Source: an uncultured Chthonomonas sp. (GTDB lineage: Bacteria; Armatimonadota; Chthonomonadetes; Chthonomonadales; CAJBBX01). Taken from it: a stretch of 53,885 nucleotides of DNA. This document shows, piece after piece, positions 1 through 53,885 of this stretch; position 1 is the stretch's first letter; every line of letters begins with the position of its first letter. The notes under the pieces are model-generated. The model worked only from the letters and a program-made list of their open reading frames with translations, made no database searches and was not told the origin of the DNA. The stretch lies in NCBI GenBank assembly GCA_903885605.1, contig CAISJD010000181.1, positions 1 through 53,885 on the forward strand. The letters are read 5' to 3'. The translations under genes were made by a program, and so were the position numbers.

Positions 1-90
1 CCGGGCCGGTTCGAGTGCCCGAAGGGGCACTTCGTGCCGTTCGTTGCCGCGACTTTAGTCGCCGGGACTTTGGACTTGGGACTTTGGACT
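1..90. repeat. 90-bp direct repeat, copy 1
   Basis: The first 90 bases recur at 182-271 with a single mismatch (at base 86, g against t). Each copy contains a short hairpin-forming core (gcgact-tt-agtcgc) followed by a degenerate GGGACTTTGGACTT tract. An open frame of 74 codons crosses both copies but is low complexity and resembles no protein. The unit probably continues to the left of the window. Confidence 0.9.
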
Positions 91-181
91 TGGGTGTAGG
101 CTGGCCCCGGCGGTTGACACCGCGGCAACCAAAGGCGGGAAGTCGCCCTTCGGCGACTCCAACGGCGGGTGGGTGCGGCGA

Positions 182-271
182 CCGGGCCGGTTCGAGTGCC
201 CGAAGGGGCACTTCGTGCCGTTCGTTGCCGCGACTTTAGTCGCCGGGACTTTGGACTTGGGACTTTTGACT
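182..271. repeat. 90-bp direct repeat, copy 2
   Basis: Second copy of the 90-bp unit seen at 1-90, identical except for one base. About 91 bp of unrelated GC-rich sequence separates the copies. From 272 to about 400 the sequence holds no recognisable gene and presumably serves as the glyS leader; no promoter was clear enough to mark. Confidence 0.9.
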
Positions 272-414
272 GGGCTGTAGGGTCGGCCCTCCGGGTGTGC
301 CGGTACCCCTCTCGTTGACTTCCGAGGGGGTGCGCGGCTATCATACGGCGCTCGGCGTGTCTGCCCTGCTGTAGGTTGGTCACGCCTGCACCATCTTGCT
401 ACCGAGGTTGCGCC

Positions 415-2574
415 ATGCCCAAGCTAGTCTTTGAAATCGGCACCGAGGAGATGCCCGCCGGGGCTATCGGCTCGGCCATCGAGCAGCTTCGGGCCTCCGT
501 TGAGGGCCTGCTGGCCGAGCGCCACTTGCCTGCCGCCGCCGTGACCGCCTTCGGCACGCCTCGCCGGCTGGTAGTGGTGGCCGACGGTGTGCCGGCGCAC
601 CAGCCCGACATCACCCGCGACGTGAAGGGGCCTTCGGTGCAGGCCGCCTTCGGGCTGGACGGCGCTCCGACCGGCGCGGCGATCGGCTTCGCGCGGAAGC
701 AGGGCGTGCCCGTTGAGTCGCTGGCCCGGATCGAGACGCCGCAGGGAACCTACGTGCAGGCGACCGTCGTGGACAAGGGCAAGCCCGCGACCGAGGCGCT
801 CGCCGCGCCGCTGGGCGCCGCCGTGACCTCGCTCACCTTCCCCAAGCTCATGCGCTGGGGCTCGGGCGGCATCCGCTACGTGCGGCCCATCCGGTGGCTC
901 CTCGCGCTGGTGGGAACCGAGGTCTGCCCTGTGCAGGTGGCCGGGATCACGGCCGGCCGCCTTTCGCGCGGGCACCGCTACCTCGCGCCCGATGAGTTCG
1001 AGGTGGCCGACGCCGATGCGCTGTTGCCGCTCCTCCGCCAGCGCTTCGTGATGCTCGATCCGGCCGAGCGCCGCGCCGCCATCCGCGCGCAGGCCGAGGT
1101 CCTCGCCGCCGAAGTCAGCGGCCGCGTGCCCTGGGACGAGGAGCTGCTGGACGAGAACGTCTTCCTCGTGGAGTGGCCCACGGCCCTGCGCGGGGCCATC
1201 GAGGAGCGCTTCCTCACGCTGCCGCGCCCCGTGCTGGTGACGGCCATGAAGAAGCACCAGCGCTTCTTCCCCGTGGAGGGCGCCGACGGCGCGCTGCTGC
1301 CCTGTTTCATCTCGGTGCGCAACGGCGGCTCGGAGCATCTCGACACGGTGCGCGCCGGCAATGAGCGCGTCCTGGCCGCCCGTTTCGCCGACGCCGCCTT
1401 CTTCCACGCCGACGATCAGAAGCAGCCGCTCGTGCGCTTCATCGACAACTTGGACCGGCTGCTCTTCCAGGAGAAGCTGGGCACCCTGGCCGAGAAGCGC
1501 CGCCGGCTGCAGGTCCTGGCCGGCCCGCTGGCCGATGCCGCGGGCATGTCCGGGGCCGACCGCGAGCGGGCGCTCCAGGCCGCGAGCCTCTGCAAGGCCG
1601 ACCTGACGACCCGCATGGTGATCGAGCTGCCCGCGCTGCAGGGCATCATTGGCCGCGAGTACGCGCTGGCCGCCGGCGATGACCCCGCCGTGGCCCACGC
1701 CATCGCCGAGCACTACATGCCGCGCTCCTCCGGCGACGCCATCCCGCCGAGCGCCGTCGGGCGGCTCCTGGCCGTGGCGGACCGCATGGACACGCTGGCC
1801 GGGTACGCGGGTATCGGCATCATGCCCTCCGGCTCCAGCGATCCCTTCGGCCTCCGCCGCGCCGCACAGGGCGTGGTGCAGATCCTCGCCGGCGAGCCGG
1901 CCATGCCGGGCCTCTCGGAGATGGCGATCCTGGCAGCCGACGCCTACCACCGCGTGAACGGCCTGACCTTCGACGTGGACGCCCTCTGCACGGCCCTGCG
2001 CGGCCTCTTCGAGCAGCGCATCACCGGCACGCTGCTGGAGCGCGGCCTGCGCCACGACCTGGTGGCGGCCGCGCTCTCCGGCGGACCCAGCAACACGACT
2101 ATCGTCTACTGCGCCGTCCATCGCGCCGAGATGCTCCAACAGCTCTGCGGCAGGCCCGACTTCGTGGCCACCGTGCAGACGGCCGCCCGCGTGGCCAACA
2201 TCCTCCGCTCGGCCGACGCCGCGCCGAGGGCAGGCGTGGCGGAGAAGCCGCGCACCGTGGAGCGGGCCGTGGCTATGCTGGAGACCGAGGCGCGGCAGGT
2301 CCACGCCGGCGACCTGGCCGAGCCCACCGAGGTTGCGCTCTACGAGGCCGCGTTCAACGCCATCCCCCGCGTGGCCCACGCCGCCGCCGCCTATGACTTC
2401 GAGAAGCTCTACGGCATCCTGGGCGAGCTGAGCGCTCCCGTGGCCGCGCTGTTCGACGCCGTGCTCGTCATGGCCGAGGAGCCGGCGGTCCGGCGCAATC
2501 GGTTGGCCCTGCTGGCCTTCGTGGACGGCCTCTTCAAGACCCTGGCCGACTTCACCAAGGTCGTCACGGCCTAG
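415..2574 (+). CDS. glyS: Glycine--tRNA ligase beta subunit
   Basis: Beta subunit of the bacterial alpha2beta2 glycyl-tRNA synthetase, which charges tRNA-Gly in the cytoplasm. The 719-aa product has the family's usual length (about 690-720). It opens with the characteristic FEIGTEEMP segment, contains KKHQRFFPV near residue 285 and GSSDPFGLRR near residue 480, and ends in an alpha-helical DALR-type anticodon-binding region. The ATG at 415 was chosen over an upstream ATG at 376 because homologues begin MPxLxFEIGTEE and because GAGG (404-407) is correctly spaced. The alpha-subunit gene glyQ would be expected just upstream but is not in this window. The next gene starts 13 bp downstream, so the two are likely co-transcribed. 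Confidence 0.97.
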   Translation: MPKLVFEIGTEEMPAGAIGSAIEQLRASVEGLLAERHLPAAAVTAFGTPRRLVVVADGVPAHQPDITRDVKGPSVQAAFGLDGAPTGAAIGFARKQGVPVESLARIETPQGTYVQATVVDKGKPATEALAAPLGAAVTSLTFPKLMRWGSGGIRYVRPIRWLLALVGTEVCPVQVAGITAGRLSRGHRYLAPDEFEVADADALLPLLRQRFVMLDPAERRAAIRAQAEVLAAEVSGRVPWDEELLDENVFLVEWPTALRGAIEERFLTLPRPVLVTAMKKHQRFFPVEGADGALLPCFISVRNGGSEHLDTVRAGNERVLAARFADAAFFHADDQKQPLVRFIDNLDRLLFQEKLGTLAEKRRRLQVLAGPLADAAGMSGADRERALQAASLCKADLTTRMVIELPALQGIIGREYALAAGDDPAVAHAIAEHYMPRSSGDAIPPSAVGRLLAVADRMDTLAGYAGIGIMPSGSSDPFGLRRAAQGVVQILAGEPAMPGLSEMAILAADAYHRVNGLTFDVDALCTALRGLFEQRITGTLLERGLRHDLVAAALSGGPSNTTIVYCAVHRAEMLQQLCGRPDFVATVQTAARVANILRSADAAPRAGVAEKPRTVERAVAMLETEARQVHAGDLAEPTEVALYEAAFNAIPRVAHAAAAYDFEKLYGILGELSAPVAALFDAVLVMAEEPAVRRNRLALLAFVDGLFKTLADFTKVVTA

Positions 2575-2587
2575 CCGGAGGAGCGCC

Positions 2588-3424
2588 ATGAGCCACCTCA
2601 CGCTGCCGCTGGTCCAGATCGTCGCCGACACGCTCCCGGAGGCCTGGGAGCGCGCCGTGCTGCGGACCTGGGAGACCGGCGCCGAGATCGCCACCCAGTA
2701 CGACGCCGAGGGCGACCCGCCCAGCCGCGACGCCATCGCGGCCATCGTGGTCCGCGATCCCTTCGCCGATCCGCGCATCCACAGGGGCCTGCCCGGCGGC
2801 ATCGACCAGCTCGAGGCCTACCGCCAGGAGGTGGTGGACGGCATCCACGACCACTGGGTCGATCCCGACGCCGGCAAGTGGGAGTACACCTACCACGACC
2901 GGCTGGTGAACTACACCACGCCCGGCCGCCCCGCCACCGACCAGCTTGAGGGGATGGTGCAGGCCCTGGCCCAGGCGCCCCACACGCGCCGCGCGCAGGC
3001 GATCCTCTGGAAGCCCTGGGAGGACCTTGGCATCGCGGACCCGCCCTGCCTGCAGCGTATCTGGTGCCGCGTCTTCGGCGACGAACTGGTGATGAACGTG
3101 CACATGCGCAGCAACGACGCCTTCAAGGCTGCGTTTATGAACATGTACGCCTTCACAGAGCTGCAGGCCGAGCTGGCCCGCAAGCTCTCGGCTCAGTTGG
3201 GACGGACCATCCGCCCGGGCCAGTACACCCACATGGCGGATTCGTTCCACATCTACGGGTCGTATTTCGGAGAGTTCAAGGCGTTTCTCGACCTCGTCGG
3301 CTCCCGTCCATTCGAGAAGAGAACATTCCGCATGGCGGACGTGGAAGAGATCCTGGCGGAGGCGCGGGCGCAGGTCCTGCGATCCGTAGAGGAAGAGAAG
3401 CGCACCGGCCGCAAGGGCCTGTAG
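2588..3424 (+). CDS. Thymidylate synthase-fold (ThyA family) protein
   Basis: A 278-aa protein that aligns by eye with folate-dependent thymidylate synthase, which methylates dUMP to dTMP. Visible landmarks are the nucleophile Cys154 in DPPCL (ThyA usually has PPCH), Arg174 and Asp177 in RSNDAF (phosphate and folate region), Asn185 (the E. coli N177 equivalent, which favours dUMP over dCMP) and His221-x-Tyr223 in the HIY segment. The N-terminal half is divergent. A strong GGAGGA precedes the ATG, and the gene lies 13 bp after glyS. It could be the organism's working thymidylate synthase or a divergent pyrimidine hydroxymethylase-like paralogue. The conserved Asn argues for dUMP. The fold is fairly sure; the exact reaction is inferred. 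Confidence 0.75.
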   Translation: MSHLTLPLVQIVADTLPEAWERAVLRTWETGAEIATQYDAEGDPPSRDAIAAIVVRDPFADPRIHRGLPGGIDQLEAYRQEVVDGIHDHWVDPDAGKWEYTYHDRLVNYTTPGRPATDQLEGMVQALAQAPHTRRAQAILWKPWEDLGIADPPCLQRIWCRVFGDELVMNVHMRSNDAFKAAFMNMYAFTELQAELARKLSAQLGRTIRPGQYTHMADSFHIYGSYFGEFKAFLDLVGSRPFEKRTFRMADVEEILAEARAQVLRSVEEEKRTGRKGL

Positions 3425-3465
3425 CGCCGCACGGCTCGCCGCCGCTGGAAGGAAGATGGACGACC

Positions 3466-4251
3466 ATGCATGACCACGGTCCGATCCTGCATAGGGCAGC
3501 CTCCCTGGCGGCCTGCGCGCTGGCCATCGCCGCGGCCGGCGCACAGACGCCGACGCAGCCGCAGACCCCGCCGCCCCCCGCCCAGGCCGGCGGCGAGGCG
3601 GCCGACGGCCTGCGCAAGGTGCTCCAGGTCTACGCCGCGGCCAAGACCTACCAGGCCACCTGGTCCTACTCGCTCACCAAGGGCGAGGAGGTGCAGAAGA
3701 TGAACCTCGAGGTACGCGCCAAGCCGCCCTCGCGGCTCAGCTTCCGCGTGATGCCCGCACCCGGGGGCAAGACGGCCAAGGGCTCCAAGGAGACCCCGCT
3801 ACCCGAGATGACGGTGAACATCGACGGCACGACCGCCTGCTTCGTCAACGCCGGCGAGAGCGTCTACTTCCAGGTCCCCTTCCCGGCGGGCTCGCGCATC
3901 GCGCCGCTCCACTTCTTCCCACAGATCCCCGACGCGTCCGACGTGAAGCGCCTGCCCGACGCCACGGTGGCCGGCAAGGCCTACGTCGTCCTGGAGGCCC
4001 GGCGCGCCGACGGCAGCGTGGCGCGGATCGAGATCGATCCCGCGATCCTCCGGATCAAGCGCATCGTCCAGGAGAGCATGGTGGGCCTCAACCGCGTGAC
4101 CTCCGTGCTCATGGTGGAGAAGGAGGTCTTCGACGCCGAGATCCCGGACGCGAAGTTCGCCTACAAGCCGCCCAAGGGCTACAAGGAGGTACCCGCGCCG
4201 GCCGAGTCCGGAGCCCTCTTCGCACCTCCGGCGCCGGCCGCCCCGAAGTGA
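3466..4251 (+). CDS. Secreted LolA-like (DUF2092-type) protein
   Basis: A 261-aa exported protein. Residues 1-26 form a signal peptide ending near AAAGAQ, followed by a Pro/Gln-rich linker (to about 45). The remaining beta-rich domain resembles the LolA/LppX/DUF2092 fold, which cups a lipid or a lipoprotein acyl chain: helix LRKVLQVYAAAKTYQ, then extended strands. The frame is open far upstream (to 3064), but the ATG at 3466 is the first with a signal peptide and has GGAAGGA upstream. The C-terminus ends in a Pro/Ala-rich tail. A second LolA-like protein lies at 7846-8574. Lipid handling or envelope maintenance is inferred from fold only; no substrate can be named. Confidence 0.7.
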   Translation: MHDHGPILHRAASLAACALAIAAAGAQTPTQPQTPPPPAQAGGEAADGLRKVLQVYAAAKTYQATWSYSLTKGEEVQKMNLEVRAKPPSRLSFRVMPAPGGKTAKGSKETPLPEMTVNIDGTTACFVNAGESVYFQVPFPAGSRIAPLHFFPQIPDASDVKRLPDATVAGKAYVVLEARRADGSVARIEIDPAILRIKRIVQESMVGLNRVTSVLMVEKEVFDAEIPDAKFAYKPPKGYKEVPAPAESGALFAPPAPAAPK

Positions 4252-4276
4252 GCCGCCCCGAGGTGGGCGCGCGCCC

Positions 4277-5638
4277 GTGAACATCGTCGTCATCCTGGTC
4301 GATACGCTCCGCGCCGACCACCTGGGTTGCTACGGCTATCCCAAGCCCACCAGCCCGGCCATCGACGCGCTCGCCGCCGGCGCCGTGGTGTATGAGCAGT
4401 GCCTGGCGCCGGGCATCCCCACCACGCCGGCCCACGCCACGATCTACACCGGGTTGCACCCGCTGGAGCACAACATCGTCTGCCACGGCGGCTCCGCCGA
4501 CCTGGCGCGCACCCTCCCCGTGCTCCCCGAACTGCTCCAGCAGGCGGGCTACACCACCTGCGCCGTGGACAACCTGTACGACCTGAAGCCCTGGCTCTCG
4601 CGCGGCTACGAGTTCTACATCAACCCGTCCCACAGGCACCGGATGCGGCTGCTGATGACCTGCGAGGAGGTCAACCACCGCGCCGTCGAGTGGATACGGG
4701 GCCACGCCGCCGAGCCCTTCTTCCTCTTCGTCCATTACTGGGAGCCGCACACGCCCTACCTGCCGCCGGGCCGGCACCGCACCTTCTATTCGGGCTCCGA
4801 TCCGTTCGACCCGGCGCACACCAGCCTTGCCGGCATCCGGCGCACGCCCTTCTGGGGCATGTGGGGCGACACCTGGTTCAAGAAGCTGGGGCCCATCACC
4901 GACGCCGACTACGTCACCGCGCTCTACGACGGCGAGATTCGCCACGCCGACGAGGGCGTCGGAGGCCTGCTCCACGCGCTGGAGGCGGCGGGCGTCGCCG
5001 ATGACACCGCCGTCGTCCTGACCGCCGACCACGGCGAGGTGATGGCCCGGAACGGCATCTACTTCGACCACCACGGGCTGTATGAGGACAACATCCATGT
5101 GCCCCTCGTCGCCCGCATCCCCGGCCGCGCCGCCGCCCGAGTGCCGGCGATGGTGACGCATATGGACATCGCGCCGACGCTGCTCGGCCTCGCCGGAGCG
5201 CCCATACCCGCCGGTCTTCCCGGCGTCGACCTCTCCGCGCCGGGCGCCGGCCTGGGCGTGCCGCAGCGGGCCGGCGTCGTCTGCTGCGAGGCCACCTGGC
5301 AGGCCAAGTGGTGCCTCCGGACCGAGACCCGCAAGCTCATCCTCTCCCGCGAGCCGGACCGCTACGGCACCCCGCGCCGGGAGCTCTACGACCTGGCCGA
5401 CGACCCCGGAGAGACGCGCAACCTGGCCGAAGCCCGGCCCGCCGAGGCCGACGCCATGGAGCTGGAGCTGGAGGCGTGGATCTCCGCCGAGCTGCTCCGC
5501 ACCGGACGCGACAGAGACCCGCTGGTGGCGCAGGGCATCACCCTCGGCCGCCGCTGGGACGACTGGCTGGCCCGCAACCCCGCCCTGCGGGACGCGGCCA
5601 ACAGCAGGACCGGCTTCCAGCCGGAAGGCATTAACTAA
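4277..5638 (+). CDS. Sulfatase-superfamily hydrolase with Thr at the nucleophile position
   Basis: A 453-aa alkaline-phosphatase/sulfatase-superfamily enzyme without a signal peptide. It starts directly with the metal-binding strand (VDTLRAD, Asp9 and Asp14), carries the second metal motif TADHGE, and ends with the typical ELYDLADDPGETRNL segment. Where sulfatases have C/S-x-P-S-R (formylglycine precursor), this protein reads TTPAH (Thr49 to His53) before ATIYTG. It therefore cannot be matured by the usual formylglycine route and may be a phosphodiesterase or phosphonate-type hydrolase with a Thr nucleophile. The start is GTG at 4277. The last residues (RTGFQP) are encoded by a palindromic repeat at 5610-5624. 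The gene lies 25 bp after the LolA-like gene. Confidence 0.85.
   Translation: MNIVVILVDTLRADHLGCYGYPKPTSPAIDALAAGAVVYEQCLAPGIPTTPAHATIYTGLHPLEHNIVCHGGSADLARTLPVLPELLQQAGYTTCAVDNLYDLKPWLSRGYEFYINPSHRHRMRLLMTCEEVNHRAVEWIRGHAAEPFFLFVHYWEPHTPYLPPGRHRTFYSGSDPFDPAHTSLAGIRRTPFWGMWGDTWFKKLGPITDADYVTALYDGEIRHADEGVGGLLHALEAAGVADDTAVVLTADHGEVMARNGIYFDHHGLYEDNIHVPLVARIPGRAAARVPAMVTHMDIAPTLLGLAGAPIPAGLPGVDLSAPGAGLGVPQRAGVVCCEATWQAKWCLRTETRKLILSREPDRYGTPRRELYDLADDPGETRNLAEARPAEADAMELELEAWISAELLRTGRDRDPLVAQGITLGRRWDDWLARNPALRDAANSRTGFQPEGIN
5610..5624. repeat. Short palindrome at the sulfatase-like gene's 3' end
   Basis: ccggct-tcc-agccgg, a 6-bp perfect stem with a 3-nt loop. It lies inside the last codons of the 4277-5638 gene and encodes RTGFQP, a peptide often produced by dispersed REP-type palindromes in Planctomycetes-like genomes. 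It may also act as a weak transcript-end hairpin. Confidence 0.5.
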
Positions 5639-5663
5639 TCATTAACGTGGAGGATACGCAACC

Positions 5664-6491
5664 ATGTACACGGCCCTGAGCCCCGGCGCGCTCGGAATGT
5701 CGGTCGGCAGTCTCAAGGAGGGCATCGCCCTGGCGGCATCGGCCGGCTACGGCGGCCTGGAGATCTCGATCCACGAGGTGCAGACGCTCATCGCCTCCGA
5801 AGGCGCCGCCACCGTCCGCGCCTGGTTCGACGACGCCGGCGTCAAGCCCGCCGCCTGGGGCCTGCCCGTCGCCTGGAGCGGCGCCGAGGAGGAGTGGAAG
5901 CAGGGCGTCGAGACGCTCAAGGGCTACGCCGCCGCCGCCGAGGCCCTCGGCTGCGACCGCACCATGACCTGGATCCTCTCCGGCTCCAACGACCGCACCT
6001 TCGAGCAGAACCTCGCATTCCACGTCGAGCGCTTCACGCCCATCGCGGCCGTGCTGAACGACCACGGCGTGCGCCTGGGCCTGGAGTTCCTCGGCCCGCA
6101 GACGATCTACAAGTCCTTCACACACCGCTTCGTCCACACCATGGCGGGCATGCTGGAGATGGGCGACCAGATCGGTCCCAACGTGGGCCTGCTGCTGGAC
6201 TGCTGGCACTGGTACACCGCCGGCGGCACGCTGGAGGAGCTGGCGAAACTGGACCAGCGCCGCGTCGTATACGTGCATGTGAACGACGCGCCCGTGGGCG
6301 TCGCGCTTGAGGATCACATCGACAACCAGCGCGGGCTCCCCGGCGCCACCGGTGTCATCGACCTGCCGGGCTTCCTGCGCGCGCTGGAGGCCATCGGCTA
6401 CGACGACCCCGTGACGCCCGAGCCCTTCGGCAACCCGGCCACGTGGGCCGCCGACGCCCTCCGGGGCGTCTGGGCCAAAGCCGGCCTGTAG
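5664..6491 (+). CDS. Sugar phosphate isomerase/epimerase (xylose isomerase-like TIM barrel)
   Basis: A 275-aa cytoplasmic TIM-barrel of the AP-endonuclease-2 superfamily, which includes inosose dehydratase, hydroxypyruvate isomerase and tagatose epimerases. Metal-ligand positions are visible: Glu in LGLEFLGP, Asp in LLDCWHWY, His in VHVND and a C-terminal Glu in TPEPF. The length fits single-domain members. GGAGG lies before the ATG, 25 bp after the preceding gene. It probably interconverts a keto sugar or inositol derivative released by the surrounding glycosidases. The precise substrate cannot be read from the sequence. Confidence 0.85.
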   Translation: MYTALSPGALGMSVGSLKEGIALAASAGYGGLEISIHEVQTLIASEGAATVRAWFDDAGVKPAAWGLPVAWSGAEEEWKQGVETLKGYAAAAEALGCDRTMTWILSGSNDRTFEQNLAFHVERFTPIAAVLNDHGVRLGLEFLGPQTIYKSFTHRFVHTMAGMLEMGDQIGPNVGLLLDCWHWYTAGGTLEELAKLDQRRVVYVHVNDAPVGVALEDHIDNQRGLPGATGVIDLPGFLRALEAIGYDDPVTPEPFGNPATWAADALRGVWAKAGL

Positions 6492-6504
6492 GAGAACCTG
6501 CCCC

Positions 6505-7812
6505 ATGCCTGCCAATCGCCGCGCCCTTCCTGCGGCCCTCGCCGCCTGCGCGGCGTTCGGCGCCCTGGCGCTGACCCCGGCCCCCTGCATCGCGGGGCCG
6601 GGACTCAGCCCCGCCGTGCGCCGGTCCGTCTTCGACACCATTTGGACAAAGATTCGAGACAAGTACTTCGACGCCAGGATGAACGGCGTCGACTGGAACG
6701 CCGTCCGCCTCCGCTATCGGCCCCGATTGGCCGGGCTCAAGGACGATGCCGCCTTCTACGGCCTCCTCCAGCAGATGGTGGGCGAGCTCAAGCAGTCGCA
6801 CTTCGGCGTGATCCCGCCGGATGAGTACCTGGCCGAGGACGAGCGCGCCGGGGCGCACCAAGCCGGCGTCACGGGCATCACGGCGCGGATGATCGAGGGG
6901 CTGCCGCTGGTCAGCGCCGTAGAGCCGGGCTCCGCCGCCGCCGATGCCGGCGTGAAGCCGGGGTGGGAGATCGTCGAGATCGCCGGCAAGCCCGTGAAGC
7001 CCGTGATCGACGCCGTCATGGCCCGCCGCAAGCTCACCGAGACCGGCAAGCGGCTCCAGATTCGCATGGCGCTGGGCGCTCGGCTCACCGCGCCCGTGGG
7101 AGACTCAGGCGCGATCACGTTCCGCACCCCCGAGGGCGAGGCGAAGGTCGTGGAGGTGGAGCGTCGCCGCCCCTCCGGTGAGCCCGTCCGGTTCGGCGAG
7201 CTGCCCGCCATGTACACGCGGTTCGAGACGCGAAAACTGGCATCGGGCGTGGCCTACGTGGGCTTCAACGTCTTCATGATGCCCGTGCTGGAGCCGTTCC
7301 GCAAGGCCGTGGCCGAGGCGGCCGGGGCGCCGGGGCTCATCATCGACCTGCGCGGCAACCCGGGCGGCATCGGCGGCATGGCCGCGGCCGCGGGCTCCAG
7401 CCTCACGACGGTGCAGAAGAGCCTGGGTACCATGCGCATGCGGGCCGGGGCGATCAACTTCGTTATGTTCCCCCGCGAGGACGCCTATTCGGGTCCCGTG
7501 GCGATCCTGACCGACGAGCTCTCCGCCAGCACCTCCGAGGTGATGGCCGGCGGCCTGCAGGACCTGAAGCGCGCCCGCACCGTGGGCGGCCGAACGGCGG
7601 GTATGGTGCTACCCTCCATGGTCGAGCGCCTGCCCGGCGGCATCCGCCTGCAGTACGCCGTGGCCGACTTCCGCACTCCACACGGCGTCCTGCTGGAGGG
7701 CCGGGGCGTGCAGCCGGATATCGCCGTGACCGAGGCCCGCGCCGACCTGGCCGCCGGGCGCGACCCCGTGCTGGAGGCCGCCGAGGCCGCCCTGCTCCGG
7801 GCCACGAAATAG
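6505..7812 (+). CDS. S41-family (C-terminal processing-like) peptidase with PDZ domain
   Basis: A 435-aa exported serine protease. Residues 1-30 are a signal peptide. An N-terminal helical S41 domain follows, then a PDZ domain near residues 115-185 (PLVSAVEPGSAAADAG) and the catalytic core. The nucleophile Ser sits in DELSASTSE, the hallmark of S41. The segment after it reads GGRTAGMVLPS, with Met where the CtpA/Tsp group has its general-base Lys. It thus looks more like the tricorn/IRBP-type S41 branch, or has altered catalysis. It acts in the periplasm or cell envelope. GGAG precedes the ATG, 13 bp after the isomerase gene. Confidence 0.87.
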   Translation: MPANRRALPAALAACAAFGALALTPAPCIAGPGLSPAVRRSVFDTIWTKIRDKYFDARMNGVDWNAVRLRYRPRLAGLKDDAAFYGLLQQMVGELKQSHFGVIPPDEYLAEDERAGAHQAGVTGITARMIEGLPLVSAVEPGSAAADAGVKPGWEIVEIAGKPVKPVIDAVMARRKLTETGKRLQIRMALGARLTAPVGDSGAITFRTPEGEAKVVEVERRRPSGEPVRFGELPAMYTRFETRKLASGVAYVGFNVFMMPVLEPFRKAVAEAAGAPGLIIDLRGNPGGIGGMAAAAGSSLTTVQKSLGTMRMRAGAINFVMFPREDAYSGPVAILTDELSASTSEVMAGGLQDLKRARTVGGRTAGMVLPSMVERLPGGIRLQYAVADFRTPHGVLLEGRGVQPDIAVTEARADLAAGRDPVLEAAEAALLRATK

Positions 7813-7845
7813 CCAGAAACCACGCGCAATCCCATAGGAGATGCC

Positions 7846-8574
7846 ATGAGAAACCATAAGCTTCCGGTAGCCCTGCTGATGCTGGCCGCCGCCCTTCCCG
7901 CCCTCGCCGGCCCCAAGCTCACCGCCGAGCAGGTGCTGGACAAGCACGTCGCCGCCACCGGCGGGCGCGCCGCCTACGAGCGCATCAAGTCCACCGTGAC
8001 CAAGGCCACCGCCAAGCTGGCGGCCCAGGGCATCGGCGGGCCCATGGAGATCTACGCCAAGTACCCCAACAAGATGCTCACCGTGCAGACGCTCAGCGGC
8101 ATCGGCGAGACCCGGCAGGGCTACGACGGCAAGGTCGCCTGGTCCAGGGATCCCCTCCAGGGCCTCCGCAAGCTCAGCGGGCCCGAGGCCGAGCTGGTCG
8201 CGCGCGGAGCCGTCTTCAACACGCAGCTCAACTGGCGCAAGGCCTTCCCCAAGGTGGCGATGCTGCCGGACAAGAAGATCAACGGCGCCGCCTGCTACGT
8301 GGTGAAGCTCGTGCCCGAGGTGGGTAAGCCCCTCCTGCAGTACTTCGACCAGAAGACCTTCTACATGGTCCGGATGGACATGACCTTTGAGGGTCCGCAG
8401 GGCAAGATGGCCATCGAGACCACCATCGGCGACTACCGCCCGGTGGACGGCGTGAAGGTACCCTTCTCCATGCGCCAGAAGATCGGCGGCGCCGCCGAGA
8501 TGGTGGTGACGCTGAACTCCGTCAAGAACAACGTGCCGATCGACGACGCGCTGTTCGCCATGCCCAACAAGTAG
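7846..8574 (+). CDS. Secreted LolA-like outer-membrane lipoprotein-sorting-type protein
   Basis: A 242-aa exported protein with a signal peptide (residues 1-21, ending ALAG). It then has the LTAEQVLDKHVAATGG helix that typifies LolA-like and DUF4292-like domains, often found beside proteases. The rest is a beta-rich half-barrel ending in DDALFAMP, also typical of the family (a final SALF/DDALF-P motif). It lies 33 bp downstream of the S41 peptidase and is probably co-transcribed; such pairs suggest envelope quality control. The substrate is unknown. A strong inverted repeat follows 29 bp after the stop and likely ends the operon. Confidence 0.75.
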   Translation: MRNHKLPVALLMLAAALPALAGPKLTAEQVLDKHVAATGGRAAYERIKSTVTKATAKLAAQGIGGPMEIYAKYPNKMLTVQTLSGIGETRQGYDGKVAWSRDPLQGLRKLSGPEAELVARGAVFNTQLNWRKAFPKVAMLPDKKINGAACYVVKLVPEVGKPLLQYFDQKTFYMVRMDMTFEGPQGKMAIETTIGDYRPVDGVKVPFSMRQKIGGAAEMVVTLNSVKNNVPIDDALFAMPNK

Positions 8575-8603
8575 GCTTCGCTCACTTCCCGGACAGGTTG
8601 GCA

Positions 8604-8634
8604 GGGGCCGGGCCGACGGCCTCGGCCCGGCCCC
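8604..8634 (+). terminator. Strong hairpin after the glyS-to-LolA-like gene cluster
   Basis: A perfect 13-bp inverted repeat, ggggccgggccga / tcggcccggcccc, with a 5-nt loop (cggcc). There is no T-tract, so it is either a factor-assisted terminator or an attenuator. It sits between the LolA-like gene and the hybrid kinase. Confidence 0.65.
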
Positions 8635-8650
8635 ATCGCCGGTTTGCCGA

Positions 8651-8656
8651 TATAAT
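8651..8656 (+). promoter_or_regulatory. Candidate -10 element of the signalling operon
   Basis: A perfect TATAAT in an otherwise very GC-rich stretch, 65 bp upstream of the hybrid kinase ATG and just after the hairpin at 8604-8634. No convincing -35 box is seen at the right distance, so this rests on position and the -10 consensus only. Confidence 0.35.
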
Positions 8657-8720
8657 GGGGTGCTTGGATGCTGTACGTTGCTGTCCAGATTCGCCTGCCA
8701 CAGGCAGGACGGAGCCCAGT

Positions 8721-11090
8721 ATGAGTGACCGGCCAGGAGGCATCACCGCTCCGACCCCGTCCACACCGCGCCCGTATGTGCTCGTGGTGGACGACAACGC
8801 AGCACATACGCATATCCTCGTTCGCGAACTTGAGGCGAGCGGCCACAGCATGCAGGCGGCCACCGCCGCCAACCTGGCCGAGGCCAGGCGGCTCATCGCC
8901 CACGCGCCACCGGCCGTCGCCATCATCGACCTGAACCTCCCTGACGGCCTGGCCACGGAGCTGCTCACGTCGCCCGCTGAAGAGGGTGCGTTTCCGATCA
9001 TCATCATGACTGCCGCCGGCTCCGAGGAGATGGCGGCAGCGGCCATCCGCGCCGGCGCGCACGACTACCTCGTGAAGTCGCCCCAAGCCTTCGCCGGCAT
9101 CGGGCGCACGGTCCGGACCGTCCTTCGCGAGTGGCGGCACATACAGGCGAGCAGGATAGCCGTCGATGCGCTGGCCGCCAGCGAGGCCCAGTACCGCGAA
9201 CTGCTGAACGCCACCGGCAACGGCATCTTCGTGAAGGACCCCGAGTTGCGGTACGTGCTCGCCAACGCGGTGCACGCCCACCGCATGGGCTTCGAGCCCT
9301 CGGATCTGCTCGGCCGAACCGACTGCGACCTGCTGCCTGCCGGCGAGGGCGAACGATACTCGGCCGTGGACCGGTCGGTGCTCGACAGCGGCGCACCCGT
9401 CACGCTGGAGGAGACGCGCGCCGGCCGCACCTACGAGACGCGCAAGTTCCCGGTCCCTCTGACAGATGGCCGAACCGGCATCGCCGCCGATGTTCGCGAT
9501 GTCACCGCGGCGCGCGCAGCCGCGGCCGAGATGGCCCGGCTCGCGGCGGCGGTGGATCAGCTGTCGGAATCCGTGATGATCACAGAGCCTGACGGCTCGA
9601 TCGTCTATGCGAACCCGACCTTCGAGCGGATCAGCGGCTACACCCGCGCCGAGGTCATGGGCAAGAACCCTCGCATCTGGAAGAGCGGACGTCAGGACGC
9701 CCGGTTCTACGCGGGGCTCTGGACCACGCTCAAAGAGGGCCGCACCTGGCGCGGCCGTTTCATCAACCGGCGCAAGGATGGTTCCCTGTTCCACGAGGAT
9801 GCCATCCTCTCGCCGTTGCGCAACGCGGACGGTCGGCTCATGGGGTACGCGGCCGTCAAGCGCGATGTGACGGACGCGGTGTACCGCGAGCGGGCACAGC
9901 GCCAGGGCCAGAAGCTTGAGGCCCTGGGGACGCTGGCCGCGGGCATCGCCCACGACTTCAACAATGTGCTGCAGAACATCATGACCATGGCTGAGAGCTC
10001 GCTGGCCGATGTGCCTGAGGAGAACCCCGCGCGGGCCGACCTCGGTGCGATCCTCCAGGCTTGCGGACGGGCTGGAGGGCTGATCCGGCAAATCCGTGCC
10101 TTCACCCGAGCCGAAGAGGACGACAAGCTGCAAGCGATCGACGCGGGGCCCGTCGTCTCGGAGGCCATGCGGCTGATCCGGGGCGCCGTTCCGCCCTCTG
10201 TGACCCTCCATGCCGACCTGGCGCAGACGCCCTGCCGGATCGTGGCCGATCCCGTGCAACTGCATCAGGTCGTTATGAACCTCGGCACCAACGCCTGCCA
10301 GTCCGTGCAGCCCGGGCAGCGGGCGACGGTCACCGTATCGCTGGGGCTGGAGCAGCTTGACAGCGTCGGCGCCGCCAACGTGCGCGAAGCAGCCGCCGGA
10401 GGCACCGCGTCGGCCATTGTGCCGGGGCACTTTGTGGTACTTCGCGTCGAGGACACAGGCGCCGGCATCTCGCCGGAAATCCTTGACCGCATATACGACC
10501 CCTACTTCAGCACCAAGCCCGGCATTTCGAACACGGGACTGGGCCTGGCAGTGGTACACGGCATTGTCCGGTCGCACAATGCGGCCATCACCGTGCAGAG
10601 CAAACCCGGGGCAGGGAGCGTCTTCTCGGTCTACTTCGCCGCCGTCGATGAGGAGGCGGAGGCAGCCCAGACGGCCCATCTGGTCTCCGAAGCGGCCCCG
10701 GTCGGCTCCGAGGCGTTGATGTATGTGGACGATGAGCCGGGCATCTGCAAGGCGTCGCACCGGAGCCTGGAGCGGCTCGGCTACCGTGTGGCAGCATACA
10801 CATCGCCGGTACAGGCGCTTGAGCGGCTACGCGCGGAGCCCGGCACGATCGATGTGCTCGTCACCGACATGGCCATGCCGGAGATGACGGGATTGGAGCT
10901 GTTCACCCACGCCCGAGCGGCGCAGCCACAGATGCGCGCCATCATCTGTACCGGGTTCAGTGACCAGGCCGGCACCGACGCTGCTCTGGCCGCCGGCATC
11001 TCCGAGGTCCTCAGCAAGCCCATCACCGTCCGTGAGATCGGCCACGCCGTCCGCCGCGTCCTCGACGGGCCGCCTCCCGAGGGGGCGTGA
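8721..11090 (+). CDS. Hybrid sensor histidine kinase (REC-PAS-PAS-HisKA-HATPase-REC)
   Basis: A 789-aa soluble hybrid kinase. The N-terminal receiver (about 18-130) has Asp70 and Lys119. Two PAS domains follow (about 152-265 and 275-388). The HisKA box carries His411 in AHDFNN, the HATPase domain spans about 500-640 (N box near NLGTNA, G1 DTGAGI, G2 GLGLAVVHG), and the C-terminal receiver (665-785) has Asp716 and Lys766. The ATG at 8721 has GGAG seven bases upstream; the longer frame from 8598 crosses the hairpin and looks untranslated. No membrane segment is seen, so it senses a cytoplasmic signal or another kinase through the first receiver. Its stop overlaps the next kinase's start (GTGA), implying translational coupling. 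Confidence 0.92.
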   Translation: MSDRPGGITAPTPSTPRPYVLVVDDNAAHTHILVRELEASGHSMQAATAANLAEARRLIAHAPPAVAIIDLNLPDGLATELLTSPAEEGAFPIIIMTAAGSEEMAAAAIRAGAHDYLVKSPQAFAGIGRTVRTVLREWRHIQASRIAVDALAASEAQYRELLNATGNGIFVKDPELRYVLANAVHAHRMGFEPSDLLGRTDCDLLPAGEGERYSAVDRSVLDSGAPVTLEETRAGRTYETRKFPVPLTDGRTGIAADVRDVTAARAAAAEMARLAAAVDQLSESVMITEPDGSIVYANPTFERISGYTRAEVMGKNPRIWKSGRQDARFYAGLWTTLKEGRTWRGRFINRRKDGSLFHEDAILSPLRNADGRLMGYAAVKRDVTDAVYRERAQRQGQKLEALGTLAAGIAHDFNNVLQNIMTMAESSLADVPEENPARADLGAILQACGRAGGLIRQIRAFTRAEEDDKLQAIDAGPVVSEAMRLIRGAVPPSVTLHADLAQTPCRIVADPVQLHQVVMNLGTNACQSVQPGQRATVTVSLGLEQLDSVGAANVREAAAGGTASAIVPGHFVVLRVEDTGAGISPEILDRIYDPYFSTKPGISNTGLGLAVVHGIVRSHNAAITVQSKPGAGSVFSVYFAAVDEEAEAAQTAHLVSEAAPVGSEALMYVDDEPGICKASHRSLERLGYRVAAYTSPVQALERLRAEPGTIDVLVTDMAMPEMTGLELFTHARAAQPQMRAIICTGFSDQAGTDAALAAGISEVLSKPITVREIGHAVRRVLDGPPPEGA

Positions 11091-12862
11091 CCTTGCGGCT
11101 GCGCACGGCGCTGGCCCGCGTGAGGCCGCACACGGCGGCTGCGGCGTATGGCGTCCTATCCGCCGTCGTGGTCGTGTCCGGGCTGGTCTCGTCTGCCCGG
11201 TATGAGGACGAATTCGTCAGTGCTACCCGTCGCCAACTCGAGGCGACCGCCAAGCTCAAGGTCGAGGGCCTGCACCGGTGGCGCACGGAGCGGCTGGGGG
11301 ATGCGACGGCGATCTCCCGCAACCAGGTGGTCGCGAACCTCGTGGCCGGCGTGGACGCCGGCGGTGGACCGCAGGCTCGCGCCGACGTGCAGTCCTGGCT
11401 GGCCAGTTACCTCGCGTACAGCGCCTACGACCGGGTGGAGCTGCGCAGGGCAGACGGCCGACTGCTCATGGGCTCCTCGCGGCCCGGCGCCGAGCCATGG
11501 CCGGACGCCTTCGAGATGGCCGCCTCCGCCGGACGCGAACCCGCTCTACACGACCTGCACAGGCACGTGTCCGGAGTTGTCTACATGGCCGCCACGGCTC
11601 CCCTGTCTTCCGGCGGCCGAAGTCGCTACGTCGTCCTGTTCCGCATGCCGGCCGATGCCTTCCTCTATCCTTACCTCCATGAGTGGGCCACCGAGAGCAG
11701 GAGCGCCGAGACGTTACTGGCTCGTCGCGAAGGCGACTATGTACGTTTTATCAGCGGCCTGCGCTTCGGCGCCGGGCCGGCGTTCCAGTCTCGTCTGCTC
11801 GCCGCCACGGGCAACATGCCCGCCACGAGGGCGGTCCAGGGCTTCAGCGGAGCCATGGATGGCGTGGATTATCGCGGGCATCCGGTGCTGGCGCACACGC
11901 TTCAGATCCCGGGATCGCCATGGGCCCTGGTGGCGCGGGTGGACAAGGCCGAGGTGTACGGACCCGTCCGGGCCAGGCGTATGGCCACAGCGGTGCTCAT
12001 CGGCGCCCTGCTCCTGGCCGGAGCAGGCGTACTCACCTGGGTGCGCCACTTGCAGGCCGTGGCGCTGTACCGGCAGCGCCTGTCCGGCACCGAAGCGTTG
12101 CGGCGGAGCGAGCAGAAGCTCCGCATCCGCAACACCGAGCTCCAGCGCATCTCCTACACCATTTCGCATGACCTCAAGAGCCCGCTCGTCACGGTCCTCA
12201 CGTTCGTGGGCTTCGTGGAGGCCGACATCGCAGCAGGCAACACAGAGCGCGTGAAGCAGGACCTCGACTTCATCCGACAGGGCGCCACCCGGATGAGCGC
12301 CCTGCTGGACGCGCTACTCCACTTCACACGGGTTGGCGCGCAGGCTCCCGGCGCCGAGCCGGTCGTCTACTCAGCGCTAATCGCCGAGGTGGTCGGCGCA
12401 CTGGCCGGCCGCATCCACGATAGCGGAGCGGACGTTCGGGTGGCCTCGGCCGACTTCACGCTCTACGGCGACCGCGTGCGCCTGGGCGAAATCTGGCAGA
12501 ACCTCATCGAGAACTCGCTGAAGTACAGGGGCGACGAGCCCAATCCCACGGTCTGGATCGAAGTCGAGGGCTACGGGCCCGAGGCCCGGTTCACAGTTCG
12601 TGACAATGGAATCGGCGTGGAGGCGAAGCTGCAGCAGAAGGTGTTCGACCTCTTCCAGAAGCTGGACCCGGCGACCGAGGGAACCGGCGTCGGCCTGGCG
12701 GTGGTGAAACGGCTGGTGGAGAGCTACGGTGGTTCGGCCACCTTCACGTCCGAAGGCCTCGGACGGGGCTCTGAAGTGAGCTTCACGCTGCCCATGGCAT
12801 GGACGACAGAGCGCGCGGCCGATGCGCCGCCCGATGACCAAGGAGCGCAACCAAAATCATGA
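11087..12862 (+). CDS. Membrane sensor histidine kinase
   Basis: A 591-aa kinase starting at a GTG that overlaps the previous stop codon. It has one N-terminal membrane helix (about 16-36), an extracytoplasmic sensor domain (about 37-300) and a second membrane helix (about 302-322). A dimerisation domain with His361 in the TISHDLKSP box follows, then a HATPase domain with NLIENSLKY, DNGIGV and GTGVGLAVVK. There is no receiver. The HisKA type (ISHDLKSPL) resembles phytochrome/Rcp-linked kinases, which usually pair with a small single-domain response regulator, exactly what follows. The external ligand is unknown. Confidence 0.9.
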   Translation: MTLRLRTALARVRPHTAAAAYGVLSAVVVVSGLVSSARYEDEFVSATRRQLEATAKLKVEGLHRWRTERLGDATAISRNQVVANLVAGVDAGGGPQARADVQSWLASYLAYSAYDRVELRRADGRLLMGSSRPGAEPWPDAFEMAASAGREPALHDLHRHVSGVVYMAATAPLSSGGRSRYVVLFRMPADAFLYPYLHEWATESRSAETLLARREGDYVRFISGLRFGAGPAFQSRLLAATGNMPATRAVQGFSGAMDGVDYRGHPVLAHTLQIPGSPWALVARVDKAEVYGPVRARRMATAVLIGALLLAGAGVLTWVRHLQAVALYRQRLSGTEALRRSEQKLRIRNTELQRISYTISHDLKSPLVTVLTFVGFVEADIAAGNTERVKQDLDFIRQGATRMSALLDALLHFTRVGAQAPGAEPVVYSALIAEVVGALAGRIHDSGADVRVASADFTLYGDRVRLGEIWQNLIENSLKYRGDEPNPTVWIEVEGYGPEARFTVRDNGIGVEAKLQQKVFDLFQKLDPATEGTGVGLAVVKRLVESYGGSATFTSEGLGRGSEVSFTLPMAWTTERAADAPPDDQGAQPKS

Positions 12863-13293
12863 CCGGAGAAGCCATCACCATCCTGCTCGTTGAGGACGAC
12901 GCAGCCCACGCCGAGATCGTGCGACGCAACCTGGAGCAGTCCCGGCTGGCCAACCACCTCATCCATGTAGGCGACGGGCAGGAGGCGCTGGACTACCTGC
13001 ACCGCACGGACAAGTACCCCGACGCCGTGCGTCCGGGCCTCGTGCTGCTCGACCTGCGCCTGCCGAAGGTGGATGGGCTGGAGGTTCTGCGCGAGATCAA
13101 GCAGGATGCCGACCTCGCCTCCATCCCGGTGGTTGTGCTCACGACCTCGGCGGCAGAGTCTGATGTGGCCCAGGCCTACGCCCACCGGGCCAACAGCTAC
13201 GTGGTGAAGCCGGTGGACTTCGGCCAGTTCGTGGACCTGATGAAGACGCTGGGCTACTACTGGCTTATCTGGAACCGCTACCCGTCGGGGTGA
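12859..13293 (+). CDS. Single-domain response regulator (Rcp1-like)
   Basis: A 144-aa stand-alone receiver. The acidic pocket is Glu12-Asp13-Asp14, the phospho-acceptor is Asp65 in LLDLRLPKVDG, with Thr95/Thr96 and Lys117 in the usual places. It has the longer loop between beta1 and beta3 (ALDYLHRTDKY) typical of Rcp1-type regulators. There is no output domain, so it must act by protein contact or phosphorelay, perhaps onto the hybrid kinase's receiver. It overlaps the upstream kinase by ATGA. The operon ends at the hairpin just downstream. Confidence 0.93.
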   Translation: MTGEAITILLVEDDAAHAEIVRRNLEQSRLANHLIHVGDGQEALDYLHRTDKYPDAVRPGLVLLDLRLPKVDGLEVLREIKQDADLASIPVVVLTTSAAESDVAQAYAHRANSYVVKPVDFGQFVDLMKTLGYYWLIWNRYPSG

Positions 13294-13300
13294 CGGCGCA

Positions 13301-13331
13301 AGGCCGGCGACGCTGAGCGGGTCGCCGGCCT
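13301..13331. terminator. Bidirectional hairpin between convergent genes
   Basis: An 11-bp perfect stem (aggccggcgac / gtcgccggcct) with a 9-nt loop, placed in the 44-bp gap between the response regulator (+) and rhaM (-). Position and symmetry suggest it ends transcripts from both sides, although neither side has a T-run. Confidence 0.6.
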
Positions 13332-13337
13332 GCCCGC

Positions 13338-13661
13338 CTAATCGCAGTGGAAGAGCTCCTCCATGCCGGCCCACCACTCGCCCTCGGCGCGGGTGGGTAG
13401 GGGCTCTTGCAGGGGCTTGCACTCGGCCCACCAGCGCTGGGTCTCCGGGTCGGCGGCCATGGCGGCCATATCGCCGTCGAAGTCGTCGCCGTGGTACTCG
13501 AAGGTGGCGAAGAGCCAGCCGTCCTTGTGGTAGATCGTGTAGTTGCGGATGCCGCACTCCGTGATCTTCGCCAGCACCGTGGGCCAGACCGCCCGGTGTA
13601 GCTCGGCATACCGCTCCAGCGCGCCCGCCCGCAGCCGCAGAACCTGCCCGTATCGCCTCAT
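13338..13661 (-). CDS. rhaM: L-rhamnose mutarotase
   Basis: A 107-aa RhaM (formerly RhaU/DUF718) protein, the usual length of about 104. It interconverts alpha and beta anomers of L-rhamnose in the cytoplasm. Characteristic features are YAELHRAVWP (His22 and the Trp), GIRNYTIY, the LFATFEY strand and a DPETQRWW helix. It lies downstream of a sugar-binding lipoprotein on the same strand, separated by a GACTTTA minisatellite. No other rhamnose catabolic gene (rhaA, rhaB, rhaD) is visible, so it may serve rhamnose released by the glycosidases elsewhere in the window. Confidence 0.9.
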   Translation of the reverse strand: MRRYGQVLRLRAGALERYAELHRAVWPTVLAKITECGIRNYTIYHKDGWLFATFEYHGDDFDGDMAAMAADPETQRWWAECKPLQEPLPTRAEGEWWAGMEELFHCD

Positions 13662-13681
13662 ACCCGCACTCCTCCTCGCCC

Positions 13682-13721
13682 TGGACTTTAGACTTCAGAC
13701 TTTAGACTTTAGACTTTGAAC
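13682..13721. repeat. GACTTTA(G) minisatellite
   Basis: About five tandem copies of a 7-8 bp unit (ggactttagacttcagactttagactttag and onward) between rhaM and the sugar-binding lipoprotein gene. The unit resembles the GGGACTTTGGACTT tract in the 1-90 and 182-271 repeats, so it may be a dispersed sequence family. Confidence 0.75.
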
Positions 13722-13728
13722 ATCCCCA

Positions 13729-14904
13729 CTACCACTGCGCGGGCATGTACTCGCCCACGGTCTCCTTGGTGATGACCCGCTTGGGCAGGTAGTAGACCGG
13801 CTTGTCGATCTTCTTGCCGTTGAACCAATCTGCGGCGAGGCTCATGGGCAGCGCGCCGTCGGCCTCGGCGGACTGGTAGGTGATGGCGTTCAGCTTGCCC
13901 GCCTTCACGAAGTCCATCCCCACCTTGCTGTTGCCCGCCGCCACGCGGATGATGTCGTCGCGCTTCGCGGCCTTGATCGCCTCGTTGATGCCGATCTGCG
14001 CGCCGGAGTCGTCGGCGCTGACGATGCCCTTGAGCTCCTTGCCGAACCGGGTGATCCAGTCGGAGACGGCCTGCATGGTGGGCTCGGCCTGCAGCTTGGT
14101 GGCCTGCATATCGAGGCACTTCATCTTCGGCGCGATCTTCTTTAGCTCGCTGGTGATGGCGAAGGTGCGCGAGAAGAAGGGGGAGCTACCGGGCATGTGC
14201 CGCACGATGCAGTAGCCTCCCTCGTAGTTCATCAGCTCGGCGAACCTCTTGGCGAGCATGCGGAACTGGCCCCAGTCGTCCGGGCCGGTCCAGGTGAGGA
14301 GGTACTTCATCCCTTCGTCGATGGGGATCAGGTTGCTGGCAATGACCGGGATCTTCGCCTGGTGGAGCTTCCGCAGGAGCGGCACCACGGCCGTGGCGTC
14401 CACGGGCAGGATGATGACCAGGTTTGGCCGCTCGTTGATCGCCTGGTCCACCTGCTGCGACTGGAGGTTGATGTCGTTGTTCGCCACCAGCGTCTTCAGC
14501 TCGATGCCGTAGGCGTCGGCCACCTTCTGCATGCCCTTGGTGTAGGCCGTCAGGTAGGGGTGGTCCATGAAGCGGAGGCAGAGGACGCGCTTGCCCCTGG
14601 CGCCGCCGGCGGGCGGCTCGGGCTGGGGCAGCTTCTCGGACTTCCAGCCGGCGTACTCGATGTCAAACCAGTGTAGGGCGTCGTCCTCGGGCAGCGCCTT
14701 GGGGTCAGCCGGCCGCGCGGGCGGCGTGAGGGGCGCCGTATCGACGATGACGAGCGGCTGCCCGTCACCCGACTTGAGCGTGGAAACGTCCACCTTCGGC
14801 CCGGCCGGGGTCGGCGCCGGGGGCTTGTCGCCGCCCTTGCCGCTGCATCCCGCCAGGAGCGCCAGGGCCGCCACCGCGGCCATCGCCATCGTCACTGATC
14901 TCAT
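13729..14904 (-). CDS. Sugar ABC transporter substrate-binding lipoprotein (RbsB/LacI type)
   Basis: A 391-aa lipoprotein. Residues 1-22 form a lipoprotein signal ending LLAGC, and a Pro-rich tether and an unusual 60-80-residue N-terminal extension follow. The periplasmic-binding fold of the ribose/galactose family starts at RVLCLRFMDHPYLTAYTKGM and includes DQAINERPNLVIILPVDATA and a hinge near IVSADDSGAQIG. The ATG at 14904 is preceded by a near-perfect GGAGGAA; the frame extends upstream to 15057 without a good site. No permease or ATPase gene is adjacent. With rhaM next door the ligand may be rhamnose or another deoxy sugar, which is inference. Confidence 0.85.
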   Translation of the reverse strand: MRSVTMAMAAVAALALLAGCSGKGGDKPPAPTPAGPKVDVSTLKSGDGQPLVIVDTAPLTPPARPADPKALPEDDALHWFDIEYAGWKSEKLPQPEPPAGGARGKRVLCLRFMDHPYLTAYTKGMQKVADAYGIELKTLVANNDINLQSQQVDQAINERPNLVIILPVDATAVVPLLRKLHQAKIPVIASNLIPIDEGMKYLLTWTGPDDWGQFRMLAKRFAELMNYEGGYCIVRHMPGSSPFFSRTFAITSELKKIAPKMKCLDMQATKLQAEPTMQAVSDWITRFGKELKGIVSADDSGAQIGINEAIKAAKRDDIIRVAAGNSKVGMDFVKAGKLNAITYQSAEADGALPMSLAADWFNGKKIDKPVYYLPKRVITKETVGEYMPAQW

Positions 14905-15094
14905 CGGTTCCTCCCGCACGGCGCAGGCAGCTTGCCCGCGCACATCACCCCAACCTACGGCAGACCGGCGCCCGGCGTTCGGGGCCATGCACACTGTTCG
15001 ACGCCGACGGCGCGAACGCCTGCATGGAGGCGTGCGCGTCGCCCCAACGGTGTACACTGAGCCGTTGCACCATCCATGGTTGCGGAGGCGCTGA

Positions 15095-16048
15095 GTGGAT
15101 CACGACCAGATATGGAAGGAAGTGCTGACGGAGTTTTTCGGGGAGTTCATGGAGCTCTTCTTCCCGCGCATCGCCGAGCAACTGGACCTCACCACAGTGG
15201 AGTTCGACAACACCGAGCTCTTCGCCGACCCGCCCACGGGCGATGTGCGCAGGCCGGACCTTGTGGCCGAAGTGGCATGCCGCGAGGGCGGGCGCGAGCT
15301 GATCCTCATCCACGTGGAAGTTCAGAGCTGCCGCGACCCGGAGATGGACCGGCGCATGTGGGAGTACTATTGCCTGTTGCGCGTCCGGCGGAAGCTGCCG
15401 GTGCTGCCCATTGTGCTCTACCTGGCGCCGGGTCGCGCCGGGCTGGTGCGCGAGACCTACCGCGAGCAGCTCTTCGGCCAGACCTACTGCACCTTGCGCT
15501 ACTGGGCGGTGGCGCTTCCGAGCTTCAGCGCGGAGCGGTTCCTGCGATCGCGGAACCTGCTGGCCCCGGCGCTGAGTGCGCTTATGCGGCCGGGTCGCCT
15601 TCGCCGTCCGGTGCACAAGCTGCAGGCGCTGGACGCCGTGGCAGCAGCCGAGACCAATGAGGCGCGCCGGTACATGCTGGCGGGAGTGGTCGGAGCGTAT
15701 ATGGTATTGTCGGAGGTAGACGAGGCCGAGTTCGAGCAGCTCGCCGCGAGGGAGCCGAACACAGGAGTAGCGACTATGGTCAACATCTTCGAGCAGAAGG
15801 GCATCGAGAAGGGTATCGAGAAGGGCATAGAGAAGGGCATTCAGCAGGGGATTGAGAAGGGCATCGCGGAAGGGCTACTGGCAGGACAGCGGCGGTCACT
15901 GCTAGGGCAGATGACGAGCACGTTCGGCGAGTTGCCCGGCGACGTGAGGGCTCGGGTCGCCGCGATTGACGACCCGGAACGCCTTGACGTCCTGCTGGTC
16001 GCCATCCTCAAGGCCGACACACTGGAGCAGATGACCGCCCTGTTGTAG
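15095..16048 (+). CDS. Rpn/YhgA-like PD-(D/E)XK nuclease family protein
   Basis: A 317-aa protein of the Rpn (recombination-promoting nuclease / putative transposase) group. The PD-(D/E)XK core is visible as RRPDLVAEV followed by LIHVEVQS (Asp...Glu-x-Gln). A helical region and a tandem KGIE tetrapeptide run at about 233-258 follow, then a DUF4351-like C-terminus (LLGQMTSTFGELP). The GTG at 15095 has GGAGG about 6 bases upstream. The KGIE run comes from imperfect 12-bp tandem DNA repeats (15795-15872), a typical hotspot for length change. A 34-bp piece of this gene recurs just after its stop. Role: DNA cleavage or recombination, inferred from family. Confidence 0.8.
   Translation: MDHDQIWKEVLTEFFGEFMELFFPRIAEQLDLTTVEFDNTELFADPPTGDVRRPDLVAEVACREGGRELILIHVEVQSCRDPEMDRRMWEYYCLLRVRRKLPVLPIVLYLAPGRAGLVRETYREQLFGQTYCTLRYWAVALPSFSAERFLRSRNLLAPALSALMRPGRLRRPVHKLQALDAVAAAETNEARRYMLAGVVGAYMVLSEVDEAEFEQLAAREPNTGVATMVNIFEQKGIEKGIEKGIEKGIQQGIEKGIAEGLLAGQRRSLLGQMTSTFGELPGDVRARVAAIDDPERLDVLLVAILKADTLEQMTALL
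15730..15763. repeat. 34-bp direct repeat, copy inside the Rpn-family gene
   Basis: Identical to 16057-16090, beyond the stop codon. In the gene it encodes FEQLAAREPNT. The pair suggests slippage or recombination between two Rpn-family genes, one of which has been almost completely lost. Confidence 0.85.
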
Positions 16049-16056
16049 CGCCTACG

Positions 16057-16090
16057 GTTCGAGCAGCTCGCCGCGAGGGAGCCGAACACA
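16057..16090. repeat. 34-bp direct repeat, copy downstream of the Rpn-family gene
   Basis: Exact copy of 15730-15763, in the 102-bp gap between the Rpn-family gene and the next glycosidase gene. It may be the remnant of a second, deleted Rpn-type gene. Confidence 0.85.
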
Positions 16091-16150
16091 AGGAGAACCG
16101 ACGCCCGACAGCGAATGGTAGGCCCACTTCAGCGGGATTGGGGGCGTACC

Positions 16151-19100
16151 ATGCGCGTGTGGTTGGCGGCGGCGTTGGCGGTGTGCTTGGCAGGCCGGGT
16201 TCTGGCCGCGCCGGACGCCGAGGTGGACCTGACGCGTGCGGAGATCGTGCTCGGCGCCGGACCCGACCGGCTGGAGGCGCTGGCGGCCCGGGAGCTGCAG
16301 CGCTACCTGGGTCTCATCGGAGCCGGACGATGCCCCATCGTCTCGCAGGCGCAAGGCGCCGGCACGCGCATCGTCCTCGGCACCCCGCGCTCCAGCCACG
16401 ACGTGGCGCGCCTCATCGCCGCTTCGGCGACCGCCCGCTCGGTGGGCGACGAAGGCTACCTGCTCCACACGCGTCCGGGTCGGGTCACGCTGGCCGCAGC
16501 GACGCCCCGAGGTGTGCTCTGGGCCGTCTACGGGCTGTTGGAGCGGCTGGGCGTGGGCTTCTACCTCGGCGGCGACGCCCTGGCCGGCGCGGGGCCGCCG
16601 CGGCTGCCGGAGGGGCTGACGCTGCTGGAGCGGCCGGCGCTGAAGGTGCGCGGCAGCCTCCCCTGGTACAACTTCCTCAACAGCCCCACGACCTGGGACC
16701 GCGACGACTTCCGCTTTTTCTTCGACCAGATGGCTCGGATGCGGATGAACTTCGTGGGCTTCCACAGCTACGACTCCGAGCCCTTCTGCGCCTACGAGTT
16801 CGGCGGCAAGCTCGTGGGCGGCGAACCGCTGGTCACCGCGCACAACTACGGTTGGGGCACGGTGGAGGGGCTGGCAACCAGGGACTTCGGCTTCGGCACG
16901 GGCGGGATGTTCAACGGCCCCGAGTTCGGCTCGAAGCCGGCCACGCTGCCCGGATCCCGCGAACAGCAGATCCGCCGCCAGCAGGCGCTGCTGGCCGAGG
17001 GCCTCACTTACGCCCGTTCGCGCGGGCTGCAGGTCTGTGTGGGCTTCGAGGTCATGGGCGACCCAACCCATCCCGACAACCAGGCGCGGCTGGAAGCGCG
17101 GCTCGCAGCCCTGTTGAAGGCTTACCCCATGCTTGATGTGGTCTGGATCTGGCAGTCCGAGGGGCTGGGCGGCGGTTCGGACATCGCCGCACCGGGCTCG
17201 CCCATGGAGCTGGCAGTGGCGCGCCACGGCGGAGCGTTCGCCTACCTCGAGAACCCGGCGCGCATCCACGAGGCGGTTCGGGTGATGCTCTATTCCCGGC
17301 TGGCCCACGGCATCCTGCGCCGCCTGGCCCCAAAGGTCCGCATGGCGGTCAGCGGCTGGGGCGGCGATCGGTGGATGCGCTTCAGCGACTTCTACCTCGG
17401 CCTCGACAAGACCCTGCCGCTGGAGATCATCTTCGCGGCGCTGGACAACATCGACCCCAGCATGGCCGCCACGGTGGCCGATGCCTACGGCAAGCTGAAC
17501 CCCAATCGCGAGCGGTGGCCGATCCCCTGGTGGGAGTCCGACGGCGGCTACTCGCGGCGCGACCAGTTCGGACCGCAGACCAACGCCGCGCCCTTCCTCC
17601 CGCTCTGCCGCGACGTGCTGAAGAAGGGATGCCAGGGCATGCTGGCGATCCACTGGCGCACCCGTGACGTGGAGGAGGCCGCCGCGCTGCAGGCCCGGTT
17701 CGCCTGGGACACGAGCCTCACCTACGAGGGCTTCTTCGACCGCTTCGCACGCGCCTGCTACGGCCCGCACTGGGCGGCCGAGATGGGCGCGGTCCACCGC
17801 GAGCTGGAGGCGCTGGGTCCGCGCTGGACGGGAGCGTCCGGCCAGGTGGAGTGCGGCGGCTTCGAGTGGTTCAGCGAAGGCCGTCTGCCCGTGCAGGCCA
17901 ACCTCGCCAAGCTGGGCGCCCTGCGCGGCCGCATCGACCGAGTCCGCCGCGGCATGGTCGCCGCCGGTGAGACGGCCGGGCTGGAGCGCATCGACTGGCT
18001 CCTCGCCACCATCGACTGGCTGGTCACCTACGACGAGGCCGCCATGGCGCTCCGGCCCGGCGGTCCCGTGGACGCCGCGCTGAACCGGGCCGAGGAGGCA
18101 AAGCGCGCGGGCGACGCGGCGACCTGTGCCGTCGCGGTGGCTGAAGCATCGGCCGCGTTCCGCTCCGCGCCGCTGGGTCGCGCCATGCAGACCTTCGCGC
18201 GGAAGATCAGCACCCGCGGCGAGTGGGGCGCCCTGGCGACGATCAACGTGAAGGCCTACGCCGCCTATCGCCGGATCGCGGCGCGCATCCGCGCCCTGGG
18301 CGGCGACCCCGGCGCCGACGAGCGCGCCCTGCCCGAGCCCACCATGCCGCATATCCGCATGCAGACGCCCGCCGGCCTGGTGGAGCCCCGCAAGCCCGTG
18401 TCCGTGGAGGCGTTGCTTCTGGGCAAGGCCGCGGCCCTGCGCATTCGGTACCGGCCGGGCTCCGCCCAGGCGTGGCGCGTAGCGCCTATGTCGAACAGCT
18501 TCGCCCGCACATGGACCGGCGCCATCCCCGCCTCGGCAGTGGGGACAGACGGCATCGAGTACGTCGTGGAGGCGGTGGACGCCGCCGGCACGCCTATCGC
18601 CGCCTCGCGGGTCTGGACCGCCTCGGCGGTGAGCGTCCCGGCTCCGCGCCCGTTCGCCGCGCGTGCGGCCCGCAAGCCCGGTTCGGTGCGCCGGCTCGTC
18701 GCCGCGACCGCACCGGACTATGAGGTCCGGCTGACCTGGGAGGCCGCCACGCCCGGCGCCATGTGCGAAGTGACCCGGACGCCGCCCTGGCCGGGTGGCG
18801 CCACGGTCCGAACTGCCCTGGGCGAGCTCTGCGACGTCCAGACGACCGCCGGCGCAGTGCTGCGGTACGACGTAGCCGAGACGCTGGGCGGCAAGCGCGG
18901 CCCGGTGGCGACCGCTACGGTAACGCTCCCGACGCTGGAGCCCAGGCCCGCGCCCGCCGGCCTCGCGGCGCGGCCGGGCGCGGGCAAGGTTCGCCTCACG
19001 TGGGCGCCGGCCGAGGGGCGGGTTCGGGGCTACCGCGTCTACCGCTCCGAGGCGGGCGGGGAAGCGACCTGCATCACCCCGGAGACGATCCCCGCAGCGC

Positions 19101-19783
19101 TCTTCCTCGATACCAAGGTGACCGCCCGGCGCGAGTACGCCTACGCCATATCGGTGGTCGATCGTGGCGGACGCGAGGGCGAACGGTCGCTACCCGTCCG
19201 CATCGCCGCCCTGGCGCGGCCCACCGGCCCGCTCTTCGAGGCGCGGCTCACCGGCGGCTCCGAGCCCGGCGGGACGCTGCAGCCGCCGGCCACGCTCACG
19301 GAGGAGGGCCTGCAGACGCGCTCCGGCGGGTGGCTCACGTTTGCCGGCCGGCCCGACTTCAAGCTGGAGGGCGAGTTCAGTGTCTCCATGCGCTTCAAGG
19401 CCGCCTCGGTGGATGCGATCCCGGTGCTGGCGAGCTGCGGCGAGTTCCAGAAGCAGGGCTGGTTCGTGCAGGTCCTGGCGCAGGGCCTCCGCTTCTCGCT
19501 GGGCGGCGACAACGTGATGGACGCCGGCCGCATCGACGCGGGTCGCTGGTACCACGTGGCCTGCACCTATGACGGCGCGAGGATGCGCGTCTTCATCAAC
19601 GGCAAGGAGGCGGGCTCCCGCGCGGCGCCGGTGGTCGACTTCCGGCCCTGGCCCGGCCCGCTCTATGTCGGCAGCTACCACCTCCGCGAGGAGATGTACC
19701 AGTTCCGTGGCATGCTCCGAGACCTGCGCCTCTACGCCTTCGCCCTGACGCCGGAGGAGGTCGCCGCGGACGCGGGACAGTAG
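16151..19783 (+). CDS. Large secreted multidomain glycosidase-like protein (GH67/GH20-type N domain, FN3, LamG)
   Basis: A 1210-aa exported protein. It has a signal peptide (1-19, ending VLA) and an alpha-glucuronidase/hexosaminidase-type N-terminal domain (about 20-150; AARELQRYL, IVLGTP, ATPRGVLWAVYGLLERLGVGF). A TIM-barrel-like catalytic region follows (about 170-560; KVRGSLPWYNFLN, DVVWIWQSEGLGGG, WIPWWESDGG-type segments), then a helical region (560-730), a beta-domain, two FN3 domains (about 830-1030) and a C-terminal LamG/concanavalin-like domain (about 1050-1205; FSVSMRFKA, WYHVACTYDG, LYVGSYH). No CAZy family can be assigned with certainty. The ATG at 16151 is chosen because it starts the signal peptide. 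It probably attacks complex polysaccharide outside the cell. Confidence 0.72.
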   Translation: MRVWLAAALAVCLAGRVLAAPDAEVDLTRAEIVLGAGPDRLEALAARELQRYLGLIGAGRCPIVSQAQGAGTRIVLGTPRSSHDVARLIAASATARSVGDEGYLLHTRPGRVTLAAATPRGVLWAVYGLLERLGVGFYLGGDALAGAGPPRLPEGLTLLERPALKVRGSLPWYNFLNSPTTWDRDDFRFFFDQMARMRMNFVGFHSYDSEPFCAYEFGGKLVGGEPLVTAHNYGWGTVEGLATRDFGFGTGGMFNGPEFGSKPATLPGSREQQIRRQQALLAEGLTYARSRGLQVCVGFEVMGDPTHPDNQARLEARLAALLKAYPMLDVVWIWQSEGLGGGSDIAAPGSPMELAVARHGGAFAYLENPARIHEAVRVMLYSRLAHGILRRLAPKVRMAVSGWGGDRWMRFSDFYLGLDKTLPLEIIFAALDNIDPSMAATVADAYGKLNPNRERWPIPWWESDGGYSRRDQFGPQTNAAPFLPLCRDVLKKGCQGMLAIHWRTRDVEEAAALQARFAWDTSLTYEGFFDRFARACYGPHWAAEMGAVHRELEALGPRWTGASGQVECGGFEWFSEGRLPVQANLAKLGALRGRIDRVRRGMVAAGETAGLERIDWLLATIDWLVTYDEAAMALRPGGPVDAALNRAEEAKRAGDAATCAVAVAEASAAFRSAPLGRAMQTFARKISTRGEWGALATINVKAYAAYRRIAARIRALGGDPGADERALPEPTMPHIRMQTPAGLVEPRKPVSVEALLLGKAAALRIRYRPGSAQAWRVAPMSNSFARTWTGAIPASAVGTDGIEYVVEAVDAAGTPIAASRVWTASAVSVPAPRPFAARAARKPGSVRRLVAATAPDYEVRLTWEAATPGAMCEVTRTPPWPGGATVRTALGELCDVQTTAGAVLRYDVAETLGGKRGPVATATVTLPTLEPRPAPAGLAARPGAGKVRLTWAPAEGRVRGYRVYRSEAGGEATCITPETIPAALFLDTKVTARREYAYAISVVDRGGREGERSLPVRIAALARPTGPLFEARLTGGSEPGGTLQPPATLTEEGLQTRSGGWLTFAGRPDFKLEGEFSVSMRFKAASVDAIPVLASCGEFQKQGWFVQVLAQGLRFSLGGDNVMDAGRIDAGRWYHVACTYDGARMRVFINGKEAGSRAAPVVDFRPWPGPLYVGSYHLREEMYQFRGMLRDLRLYAFALTPEEVAADAGQ

Positions 19784-19848
19784 GCGCGTCGCCGGAAGGT
19801 ACAACGTACCATAGCCGCACCATCCGCTCGAAGCCAGGGAGGGCCGCC

Positions 19849-21066
19849 ATGCATCCAGCCGTCCGCCGAGCCGCCATGCTCGCCACCACCGCTCTGGCGG
19901 CCGTCGCCTGTGCAGTCGCCTCTCCGCCCGCCAGGCGGCCGGGTACGTCCGCGCCGAAGCGGGCGTCCGCGCCGCCGGCCATGAAGGGATCCACCATGAA
20001 CACCGACGTCGGCCTCTTCCCGGGTATGGCCTCGTTGCCCCTCATCACCGGCGCTCGCACCCGCTCGGTCTGCGCCGAGAACCCCACCGGCGAGAAGGCC
20101 AAGGGGGGCATGGCCATCCCCGACCCCACCGAGAAGCAGTGGCCCGCCTCCGGCCGAGCCGCAGACAACCTGGGCCAGGGCTGGAAGGTCCGCCCCTTCA
20201 TCCGCGTTAACGCCGGCCGGACGGCCACGCTGATGGACGTGAAGGGGCCCGGTGTGATCCAGCACATCTGGCTCGTCGAGGGGCTCAACCGCGAGCTGGT
20301 GCTGCGCTTCTACTGGGACGGCGAGGAGACGCCGTCCATCGAGGCGCCGGCGCCGGACTTCTTCGCCGTGGGCAACGGCCGCTTTGCCCGCGTCAACTCG
20401 CTGGCCGTCACCGTGAACCCGGCCAACGCCCTCAGCTGCTTCTGGCCGATGCCCTTCCACAAGCGCGCCCGCGTGACGCTGACGAACGAGGGCGGCAAGG
20501 ACGTGGAGCTGGTGGCCTACCAGATCACCTATGCCGAGACGCCCGTGCCCGCCAACGCGGGAATGCTCCACGCCCAGTACCGCCGGGCCACGACCGAGAT
20601 GGTGAACCCCTACGTCATCCTCGACGGCGTGCGCGGCGCGGGGCGCTATGTGGGCACGTTTATGTCCTGGATCCAGAAGGAGAAGGGCTGGTTCGGCGAG
20701 GGCGAGATCAAGTTCTTCCTCGACGGCGACAAGGAGTTCCCCACCATCTGTGGCACCGGAACTGAGGACTACTTCCTGGGCAGCTACGGCTTCCCGGAGC
20801 CCTACAGCACGGCCTACTCCGGGACGGTGCTGCCCTCCAGCGACGCCGCCGAACCGCCCACGCCCTGGAGCCTCTACCGCTGGCACATCGCCGACCCGAT
20901 CCAGTTCGGCAGCGACCTGCGCGTCACCATCCAGGCCCTCGGCTGGGGCAAGGACGGCAAGTACAAGAAGCTGGCCGACGACATCTCCTCGGTGGCCTAC
21001 TGGTACCAGCAGGAACCCCATGCCGCCTTCCCGAAGCTGCCGAGCGCGGCCGATAGGATGCGGTAG
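19849..21066 (+). CDS. GH172-type (DUF2961) glycoside hydrolase
   Basis: A 405-aa exported protein with an N-terminal signal (about 1-24) and the DUF2961 fold. Characterised members of GH172 act on difructose anhydrides, alpha-D-fructofuranosides or D-arabinofuranosides. The signature GTGTEDYFLGSYGF is intact, with Glu306 at the position assigned as catalytic in the family. The GPGVIQHIW, VLRFYWDGEETPS and EGEIKFFLDGD segments are also typical. AGGGAGG precedes the ATG. The gene lies between the multidomain glycosidase and the beta-helix protein in an apparent operon. The furanoside substrate is inferred from family. Confidence 0.88.
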   Translation: MHPAVRRAAMLATTALAAVACAVASPPARRPGTSAPKRASAPPAMKGSTMNTDVGLFPGMASLPLITGARTRSVCAENPTGEKAKGGMAIPDPTEKQWPASGRAADNLGQGWKVRPFIRVNAGRTATLMDVKGPGVIQHIWLVEGLNRELVLRFYWDGEETPSIEAPAPDFFAVGNGRFARVNSLAVTVNPANALSCFWPMPFHKRARVTLTNEGGKDVELVAYQITYAETPVPANAGMLHAQYRRATTEMVNPYVILDGVRGAGRYVGTFMSWIQKEKGWFGEGEIKFFLDGDKEFPTICGTGTEDYFLGSYGFPEPYSTAYSGTVLPSSDAAEPPTPWSLYRWHIADPIQFGSDLRVTIQALGWGKDGKYKKLADDISSVAYWYQQEPHAAFPKLPSAADRMR

Positions 21067-21106
21067 GGCATCGGCCCACGCCTGCCGGCGAAGGAGGACG
21101 CTCGCT

Positions 21107-23179
21107 ATGAACGCCATACTCCTGATTCTGGCCCTGGTGGCGGCCGCGCTGCCGGCCTCGTCGGCGCCTGCGTTCCATGTGGCGCCCGGCGGCAACGACG
21201 GCGGACCGGGATCGGCGCGGCGCCCCTTCGCCACGCTGGAGCGGGCGCGGAAGGCCGTGCGGGCTCTGCCGAAGCGCGACGGGGCGCGGGTGATGCTCCA
21301 TGCCGGCGCCTACGAGCGGACGGACACCTTCGAGCTGACCGAGGCCGACGGCGGCACCCCGGGCCGCCCGGTCGTCTGGGAGGCCGCGCCCGGCGCCGAG
21401 GTGCGGCTGTTGGGCGGGCGCGTCGCGCCTGCGTCGCTCTTCCAGCCTGCGTCTGATGCGGCGATCGTGGACCGCCTCGACCCGGCCGCGCGGGGCCACG
21501 TCCTCGTCGCGGGCTTCGATGCCCTGGGCCTGAAGGGCTCCGAGCCGTTCCCCACCACCTACCACGGCGCGCCGCCCGGTCCGGAGCTCTTCTTCAACGG
21601 TGAGCGGCTGCGGCTGGCCTGCTGGCCTAACAAGGGCTGGGCGCACATCGCCCGCGTGGTGGACCCCGGCTCCGAGCCCCGCGAGGGCGACACGGCCGGC
21701 CGCCTGCCGGTCTTCGCGTATGACGGCGACCGCCCATCCCGCTGGATGGCCGACGCCGGCGTCTGGCTCCAGGGCTACTGGCGCTTCGATTGGTACGACC
21801 AGGTGATCAAAGTCGGCTCCATCGACGCGGAGGCGCGCACCATCACGCTGGCCGCGCCGCACGTCTACTCGCTGAAGCCCGGCAATCCCTCGCCCCGCCG
21901 GTTCCGCGCGCTGAACGTGCTGGAGGAGCTGGACGAGCCCGGCGAGTTCGTGGTGGATGTGGCGGGCCGCCGCGTCTTCCTCTGGCCACCGACCGATCCG
22001 GCCAGCGCGCGGGTGGAGGCCTCGACGCTGAACGCGCCGGTGATCGCCCTGCGCGGCGCGTCGAACCTCGTCGTCAGGGGGATCGCCGTGGAGTGCGGCC
22101 TGGACCTGGGCATCGAGGTGCAGGGCGGCGCCGGCTGCGTCATCGACGGCTGCCGGGTGCTGAACCTGCGGCACAGCGGTATTCGGGTCACTGGCGGCGA
22201 GCGGCACCGGGTGCAGAACTGCGATATCCACGACACGGGTACGGGCGGCCTGGAGATGCAGGGCGGCGACCGCAAGACGCTGCAGCCGGCCGGCCACCAG
22301 GCGCTCAACAACCACGTCTGGCGCTTCTCCATGCACCAGTTCACCAGCGCCTACGGACTCATCCTGGGCGGCGTGGGGAACCGGGCGGCGAACAACCTGA
22401 TCCACGACGCGCCGCACCAGGCCGTCTCGCTGGTCGGCAACGACCACGTGTTCGAGCTGAACGAGGTGCACAGCGTCTGCATGGAGACGGACGACTGCGG
22501 CGCGCTCTACAAGGGCCGGAACCCCTCATGCCGGGGCAACCTGATCCGCTGGAACTACTGGCACGACATCGGGAGCCCCATGGGCCACGGCAACGCGGCG
22601 GTCTACTTCGACGACGGCGACGGCGGCGACACGGTGCTCGGAAATGTCTTCGTGCGGTGCGGCGACCCCGGCATCGGCTCGTTCGGTACGGTCTTCTCGC
22701 ACGGCGGCCACGGTATCCGGGCCGACAACAACCTCTTCGTGGAGTGCAAGCGCGCCCTGGGCTCCGCGCCGTGGGACTATCCGCGCTGGCTCGACGCGGT
22801 GCGCGGCGGGCAAGACTGCTTCTTCACCGAGAAGCTGCTCAAGGAGGTCGACATCACCCGGCCGCCCTACACCACGCGCTACCCGGAGCTGGCGGGCTTC
22901 ATGGACCCCAAGCCCGAGACGCCCCGCGTGAACCGCGCCGCCCGCAACATCCTGGTCCGCTGCGGCCAGGTCTCCGGCGGCGCCTGGGAGCTGGAGCCGG
23001 GCAGCGCCTGGGCCACCAATGAGGACCCCGGCTTCGTGAACATGGCCGCCGGCAACTACACGCTGAAGAAGGACGCCGAAGCCTTCCGGCGAGTGCCGGG
23101 CTTCCAGACGGTACCGTTCGGGAGGATGGGCTTGCAGCGGCGTCCCAGCCGCGAGCAAACAGCCCCACCGAGGCGGTAG
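21107..23179 (+). CDS. Secreted right-handed parallel beta-helix protein
   Basis: A 690-aa exported protein (signal peptide 1-19, SSAPA). The opening FHVAPGGNDGGPG..RPFATLERARKAVR is the classic start of pectate-lyase-like beta-helix enzymes such as GH120/GH141 relatives. A beta-sandwich insertion (about 85-270) precedes the helix coils (about 300-560), which repeat NxI/VxxC-type rungs (VIDGCRVLNL, VQNCDIHDT, NNLIHDA, ADNNLFVECK). AAGGAGGA sits before the ATG at 21107; the longer frame back to 20648 overlaps the GH172 gene in another frame and is not real. Activity is probably a glycosidase or lyase on plant or algal glycans. The family is not assignable by eye. Confidence 0.82.
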   Translation: MNAILLILALVAAALPASSAPAFHVAPGGNDGGPGSARRPFATLERARKAVRALPKRDGARVMLHAGAYERTDTFELTEADGGTPGRPVVWEAAPGAEVRLLGGRVAPASLFQPASDAAIVDRLDPAARGHVLVAGFDALGLKGSEPFPTTYHGAPPGPELFFNGERLRLACWPNKGWAHIARVVDPGSEPREGDTAGRLPVFAYDGDRPSRWMADAGVWLQGYWRFDWYDQVIKVGSIDAEARTITLAAPHVYSLKPGNPSPRRFRALNVLEELDEPGEFVVDVAGRRVFLWPPTDPASARVEASTLNAPVIALRGASNLVVRGIAVECGLDLGIEVQGGAGCVIDGCRVLNLRHSGIRVTGGERHRVQNCDIHDTGTGGLEMQGGDRKTLQPAGHQALNNHVWRFSMHQFTSAYGLILGGVGNRAANNLIHDAPHQAVSLVGNDHVFELNEVHSVCMETDDCGALYKGRNPSCRGNLIRWNYWHDIGSPMGHGNAAVYFDDGDGGDTVLGNVFVRCGDPGIGSFGTVFSHGGHGIRADNNLFVECKRALGSAPWDYPRWLDAVRGGQDCFFTEKLLKEVDITRPPYTTRYPELAGFMDPKPETPRVNRAARNILVRCGQVSGGAWELEPGSAWATNEDPGFVNMAAGNYTLKKDAEAFRRVPGFQTVPFGRMGLQRRPSREQTAPPRR

Positions 23180-23502
23180 GGTCGAAGCACTGGCTCCGGC
23201 ACCCTTTGCGCCGCAGGTACCCGTATGCGTGCGCTTCGCCCGTGGTGTACTCACGACGCGGTCCATGGAACATGCACGATCCCATGGAGTGCGATGCAGC
23301 CCTGACGCGGTTCATGGCCTGTTCGATTGCGAGTGCGCGGACCTGCCGATCACGAGCATGACGGTCGCGGAGCTGTTGCGCCGCCATGCCGCCGCTCACC
23401 GGTCCATACGAGGGACCGTCCGTCTGCCGATATGCCCATAATAGCTGCCGGCCGTCGCGCGGATCGGCCTGGACACTGCGGCCTTGCCCTGGGAGCCCGA
23501 CA
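23180..23502. other. 323-bp intergenic stretch without a recognised gene
   Basis: Short open frames occur on both strands, but none has a ribosome site plus a recognisable product. The sequence is somewhat lower in GC than its flanks. Near its end, cataat (about 23436-23441) resembles a -10 box for the following URO-D-like gene, without a clear -35. Nothing else could be supported. Confidence 0.5.
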
Positions 23503-24630
23503 TTGCGCACGCTGAAGTGGACCGAACATCGCGACCTCGCCATCCGCAAGACCTGCGTCGTGGGCCGCCTGGAGTACCTCGACCACATGACCTTCGTGCG
23601 GAACGAGCGGCCGCTCTTCACCGAGATCTTCGGCCCGCTCATCGGCCTGAAGGAGGAGTGGGAGGAGCAGGGCGCCACGCCGGAGGAGCTGGATATGTCG
23701 GCCTTCCGCTACCGGTGCCCGCGCGTCGGCGGGCTGCCTGTGGCGACGGGGTGGATGGGCGGGACCGCGCCTCTGCTGCTGGAGGAGACCGAGACCGTCC
23801 GCCTCACGCGGGACGCCATGGGACGCACCATGAAGCTGGCGCGGGGCGCCTCCACCCTGGCCCTGCCGCTGGACTGGCCGGTGCGGAACATGGACGACTG
23901 GCTGAAGGTGAAGCCGCACTACGGCTTCAGCGAGGCGCGGCTGGCGGGCCCCTGGGAGCAGGCGGCGCGCGACCACCTGGCCGCCGACCGGGCGATCTCA
24001 GTGGGCATCCCCGGCGGTTACGACGAGCCCCGGCAGCTCATGGGCGACGAGGCCGCCTGCCTGGCCTTCGTCGAGCAGCCCGCGCTGATCCACGACATCC
24101 TGCAGACGCTGGCCGACACTGCCTTCCGCGTGCTGGAGCGGGTCTCGGCGGCCGTGCCGGTGGACATCCTATCGGTGCACGAGGATATGGCCGGCCGGAG
24201 CGGACCCATGGTGGGCCCGTCGGCGGTCCGAGCCTTCATCGCGCCCTACTACCGGCGCGTCTGGGGGATGCTCCGCGACCGGGGCGCCCGCCTCTTCGAG
24301 CAGGACTCCGACGGGAACATGAACCCGGTGATCGAGACGTTCCTTGAGGCCGGCGTCAACTGCATGTACCCCATGGAGCCCGCCGCGGGCATGGACATCG
24401 TGGCCGTGCGGGAGCGGTATGGGCGGCGGCTGGCCTTCTTCGGCGGGATCGACAAGCACGCGCTGCGCGGCACGCGGGCCGACATCGACGCCGAGCTGGA
24501 GCGCAAGGTACCGCCCATGGCGGCCACGGGCGGCTGCATGATAGCCCTCGACCACCGCATCCCCAACGGCACGCCGCTGGAGAACTACCGGTACTACGTC
24601 CGGCGCATGTGGGAGATGCTGGAGCCCTGA
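23503..24630 (+). CDS. Uroporphyrinogen decarboxylase-like (URO-D/MtaA-type) protein
   Basis: A 375-aa cytoplasmic TIM barrel of the URO-D superfamily. In this genomic setting such proteins are usually not heme enzymes but methyltransferase-like paralogues. Typical features are the FGPL strand, the DILSVHEDMAGRSGPMVGP segment, the EAGVNCMYPMEPAAGMD strand-loop, FFGGIDKHAL, and the CMIALDHRIPNGTPLENYRYYVR C-terminus. The start is probably TTG at 23503, because GGGAG is seven bases upstream and homologues begin shortly before the HRDLAIRKT region; the frame is open upstream to 23386. It overlaps the next gene by about 22 bp. Methyl transfer or decarboxylation of an unknown substrate is inferred. 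Confidence 0.8.
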   Translation: MRTLKWTEHRDLAIRKTCVVGRLEYLDHMTFVRNERPLFTEIFGPLIGLKEEWEEQGATPEELDMSAFRYRCPRVGGLPVATGWMGGTAPLLLEETETVRLTRDAMGRTMKLARGASTLALPLDWPVRNMDDWLKVKPHYGFSEARLAGPWEQAARDHLAADRAISVGIPGGYDEPRQLMGDEAACLAFVEQPALIHDILQTLADTAFRVLERVSAAVPVDILSVHEDMAGRSGPMVGPSAVRAFIAPYYRRVWGMLRDRGARLFEQDSDGNMNPVIETFLEAGVNCMYPMEPAAGMDIVAVRERYGRRLAFFGGIDKHALRGTRADIDAELERKVPPMAATGGCMIALDHRIPNGTPLENYRYYVRRMWEMLEP

Positions 24631-25235
24631 GCGCGCCGTTCGGGCGATGGGCGCCGGGGCTACGCCTGGCCCTCCAGATGGCGGCGCCCTATGTGGCCGT
24701 GGCGCTCTTCATGGGCGTCTGGTCGAACGCGTGGCTCTGCCTGCTGGCCTACCACGCGCAGACGGCGGCATGGTCCTGGCGGCGCGTGGCGCTCTGCCTG
24801 CGCGGCTGGGACGGGCGGTCGGCGCCGGCGGTCGGCCTCCCCTGCGCGTTGGCCGGACCGGCGCTCTGGCTCCTGCTCCCGCACATGACGGCCCAGCGGC
24901 CCGCCGACTGGCTTGCCGGGTACGGCGTGAGCAGGGCGGGGCTGCTGCTCCTCGCGCCGATCTTCGGCCTCGTCCATCCCATGCTGGAGGAGGCGCACTG
25001 GAGCGGCATTCGCGAGCGCACCCGGGCGGCGCACCTCGCGTTCGCGGGATACCACGTGCTGGTACTGCGGGGACTTCTGCCGCCGGTCTGGCTTGCGCTC
25101 TGCTTCGCCTGCCTGGCGTCGGCCTCGGCGCTCTGGGGATGGGCGCAACGCCGCTCCGGGGGCGGCCTGCGGGTCTGCTGGCTCACGCATGCGGCCGCGG
25201 ACCTGGGCATCGTCGTCGCGGCGTTCCTTCGGTAG
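24609..25235 (+). CDS. CPBP-type (CAAX protease-like) intramembrane metalloprotease
   Basis: A 208-aa polytopic membrane protein with about six hydrophobic segments. The three CPBP/Abi motifs can be seen: Glu127-Glu128 (MLEEAHW), FxxxH at Phe145-His149, and HxxxD at His194-Asp198. Spacing matches the family of intramembrane glutamate-type proteases, although the R after EExxx is shifted. The GTG at 24609 overlaps the upstream gene by 22 bp; an ATG near residue 24 (MAAPYVAV) is an alternative start. It converges with the SulP gene with only 5 bp between the stops. Its substrate is unknown; related proteins process prenylated or bacteriocin-type peptides. Confidence 0.6.
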   Translation: MGDAGALSAPFGRWAPGLRLALQMAAPYVAVALFMGVWSNAWLCLLAYHAQTAAWSWRRVALCLRGWDGRSAPAVGLPCALAGPALWLLLPHMTAQRPADWLAGYGVSRAGLLLLAPIFGLVHPMLEEAHWSGIRERTRAAHLAFAGYHVLVLRGLLPPVWLALCFACLASASALWGWAQRRSGGGLRVCWLTHAAADLGIVVAAFLR

Positions 25236-25240
25236 CTCCC

Positions 25241-27541
25241 TCAGCGCGAGCGCATCAGCAGGGCCGCCACGAGGCGGTGGACCTGGATGGCCGCTTGCGG
25301 ATCGTCCCGCTCCAGCCTGAGCAGCGCCTCGGCTTCCAGCACGCGCACCTCGGCGTCGGAGACCGCCACATAGGCCGGCGGCGAGGTCCACGGGCCCAGG
25401 GCGGCTTCGGGCGCGAAGGCGTCGCCCTGCCCCAGCGTGCGGAGCCGCACCGTGCCGCCCGACCCGGCGGGCTCATACTCCCCCACGGCGCCTCGCGCCA
25501 CCAGGCAGAGCCCCGGCGCCGCCGAGCCCGCTGCGATAATCGTCTCTCCCGCCGCGCGGGTGAGGCGGCGCAGGCGACCCTCCAGCGCCTCCATGATCGC
25601 CTCGCCGGCCTCGCGCTGCTCCAGGTCGCGCAGCAGGTCGCCCTCGGCGGAGGCCAGCAGGGCGGCACGGGCGGATCGCGCCGGCTGCGTGTCGGCGGCC
25701 AGTGCGCCGTCCAGCGACGCGAGCAGGGCCTCCTCGGCGAAGGCGAGCGCCTCATCGGCCGTGGCCGCGAAGGTCACAGCGCCCGCATCGGAGCCCAGCT
25801 GCCCCTGCAGCAGGCCCTCGAAGCGGTCCGGAGCCCCGGCCGCCACGAAGCGCTCGACCTTCGGATGGAGCTTGCGGACGAGCTTGGCGAAGCCGCTCAC
25901 CGCCGTGATGTCGAAGCCCGTCACGTCCGTGAAGTCGAGCACGACCCAGCAGGGGCGCCCGTCGGGCAGCGGCAGCACGTCGGCAGCCACGGCGTCCATG
26001 AGCCCGGCGCCGGAGCCGAAGAAGACGTAGCCGGCGAGCCGGTAGACGCGCACCCGGTCGCCGTGCGCCCGCAGGAGGCGCCGCCGGGGAGCCGGGCGCT
26101 CGATGCGGCTGCTGATCGTCGCGCCCGTGCCCGAGGTCCGAACCAGCGGCACGCGGCTGATGCGCCCCACGAAGAGCGCCACGGCCGCGACGAGGCCCAC
26201 CAGCACGCCCTGCATCAGGCCGGCGAAGCAGACCGCGGCGCAGACCGCCAGCATGACCAGGTAGTCGGCGGCGGGCATCCTGCGGCGCCCCGCCACCAGC
26301 CAGTCGCCGGAGTTGAGCAGGCCGGTCAGGATGAGCGAGCCGCCGTAGAGGGCGTTGGGCACGCCATCCAGCGCGCTCCCGCCGAAGATCAGCACCGCCC
26401 CGAGGAGCGCCGCCGAGATGAGGCCGGTCAGCCGTGTCTCGTTCCCGGTGCGGATGCCCAGGTAGGTGAGGCCGATGGCGACGTAGCCGGCCTGGCACCC
26501 CGTCCCGGCCGCCAGCACATTGGCGGCTCCGTTGGAGGCCAGCTCGTGGTTCAGGTCCACGTCGCGGTGGGCCATGTCGGCCAGTCCGCCTGTGACGAAG
26601 AGCATGTTGACCATGGTGAGGACCGGCACGGCCGCCAGCTCGGCCGCATGGCGCCCCAGCAGGTCCCAGCGCACGAGGGCGATGTCGCCGAGGTGCAGGG
26701 CGGGCCAGACCGCGCCCGACGGGAAGGGCGCCATGAGGAAGCCCTGTCGCCGGGCCTCCTGCATGTCCAGCCCGGCCGCGGCGGCCGCGACGTGGAAGAG
26801 GCCGACCATGAGCACGCAGGCGCCGGGCATGACGAGGAAGTGCGGGCGGCGCGTCACCATGGCGTAGGTGGCCAGGGCCCAGGCCACGCCGGGCGCCCAG
26901 AGCAGGGCCACGCGCGGAGCGAAATAGTCCGCCGGCGAGGCCGCGCCGGGCGATAGGCCCGACATCACCGTGACGCCGGCTCGGAGCAGCAGCCACCCCG
27001 CGCCCGCCACCAGTCCGCCCACGATGGGATAGGGCGTGATGCGGACCAGGTCGGCCAGCCGTAGCCGGGCGCCGACGAGGAAGAGGAGGCCGACGGCCAG
27101 CGTGGTGAGCATCATGGCCGCGGTAACGGTGACGAAGAGCTCCCGCCCGCCGACGGCCGAGGCCGCCGCCCGTGCGCCCATGCCGCCGGCCATCGACGCG
27201 GCGGTCGAGGCCAGCAGCAGGCCGGGCAGCTCCTGCGGCTTGAGCACCATGGTGCGGATGCGGCTTGTGAGGGAGGCCACGACGGCCATGGCCAGCGCCC
27301 CGGCCGCAGCCATTCCCGCGCCGGCGGGCCGGTACGGAGCCAGCGGCCCGACGAAGATCATGCTGATGTTGGCCACGGAGGCCACGAGGTTCACGACGAA
27401 GACCGTGGCGCCCATGCCCAGCGCCCCGAGCAGGCGCGGCGAGAGGAGGTCGTCGAGGAGTTCGCGGCCCAGCTCCCGCGCCGACCCCCACGCGCGGGGG
27501 ATCGGCCGGCCTGACCGACGTTCAGCCTGCGCCATGGACAT
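25241..27541 (-). CDS. SulP-family anion transporter fused to STAS and cyclic-nucleotide-binding domains
   Basis: A 766-aa inner-membrane protein. Residues about 35-470 hold 12-14 hydrophobic helices of the SulP (SLC26-like) sulfate/bicarbonate family, including RITPYPIVGGLVAGAG and the NHELASNGAANVLAA region. A STAS domain (about 500-590) follows with DFTDVTGFD, and then a cNMP-binding-like beta barrel (about 645-755; AAPGLCLVARGAVGEYE, LGQGDAFAPEAAL). The three-part fusion implies that transport is controlled by a nucleotide or small ligand. The start at 27541 has GAGGG upstream; the frame remains open to 27904 but that part overlaps the divergent GH116 gene. Sulfate uptake or export would fit the sulfatases nearby, which is inference. 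Confidence 0.88.
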   Translation of the reverse strand: MSMAQAERRSGRPIPRAWGSARELGRELLDDLLSPRLLGALGMGATVFVVNLVASVANISMIFVGPLAPYRPAGAGMAAAGALAMAVVASLTSRIRTMVLKPQELPGLLLASTAASMAGGMGARAAASAVGGRELFVTVTAAMMLTTLAVGLLFLVGARLRLADLVRITPYPIVGGLVAGAGWLLLRAGVTVMSGLSPGAASPADYFAPRVALLWAPGVAWALATYAMVTRRPHFLVMPGACVLMVGLFHVAAAAAGLDMQEARRQGFLMAPFPSGAVWPALHLGDIALVRWDLLGRHAAELAAVPVLTMVNMLFVTGGLADMAHRDVDLNHELASNGAANVLAAGTGCQAGYVAIGLTYLGIRTGNETRLTGLISAALLGAVLIFGGSALDGVPNALYGGSLILTGLLNSGDWLVAGRRRMPAADYLVMLAVCAAVCFAGLMQGVLVGLVAAVALFVGRISRVPLVRTSGTGATISSRIERPAPRRRLLRAHGDRVRVYRLAGYVFFGSGAGLMDAVAADVLPLPDGRPCWVVLDFTDVTGFDITAVSGFAKLVRKLHPKVERFVAAGAPDRFEGLLQGQLGSDAGAVTFAATADEALAFAEEALLASLDGALAADTQPARSARAALLASAEGDLLRDLEQREAGEAIMEALEGRLRRLTRAAGETIIAAGSAAPGLCLVARGAVGEYEPAGSGGTVRLRTLGQGDAFAPEAALGPWTSPPAYVAVSDAEVRVLEAEALLRLERDDPQAAIQVHRLVAALLMRSR

Positions 27542-27685
27542 GTGGATGGCCCTCAAGGCGGCCGTCCGCAGAGCATAACCGACGCGGCGGCCCGTACCCA
27601 GTATATCCTCCGAGCCGCGCGGCGCAGGAACCGTCGCCCCCGGCGTCGAACTTCGCGGCAATCCAATCCCCAGTGAGGCCAGCCC
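27542..27685. promoter_or_regulatory. Divergent intergenic region (SulP / GH116)
   Basis: The 144 bp between two divergent starts must hold both promoters. The most A/T-rich patch, cagtatatcc around 27598-27607, is the best -10 candidate for the plus strand. No palindromic operator was found. Confidence 0.3.
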
Positions 27686-30600
27686 ATGAAGCGCAAGTGC
27701 AACTGCGCCGGTTCGTGCGTACCGGTGTCCGACGTCTCCCGCCGTGAGTTCATCGGCATCGCCGGGCTGGCCGTGGGCGCCTCGGCGGCGGCGGCTCCCC
27801 CGCCGGTCACCGAGCAGGAGGTCGCCGCGTGGCGCAAGGCCGCCCTGCAGCCCGACAAGCCCCGCGTCTACCTCTCCGGCAAGCACACCGACGCGCGCAT
27901 GCACCTGGGCGGCATCGGCACGGGCAACTTCGAGATCGGCGCGGACGGCCAGTTAACGACCTGGCAGCTCTTCAACACGCTACGGGACGGCGAGGTGCCC
28001 TTCACCTTCGGCATCCGCACCGGCAAGGCCGCCCGCCTGCTGCAGACCGCCGGCGGTCCCGACTGGCCCCGCGTAAAGGCCATCGAGATGCGCGGCGAGT
28101 ACCCCATCGCCCGCCTGAAGTTTATCGACCCCGCCCTGCCCGTGCAGGTCGAGCTGGAGGCGATGACGCCCTTCGCGCCGCTGGACACCGACTTCTCGTC
28201 CATGCCGCTGGCGCTCTTCACCTTCCGCCTCCGCAACCGGAGCAAGGCCGCCCAGACCGTCGATCTGGCCGCCTTTATGCAGAACCCCGTGGGCTACGAG
28301 GCCGACGGCGCGCCCAAGGGCCTGACGCACCCCCGCTACGGCGGCAACGTGAACGAGACCAGCGTGGGGAGGCAGGCCGCCGCCCTCCGCATGTCGGCCC
28401 GCACCGGCGCGAAGCCCACGCTGGACAAGCCCCGGCGCCTCTTCACGTCCCTCAGCACGGCCGCCCTGAACCAGCCCTTTGACGACCGGCCGGAGGGGCT
28501 CCGCGTCTTCGGGCTTGAGGCGCTGCAGGAGGCCATCGCCTCGGGCGGCGACCTCTCCGACGCCGTCGTCTGGCTGGAGGATGTCTCGGCTGACGTGAAC
28601 CCGGCCCTGCTCCGCGCCTGCGCCTCGGCCGCCGCCGCCGGAGCGCTGGTCCTCTTCTCCGGCGGGCTCCAGCCGCTGCTGGGCGCCTACGCCGCCGCCA
28701 CGCAGGGCAAGGAGTTCAGCGCCGAGCGCGTCCAGCCGCCGGTGGTCTTCGAGGACTTCGAGTCGGGCTACGGCAACTGGACCGTCGAGGGCGACGCCTT
28801 CGGCACAGAGCCCGCCACGGGCACGCTGCCGGGCCAGCAGCACGTCTCGGGCTTCATGGGCAAGCGGCTGGTCAACACCTTCCTCAAGGCCGACGCCTCC
28901 ACCGGCCGCCTCACCAGCAAGCCCTTCAAGGTGGAGCGCGCCTTCATCCGCATGCTCGTCGGCGGCGGGAGCAGGCCTACGACCCAGGTTCGGCTGCAGG
29001 TGGCCGGCAAGACGGTCCGCGCCGCCTCGGGCCGCGAGAACGAGCGGCTGGAGATGGTCACCTGGGACGTGCGCGAGTTCGTCGGCAAGGAGGCGCGCAT
29101 CGTCATCGCCGACGAGGACACCGGCGGCTGGGGCCATATCAATGTCGATCAGATCGAGTTCACCGACATGCCCGGCTCCGCCGAGGCGCTGCGGGTCCTC
29201 TCCACGTTGCTGCCCGTCCGCTTCGCCGGCCTGCCCGCCGACGGCGCGCTGCCCGACGGCCGCCCGAAGCTCCGCATCGAGGGCGCCACGCTCCTGGCCG
29301 GGGCCGTGGAGGGCGCCGCCCCCAACGGAGCCCGCACGGTCACGCGGACGCTGGGCAAGGGCCGGGTCGCCATCCTCCTGGCACGCCTGACCGACCCCGG
29401 CGACCTGCAGAACGTCGAGGCCCGCCAGCGCGCCTACCGCGACCTCTGCGCCCTCACCGGCGCGGCCTACACCCCGCCCGACGGCCGCCACCCCGGCGCG
29501 CCCGGCTCCGGTGAGCTGACGCTGCTGGCCCTGAGCCCCGGCAGCACCGCCTCGGCCTCGTGCGGCGACTGGGGCGAGGCCTGGACGCGCTTCACCGCGG
29601 ACGGCAAGCTCGATGCCCAGGGCGGCCGCACTGAGCCCACGCCGCAGGGACACACCGTGAACGGCGCCGTGGCCACCCGCCTGAAGCTCGCTCCGGGCGC
29701 CTCCGCCGAGGCGGTCTTCGCGCTGGCATGGCGCTACCCGAACAAGTACAACCCCGCCGGCGTGCCCATGGGGACGCACTACTCGGTGCGTTGGCCCAGC
29801 ATCGCCCGGCTCGAGGAGGCCGTCCGGCGCGACCACGCCGCCATGGCCCAGCGCACCCGGGCCTTCCGCGACCTCTTCTACGACGCCACGCTGCCCTACT
29901 GGATGCTCGACTGCCTCACCTCGCAGGCCGCCATCAGCCGCCATATCGGCATCACGTTCCGCATCGCCAACGGCGACTTCTTCGGCTGGGAGGGCTCCAA
30001 CGGCTGCTGCCAGCCCACCTGCACCCACGTCTGGGGCTATGAGCAGTCGCTCTCGCGCCTCTTCCCCGACCTGGCGCGCATCATGCGCAAGATCGACTAC
30101 AAGCACCAGCAGCGGCCCGACGGCGGCGTCAACAACCGCACCGACGTCCCCTCGCCGCCCCGCCCCACCGGCGAGCAGCCCTTCGCCGACGGCCACGCCT
30201 CCTGCATCCTGAAGGCCTACCGCGAGGCGCTCAACAACCCCGACGAGGCCTGGATGCGCGAGCACTGGCCCCACATCAAGCGGGCCGTGGAGTACCTCAT
30301 CGACCGCGACGCCGCCGGCTCCGACGGCGCCGCGAACGGCGTGCTCGAGGACGACCAGTGGAATACCTACGACGAGGCGCTCCACGGCGTCACCACCTTC
30401 ATCTCCGGCTACTACCTGGCCGCGCTGAGGGCCGGCGAGGAGTGGGCCAAGCGCGTGGGCGACCAGGGGACGGCGGCGCGCTTCCATGCGGTGTTCGAGA
30501 AGGGCCGGGCACGCCAGGTGGAGCTCTGCTGGGACGGCGAGTACTTCCGCCAGAACCTGCCCGGCTACGAGGGCATGCCCGGCGAGGTGGGACCGGGATG

Positions 30601-31384
30601 CATGTCCGACCAGCTCATCGGCCAGTGGTGGGCGCACCAGCTCGGGCTCGGCTACATCCTGCCCGAGGCCAAGGTGAAGTCGGCCCTGAGCGCCGTCTTC
30701 CGCCACAACTTCAAGACCGACCTGACCGGCTGGAAGCACATCCCCCGCGCCTTCGCCGGCGACCGCGACAAGGGCCTCATCATCGTCACCTGGCCCAAGG
30801 GTGGCCGCCCGCCGCACGTCATGCTCTACTCCGACGAGGTCTGGACCGGCATCGAGTACCAGGTCGCCGCGCACCTGATGTACGAGGGCCTCATCAGCGA
30901 GGGGATGGCCGTGGCCAAGGGCGCCCGCGACCGCTACGACGGCGTGCCCCGCGCGCCCATCCCGCGCAACCCCTGGAACGAGATCGAGTGCGGCGGCCAC
31001 TACGCCCGGGCCATGTCCTCCTGGTCCATGCTCCTCGCGCTCAGCGGCTGGCGCGCCGACGCGCCGGCGGGCCTGGTGGAGTTCGCGCCGCGCTGGACGC
31101 CGGAGAGGTTCCGCGCGCCCTTCGTGGCCGCCGCCGGCTGGGGCTCCCTGCGCCAGACCCGCACCGGCACGGGCCAGCGCAACGAAATCCGCGTGGCCGA
31201 GGGCGTGCTGAAGGTCTCCACGCTGCGGCTGGCCGCCGTGGGCGCGGTACGGACCGCAACCGTGACCTGCGCGGGCAAGCGGATCGAGGCCGCGCACAGG
31301 ATGGTCGACGGCATGGTCGAGATCGCCCTCGCCAAGCCGGTCGAGGTCGCGGCGGGAAGGACGCTGGCGGTAACGCTGGCGTAG
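27686..31384 (+). CDS. GH116-family glucosylceramidase/beta-glucosidase-like protein with inserted beta-sandwich domain
   Basis: A 1232-aa exported protein. An N-terminal Cys-rich start precedes a Tat signal (SRREFIGIAGLAVGAS). The GBA2-type N-terminal beta-sandwich follows (HLGGIGTGNFEIGADG, WQLFNT). The C-terminal alpha/alpha barrel (about 735-1150) carries Glu769 in GWEG before CCQPTCTHVW, matching the GH116 nucleophile, and Asp896 in NTYDE, matching the acid/base. Between the two halves an extra block (about 265-600) contains a levanase/GH32-like beta-sandwich (FEDFESGYGNWTVEG, GGGSRP, GGWGHINVDQIEF). Beta-glucosidase or beta-xylosidase action on a secreted or membrane-bound glycan is likely. 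The stop is 13 bp before the ankyrin gene. Confidence 0.88.
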   Translation: MKRKCNCAGSCVPVSDVSRREFIGIAGLAVGASAAAAPPPVTEQEVAAWRKAALQPDKPRVYLSGKHTDARMHLGGIGTGNFEIGADGQLTTWQLFNTLRDGEVPFTFGIRTGKAARLLQTAGGPDWPRVKAIEMRGEYPIARLKFIDPALPVQVELEAMTPFAPLDTDFSSMPLALFTFRLRNRSKAAQTVDLAAFMQNPVGYEADGAPKGLTHPRYGGNVNETSVGRQAAALRMSARTGAKPTLDKPRRLFTSLSTAALNQPFDDRPEGLRVFGLEALQEAIASGGDLSDAVVWLEDVSADVNPALLRACASAAAAGALVLFSGGLQPLLGAYAAATQGKEFSAERVQPPVVFEDFESGYGNWTVEGDAFGTEPATGTLPGQQHVSGFMGKRLVNTFLKADASTGRLTSKPFKVERAFIRMLVGGGSRPTTQVRLQVAGKTVRAASGRENERLEMVTWDVREFVGKEARIVIADEDTGGWGHINVDQIEFTDMPGSAEALRVLSTLLPVRFAGLPADGALPDGRPKLRIEGATLLAGAVEGAAPNGARTVTRTLGKGRVAILLARLTDPGDLQNVEARQRAYRDLCALTGAAYTPPDGRHPGAPGSGELTLLALSPGSTASASCGDWGEAWTRFTADGKLDAQGGRTEPTPQGHTVNGAVATRLKLAPGASAEAVFALAWRYPNKYNPAGVPMGTHYSVRWPSIARLEEAVRRDHAAMAQRTRAFRDLFYDATLPYWMLDCLTSQAAISRHIGITFRIANGDFFGWEGSNGCCQPTCTHVWGYEQSLSRLFPDLARIMRKIDYKHQQRPDGGVNNRTDVPSPPRPTGEQPFADGHASCILKAYREALNNPDEAWMREHWPHIKRAVEYLIDRDAAGSDGAANGVLEDDQWNTYDEALHGVTTFISGYYLAALRAGEEWAKRVGDQGTAARFHAVFEKGRARQVELCWDGEYFRQNLPGYEGMPGEVGPGCMSDQLIGQWWAHQLGLGYILPEAKVKSALSAVFRHNFKTDLTGWKHIPRAFAGDRDKGLIIVTWPKGGRPPHVMLYSDEVWTGIEYQVAAHLMYEGLISEGMAVAKGARDRYDGVPRAPIPRNPWNEIECGGHYARAMSSWSMLLALSGWRADAPAGLVEFAPRWTPERFRAPFVAAAGWGSLRQTRTGTGQRNEIRVAEGVLKVSTLRLAAVGAVRTATVTCAGKRIEAAHRMVDGMVEIALAKPVEVAAGRTLAVTLA

Positions 31385-31397
31385 GGGCAAGAGCGCC

Positions 31398-33419
31398 ATG
31401 CAGAGCGCACCAATCCACTACGCCGCCGCCAGGGGTGACCTGGAAGGGGTGGCGCGGCAGCTCAAGCGCGGAGCGCCGCCGGACGCGCGGGATGGGGAGG
31501 ACCGAACTCCGCTCATCATCGCCGCCGGCGACGCCCGCGCGGGCACGGGGATGCTGGACCTCCTGATCGAGGCCGGCGCCGACCCGAACGCCGTCGCCTC
31601 CATGCTGGAGAAGACGCCCCTGGCCATGGCGGCGGGATCGCTTCGGCCCCAGTGGGTGCGGGGGCTTCTTGACGCCGGCGCCGACGCGGCAACCCAGAGC
31701 AGTCAGGGCTACGGCGCGGTCCTGACGGCGGTCTACCACTGCACGCACCGGCGGGTCGACGCCGGATTGCAGGTGGTGCGGATGCTCCTGAAGGCCGGCG
31801 CCCATCCCTCCGGCGTGACCTCGTACAGCGAGTCCGCCCTGCGCGTCGCCTCGCGCCTCGGGCGCTTCGAGCTGATCAAGCTGCTCCTCGAGGCCGGCGC
31901 GGACGCCGGGCAGCTCGAGTGGTCGCCGCTCCATCACGCCGTCGCGCTCGGCACGCTGGAGGAGACGGTCGAGCTCCTGCGGCGCGGCGCCGACATGGCC
32001 GCCCGCGACTGGTGGGAGCGGACGCCGTGGCTCCTCGCCCTGGCCGTCGGCGACGTGGCGAAGGCCGAGGCGCTGCTGCAGGCGGGCGCTGTCCTTGGCG
32101 ACAGGGGCCGCTGCTCCGAGACGAACCTGACCTGCGCCGCGCTGAATGACGGCGCTCGGTGCATGGCCTGGCTGATCGAGCAGGGAGCGGACGTGCGCGC
32201 GGCCGATGAGTTCGGCGGGACACCCCTCATGTCGGCGGCAGAGAACGGGGCCTCAGCGTGCGTGGCCGTGCTGCTTGCCCGCGGCGCGGACCTGCACGCC
32301 CTGAACCACGTCTCGTCGTCAGCCATCAGCCACGCCGCCACGCCGGAGGTCCTGCGCCTGCTGGTGGGCGCGGGCGCCGACCTGAACTACGTGGACGGCA
32401 CCGGCTCCTCCGTGCTCAAGGACGCCGCCGAAGAGGGCGACCTCGCGGTGCTGCAGGCCGCGCTGCAACTGGGCGCCACGGTCGATATCACCAGCACCGG
32501 CGACACGCCCCTCCATGCCGCGACGGGCGCGGACCAACTCGAGGCCATGCGCCTCCTGCTGGCCGCCGGCGCCGACCCCAACGCCCGGGACGTGGATGGC
32601 TGCACGCCGCTCATGTCCGCCAGGAGCGCCGAGGCGGCAGGGCTCCTGCTGGCCCATGGCGCCGACGTGCGGATCTGCGACCAGACGGGCGGCACGGCGC
32701 TGGCGTCGCAGCGCGATCCCGACGCGATCCAGGCGCTGCTGGAGGCGGGAGCCGCAGTGAACCCGCCCGGCGCTGAAGGAGGTGACGCCCCGCTCACGGA
32801 CGCGGCCAAGGCGGGGGCGACGGCGCAAGTCGAGGCGCTGCTGGCCGCGGGCGCGGATGTCCGAGCCGCAACGCACGAGGGCCTGACGGCGCTGATGTCG
32901 GCCGCCGAGGCGGGCGCGACCGACTGCCTGCGGGTCCTGCTGCGGGCGCACGCGCCGCTGGAGGCGAAGGACCGGCAAGGCCGGACCGCGCTCTTCTACG
33001 CCTCTGCTCCCGAGGCCTTCCCCATGCACGCGGCCAAGGAGTTCATGCGCGGCATCGACGCGCGCGCCGTGGTCCGCGACCAGTTTGGGCTCGAGATGCC
33101 CGAGCTACCGGACGGCGTCGATACCGCGTTGGCCCGGCAGTTCGCGGCGGACTACGACTATGGCGATGCCGTCGACGCCGTCGAGCTCCTGCTGGCCGCC
33201 GGCGCGAACGTGAACGCCCGCGACCGCATGGGCATGACGCCGCTGCTGCTGGCCGTCTCCTGCGGGAGCCCCGCCCGCGTCCGCTGCCTGCTGCAGCGCG
33301 GGGCAGACGCCCGGGCGCGGTCAAGGCTACTGAAGAGCGCCGGCCGCGAGGCGCGCAAGCACCCCGACCCGGACCGCCGCGAGCAGATCCTGCGCCTCCT
33401 CAAGGGCTGGACGAAGTAG
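31398..33419 (+). CDS. Ankyrin-repeat protein
   Basis: A 673-aa protein built almost entirely of ankyrin repeats of about 33 residues, recognisable by recurring TPLxxAA and LLxAGADxNAxD signatures; about 15-17 repeats can be counted. No signal peptide or enzymatic domain is seen, so it is probably a cytoplasmic protein-binding scaffold. A less regular stretch near residues 540-590 interrupts the series. It starts 13 bp after GH116, suggesting shared transcription; the ribosome site is weak. Its partner is unknown. Confidence 0.9.
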   Translation: MQSAPIHYAAARGDLEGVARQLKRGAPPDARDGEDRTPLIIAAGDARAGTGMLDLLIEAGADPNAVASMLEKTPLAMAAGSLRPQWVRGLLDAGADAATQSSQGYGAVLTAVYHCTHRRVDAGLQVVRMLLKAGAHPSGVTSYSESALRVASRLGRFELIKLLLEAGADAGQLEWSPLHHAVALGTLEETVELLRRGADMAARDWWERTPWLLALAVGDVAKAEALLQAGAVLGDRGRCSETNLTCAALNDGARCMAWLIEQGADVRAADEFGGTPLMSAAENGASACVAVLLARGADLHALNHVSSSAISHAATPEVLRLLVGAGADLNYVDGTGSSVLKDAAEEGDLAVLQAALQLGATVDITSTGDTPLHAATGADQLEAMRLLLAAGADPNARDVDGCTPLMSARSAEAAGLLLAHGADVRICDQTGGTALASQRDPDAIQALLEAGAAVNPPGAEGGDAPLTDAAKAGATAQVEALLAAGADVRAATHEGLTALMSAAEAGATDCLRVLLRAHAPLEAKDRQGRTALFYASAPEAFPMHAAKEFMRGIDARAVVRDQFGLEMPELPDGVDTALARQFAADYDYGDAVDAVELLLAAGANVNARDRMGMTPLLLAVSCGSPARVRCLLQRGADARARSRLLKSAGREARKHPDPDRREQILRLLKGWTK

Positions 33420-33450
33420 GGAATGCGGCCGCGGGGCCGCGAGCCATCCG

Positions 33451-33612
33451 TCACTGGTTCGGCGTGACCGGCTCGCCTACACGCCGGAGACCATAGAGCA
33501 TCGCCTGGCTATAGAGGACGTCATCCTCCGTGACGTGGTCCATGGCGGCAAGGTGTTGTACGGAACCGAGGCCTGGTACCGCAGGAGCCGGCCGCCGCGG
33601 AGCCGAATCTAG
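33451..33612 (+). pseudogene. C-terminal relic of an MNT-type nucleotidyltransferase (putative)
   Basis: In one frame this gap reads DRLAYTPETIEHR, then ILRDVVHGGKVLYG, ending at a TAG at 33610. This resembles the C-terminal part of MntA-like minimal nucleotidyltransferases (typically a V-x-TPEE-x-E-R strand and a LREGKVLY ending). No start codon, ribosome site or catalytic GSxxxGxxxxxSDxD motif precedes it, so it would be a dead fragment. The match is short and by eye only. Confidence 0.35.
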
Positions 33613-33643
33613 GCGCACTTCCCACTCAAGGAGCCATGCCGTC

Positions 33644-36187
33644 ATGCGTTTCGCCCTCCTCGCGCTGCTCATATCGACCCTTGCCATGGCCGCTTCGGCT
33701 GCCCCCGAAGCGCTGGAACGGCGCATGCGCTTCTCCGCACGGACGACGCCCGAGGCCGTGAAGTGGCAACGGGCCTGCCGGGCCAAGCTCTTCGCGCTGA
33801 TGATGGGCGGCGGGAAGCCGGCCCGGGCGCCGATAGCGGCGCAGGTGCTGAGGCGCGAGCCCGCGGGCAACGGCTCCTATGTGCTGGAGGAGGTGACGAT
33901 CCAGTCGCTGCCCGACCGCCGATCGCACCTCTGGGTCGCCTCGCCCACCGTGCGGCGCGGCAGGCTGCCCGTCGTGCTGGCCATCCACGGGCACGGCGGC
34001 ACGGGCGAGGAGATCGTCCGCGGGCAGAGCCTCTACTGGTACGGCAAGGCGCTGGCCGAGATGGGATACGTCGTGGTGGCGCCGGACGTGGGCCGGCACG
34101 ACCTGCACCATCCCGATTGGACCCTCATGGGCGAGCGGACGTGGGACGCCATGCGTGCGCTGGACTACGCCGAAACGCGCCCGGACGTCGACAAGAGCCG
34201 GATGGCCGTCTGCGGCCTGTCGCTGGGCGGCGAGACCACCATGTACGTCGGGGCCATGGACACGCGCCTGAAGGCGGTGGACGCGTCGGGCTGGCTCACC
34301 ACCGTGGCGAACATGCGCAACGGCCACTGCACCTGCTACGACTTCCCCGGCCTGGCGACGCACTTCGACTTCTCCGATATCTTCGGGTGCATCGCGCCGC
34401 GGCCGCTCGTCTGCGAGATCGGCGAGAAGGAGCGCGCGCCGGGCGGCTTCCCGCAGTCCATCGCGCGGCCCGCGTTCGAGGAGATTCGGCGCGTCTACCA
34501 GGTCTTCGGCGCCGAAGAGCAGGCGGAGCTGCACATCCACCCGGGGCCGCACGTCTTCGTCGGGAACCACTTCTGGCCGCGCCTGCAGGCGGCCATCGGC
34601 AAGCCCGCCCCCTGGGCCGCGGCGCCCAGGCCGGCGGCTGAAGCCTTGCGCCGAGCCGAGGTCTACCGTCGCGCCGTGGCCGGGGCCGTAGGCGTGCTGG
34701 ACGGGTGGATGGCCGTTCGCGACCGGAACTACGCCATGGTCCCGCGCCAGGTCAACGAGCCCGTCTGGGCGCCCAGCGACAACGGCGCGGACCTGATGCC
34801 CTTCCTCTTCATCACCGAGCACTTCACCGGCCACGGGCGGCGCGACGACCTGCTTGCCATGCTCAAGCAGGAGCAGCGCGTCACCAACCGCGTGGGCGTG
34901 CTGCCTGACTGGTTCTCCTTCAAGACCGGCACATGGGTCCATCCGCAAGTCGACGTGAACCGGCTCATCTTCTGCGCGGCCGAGTACTGCAAGGACGGCC
35001 TCATGCCCATGACCGAAGCCATGGGACGCGGCCCGTGGACCGAGCGCATGGAGGAGCTGCTGGACGCCATCGACGAGAAGGCGCCCGTGCAGACCGCCTT
35101 CGGGCGCATCCCGGCCGTGGACACCGAGGTGAACGGGGACCTGCTGCAGACGCTGGGCAGGATGTACTTCCTCACCGGCGACGCCAAGCACCTGGAGCGC
35201 GCCCTCCGCATCGCCGACGCCTACTGCCTGGAGGTGATCCCCGACGGTGGCGGCATCCCCGCCTACCGGTGGGACTTCGCGGCCCACAAGGCCACAAACG
35301 ACACCTTCAACCTGAACGACCACGGCAACGAGATCATCCTCGGCCTGGCCGAGACCTACATCGCGGCGAAGGCGGCGCGGCCCGAGAAGGCGCGGCAGTA
35401 CAAGCCCGCCCTGGACCTGATGTTCGCCCGCCTGCTCGACAAGGCGCGCAATCCCGATGGTCTCTGGGTGAACCTGGTGGATGCAGGCACGGGCAAGGTG
35501 CGCGTCGCCTCCACGCCCGACACGTGGGGCTACGCGCTCTGCGCCGTGGCCGCCTATGGCGACGCTTCAGGCAACGCGGCCCTGACCGCCGAAGCCCAGA
35601 AGGCCCTGGCCGCGCTGGCCAATCCGGCCTACCTCACCTGGAGCGGCGCCGACTCCTACGCCGACTCCATCGAGGGAGCCATCCTCCTGCACAAGCGCTT
35701 CCGGTCGCCGGTGGTCGAGCGCTGGCTCGAGACCGTCGTCCCCATCTTCCTGGCGCACCAGCAGCCGAGCGGCATCGTGGAGGGTTGGTACGGCGACGGC
35801 AACTTCGCCCGGACCGCGCTGATGGAGGCCCTCCGCTGCTCGCAGGGCGCCACTTGCCTGCCATGGAAGCCGACCCTGGGATGCGGCGCCGTGGCCGAGG
35901 GAAGCGGGCTACGGGTCGTTGTGTCATCGGGCGAGGCGTGGTCCGGGAAGCTCCTGTTCGACACGCAGCGGCACAAGGCCATGCGCCTGCCCGCCGACTA
36001 CCCGCGCCTGAACCACTGGCCGGAGTGGTTCACCGTGACGCCCGGCGCCCGATACAACGTGACCGTCGGCTCCCGAAAACCCGCGACGCTGGACGGCGCC
36101 GCCCTGGCCGCCGGGCTGCCGCTGGAGGTGGCCGCTGGAAGGCCGCTCACCGTGCGAGTAGAGCCAGCTGGGGCCGCGGCGCGCTGA
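33644..36187 (+). CDS. Secreted alpha/beta-hydrolase fused to an (alpha/alpha)-barrel glycosidase-like domain
   Basis: An 847-aa exported protein. The signal peptide (1-20) is followed by an alpha/beta-hydrolase domain of the acetyl-xylan-esterase/dienelactone-hydrolase type. It has an oxyanion strand HGHGG (115-119), nucleophile Ser193 in GLSLGGE and a likely catalytic His303 in GPHVF. From about 315 a second domain forms a helical (alpha/alpha)-toroid (TGDAKHLERALRIADAYC, NLNDHGNEIILGLAETY, DGLWVNLVD, YADSIEGAI), like unsaturated-glucuronyl hydrolase or cellobiose-epimerase-like folds. A small beta-domain ends the protein. AAGGAG lies ten bases before the ATG. Coupling deacylation with glycan cleavage is the obvious inference. 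The catalytic residues of the second domain were not identified. Confidence 0.8.
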   Translation: MRFALLALLISTLAMAASAAPEALERRMRFSARTTPEAVKWQRACRAKLFALMMGGGKPARAPIAAQVLRREPAGNGSYVLEEVTIQSLPDRRSHLWVASPTVRRGRLPVVLAIHGHGGTGEEIVRGQSLYWYGKALAEMGYVVVAPDVGRHDLHHPDWTLMGERTWDAMRALDYAETRPDVDKSRMAVCGLSLGGETTMYVGAMDTRLKAVDASGWLTTVANMRNGHCTCYDFPGLATHFDFSDIFGCIAPRPLVCEIGEKERAPGGFPQSIARPAFEEIRRVYQVFGAEEQAELHIHPGPHVFVGNHFWPRLQAAIGKPAPWAAAPRPAAEALRRAEVYRRAVAGAVGVLDGWMAVRDRNYAMVPRQVNEPVWAPSDNGADLMPFLFITEHFTGHGRRDDLLAMLKQEQRVTNRVGVLPDWFSFKTGTWVHPQVDVNRLIFCAAEYCKDGLMPMTEAMGRGPWTERMEELLDAIDEKAPVQTAFGRIPAVDTEVNGDLLQTLGRMYFLTGDAKHLERALRIADAYCLEVIPDGGGIPAYRWDFAAHKATNDTFNLNDHGNEIILGLAETYIAAKAARPEKARQYKPALDLMFARLLDKARNPDGLWVNLVDAGTGKVRVASTPDTWGYALCAVAAYGDASGNAALTAEAQKALAALANPAYLTWSGADSYADSIEGAILLHKRFRSPVVERWLETVVPIFLAHQQPSGIVEGWYGDGNFARTALMEALRCSQGATCLPWKPTLGCGAVAEGSGLRVVVSSGEAWSGKLLFDTQRHKAMRLPADYPRLNHWPEWFTVTPGARYNVTVGSRKPATLDGAALAAGLPLEVAAGRPLTVRVEPAGAAAR

Positions 36188-36200
36188 CCGGGAGGGAACC

Positions 36201-36737
36201 CATGGCATCTCGCCGCTTGCGATCGTGGTGGCCGCGCATCTGGCCGCGCTGGCGGCGGGCAAGCGACCCGAGACACGTTTCGCCCGGCGCAAGGCGCTCT
36301 ATCGCGACATGCGCCGGATGGGGGTATCACAAGAGCAAGCGTCGGCGCTGATGACCTTCATGGACTGGGTCCTCGAACTCCCAGAGGAGCTCGACGACCG
36401 TTTCTGGGCCGAAGTGAACGAAGAAGAGGGTGGTTCGACGATGCAGTACATGTCCAGGTTCGAGATGAAAGCAGTCGAGCGCGGCAGGCAGGAAGGCGTT
36501 GCCCTTGGCCGGCAGGAAGGCGTGGCCATGGGCCGGCAGGAGGGTGAGGCGCTGGGCCTGCGTCAGGGCCTGCTCGAGGCGCTTCAGCTTGGCCTGGAGC
36601 TACGCTTCGGCAAGGCCGCGCTGGCCCAGATGGACGAGCTACGCGGCATTGAGAGCGTCGAGACCCTGAAGCGCGTAAAGGATGCCCTGACCAGCGTGGC
36701 CAGTCCGGCGGAGCTGAAGCGCATCTACGCGGCGTAA
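36201..36737 (+). pseudogene. 5'-truncated Rpn-family (PD-(D/E)XK) gene
   Basis: The frame starts inside the protein: SPLAIVVAAHLAAL matches the mid-protein (N)PFALVVxAHLxAL segment of Rpn/YhgA proteins. It is followed by the expected DWVLELPEELDDRF helix, a tandem GRQEGVA repeat and the C-terminal helical region. The PD-(D/E)XK catalytic half is absent, and the fragment abuts the preceding stop codon (36187). A GTG at 36225 could still start a 170-aa product. Whether the remnant is expressed is unknown. Its C-terminal repeat (GRQEG) differs from the KGIE run of the intact gene at 15095, so it is a different lineage rather than a recent copy. Confidence 0.7.
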
Positions 36738-36750
36738 GGGCGCCTGCCCC

Positions 36751-38334
36751 CTACCCGGTCCTGGCCTGCGCCCTGTGCGTGTCCTCCATGGCCTGCCATA
36801 GCGTCGCCATGGCGGCCACGCGGTCGGGGTGCTTGGCGCTGAGATCGTGCTGCTCCGAGCGGTCCGTGCGCAGGTCGTAGAGCTCCCACGGGCCGCCCTT
36901 CACCGATACCAGCTTCCACGGCTCGTCGCGCAGGGCGCGGTGGCCTTCGTGGTGGAAGTAGAGCGGGCCGCGCGCGACGGCGGCGTGGCTCCGGACCGCG
37001 GGCATGAGGCTGCGTCCAGGCGGCGCGGGCGGCGTCAGGCCGTTCCAGGTCGGCTCCGGCGTGGCTCCTGCCAGGTCCGTCAGCGTCGGCAGGATGTCCA
37101 CGAAGTGGCAGGGGCTGTGGCGCAGCTCGCCTCGGTCGGCGATGCCCCGAGGCCAGTGCATGATGAGCGGCGATGAGATGCCGCCTTCGTGGACCCACGA
37201 TTTGTGCAGCCGGAAGGGCGTATTCGCCGCCGAAGACCAGCCCGGCCCCAGGCAGAGGAAGGTGCCCCGCGAGCCGGGCGCCTTGCTCTTGTCATGCTCG
37301 TCGCCGCGGATCATCTGCTCGGCGCTGGCGCCATTGTCCGAGACGAAGAAGGTCACCGTGTCGTCCCAGGCGCCCATGGCCCGCACCTGGTCGAGGACGC
37401 GGCCGATCTCCTGGTCCATGCGGTCCACCATGGCGGCGTGGATGGCCATCTTCAGCGCCTGGAACTCCTGCTGCTTGCGGTTCAGCTCGGTCCATGGCAC
37501 GGCGTAGGGGGCCTCGCCCTCGCCCACCAGTTCTGACAACTCCCTGGGAGTGCGGTTCCAGGAGGGGATCACGTTGCGGTCCAGCTTCGGCAGTTCGCAG
37601 TTCACCAGCCCCATGCTGCGCATACGCCGCCAGCGGGCGGTGCGCATGACGTCCCAGCCGCGGAGGTAGGTCGCGCGGTAGCGGTCGATGTCCTCCTGCA
37701 GGGCGTGGAGCGGGAAGTGGGGCGAGGTGAACGCAAGGTAGAGGCAGAACGGCTCGTCGCCATGCTGCTCCTGGTGCTCCCGCAGGAAGCCGACCGCGTG
37801 GTCCGCGATGGCGATGGGCGCGTAGTATCCCTCGTCCGGTCCCACGGGCCGTAGCGGACGGTCATCCAGCATGTGGTTCTTGGGGTCGAAGAAGCGGTCG
37901 TGGTCGTGCAACACATAGGACCGGTGGAAGCCGCCGTCGGCCACCACTCTGGGCGCGCCCATGAGGTGCCACTTGCCCGAGTGGTAGCAGCGATAGCCGG
38001 CGGGACGCAGATAGTGCGGCATGACGCGGGCCCACTTCGGCAGCGGCTCGCCGGGCGGGTCCATGCGCACCTGCTGGGCGTAGTAGCCGGTGAGCAGGCA
38101 TGAGCGCGAGGGCCAGCACCGGGCTGTGGAACAGCACTGCGTGAAGCGCAGCCCGCCGCCGGCCAGGGCATCGAGGTTGGGCGTGCGGACGTCGCCGCCG
38201 TAGCAGCCCGGGTCCGAGTAGCCCATATCGTCGGCCACGATGACGACCATGTTGGGCCTGCGCCGCCGGTCGGGGACCTGCGTGGCGGCAACGCCGGCGG
38301 CCGCGGCCGCGCCGATGAACTCGCGTCTGGACAT
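36751..38334 (-). CDS. Tat-exported arylsulfatase (formylglycine-type sulfatase)
   Basis: A 527-aa sulfatase with a Tat signal (SRREFIGAAAAAGVAA). Catalytic landmarks are Asp35-Asp36 in VADDMG, Cys73 in the C-x-P-S-R maturation motif (CWPSRSCLLTG), HSGKWHL, and a second metal site in SDNGA. The C-terminus has the usual YDLRTDRSEQHDLS. Unlike the enzyme at 4277, it should be converted to formylglycine, though no maturase gene is in the window. The ATG at 38334 is taken because the Tat motif follows; the ATG at 38358 is an alternative with its own GGGAG. A sulfated polysaccharide or monosaccharide is the likely substrate. Confidence 0.93.
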   Translation of the reverse strand: MSRREFIGAAAAAGVAATQVPDRRRRPNMVVIVADDMGYSDPGCYGGDVRTPNLDALAGGGLRFTQCCSTARCWPSRSCLLTGYYAQQVRMDPPGEPLPKWARVMPHYLRPAGYRCYHSGKWHLMGAPRVVADGGFHRSYVLHDHDRFFDPKNHMLDDRPLRPVGPDEGYYAPIAIADHAVGFLREHQEQHGDEPFCLYLAFTSPHFPLHALQEDIDRYRATYLRGWDVMRTARWRRMRSMGLVNCELPKLDRNVIPSWNRTPRELSELVGEGEAPYAVPWTELNRKQQEFQALKMAIHAAMVDRMDQEIGRVLDQVRAMGAWDDTVTFFVSDNGASAEQMIRGDEHDKSKAPGSRGTFLCLGPGWSSAANTPFRLHKSWVHEGGISSPLIMHWPRGIADRGELRHSPCHFVDILPTLTDLAGATPEPTWNGLTPPAPPGRSLMPAVRSHAAVARGPLYFHHEGHRALRDEPWKLVSVKGGPWELYDLRTDRSEQHDLSAKHPDRVAAMATLWQAMEDTHRAQARTG

Positions 38335-38454
38335 TGGTTCACCCTCTCGCGCCATCATGCTCCGCTCCCGCTCTGCCATGGAGGTGCTGCAATGGGAGTG
38401 TACCCATCGTGGGGCGGATCGGGCCTCGTCGACGTGCCGGCGTCGCGCCGTATG

Positions 38455-38495
38455 CACCAGGTAGAACCGCCTGCGGGCCTCGGTTGCTGTGGCCG
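38455..38495. repeat. 41-bp direct repeat, left copy (island boundary)
   Basis: Identical to 46519-46559, 8,064 bp to the right. It starts caccaggtag, and an inverted AACCG...CGGTT pair follows a GTAG tetranucleotide, features shared with REP elements mobilised by RAYT transposases. It lies in the leader of the sulfatase gene, 52 bp before the toxin start. Confidence 0.9.
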
Positions 38496-38546
38496 GTGCG
38501 TGCAGCCATGCTCCGAGGGTACCATGCAACGAGGAGTAGCTAGCGG

Positions 38547-38858
38547 ATGGGACAATCGCCGTTCGACGTTCTGTTGGTTACCAGCGCGATTGCCGATCTG
38601 CGCTCCGTGCCTGTACATGCCCGCCGCCGGATCGTCGATGCCGTCAATGAGCAACTCAGCGCCGCACCGCAGGTGCAGACCCGGAACCGGAAGCCTTTGC
38701 CCGGGTTGGCGCCGAACTGGGAGCACTGCCCGCCGGTCTGGGAACTCCGAGTGGGAGACTATCGCGTCTTCTACGATGTAGACGAAGTGGAGCAGAGCGT
38801 GGTTGTTCGAGCCGTGCGCCTGAAGCGGTCAGGCACGACAACGGAGGACATCGTATGA
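38547..38858 (+). CDS. RelE/ParE-family toxin (putative)
   Basis: A 103-aa protein with the RelE/ParE fold pattern: an N-terminal helix pair (HARRRIVDAVNEQL), the KPLPGL turn, then strands WELRVGDYRVFYDVDE and VVVRAVRLK. The core R-x-G-x-Y-R-V-x-Y motif is intact. Such toxins cleave ribosome-bound mRNA or poison gyrase. GAGGAG lies ten bases before the ATG. The gene comes before its antitoxin, sharing an ATGA overlap, the reverse of the usual order. Confidence 0.82.
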   Translation: MGQSPFDVLLVTSAIADLRSVPVHARRRIVDAVNEQLSAAPQVQTRNRKPLPGLAPNWEHCPPVWELRVGDYRVFYDVDEVEQSVVVRAVRLKRSGTTTEDIV

Positions 38859-39097
38859 CCGTGATCGAAGTGGCAAGCCAGGACGCAGCGTTGCGCGAAT
38901 GGCTCAGCCAGGCCCATGGCGGCCGCCTGTTGCTGACGCGTGGCGGTGTGCCCGCGGCCATCGTCACCAGCGTGGATGGGCTCGACCTCGAGGAGATCGC
39001 CACGGCCTCCGATCCTGAGTTCTGGCGGCTCATCAACCAGCGCCGTCAAGAACCGGTAGTCTCTCTGCAGGAAGCTCGACAGGCCCTCGGGTTGTGA
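38855..39097 (+). CDS. Phd/YefM-like antitoxin (putative)
   Basis: An 80-aa protein overlapping the upstream toxin by 4 bp. The pattern resembles Phd/YefM antitoxins: an N-terminal strand-helix (TVIEVASQDAALREWL), RLLLTRGGVPAAIVTSVDGLD (family consensus: V-T-x-x-G-x-P-x-A-V-L-V) and a C-terminal toxin-binding tail ending SLQEARQALG. It would neutralise the preceding toxin and repress the operon. The pairing is inferred from overlap and pattern. Confidence 0.8.
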   Translation: MTVIEVASQDAALREWLSQAHGGRLLLTRGGVPAAIVTSVDGLDLEEIATASDPEFWRLINQRRQEPVVSLQEARQALGL

Positions 39098-39277
39098 CGT
39101 CGGCACCGGGCTCGTGGACCCCGACCGTCCCGGCTCCTCGCCGCACTCCTCCATAGGCGCCGACATGCCCTGGCGGGCCGAAGCCGCCATGGAGCGGGTA
39201 TGGACTATTCATGGAGCGTCTCCTATGCCGCCGACGCGTCCCCCTCTGATAGCAGCACGGCGCCCAATCGGCTTTTG

Positions 39278-39341
39278 CTAACCTCCTCGGTACCGGATGG
39301 CGAAGGCCTCGGGCGCCGTAACCGAGGCTAGGCGCAGGCAC
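39278..39341 (-). pseudogene. Relic of a GH36 gene 3' end
   Basis: 39289-39341 matches 47353-47405 (the 3' end of the GH36 gene) at 47 of 53 bases. In the minus-strand frame it still encodes LASVTAPEAFAIRYR before a TAG (39278-39280), against LTSVTAPEAFAIRYR in the intact gene. Nothing further upstream of the GH36 gene is present, so it is a gene-end fragment. The rest of the 39098-39457 gap has no recognised gene; a cataat at 39341-39346 may be a -10 for the operon that follows. Confidence 0.8.
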
Positions 39342-39457
39342 ATAATAGCCCCCGCCCGATGTCGTCATCATGCAGGAAACTCCGTGGCAGTCAACGAATA
39401 GACAAGATGACCGGCGTAAGCAGGCCGCAGATATGCAAGGGGGTAAGCTTCCATCGC

Positions 39458-40687
39458 ATGAGGGCATCCACGAGGTTGTGGCGGCTTGGCGCCGCAGTAA
39501 CGTTGATGGAACTGGCAGTAGGCGCCCTGGGGCAGGCCGTGCCCCATGTGCGCAAGATTGATGCGTCACCATTGGTGGAGCGAATCCGAGCCGCAGTGAC
39601 CGATAGGGGTGTTGATCCGGACATGAACCGGTTCGATTTGGTCTTCGCCTTCATGACGAGCCATTTCGGTTCAGACCCCGGGCATGCCGAGGGCCTCCGG
39701 CAGCTGGCGTCGGACTGCATCAAGCGCTTCGCGGACAACGGCGACCGTGTCGGCATAGCCTCGTGGGAAATGGACATGTGGGACTGGAAGCCGGCTGTTG
39801 CGTTTGTCGCCGCGTCACCCGAAGCGAGGGTGAGCCAGGTTCGTTCGTTACTGCCCCGAACGCCCCGGGCGGGTTCCATTGGCGGACACGACACGGAGCG
39901 CAGTCTCTGTTCGCTCTGGGACAAGCTTGGAGTGCCCGCGGGGCAGTCGGATGTTGTCGTCGTTGTGCTGGGCACCGAGGAAGCCAGCATGCTGCCTCCT
40001 GGCGGTCAGGGCAACCTGCTAGGCGCCGATGCACCCTCCTACGCCTCGCTCACGAGATCGGCCACCCGTCACCCCGCGGTGCGTCTGGCATTCGAGAGCA
40101 GCAAGACTGACGGCACGGACGCTTGGACTCCTCGGACCGCCACCGCCTTTGTCGTGGTGCCGCGACTGCTGGCGGGTCGCCCGGCGCCCAAGCGGGGCAC
40201 TGAGGTGCAGCCGTTCCCGCCTCTGTGGGTGCGGATGCTGCTCTGGTTTCTCGGTGTGTTGGCTGTACTCGTTTCGATGGGCGTTGTCGCCAAGAGGCTC
40301 GTCGGATCGCACACCCCGCGCATCGGCAACCTGAAAGTCGGAGATCGCGACTGGCAGATTCCGGTTTCGGGCGAGTCGTGCAAGTGGAGTGTTGTAGGTG
40401 AGGGATTCGCGGGTGGCGACCCCGACCGCTGCGCCGTCGCCGACACTCTGGATGGTCCGGTGCCGCCGTCCGTGCTAGTTGAGCTAAGGTTCGACGGCAA
40501 GGCGCGAACCGTTACGGTCGCACCGATGCAGGGCATCACGCTGAAGAAGGGCGCCACCGTCTGCTCGGGTCCGATGACGCTGGAACCCGGCAGCACGACG
40601 TTCCGGGTAACCGGGCGGACCGTCTCGCCAGACCCTCTGACGCCCGAGGAGATGTTCGTGGCCGCCATCAAGGTGGGAGCCTCATAG
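39458..40687 (+). CDS. Membrane-anchored vWA-like protein of the tubulin/ZorAB-like operon
   Basis: A 409-aa protein. A signal-type N-terminus (MRASTRLWRLGAAVTL...GALG) leads to an alpha/beta domain (about 30-230) with a vWA-like alternation: strand FDLVFAFMTSHF, helix, strand DRVGIASWEMD, and later DVVVVVLGT. The classical MIDAS DxSxS is not intact. One membrane helix (about 258-278; LLWFLGVLAVLVSMGVV) separates it from a C-terminal beta-rich domain (about 290-400). The ATG at 39458 is favoured because AAGGGGG lies upstream; an ATG at 39359 is the longest option. It is first in the four-gene operon and its composition is clearly less GC-rich than the flanks. No closer family was recognised. 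Confidence 0.55.
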   Translation: MRASTRLWRLGAAVTLMELAVGALGQAVPHVRKIDASPLVERIRAAVTDRGVDPDMNRFDLVFAFMTSHFGSDPGHAEGLRQLASDCIKRFADNGDRVGIASWEMDMWDWKPAVAFVAASPEARVSQVRSLLPRTPRAGSIGGHDTERSLCSLWDKLGVPAGQSDVVVVVLGTEEASMLPPGGQGNLLGADAPSYASLTRSATRHPAVRLAFESSKTDGTDAWTPRTATAFVVVPRLLAGRPAPKRGTEVQPFPPLWVRMLLWFLGVLAVLVSMGVVAKRLVGSHTPRIGNLKVGDRDWQIPVSGESCKWSVVGEGFAGGDPDRCAVADTLDGPVPPSVLVELRFDGKARTVTVAPMQGITLKKGATVCSGPMTLEPGSTTFRVTGRTVSPDPLTPEEMFVAAIKVGAS

Positions 40688-40768
40688 GCACGGGCAAAGC
40701 GCCTGGGCATCACTTGGCCCGCCGGCAGGTGTAGTCGCGGTCTTCTGGGCCGCCGTAAGGAGTATCGG

Positions 40769-43700
40769 ATGGCTGAAACGCTGACAGTGGCAAAGACGCT
40801 CGTGGTAGGATTGGGCTCCAGCGGCTCGGAGGTCTGCGACACCATCGCCCGGCGCATCAAGTGGGAGTACGGCGGCATCGCCAAGACACCGTGGGTCCGC
40901 TTCCTGTGCGTTGAGACCGAGGCCGGCAAGATTCTGCACAACCTGCCGTCGAGCGACCTGGTGGCCCTGACCATCTCGCCCCTTGAGTACTCGCAGGTTA
41001 CGCAGTTTCTGCCCGCCTACGACGAGGCCATTGGACTTCGAGACTGGGCCGACCGCGAGACCATCGCCGAGGTAGAGGGTAGCGCGGTGAGCGACGGAGC
41101 CGGTAACCGCAGGATGGTTGGCCGGCTGGCGCTACTCTTCCCTAAGAACTACCAGGCGGTTCATAACGCGCTGGAGGGGAGGCTCAACCAGCTCCGCGGC
41201 CTGAAGTCGCCGGATGCCAAGGAGGCCCTTGGCAAGCTTGCCGACGGCACTGAACCGCAGGTGGTGTTCAGTAATGCGCAGCAGCTGCGCGTCTTCGTGG
41301 TGGGTTCGCTCTGTGGGGGTACATGCAGCGGGACGGTGAGCGACTTCGGGTACATCATCAGGAGCTTGCTCCATCCCGAAGAGCGCACCGTCGGTGTCTT
41401 CACGCTCCCTCTGCCGACGCTGACCGCACACGATGTCCCGCGCGCCGAGCGATTCAAGAAGAACGCTTACACTGCCCTGACGGAGCTCAATCACTACAGC
41501 CGGATGGGTGTCGTGGAGAAGCCCGATATACGGCTGGGCGGCAAGGTCATCAAGACATCCGCGGAGCGGCCTTACGGTGCGCCTTTTCTGGTTACACCAT
41601 CCAATTCGTCCAGCGATGCCATCCGCAAGATGCACTCTTCAGTGGCTGACAGGATATTCCTGAATGTGTTTGTACCACAGGTCGACTCCTTCTCTAAGCT
41701 CGTCGATGCTGGTATATCAGATCGTAATGGTCATGCCCATGTATTCTGCACATTTGGCCTCTCATCGCTTGAGTTTCCAAAGTACCAGGTGATCGATGCC
41801 TGCGCCAAGAAACTGCTCCTGAAGGCGATCCGCGGCTGGCGGCTGGCGGCCCAAGACGCTGCCGCTGCCAAAGGCACATTGTATGGAGCGGGCTTTGACC
41901 CGAAGGAGGTGAAAGCGCTGCTCCTGAGGACGGACAAGGGGCAGGACATCTCCGTCGTCGTCGGTGACCTGATCAGCAAGATCGTCGATACTGCGGTCAG
42001 GTCGCCGCAGGAGGCGCAGACGCTCCTTGCGTCGCTGCGAGCTGCTTTCACGCCGAATGCCTCATCGACTGTGCTGTCGGGCGGTCTGGCCCCTGGTTGC
42101 GCACCGGCATGGTGCTCCGACCGCGTGGATGAGGCAGTTGAGCATGTGGCCTCGCGCCTCCGTAGCCATATCGAGGTGACGCTGCTGACCGCCAACGGCC
42201 TGTCCGCCACACGCGACCTGCTGGCCCAGGCGAAGGACACTATCGGCGTGTGGCGCACATTGAAGGCCACCAGCGCGAAGGCCTATGAGGAGACGACTAA
42301 TACGGCCCTGAACGCCCTGGAAGGCGGCGGTCCCGGTTGCCTGGCGCTCTGGAAGCGGAAAGAGCGAGCCGACCGCATCGGGGCACTCCGTACTGCACTG
42401 CACGAAGAGCGTGATGCGCACCTCGAGGCGCTCTGGCGCGGTAGCGTCGCTGGTGAATCGGGTGTCGCGGCCCGGCTGGCGCCCGAGGTGATCGATATCT
42501 GGAAGCGCCACTCCTCGCTGTGGGATCGGACCGGACACATGGTTGACCGGCTTGACCGCGAGGTGTCGGAACTGAGCCAGACTGAGCCGGCCGACGTCAA
42601 CGGCAAGACCATCTTTGATGCAGATAGGGACACCGGCACCGTTGCGCTTCGCTACAAGAAGGAGATCGAGGGGCAGAAGCTACCAAAGGAAACCGTCGAG
42701 AACGCTGAAGTCCGTCTGGCGGCGGATGTTCTGACGACCTGGACTGACCTGCCAGGGCAGCTGTTCCCCGGCGCGGAGCCGGACTGGTTGGCGGAGAGTG
42801 TGGACCCGACCGGCGAACTGGTACCGCGAAAGAAAGATGAGGCCCTGATGGACCGTGCGCGTACCAGCTTCCTAAAGCTGATGGGCGAATCTGTCATTGG
42901 GCAACAGGGCCCTCAGTTCGATGCATGGCTTGGTGAGGCGATGAACGCCATGCGCCCATCAGTGCATGTGGATGACGCGCTGGCACAGGAGGGGCAGGTG
43001 TCACCGATCTCGCGGCGCTACATGGTGTTTATCCCAGAGGTGAGTGGCCGCGAGAAGATTTGGGAAGTGCTGGTCGCGAAGGGAGCCCCTTCCAGCCTCG
43101 AAGTGCACGTTTCCCCAGACCCGTCGCGCATTCTGTTCCTTACGGAGTTCCACCGGTTCCCGCTATACGCAGTGCCATCCGTGGTAGCGCAGCAGGGCAG
43201 CTTGGCCCAGGCCAACTGCAATGAGTTCCCGTGGTTCTTTACGAGGAAGGATGTCTACTGGACCGGCCTCTCCCGCGAGGAGCATGACCGCCTGGAGCAG
43301 GCTGAGGAGCTGATCGTGGTCGCGCTCCTTCTTCGCAAGTTGATCCCGCAGGGCGGCAGCCTACGGTTTCCCATCGCGGCCACGCAGTTGGGTGCCCCTG
43401 AAACGGTCGAACTGCCCTACAGCGTTCGAGCAGCAGCCCATGCATTGAACCCCCATCAAGCGTGGGGTGCGGCGAAGGGCTCTAAGTTCTCGCACAAGCT
43501 GGCAGCGCTGGAGGACCTAGTCAACGTTGAGCGAAAGCTTGTGAGTAGCTTGGCATTCGTACAGACGATCAGGAGCGCGTTCAATTCGGGTACAGCCAAT
43601 GAGGTCCCCGAGTTTTCAGACCTTGCGCCTACGGTGTTTCAACGTTACTGCAGCCGTTCTGAGGAGCTGTACAAGGCCTACCGTGAGGTCTTCCCACCTT

Positions 43701-43888
43701 CTGAGGCCAAGATATCGCTCTTGACCCGTATGCGGGGCCAGGTTCGGTCCATCGGCGGGACGTATGAAGAAGCCGGGCTGTACTGCGAGCGTGAGGACTG
43801 CTGTAGTTGGATAGGCAAAGATGCCCGCGAGGCGGCTCAGAACGGATGGCGCTGCTTCGCCGGCGGGCACGACTGTGCACCAAACTGA
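40769..43888 (+). CDS. Tubulin/FtsZ-superfamily (Tubulin_2-like) GTPase, large
   Basis: A 1039-aa soluble protein. The N-terminal Rossmann strand TLVVGLGSSGSEVCDTIARRI (about 10-30) and a modified tubulin signature GGTCSGT at 183-189 (FtsZ/tubulin: GGGTGSG) with DFGYIIRSLL after it identify the tubulin-like GTPase fold. PLPT (about 214-217) and downstream helices fit the same domain. A long, mostly helical region (about 330-960) has no recognisable family. The last 37 residues hold five Cys and a His (C1006, C1011, C1012, C1029, H1034, C1036), a probable zinc site. AAGGAG precedes the ATG. It is followed 87 bp later by the stator-like gene. It may polymerise or switch with GTP; that is inference. 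Confidence 0.78.
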   Translation: MAETLTVAKTLVVGLGSSGSEVCDTIARRIKWEYGGIAKTPWVRFLCVETEAGKILHNLPSSDLVALTISPLEYSQVTQFLPAYDEAIGLRDWADRETIAEVEGSAVSDGAGNRRMVGRLALLFPKNYQAVHNALEGRLNQLRGLKSPDAKEALGKLADGTEPQVVFSNAQQLRVFVVGSLCGGTCSGTVSDFGYIIRSLLHPEERTVGVFTLPLPTLTAHDVPRAERFKKNAYTALTELNHYSRMGVVEKPDIRLGGKVIKTSAERPYGAPFLVTPSNSSSDAIRKMHSSVADRIFLNVFVPQVDSFSKLVDAGISDRNGHAHVFCTFGLSSLEFPKYQVIDACAKKLLLKAIRGWRLAAQDAAAAKGTLYGAGFDPKEVKALLLRTDKGQDISVVVGDLISKIVDTAVRSPQEAQTLLASLRAAFTPNASSTVLSGGLAPGCAPAWCSDRVDEAVEHVASRLRSHIEVTLLTANGLSATRDLLAQAKDTIGVWRTLKATSAKAYEETTNTALNALEGGGPGCLALWKRKERADRIGALRTALHEERDAHLEALWRGSVAGESGVAARLAPEVIDIWKRHSSLWDRTGHMVDRLDREVSELSQTEPADVNGKTIFDADRDTGTVALRYKKEIEGQKLPKETVENAEVRLAADVLTTWTDLPGQLFPGAEPDWLAESVDPTGELVPRKKDEALMDRARTSFLKLMGESVIGQQGPQFDAWLGEAMNAMRPSVHVDDALAQEGQVSPISRRYMVFIPEVSGREKIWEVLVAKGAPSSLEVHVSPDPSRILFLTEFHRFPLYAVPSVVAQQGSLAQANCNEFPWFFTRKDVYWTGLSREEHDRLEQAEELIVVALLLRKLIPQGGSLRFPIAATQLGAPETVELPYSVRAAAHALNPHQAWGAAKGSKFSHKLAALEDLVNVERKLVSSLAFVQTIRSAFNSGTANEVPEFSDLAPTVFQRYCSRSEELYKAYREVFPPSEAKISLLTRMRGQVRSIGGTYEEAGLYCEREDCCSWIGKDAREAAQNGWRCFAGGHDCAPN

Positions 43889-43975
43889 GCGTGATTGGTA
43901 GGTGTCGTGATTCCGCTCGCACCGTGGCACGGAATACCTGTTCGCCGAGCCTGCTGAACAGAGAGAGAACCTGAT

Positions 43976-45712
43976 ATGGCGTCGATAGCTTTTCTTGTGC
44001 CGAGTTTGCAGGCGGCGCCGTTTGTCGTGATGGCGTTCGCGGTTCTGGTCTATGCGTGGCACAGGGCTAGCCTGTTGCGGCAGTCCCTGATGGAAGTCGG
44101 TCTGGGGGACCGTGAGGAGTTCGCGAGCATACAAACTACGCGACCAGGCATTGTTGCCCGCATCGCCGCTCAGCCTAGACCAGTCTGGTTGCTCACGCAC
44201 ATGGTTGTGGCCCTCCACAGAATGCCCAGCCCCGACCTGCGCTTTGCCGTCGAGGCTGCGTTCTCCAGCTACCACACTGCGGTGGGCCATCTTCGGTCGC
44301 TGCCCAGCCTCTGCATGCTCCTCGGCCTGATCGGGACGGTTGTGGGCCTGAGCATGGCTGTGGGCGCCATGGGGCCGCAGGTGATCAAGGCGGCCAACAG
44401 CAGTGATGTCGGTGTGCTCGCCACGACGATTGCTGGTCAGGTCACGGAGTTCAAGACGGCCTTCACGAGCACATTGTGGAGTCTAATCTTTGCAGTTATT
44501 ACGTTCCTGCTTGGTCAGCGTGCTGCCCGCGAAGTCCATGCGTGTACGACTGCTGCCCGAGCCTACGTGCTCGCTGAGGTCGTGCCTCACGTCGTCCCGC
44601 CCTCGCTGCAGGTGTCACTCGACAAGGTGCGCGAGACACTGAACGAGATCGGCGAGGCGACCATGCGGACGACACAGGATATGGCGGCTGCGGCAAGGCC
44701 ACTGGCGGACCAGGTCCGTAGCCTGACGACTGCCACCGACGCCTCAACCAAGAACTTCGAGACTGCATCACGGACGCTTATGTCAAGCGCCACATCAATG
44801 CAGCGCAATCTGTTGCAGCTGTCTGACCTGCAAACCGAAATCAGAACCCAACTACAGGGAGTGCAGGACACCTTCAGGCAGGAGCTTGAGAAGGTCGTAA
44901 GGGCCCAGGGCACTGCTCTGACAGGGTTCACAAAGCGCGCGGATGAGGTCGCCAATCGGCTCTTCGACACTCAGCATGCGCTCTCTACAGGCAGTAGCGC
45001 GATCATCGTCAGGCTCACCGAGGTCAGTGACCTGTTCATCGGCGCCACGCGGCAGTTCAAGGAGGCTGCCGACCGGTTCGACGCGATGTCGCGGGAGGTC
45101 GGCCGGCAGGCCTACGAAGGGCTGGAGGCGCGCGGCTGGCAGATCGCTGAGGCCCTGGGCGAGACGCGGAAGGCCGTCACCGACGTGAGCCGCGACCTCA
45201 ACTACGTGGTGCAGCAGCTAGGTGAGCTGATGGGCCGCCTTAATCCCCAGCTGCTACCTTCTGAGGAGTGGCAACGTCTGCGCGGCGCGCTCGAGTCGGT
45301 AGTGGCTGTCGGTGAGCTGTTCTCCGAGGAGGAGAGCCGCCTGCGCGACACGCTGGCAAGCCAGGTCGGTGGTTTCGACGCGGCAACTCAGGCATTGTCG
45401 GCGGTGCCGCAGAGCCTGGCAGCGGGTCTTCGTTCATTCAGTCACAGCACCGACGGCGCGGCCGCCCATCTGGCTCTTGCCGCGCAGCGTATGCACGAGA
45501 CCTCCACGGCGCTGATGTTGGGCCCAGCGCAGTTCGCTGCGACGATGCAGTCGGCCGCCGCCTCGATCGAGGGCGCAACGGTGGCGCTCACGGAGAGGCT
45601 GGCTTCTGGCTTGACGCCGACCGGCGCTGAAGGTGAGCCCGCGGCCGCCGTGCCCGACATGAACGCGGCCCCGGAGCAGAGCGGTCATGCCGACGGCGTC
45701 GCGCCGCAGTAG
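43976..45712 (+). CDS. MotA/ExbB/ZorA-like proton-channel protein with long helical tail
   Basis: A 578-aa inner-membrane protein. Three membrane helices lie at about 10-28, 108-130 (LPSLCMLLGLIGTVVGLSMAV, with Thr121) and 162-180 (TAFTSTLWSLIFAVITFLL). The second and third match the MotA/TolQ/ExbB channel core. After residue 185 about 390 residues form Ala/Gln/Thr-rich heptad-like helices (KNFETASRTLMSSATSMQ and so on), like the cytoplasmic tail of ZorA in Zorya anti-phage systems. The next gene encodes the MotB/ZorB-like partner. Five MotA-like and two MotB-like subunits per motor would be expected from the family. Confidence 0.85.
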   Translation: MASIAFLVPSLQAAPFVVMAFAVLVYAWHRASLLRQSLMEVGLGDREEFASIQTTRPGIVARIAAQPRPVWLLTHMVVALHRMPSPDLRFAVEAAFSSYHTAVGHLRSLPSLCMLLGLIGTVVGLSMAVGAMGPQVIKAANSSDVGVLATTIAGQVTEFKTAFTSTLWSLIFAVITFLLGQRAAREVHACTTAARAYVLAEVVPHVVPPSLQVSLDKVRETLNEIGEATMRTTQDMAAAARPLADQVRSLTTATDASTKNFETASRTLMSSATSMQRNLLQLSDLQTEIRTQLQGVQDTFRQELEKVVRAQGTALTGFTKRADEVANRLFDTQHALSTGSSAIIVRLTEVSDLFIGATRQFKEAADRFDAMSREVGRQAYEGLEARGWQIAEALGETRKAVTDVSRDLNYVVQQLGELMGRLNPQLLPSEEWQRLRGALESVVAVGELFSEEESRLRDTLASQVGGFDAATQALSAVPQSLAAGLRSFSHSTDGAAAHLALAAQRMHETSTALMLGPAQFAATMQSAAASIEGATVALTERLASGLTPTGAEGEPAAAVPDMNAAPEQSGHADGVAPQ

Positions 45713-45817
45713 ACGGCTGCCGACCTCGCTGTTGTCCACGCATCCTGATACCGGCAGTGTATTGCCGGCGACCGCCCGCACCCGAGCCGGCGGGCGCGCC
45801 AGGCGTGCCGGTCAGTA

Positions 45818-46480
45818 ATGGAAGGCCTGCCCTTGCACAACGAAGACGCCGACGCGACAATGAATCCATACATAGCTTTTACTGATATTTTTCTTAATGT
45901 TGCGCTTATCTTCGCGCTGCTGGCCCCGCTTGTCATGCTCCTCGGGAACAGGGGCTGGGAGGAGACGCGCTACAAGGAGTTCCAGAAGCAGCTGGAGGAG
46001 CGCGTCGTTGCCGATATCCCCAGTCGTACGAGACCAGTGAACGCGCCGCGCAATGATGCGCCGGGAGAGCAACGCTGGGTGTTTCGGAGTTCGGCGCTTT
46101 TCCCGAATGGTTCAACCAGATTGGCTCCACATGGCAGGGACACGCTACGAGCCTTCGCCAAGCTGCTGCTCGATCACGATAAGCTCTGGTGGCGGATCAG
46201 GGTTGAAGCGCATACCAGGCAGTCAGCAGCAGAACCCTCACTGGCCGAGGAGCGTGCGGCCATGACGCTCACTGCCGAGAGGGCCGTCGAGGTTACGATG
46301 TTCCTCTACGGGGAGTGCGGGATCACGCCCAACCGAGTGGTCCCGTCCGGGCGTGGGCACCAAGACCTGACCCCGTCGGTGCCTCGCGACTCGCCTGCCA
46401 ATGACCGAGTGGACTTGCTGGTCCTGCCTGCCACGGTCGGTCGCACCGGCGGTGCCCTTGCAGCCAACCCCGCGCGCTAG
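45818..46480 (+). CDS. MotB/ZorB-like protein with OmpA peptidoglycan-binding domain
   Basis: A 220-aa protein. One N-terminal membrane helix (AFTDIFLNVALIFALLAPLVML) carries Asp23, in the place of the essential protonatable Asp of MotB, ExbD and ZorB. The rest (about 75-210) is OmpA-like: FRSSALFPNGSTRL, RIRVEAHT, LTAERAVEVTMFLY, the GRGHQDLTPS loop and NDRVDLLVLP. It should anchor the stator to peptidoglycan. Ribosome sites are weak at both the ATG at 45818 and at Met15 (45860), and either may be used. It closes the operon; a 41-bp repeat follows 38 bp after the stop. Confidence 0.85.
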   Translation: MEGLPLHNEDADATMNPYIAFTDIFLNVALIFALLAPLVMLLGNRGWEETRYKEFQKQLEERVVADIPSRTRPVNAPRNDAPGEQRWVFRSSALFPNGSTRLAPHGRDTLRAFAKLLLDHDKLWWRIRVEAHTRQSAAEPSLAEERAAMTLTAERAVEVTMFLYGECGITPNRVVPSGRGHQDLTPSVPRDSPANDRVDLLVLPATVGRTGGALAANPAR

Positions 46481-46518
46481 CAGATCACACACGAATGGTG
46501 GCCTGCCAGTTCATCCAT

Positions 46519-46559
46519 CACCAGGTAGAACCGCCTGCGGGCCTCGGTTGCTGTGGCCG
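46519..46559. repeat. 41-bp direct repeat, right copy (island boundary)
   Basis: Exact match to 38455-38495. It sits between the ZorB-like stop and the RAYT stop, 57 bp from the latter. Either an attachment/recombination scar or a REP element mobilised by the adjacent RAYT would explain it. Confidence 0.9.
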
Positions 46560-46616
46560 TGGTCATGGCGCCTGGCGCCTCCGATCCAACCATTGTGGTC
46601 TGCGCGCCCGATCTGC

Positions 46617-47258
46617 CTACCCGCACCAGGCCGGCTCTGGTTCGTCCATCGAGGCCGCGGGGTTCTCGTGGTCAAAGGCCCATTGCATTGGGTTATCGAT
46701 GATGTACTGACGAATGCGGTTGAGATCATCTTCGTCTCGTATGATGTGTTCATAGTAGTTGCGTTGCCAGACGGGATGGCCATGAAGGTCTCTCGAAACA
46801 TTAATGCTCCGCGCCGAGAAGGTCTTGAACCCCCGCACGACCTCGGGCAGGCCATGTTGCCGCGGTGGGATCGCATCGACGGGCGCCGGGCCGTCTACGG
46901 TCTCGGTCGCTGCGGGACCCGGGGCAGCGCCGGCGGTCAGATGCGGCTGAACACCACCGGTCAGCACGATGACGGCATGCACATGGTTCGGCATCACGAC
47001 AAACGCGTCGAGGCGGACGTTGCCGTAATGGTCAGGCAGACCGCCCCATGTTGCCTGCACGATGATCCCCGCCTCGTTCAGACGCATAGCGCCGTCCACC
47101 AGATCGCCGAAGAGGCAGGTGCGGTTCCGTGTACAGATCGTCACGAAGTACGCGCCGGCATGTGCATAGTCGTATCCGCGCAAACGGATTGACCGCCGAC
47201 GGCGCGGTTCCGGGGTAGGGGCGGGTTTGAAACCCGCCCCTACGGTATCATCGACCAT
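46617..47258 (-). mobile_element. RAYT: REP-associated Y1 (IS200-like) transposase gene
   Basis: A 213-aa TnpA_REP protein. Residues 35-50 (AYFVTICTRNRTCLFG), the HUH motif at His92-x-His94 (MPNHVH) and the RNYYEHIIRDEDDLNRIRQYIIDNP C-terminus with candidate nucleophile Tyr168/169 are all typical. Single-domain RAYTs of this type excise and insert palindromic REP elements as single strands. The gene's first codons (VGAGFKPAP) are encoded by a perfect palindrome, and two more lie just upstream, so it is embedded in its own REPs. It is probably active or recently active. Confidence 0.92.
47215..47243. repeat. REP palindrome 1
   Basis: gtaggggcgggttt-g-aaacccgcccctac: 14-bp perfect arms around one base. 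It begins GTAG and ends CTAC, the usual signature of RAYT-linked REPs, and overlaps the RAYT start codons. Confidence 0.93.
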
Positions 47259-47295
47259 GGATGCCTCTCCCGCCGGGGATCATGGGCTCTGGTAT

Positions 47296-47315
47296 GGGGG
47301 CGGGTTTGAAACCCG
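47296..47315. repeat. Partial REP palindrome
   Basis: gggggcgggtttgaaacccg, the inner part of the same palindrome with its right arm cut short, immediately before a complete copy. It suggests successive insertions at one spot. Confidence 0.75.
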
Positions 47316-47316
47316 G

Positions 47317-47345
47317 GTAGGGGCGGGTTTGAAACCCGCCCCTAC
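47317..47345. repeat. REP palindrome 2, containing the GH36 stop codon
   Basis: A complete 29-bp copy identical to 47215-47243. The TAG stop of the GH36 gene (47342-47344, minus strand) lies inside its CTAC end, so the insertion set the gene's present C-terminus or landed exactly at it. Confidence 0.92.
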
Positions 47346-49966
47346 TTCCGCCGGTATCGGATGGCGAAGGCCTCGGGCGCTGTGACCGAGGTCAGGCGCA
47401 GGCCCTTGTCGGCCAGGTCGCGGCCGGTTGCGGTGGTCTCTGTGCCGTTGTCGAGGTTGCGGAGGATGTAGGTCGCCCTCCGGTCGATGCCCTTGAGCTT
47501 GAGGCGGATCTCGGCGTCGGGGCTTTCGTTGCGGCGGAAGGCCTGCACGGCGCCTTCGCCCTGCTCGGGCAGGTCGAACTGCCAGGCGATCCATGCCTTG
47601 GGGTCCTGGCTCGTGGGCGTCAGCGGGTAGTAGTCGCCGGTGTAGGTGCGGCTCAGGTCGCGCCAGGCGGCCAGGAGCTTGCGGAGGTGGTCGTAGTCCA
47701 GGTCCGGCTCCCGCACGTCAATACCGGAACCGAGGCTGGGCGCGGCGTTGCTCCAGAAGGCGTAGGGCTGCACGGGCGTCTTGCCGCCGCCGTAGTAGGG
47801 CGCGCCGTCGGAGGCCACGGTGCCGGTGCCGTGGTACGGCAGCCACATGGAGATGCCGTAGGTCATGCACTGGTGGCCGATGGCCTCGTAGGCGTAGTCG
47901 CTGCGCCAGAGCGGCACGGAGCGGCGCATGGTCTCCAGGTCGTTGCGGCGTCCGCCGGAGGCGCAGGAGTCGATGAGCATGTCCGGATGCCTCCGGCGCA
48001 GCTCATCCCAGTAGGCCAGGTAGCCCATGACATGCTTGATCTCGGTGATGCCCTGCCGGTCGGGTGCGTCGTTGGCGCGCCAGAAGCCCAGCGGGTCGAT
48101 GTTGAAGTCCTGCCGGTAGAGGCCGATGCCGTTGTCGGTGATGAGCTGGTCGACGTGCTCGACGAGCCACTTCCAGGCCTCGGGATTGCCCAGGTTCAGC
48201 AGCTTCTGCCCGCTGTCGGAGCCCTTGGCGCGCTGCGTGTGGAGCGCGAAGGCGGCCGCAACCGGCGCGGGTCCGGCGGGCATCCAGCCGTAGCTCCAGG
48301 GACCGGTCGGGTTCTTCTCATGCGAGAACCCCTTGGCGGCGTCGTAGACCTTGCCGTCGGGACCGGTGAGCGCTACCTCGAGGCCGGTGGAGTCGCACTG
48401 GTGCGTGCCGTTGCCCCAGCCCACCACGAAGTCCAGCGTTTCGCCAGCGGCCAGCGTGACGGTTCCGCCGTGCCGGGCCTCGCGACCCGCGCCGTTGAGG
48501 CCGATGAACCCGTCGAACAGCGGCTTGCCTGCCTGCAGCACGTGGACATCGGTGGTGGTCTTCTCGTCGATGCCCCGGAAGGCGGCCTCCAGGCGGTAGT
48601 CGCCGGCGGCGGGGCAGGTCCAGCGCACGACGCTGTACTCGCCCTTGGGGCCGGGGTGGAAGGAGAGGCGGCCGGGCTCCCAGAGGATGCCGGACATGCG
48701 GATGTCGCGGTCGGAGCTGTTGAAGGCCACGCCGGGGTCGGGTCCGCCGAGGTCGGAGCGCCAGGCCAGGAGGCCCGCCATGGCGTCGGCGCGGCCGGGG
48801 TCGGCGGAGAGGAGCCACTCAGGGTGCGTCTCATAGAGCCAGGTGCCGGGGGCCACGCGCTCGGGCTCGAACCAGACGAGGATGCGGCCGCCCTTGGACC
48901 GGGCCCGGTCGCTGATGGGCTTGAAGCCGCGCGGGAAGCGCTTGGGATCGACCTCCCAGGTGCCCACCTGCGGCCACCCCTGCTGCTGCACGTACCATCC
49001 GGCGTCCATCCACCAGTAGTCGAGCTTGAGGCCCAGCTCGGCGTAGCGGTCGATGTGCATGATCTGGTTCGCCTCATTGGCGCCGATCATCTCCTCGTAG
49101 GCCCGGGAGCTGCTGGCCACGAACTGCGGCGGCGGGAGCTTGCCGCCGGGCTTCGGCATGCTGTGGGTCCCCATCCAGCGGCGCCATAGGTTCTGCCCGC
49201 GCACCCAGTCCTCGCCCTTGCCGGCCTGCCACCAGAGGAGCGCCATGAGCGGCGAGCGGACCTCTTCGCCGGGGTGCAGCACGAAGTGCGTGAGCTCCTG
49301 CCCGGCACGGAGGCGCACCTCGCCGGGACCGGTGCGAGCGAACTCGGACGACCACTGGCCGGGCCAGCCAACGGCGGCGACGACCCCGCGACCGCCCCAC
49401 TCCAGGTTGAAGTAGGACATATCGGAGTTCGTGGGACGACCGCCGGCGGCGCCGATGCGCTTGACGGCCCCTGCGGGCAGCGGGGTGACGAGGGGGCTGT
49501 AGTCCGACTTGTTGGCGGGCGAGCCCACGTTGTGGTGCAGGATCGGGTCGCCGCCGGAGCCGGCGATGCCGACGTCGATGGACCGGATGTCCTGAAGCAG
49601 GGCCGTGTCGGCGCCGCCGGTGTTCTTGAACCAGAGGGTCCACTCAACCACCGGGTAGTCGGCATAGGCCACGGCCACACACCGCACCTGCAGGCCGGCG
49701 GCGGGATCGGTCCAGGTGGTGGTGGTTCGGGTGCGGCCGTCCTCCAGCTTCTCGGCCGAGCGCTTGCGCGGCCAGGCGGCCAGCAGCTGCGCCGAGGGTT
49801 TGCCGCCGTAGGTGAAGGAGAAGGGCGCCGCTTCCGCGCCGGACTGCAGGTGCGCGCGGGTCCAGCCCCGTGCAGCGGTCATCTCGGTCCGGCTGGGCGC
49901 CACGGCTTGCGACGAAACCGCCAGGCATGCCAGCAGGGCAAGCGCGATCACGAGGGTCGGGTTCAT
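47342..49966 (-). CDS. Secreted GH36-type alpha-galactosidase-like protein with inserted beta-sandwich
   Basis: An 874-aa exported protein (signal peptide 1-22, SSQAVA). An N-terminal beta-sandwich precedes the GH36 barrel: LDYWWMDAGWY, VWFEPERVAPGTWL, nucleophile Asp620 in YRQDFN, CASGGRRNDLETMRR, and acid/base Asp690 in WRSDY. Between the WFEPERV and YRQDFN strands about 150 extra residues form a carbohydrate-binding-like sandwich (FNSSDRDIRMSG to TGLEVAL), an unusual insertion within the barrel. AAGGAGGAG precedes the ATG. It is the second gene of an operon, 26 bp after the GH39-like gene. Release of alpha-linked galactose or a related sugar is expected; the exact linkage is unknown. Confidence 0.9.
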   Translation of the reverse strand: MNPTLVIALALLACLAVSSQAVAPSRTEMTAARGWTRAHLQSGAEAAPFSFTYGGKPSAQLLAAWPRKRSAEKLEDGRTRTTTTWTDPAAGLQVRCVAVAYADYPVVEWTLWFKNTGGADTALLQDIRSIDVGIAGSGGDPILHHNVGSPANKSDYSPLVTPLPAGAVKRIGAAGGRPTNSDMSYFNLEWGGRGVVAAVGWPGQWSSEFARTGPGEVRLRAGQELTHFVLHPGEEVRSPLMALLWWQAGKGEDWVRGQNLWRRWMGTHSMPKPGGKLPPPQFVASSSRAYEEMIGANEANQIMHIDRYAELGLKLDYWWMDAGWYVQQQGWPQVGTWEVDPKRFPRGFKPISDRARSKGGRILVWFEPERVAPGTWLYETHPEWLLSADPGRADAMAGLLAWRSDLGGPDPGVAFNSSDRDIRMSGILWEPGRLSFHPGPKGEYSVVRWTCPAAGDYRLEAAFRGIDEKTTTDVHVLQAGKPLFDGFIGLNGAGREARHGGTVTLAAGETLDFVVGWGNGTHQCDSTGLEVALTGPDGKVYDAAKGFSHEKNPTGPWSYGWMPAGPAPVAAAFALHTQRAKGSDSGQKLLNLGNPEAWKWLVEHVDQLITDNGIGLYRQDFNIDPLGFWRANDAPDRQGITEIKHVMGYLAYWDELRRRHPDMLIDSCASGGRRNDLETMRRSVPLWRSDYAYEAIGHQCMTYGISMWLPYHGTGTVASDGAPYYGGGKTPVQPYAFWSNAAPSLGSGIDVREPDLDYDHLRKLLAAWRDLSRTYTGDYYPLTPTSQDPKAWIAWQFDLPEQGEGAVQAFRRNESPDAEIRLKLKGIDRRATYILRNLDNGTETTATGRDLADKGLRLTSVTAPEAFAIRYRRK

Positions 49967-49992
49967 GGGTCTCCTCCTTGCACCGGCCGCCT

Positions 49993-52053
49993 TCACTTCG
50001 CGGCCACCTTCAGGTTGCGGCCGACCAGCCAGATGGGCTCCTCGGAGGCACGCGTGGGCACTCCGGCGAGCCGGTTGCCCATCATGTCGAGGGCGGCCGC
50101 CTTGCCGGTGACCTTCAGGCCCGCGGGCCCGCCGGGGCTCCAGACCAGCAGCAGGTCGTCCTGGCCGCGCCGGTACCGCGCGGTCCAGACAGCCCCGCCC
50201 GAGGCCAGGCCCACCGGCTTGGCCCCGGCCGTCAGGCGCGCGAAGACGCTGAAGGCGGCCACGGCGGGCTTGGGCGCGCAGTTCAGGTCCTGGTGCCGGA
50301 TCACGCCGAAGTTGTGCTCGTTGTAGGTGGGCTCGGCTCCGTCGTCCTTCAGGTCGTACCAGTAGAGGCGCTCCACGGAGCCGCAGGTCTGCAGGATGGC
50401 CGCGCTCCGTACGCAGAGCGCGGCCTGCGAGCCCTCGTCCACGCCCGCCCGGCCCAGATGCGTGGGGTAGCCGATCTCGGTGGCCCACATGTGGCGGGGA
50501 GCGCCGCCCGCCACGGCCGCATCGAGGATGCGCCGCATGTCGCCGGCCAGGTCCGAACTCTCGGGCGGCGATGGGTAGCGGTAGGGGTGGATGGAGAAGG
50601 CGTTGATGGCGGGCGTGGCGCCGGCGCCGAACATACGGGCGACGACGCTCCCGCAATCGACGCCATACTCGCCGCCCACGCCGCAGATGGCCGCGTCGGG
50701 CCTCGCCGCCCGGGCGGCCTCGGCGGCGGGCTTCATGAGCTTGCCGTAGGCCTCGGGACCGTGGTCGCCGGCCTGGCCGCCCATGCCGCAGCCGCCGATC
50801 CACTCGTTCCAGATCTCGAAGTCCCGCACGGTGTCGCGGGTCGCGCCGGCCAGGGCGCCGCAGTAGGCCGCGAAGCCCGCAATGGCCTCGGGCGAGTTGG
50901 GGAAGCCGCCGCCGTCGTAGTTCTTGTTCGCGTAGTCGAAGATGATGAGCGGCTCCAGACCCACCTTCCGCGCGTGCTCGAGGTAGTTCGCGGCGTAGTC
51001 CGGCAGGGCCAGGCTGCCCTTGGCCGGCTCCATGGCGCCCCAGCTGATCTCATCGCGGAAGCGGGTGAAGCCGTACCGCTTCATCAGGTCCATGGTCTCC
51101 AGCGGATAGGCGTTCTGGCCGTAGTGGGTGCATAGGCCCAGGAAGGGGTTGCCCGGCGCCGCGGATGTCGGGAGGACGGCGTAGCGGAACTCGCGGCCGC
51201 AGCGCACTCCGTCGGCTCCGGCGACCTCAAAGCGCACGGCGAACCAGCCGCACCGCGTCGCGGGCGCCTCCACCACGGGACGCTCGGAGCGCCCGCGAGA
51301 GGAGCCAAGGCTCTTGCCCGTGTGGTCCAGCAGGCTCCAGGTCATGGGCTCGCCCTTGGCGTAGGCCCGTACACGGACCTTCTCGCCCGGCGCATAGACG
51401 TTGCCGAAGCGGCCGCCGGCCACCTCCACGCTGATCGCGTTGGGCCGATCTACCAGGCTGCAGGTCGCCAGGTCGGCCAATCGCACGGTGGCCTTGCCCT
51501 TGAAGCCCGAATTGGGCCGGTCGAAGACGAGGCCCGCCACGGTGAGCTCGCCGTCCAGTCGTCCGTTCCCGTCGCCGGCCCAGGTCTGGCCGCCCTTCAG
51601 CAGGTAGTAGATGCGGTGCCAGCCGCGGGAGGTGTCCTCCTGGCCGTAGAACTGGTGCACCTCGCCCGACGCGTCGGCGATGCGCAGGGCCGGCACGATG
51701 GACGGCAGGCTCCGCTCGGAGAGGTAGCAGAGGCCCTGGACGCCCTCCGGCAGGCGCAGCGGTTTGTTGAGGTCGACGTACTCCAGGCCGGCCTTGCCCG
51801 AGAAGTCGGCATCCACGCGGAGCGCGGTGCGGCCGCCCAGCGTCTCAACGCGAGCGGTGGCCCGGCAGTTCTGCTCGCCCGCCAGGGGCTTCCACTCCAG
51901 CGGCGAGGCCGTCATCGGGTCGATCACGGCGCCCACGGCGTGGCGCCTGTCGGCGCTATTGGCGGGCTCCGGGCAGGCCATGGGCTTCCAGACCTGGGCC
52001 GAAGCGGCGGCGCAGAGGACGGCGAAGAGGACGAAGGCGGCAAACCTGGGCAT
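49993..52053 (-). CDS. Secreted GH39/GH5-like (clan GH-A) glycosidase
   Basis: A 686-aa exported protein (signal peptide 1-19, ASA). An N-terminal beta-rich part of about 290 residues precedes a clan GH-A TIM barrel (about 300-560). The barrel has RFRDEISWGAMEPAKG, acid/base Glu417 in FEIWNEW and nucleophile Glu526 in WATEIGYPT; a C-terminal beta-domain follows. The ATG at 52053 has AAGGAG eight bases upstream and is preferred over a GTG at 52062. It heads the two-gene operon with the GH36-type enzyme. The family call between GH39, GH5 and related groups is uncertain, but the retaining catalytic pair is clear. Confidence 0.82.
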   Translation of the reverse strand: MPRFAAFVLFAVLCAAASAQVWKPMACPEPANSADRRHAVGAVIDPMTASPLEWKPLAGEQNCRATARVETLGGRTALRVDADFSGKAGLEYVDLNKPLRLPEGVQGLCYLSERSLPSIVPALRIADASGEVHQFYGQEDTSRGWHRIYYLLKGGQTWAGDGNGRLDGELTVAGLVFDRPNSGFKGKATVRLADLATCSLVDRPNAISVEVAGGRFGNVYAPGEKVRVRAYAKGEPMTWSLLDHTGKSLGSSRGRSERPVVEAPATRCGWFAVRFEVAGADGVRCGREFRYAVLPTSAAPGNPFLGLCTHYGQNAYPLETMDLMKRYGFTRFRDEISWGAMEPAKGSLALPDYAANYLEHARKVGLEPLIIFDYANKNYDGGGFPNSPEAIAGFAAYCGALAGATRDTVRDFEIWNEWIGGCGMGGQAGDHGPEAYGKLMKPAAEAARAARPDAAICGVGGEYGVDCGSVVARMFGAGATPAINAFSIHPYRYPSPPESSDLAGDMRRILDAAVAGGAPRHMWATEIGYPTHLGRAGVDEGSQAALCVRSAAILQTCGSVERLYWYDLKDDGAEPTYNEHNFGVIRHQDLNCAPKPAVAAFSVFARLTAGAKPVGLASGGAVWTARYRRGQDDLLLVWSPGGPAGLKVTGKAAALDMMGNRLAGVPTRASEEPIWLVGRNLKVAAK

Positions 52054-52076
52054 GGTGCACACTCCTTGCGTATTGC

Positions 52077-52107
52077 AGCCGGAGTCTACCTGCCTGAGGT
52101 GACAGCT
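52077..52107. repeat. 31-bp imperfect direct repeat, left of the XRE-ImmA module
   Basis: Matches 53206-53236 at 28 of 31 bases (agccggagtc, then two differing bases, cctgcctgaggt, one differing base, acagct). Together the two copies bracket the regulator-protease pair. Confidence 0.85.
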
Positions 52108-52157
52108 TGCCCCAACGCGATAGTGGACCGCGGCGCCGCTGACCGGGCGATGCCGGG

Positions 52158-52178
52158 TGTGGTAACATGCTTACCACA
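52158..52178 (+). promoter_or_regulatory. Palindromic operator of the XRE-ImmA module
   Basis: TGTGGTAA-catgc-TTACCACA, perfect 8-bp arms with a 5-bp spacer. Its right end touches the ribosome site (AAGGAGG, 52178-52184) of the XRE gene. This is the expected place for autorepression by the encoded HTH protein. Confidence 0.8.
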
Positions 52179-52189
52179 AGGAGGCAAGT

Positions 52190-52585
52190 ATGGAGGCTGC
52201 GTTTGGACGTTACCTCAGGGAGCTCCGGCTCGCACGGGGCGTGAGCCTGCGGGACTACTGCCTTCGGATCCAAGCCGATCCGTCGAACTACAGCAAGCTG
52301 GAGCGCGGGCTGCTGGACCCGCCTTCCGAACCGTGTCGCCTGGAGCAGATGGCCGAGGCGCTGGACCTCCCGCCGACGGGCCCCGAGGCACGCGAGCTCG
52401 CCCGGCTGGCCGCCCTGTCACGCGGGATGGTTCCTCCGGCCGTGTTGATGGACCGTGAGCTGGCGGGGAAGCTGCCGGTGTTCTTCCGGACCATCGAAGG
52501 TGAGCCCGTCGGCGAGGACCAGCTTAACGAAGTGATCACGATGATACGGAAGGCCTGGACCCATGATCCTTCGGGTACCGTTTAA
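52190..52585 (+). CDS. XRE-family HTH regulator (antitoxin/repressor type)
   Basis: A 131-aa protein with an N-terminal Cro/CI-type helix-turn-helix (about 5-62; YLRELRLARGVSLRDYCLRI, PSNYSKLERG, LEQMAEALDL). The C-terminal half is a short helical extension. A perfect AAGGAGG precedes the ATG, and a palindrome overlaps the leader. It overlaps the ImmA-like gene by 23 bp. In this arrangement the HTH protein usually represses a mobile or phage-type operon, or acts as antitoxin, and the protease cleaves it. Here only the pair is present. Confidence 0.9.
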   Translation: MEAAFGRYLRELRLARGVSLRDYCLRIQADPSNYSKLERGLLDPPSEPCRLEQMAEALDLPPTGPEARELARLAALSRGMVPPAVLMDRELAGKLPVFFRTIEGEPVGEDQLNEVITMIRKAWTHDPSGTV

Positions 52586-53174
52586 GTCAACGTCGGAAAT
52601 CCGGCAGGCGGCCGAGGATGTGGTGGCTTTGCATCTCGGTAGCCTGCGCCCGCCCATCAATGTAGACCTCCCGGTGGAGGCGGCGTTCGGGCTCGACATC
52701 ATCCCGATCCCCGGCTACAAGTCGCTGGCCGGTGTCGACGGCGCGCTCTCCGCCGACCTGTCCAGCATCACGATCGACCAGTGGGTCATGGAGGACAGAC
52801 CCAACCGGTACCGGTTCACCCTCGCCCACGAGCTGGGCCATAGGATCCTGCATGCCGACCTGATCGGCGCACTCGTGGAGCACGGTACGGGTCACTGGAA
52901 GCAAGCAGTGCAGGCCATCGACGCCCAGAGCTACAGCCTGATTGAGCGCCAAGCCAACCTGTTCGCAGGGCACCTGCCGGCGCCGACCCAACCGCTCCTG
53001 GACCACTACCGCGTTATGGCCGAACGAGCGTTGGCTCACGGGATCCGGCTCGATGAAGCCGGCGACTACGCCATGCAGCAGGTGGCAGCGGCCATCGCCG
53101 ACGTGTTCAAGGTCTCAGCGGAGGTGATCACGATCAGGCTACGGGAGGCAGGCATCTTGCCGACTAACCGGTAA
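52563..53174 (+). CDS. ImmA/IrrE-family metallo-endopeptidase
   Basis: A 203-aa zinc protease. The HExxH site is His89-Glu90-x-x-His93 in FTLAHELGHRILH, with the downstream Glu in IERQANLFAGHLP, as in ImmA, IrrE and COG2856 proteins. No transmembrane segment is seen. These enzymes cleave XRE-type repressors when induced, for example by DNA damage. It is translationally coupled to the XRE gene. It could alternatively be the toxin of a COG2856-type toxin-antitoxin pair. Confidence 0.93.
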   Translation: MILRVPFKSTSEIRQAAEDVVALHLGSLRPPINVDLPVEAAFGLDIIPIPGYKSLAGVDGALSADLSSITIDQWVMEDRPNRYRFTLAHELGHRILHADLIGALVEHGTGHWKQAVQAIDAQSYSLIERQANLFAGHLPAPTQPLLDHYRVMAERALAHGIRLDEAGDYAMQQVAAAIADVFKVSAEVITIRLREAGILPTNR

Positions 53175-53205
53175 GGATGCCGATGTCCTCCGACACCGGC
53201 AACGG

Positions 53206-53236
53206 AGCCGGAGTCACCCTGCCTGAGGTCACAGCT
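53206..53236. repeat. 31-bp imperfect direct repeat, right of the XRE-ImmA module
   Basis: Partner of 52077-52107 (28/31 identical). It lies in the gap between the protease stop and the next gene. Confidence 0.85.
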
Positions 53237-53320
53237 CCGTGTGACATGACGGTTCGGGCCGCACTCGGCGCCAAAGCACCGAGTCCGGCCCGGTTGTACG
53301 ATGGAGGTTCTGGATTGTCG

Positions 53321-53336
53321 GCCGGGCGGACCCGGC
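53321..53336 (-). terminator. Weak hairpin at the 3' end of the last gene
   Basis: gccggg-cgga-cccggc, a 6-bp stem with a 4-nt loop, 10 bp after the stop of the minus-strand gene at 53346. Without a T-run it is only a candidate terminator. Confidence 0.35.
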
Positions 53337-53345
53337 GGCTCAGGC

Positions 53346-53885
53346 TCAGGGCTCGAAGAACAGGTAGTCGGTATTCGATATGTACTCGGAGACACCAGCC
53401 GCGACGCTTGAGTACAGATAGAACGTCGAGCAGACGCTGTAGTCGAACGGCGCGCCTCCGGAGTAGGTCCCGGACATGATGCTCTTCCGGAGCGCCGCGA
53501 GCCTCGACTTCTGGTCGGCTGTCAGCGTCTGGTAGACCCGGGCGAACGTGTTCGCATAGGCGTGGTTGTTGGCGCCGTCCAGGTCGCCGTAGGTGGCCGA
53601 AAGCGCGAGGACCCGCGCCTTGACGGAGTCGGCGGCGGCCGTTGAGGTCAGGAGGCTCCGAAGCAGCGTGGCGATCTCGGTGCGGACCTGGACGATGCTT
53701 GTTGCGCCCTCGTAGAGGTTGCTCCTCTGGGTCTCGGTCAGGCTGGAGATCGCGTCGGCCTGAGACTGCGTCACGTACCCCTTCCCGGCGTCGCAGAGCG
53801 CCGAGCCCGCGGTAGCTGTGAGCTGTTCGTCGATGCTGTAGCCTTCATGGCCGATCGCCGGGGCGTCCTTGATGTAGAAGGAGCC
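53346..53885 (-). CDS. Secreted-type protein with LTxxQ-like motifs, partial (5' end outside window)
   Basis: The C-terminal 179 residues of a gene that enters from the right edge; the frame stays open to base 53885 (edge residues GSFYIKDAP). Helical segments LTETQRSNLYEG and LTADQKSRLAALRKSI resemble the LTxxQ motifs of Spy/CpxP-type periplasmic chaperones. The acidic, Ser/Thr/Tyr-rich composition and two Cys suggest an exported protein. The N-terminus and signal cannot be seen. No firm function is assigned. Confidence 0.55.
   Translation of the reverse strand, partial: GSFYIKDAPAIGHEGYSIDEQLTATAGSALCDAGKGYVTQSQADAISSLTETQRSNLYEGATSIVQVRTEIATLLRSLLTSTAAADSVKARVLALSATYGDLDGANNHAYANTFARVYQTLTADQKSRLAALRKSIMSGTYSGGAPFDYSVCSTFYLYSSVAAGVSEYISNTDYLFFEP

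Follow-up and report, generated by a model that had tools for sequence, protein, structure and literature searches.

A mobile four-gene operon in an Armatimonadota genome joins a predicted FtsZl1-type tubulin-fold GTPase to a ZorA-like motor gene pair and a vWA-like membrane protein

Operons in which a gene of the tubulin-related FtsZl1 family is accompanied by genes for vWA and OmpA proteins were described in 2010 by Makarova and Koonin, whose main text lists cyanobacteria and Deinococcus among the members of the family and proposes a role in membrane remodelling; a reviewer of that paper questioned how a filament in the cytosol could work together with partners in the periplasm (PMC2875224). 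Tubulin-vWA genes were assigned to biological-conflict systems in the main text of Kaur et al. 2020 (PMC7159879). An earlier note on the DNA analysed here regarded the composition of the operon as undescribed, which does not hold for the tubulin-vWA pair or for the tubulin-vWA-OmpA part, the latter known since 2010; its conserved motor partner, and its occurrence on plasmids and in defence islands, appear to be new. In the openly readable main texts of the literature that we found, the combinations of Zorya with tubulin, of tubulin with antiphage function and of ExbB with tubulin were not described.

The window, i.e., the whole stretch of 53,885 nucleotides that was analysed, contains four plus-strand reading frames, all open, spanning 39458-46480 with intergenic gaps of 81–105 bp, consistent with a single operon. 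Pfam searches on the four proteins matched Tubulin_2 with 195.1 bits (cut-off 27), OmpA with 38.6 bits (cut-off 27.2) and MotA_ExbB with 25.7 bits, barely above its cut-off of 22.9. The features of the operon are as follows:

39458..40687, + strand: vWA-like membrane protein, 409 aa (AF2 model, Foldseek, VIA-align and alignment with cyanobacterial counterparts)
40769..43888, + strand: Tubulin_2 / FtsZl1 protein, a predicted GTPase, 1039 aa (Pfam PF13809 with 195 bits, AF2, Foldseek/VIA and alignment)
41312..41332, + strand: predicted tubulin/FtsZ-type GTP-binding T4 loop, CGGTCSG (sequence and alignments)
43976..45712, + strand: ZorA-like MotA/TolQ/ExbB channel protein, 578 aa (Pfam PF01618, channel-domain profile and alignment)
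45818..46480, + strand: MotB/ZorB-like protein, 220 aa (Pfam OmpA, Asp23 alignment and profile matches)

The identical four-gene order was found in cyanobacteria (53 complete loci), in other Armatimonadota and on four Deinococcus plasmids, and loci L074 and L086 show it; since this order recurs in three phyla, the operon stands above a chance arrangement. The proposal of the earlier note that four consecutive genes form a unit was thus borne out, with exact coordinates and with conservation in other phyla.

The first protein had no match in the Pfam profile search, and its structure was therefore used. Its AF2 model, with a mean pLDDT of 79 and values mostly above 90 in the vWA region, comprises a signal helix, an alpha/beta domain, a single TM helix and a beta-rich tail, which correspond to a signal peptide (residues 2-23), a vWA domain (~30-235), a TM segment (256-281) and an FHA-like tail (~289-408). 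Foldseek matched the domain to vWA structures with probabilities of 0.96-0.99 and the tail to FHA domains with a probability of ~0.9, while the VIA-align list consisted mostly of vWA domains, with the best Z of 10.5 for the CLCA1 vWA domain (135 residues, rmsd 3.4). These comparisons bear out the signal- and TM-bearing vWA-like protein of the earlier note. The model predicts that the vWA domain lies on the periplasmic side and the FHA-like tail in the cytosol. In the alignment, the cyanobacterial counterparts have an intact MIDAS (DxTxS; AIDLTESVG), which is absent from the window protein, where the site is degenerate (AFMTSHFG(S)); an intact MIDAS is a majority trait of the FtsZl1-vWA-OmpA family and is not obligatory.

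For the second protein, searching the PDB with a profile of the full-length tubulin returned coil-type matches only, so structure comparison was needed. Its AF2 model (pLDDT 84) matched CetZ, FtsZ and tubulin in Foldseek with a probability of 1.00; in VIA the best CetZ chain gave a Z of 25.8 over 321 residues at an rmsd of 6.8, two other CetZ chains gave Z values of 24-25 at rmsd 4.1-4.3, and FtsZ gave 22-23. As the structure alignments span residue 7 to ~800-840, the tubulin-matching parts flank a helical insertion of ~380 residues on both sides, that is, a tubulin-fold core (~1-360) and a further tubulin-matching part (~740-840) enclose the insertion (~364-740). The tubulin signatures reported earlier are thereby joined by a predicted tubulin fold. 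Residues G16, G19, G183, G184, T185 and G188 were invariant across the 28 sequences of the Tubulin_2 alignment, and the conserved T4 loop CGGTCSG is a family variant of GGGTGSG; a search of genome contigs with the most conserved stretch of this loop led to the relatives. The three conserved C-terminal cysteines (C1006, C1011 and C1029) probably form a zinc ribbon.

Tubulin_2 proteins were present in 84 of 291 Armatimonadota genomes and, over the cut-off, in 56 of 291 cyanobacteria; the distribution is therefore patchy. Among 62 cyanobacterial loci, which were found via one conserved peptide and are mutually related rather than independent samples, the channel gene followed the tubulin gene in 58 of the 59 testable cases and the OmpA gene came next in 53 of 54, a MIDAS-bearing vWA gene lay upstream of the tubulin gene in 56 of 59, and all genes were found in 53 of 62. 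This cyanobacterial operon looks clade-specific and vertical. The four Deinococcus plasmids have the same order plus a small TM gene between the vWA and tubulin genes, and on the D. radiophilus plasmid the tubulin gene is interrupted by a transposase. Two Deinococcus loci, L221 (15073-20260) and L222 (12682-18023), carry after the OmpA gene a repeat protein of ~860-880 aa (LRV/DUF2336 in L222) and a right-handed beta-helix protein, both of them possible extra components.

The tubulin tree groups the window protein with the Deinococcus plasmids, with a Hydrogenedentota contig and with loci L074 and L086 in one clade (100/100). Inside this clade lies L068, which is without the motor. At L068 (3836-12687), the place of the motor is taken by two proteins, one a vWA protein with a MIDAS (VDASRSM), the other 774 aa long and beginning like actin/HSP70 (VALDLGSDSM). 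Loci with the tubulin core but no motor are frequent, and the trees require at least 4-6 changes between presence and absence of the motor, which is therefore an exchangeable partner of the tubulin-vWA core.

The channel protein has three hydrophobic TM segments followed by a coiled-coil tail of ~390 residues, and all 12 aligned sequences share T121 of its GLxGT motif. The OmpA protein has one TM segment with Asp23 (45884-45886), invariant in 14/14 OmpA proteins, and a periplasmic peptidoglycan-binding domain, and its profile matches MotB, PomB and ZorB; Asp23 corresponds to the aspartate reported as critical in ZorB, D24 or D21 (PMC11890865). By analogy with their families, the two proteins would form a 5:2 motor of MotAB/ZorAB type. 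Because long coils inflate ZorA matches, the comparison with ZorA was redone on the channel domain alone, and among solved structures this profile matched ZorA (8vvn/8qyh) with 41 and 37 bits, TolQ with 24 and PomA with 14. The description of the pair as ZorAB-like motor genes is upheld in so far as ZorA, rather than TolQ or the MotA type, is the nearest match of the channel; by sequence it is ZorA-like, though far under the curated ZorA cut-off (NCBIfam ZorA_2, NF033915: 21.1 bits against 100). A search of the whole phylum with the PADLOC ZorA1 profile gave mostly coiled-coil matches and was uninformative.

We consider it very unlikely that the operon represents a further type of Zorya proper, in which the tubulin-like protein would serve as effector. 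The nearness of the channel domain to ZorA, the long ZorA-like tail and the PADLOC ZorA/ZorB matches of the motor pair, at 1e-7 to 1e-8, would agree with such an assignment; the PADLOC ZorA profile, however, is dominated by coils, the cut-off of the curated model is not reached, and the tubulin core can exchange its motor partner. The Zorya effectors are missing as well: a PADLOC scan of the operon proteins gave no match to ZorC, ZorD, ZorE, ZorF or ZorG, in agreement with the earlier note.

Comparison with a genome of the same genus (G001) revealed that the operon lies within an inserted block:

39340..47344: inserted block of ~8.0 kb with the four genes and a Y1 transposase (blastn to contig C175 of G001, junctions and GC)
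39288..39339 (left) and 47352..47403 (right): the two copies of a direct repeat of 52 bp (90%), derived from the 3' end of the neighbouring gene
38455..38495 (left) and 46519..46559 (right): the two copies of a direct repeat of 41 bp (perfect), which flank the block

The flanking genes are 8.8 kb apart in the window and 225 bp apart in G001, and both flanks are collinear with G001 at ~90% identity (blastn), for which reason a chimeric assembly was set aside. The GC content of the operon genes is 62-64%, against ~70% in the flanking genes. Both pairs of direct repeats have the same spacing of 8064 bp, and the sequence between their members is wholly different on the two sides. A ParE-type toxin gene is followed by a small antitoxin-like ORF (38857-39096; together 38547-39096), and a remnant of the 3' end of this ORF persists at the empty site of G001. 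The IS200/Y1-type transposase (46617-47345, minus strand) lies beside copies of the palindrome GTAGGGGCGGGTTTGAAACCCGCCCCTAC and resembles REP-associated transposases.

Tubulin_2 was absent from two genomes of the same genus, one of them G001, and a MotA/ExbB gene was absent from these two and from two genomes of the same family; since the two same-genus genomes are without a MotA/ExbB gene, the operon is accessory. A gain in the lineage of the window is the simpler reading, with loss of the operon in its relatives as the other. The earlier note had considered a core, vertically inherited set of housekeeping genes; we found a mobile, accessory locus with an empty site within the genus. The same absences bear on the idea that the pair is a Tol-Pal/Ton-like motor for envelope maintenance, transport or surface motility, regulated or localised by the GTPase, which we regard as unlikely. 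Although the channel protein is the only member of the MotA/ExbB family encoded in its own genome, TolQ ranks second, behind ZorA, among the solved relatives and the OmpA peptidoglycan-binding domain is present, the four relatives without such a gene argue that the lineage has no such need, the tubulin core is frequently without a motor, and TolA/TolB/Pal, TonB or flagellar genes were not recognised beside the operon.

The recognised neighbours of the window operon are a sulfatase, the ParE toxin, the transposase and catabolic genes; apart from the ParE-type toxin, no defence gene adjoins it, and nothing toxic or nucleolytic is encoded in the operon. Relatives, however, lie in other surroundings. 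Locus L081 adjoins ArdC, serine recombinase, Abi_C and Mrr genes, the operon of Deinococcus QL22 adjoins genes for an AAA protein and a DUF2357/PD-(D/E)XK protein, and that of a D. deserti plasmid adjoins PD-(D/E)XK and UvrD genes. On a Meiothermus taiwanensis plasmid (L227, 2199-15395) a vWA-tubulin pair lies within a defence island, between HmaC (1155 bits) and BrxL, and the Thermus and Allomeiothermus pairs, likewise on Thermaceae plasmids, adjoin BrxL. These Thermaceae pairs beside BrxL and HmaC have no annotated motor gene and therefore speak for the tubulin-vWA core only. Loci L223 and L228 resemble L227, and in all three an unnamed protein of ~680 aa follows the tubulin gene; on an Azospirillum plasmid (L229, 8941-18693), a Tubulin_2 gene lies near several genes of the caspase and OmpA families. 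An enrichment near defence genes, for which the earlier note had suggested a search, was not visible in a small flank scan, in which PADLOC on 94 flanking proteins of 12 operon loci gave no excess over 92 control-region proteins; the test is weak, the control list being swollen by methyltransferase and TnpB/Cas12f-like families. Nevertheless, several relatives are on plasmids or in defence islands, contrary to what would be expected of a locus never found near defence genes, and a role in defence is plausible because relatives have BrxL, HmaC, Abi_C, Mrr and PD-(D/E)XK genes as neighbours. The assignment of tubulin-vWA genes to conflict systems in 2020 (PMC7159879) is an independent argument in this direction.

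These settings also bear on membrane remodelling or vesicle formation, in which the GTPase would polymerise on the inner membrane, the vWA and OmpA proteins would tether it and the motor would supply force across the envelope. This is the published proposal for the FtsZl1 family (PMC2875224, main text), and it agrees with the membrane linkage of every partner, with the tubulin fold of the model and with the conserved, clade-specific cyanobacterial operon. We nevertheless judge it somewhat unlikely here, since the insertion/absence polymorphism within one genus, the plasmids and the defence-island neighbours better fit an accessory conflict module, and the reviewer's question cited above weighs against it.

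Based on mobility, patchiness and neighbours, we infer a role in conflict rather than in housekeeping: we see about an even chance that the operon encodes a self-contained, horizontally transferred, motorised FtsZl1 envelope machine, most likely for biological conflict, i.e., directed against phages or mobile elements. The vertical look of the cyanobacterial operon, the flank scan, the window's own neighbours and the lack of a toxic or nucleolytic product speak against this reading. In such a machine, the channel and OmpA proteins would form an ion-driven rotary motor of the MotAB/ZorAB type, anchored in the peptidoglycan and with its coiled tail in the cytoplasm. The vWA protein would be a sensor or adaptor, with its vWA domain in the periplasm and its FHA-like domain in the cytoplasm, and the tubulin-fold GTPase would occupy the place of the nuclease effectors of Zorya. 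The state of the motor or of the vWA protein would recruit the GTPase or switch its nucleotide state, and the GTPase would assemble at the membrane as a response module. The motor tail or the FHA-like domain may contact the GTPase, so that motor and GTPase could be physically coupled. More specifically, we tentatively propose a mobile immune machine in which a ZorAB-like motor is coupled mechanically or allosterically to the tubulin-superfamily GTPase and envelope sensing triggers assembly at the membrane.

If the motor and the tubulin-like GTPase cooperate, bacteria would possess a rotary ion motor linked to a cytoskeletal protein in a setting other than division or flagella, and the outputs of Zorya-like motors would be widened beyond nucleases; if the coupled immune machine is real, it would bring a cytoskeletal effector into bacterial immunity. 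For the uncharacterised FtsZl1 family, the motor is a concrete partner with a residue that can be put to the test (Asp23); filamentous cyanobacteria and Deinococcus are tractable laboratory hosts.

Compared with the FtsZl1 operons of 2010, the window likewise combines a member of this tubulin family with vWA and OmpA genes in a single operon, although its vWA protein has lost the MIDAS that most of the family retain. The main text of that paper, supplements aside, names no MotA/ExbB channel gene, whereas the window has one; it treats the OmpA proteins as beta-barrel components of the outer membrane, whereas that of the window and its ZorA-like channel would together make up a motor; and it leaves the C-terminal domain of the tubulin unplaced, whereas the model of the window protein has tubulin-matching parts on either side of a helical insertion. 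The DO-GTPase/GAP1 systems of 2020 comprise tubulin, HSP70 and vWA components and, according to the main text (PMC7159879), share with the window a tubulin with a helical or coiled extension, a vWA protein that is bound to the membrane and has a beta-rich domain, closeness to the membrane and a proposed conflict role. DO-GTPase and GAP1 genes were not recognised among the genes adjoining the window operon, and MotA is absent from that main text, while the window carries a MotA-type channel. With Zorya (PMC11890865) the window has in common a long-tailed channel, a peptidoglycan-binding partner with the motor aspartate and a gene for a cytosolic partner; in place of a nuclease/helicase effector it has the tubulin-fold GTPase and the vWA/FHA-like protein. 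We use Zorya as a working analogy and not as a membership, in the sense that the operon may work like Zorya.
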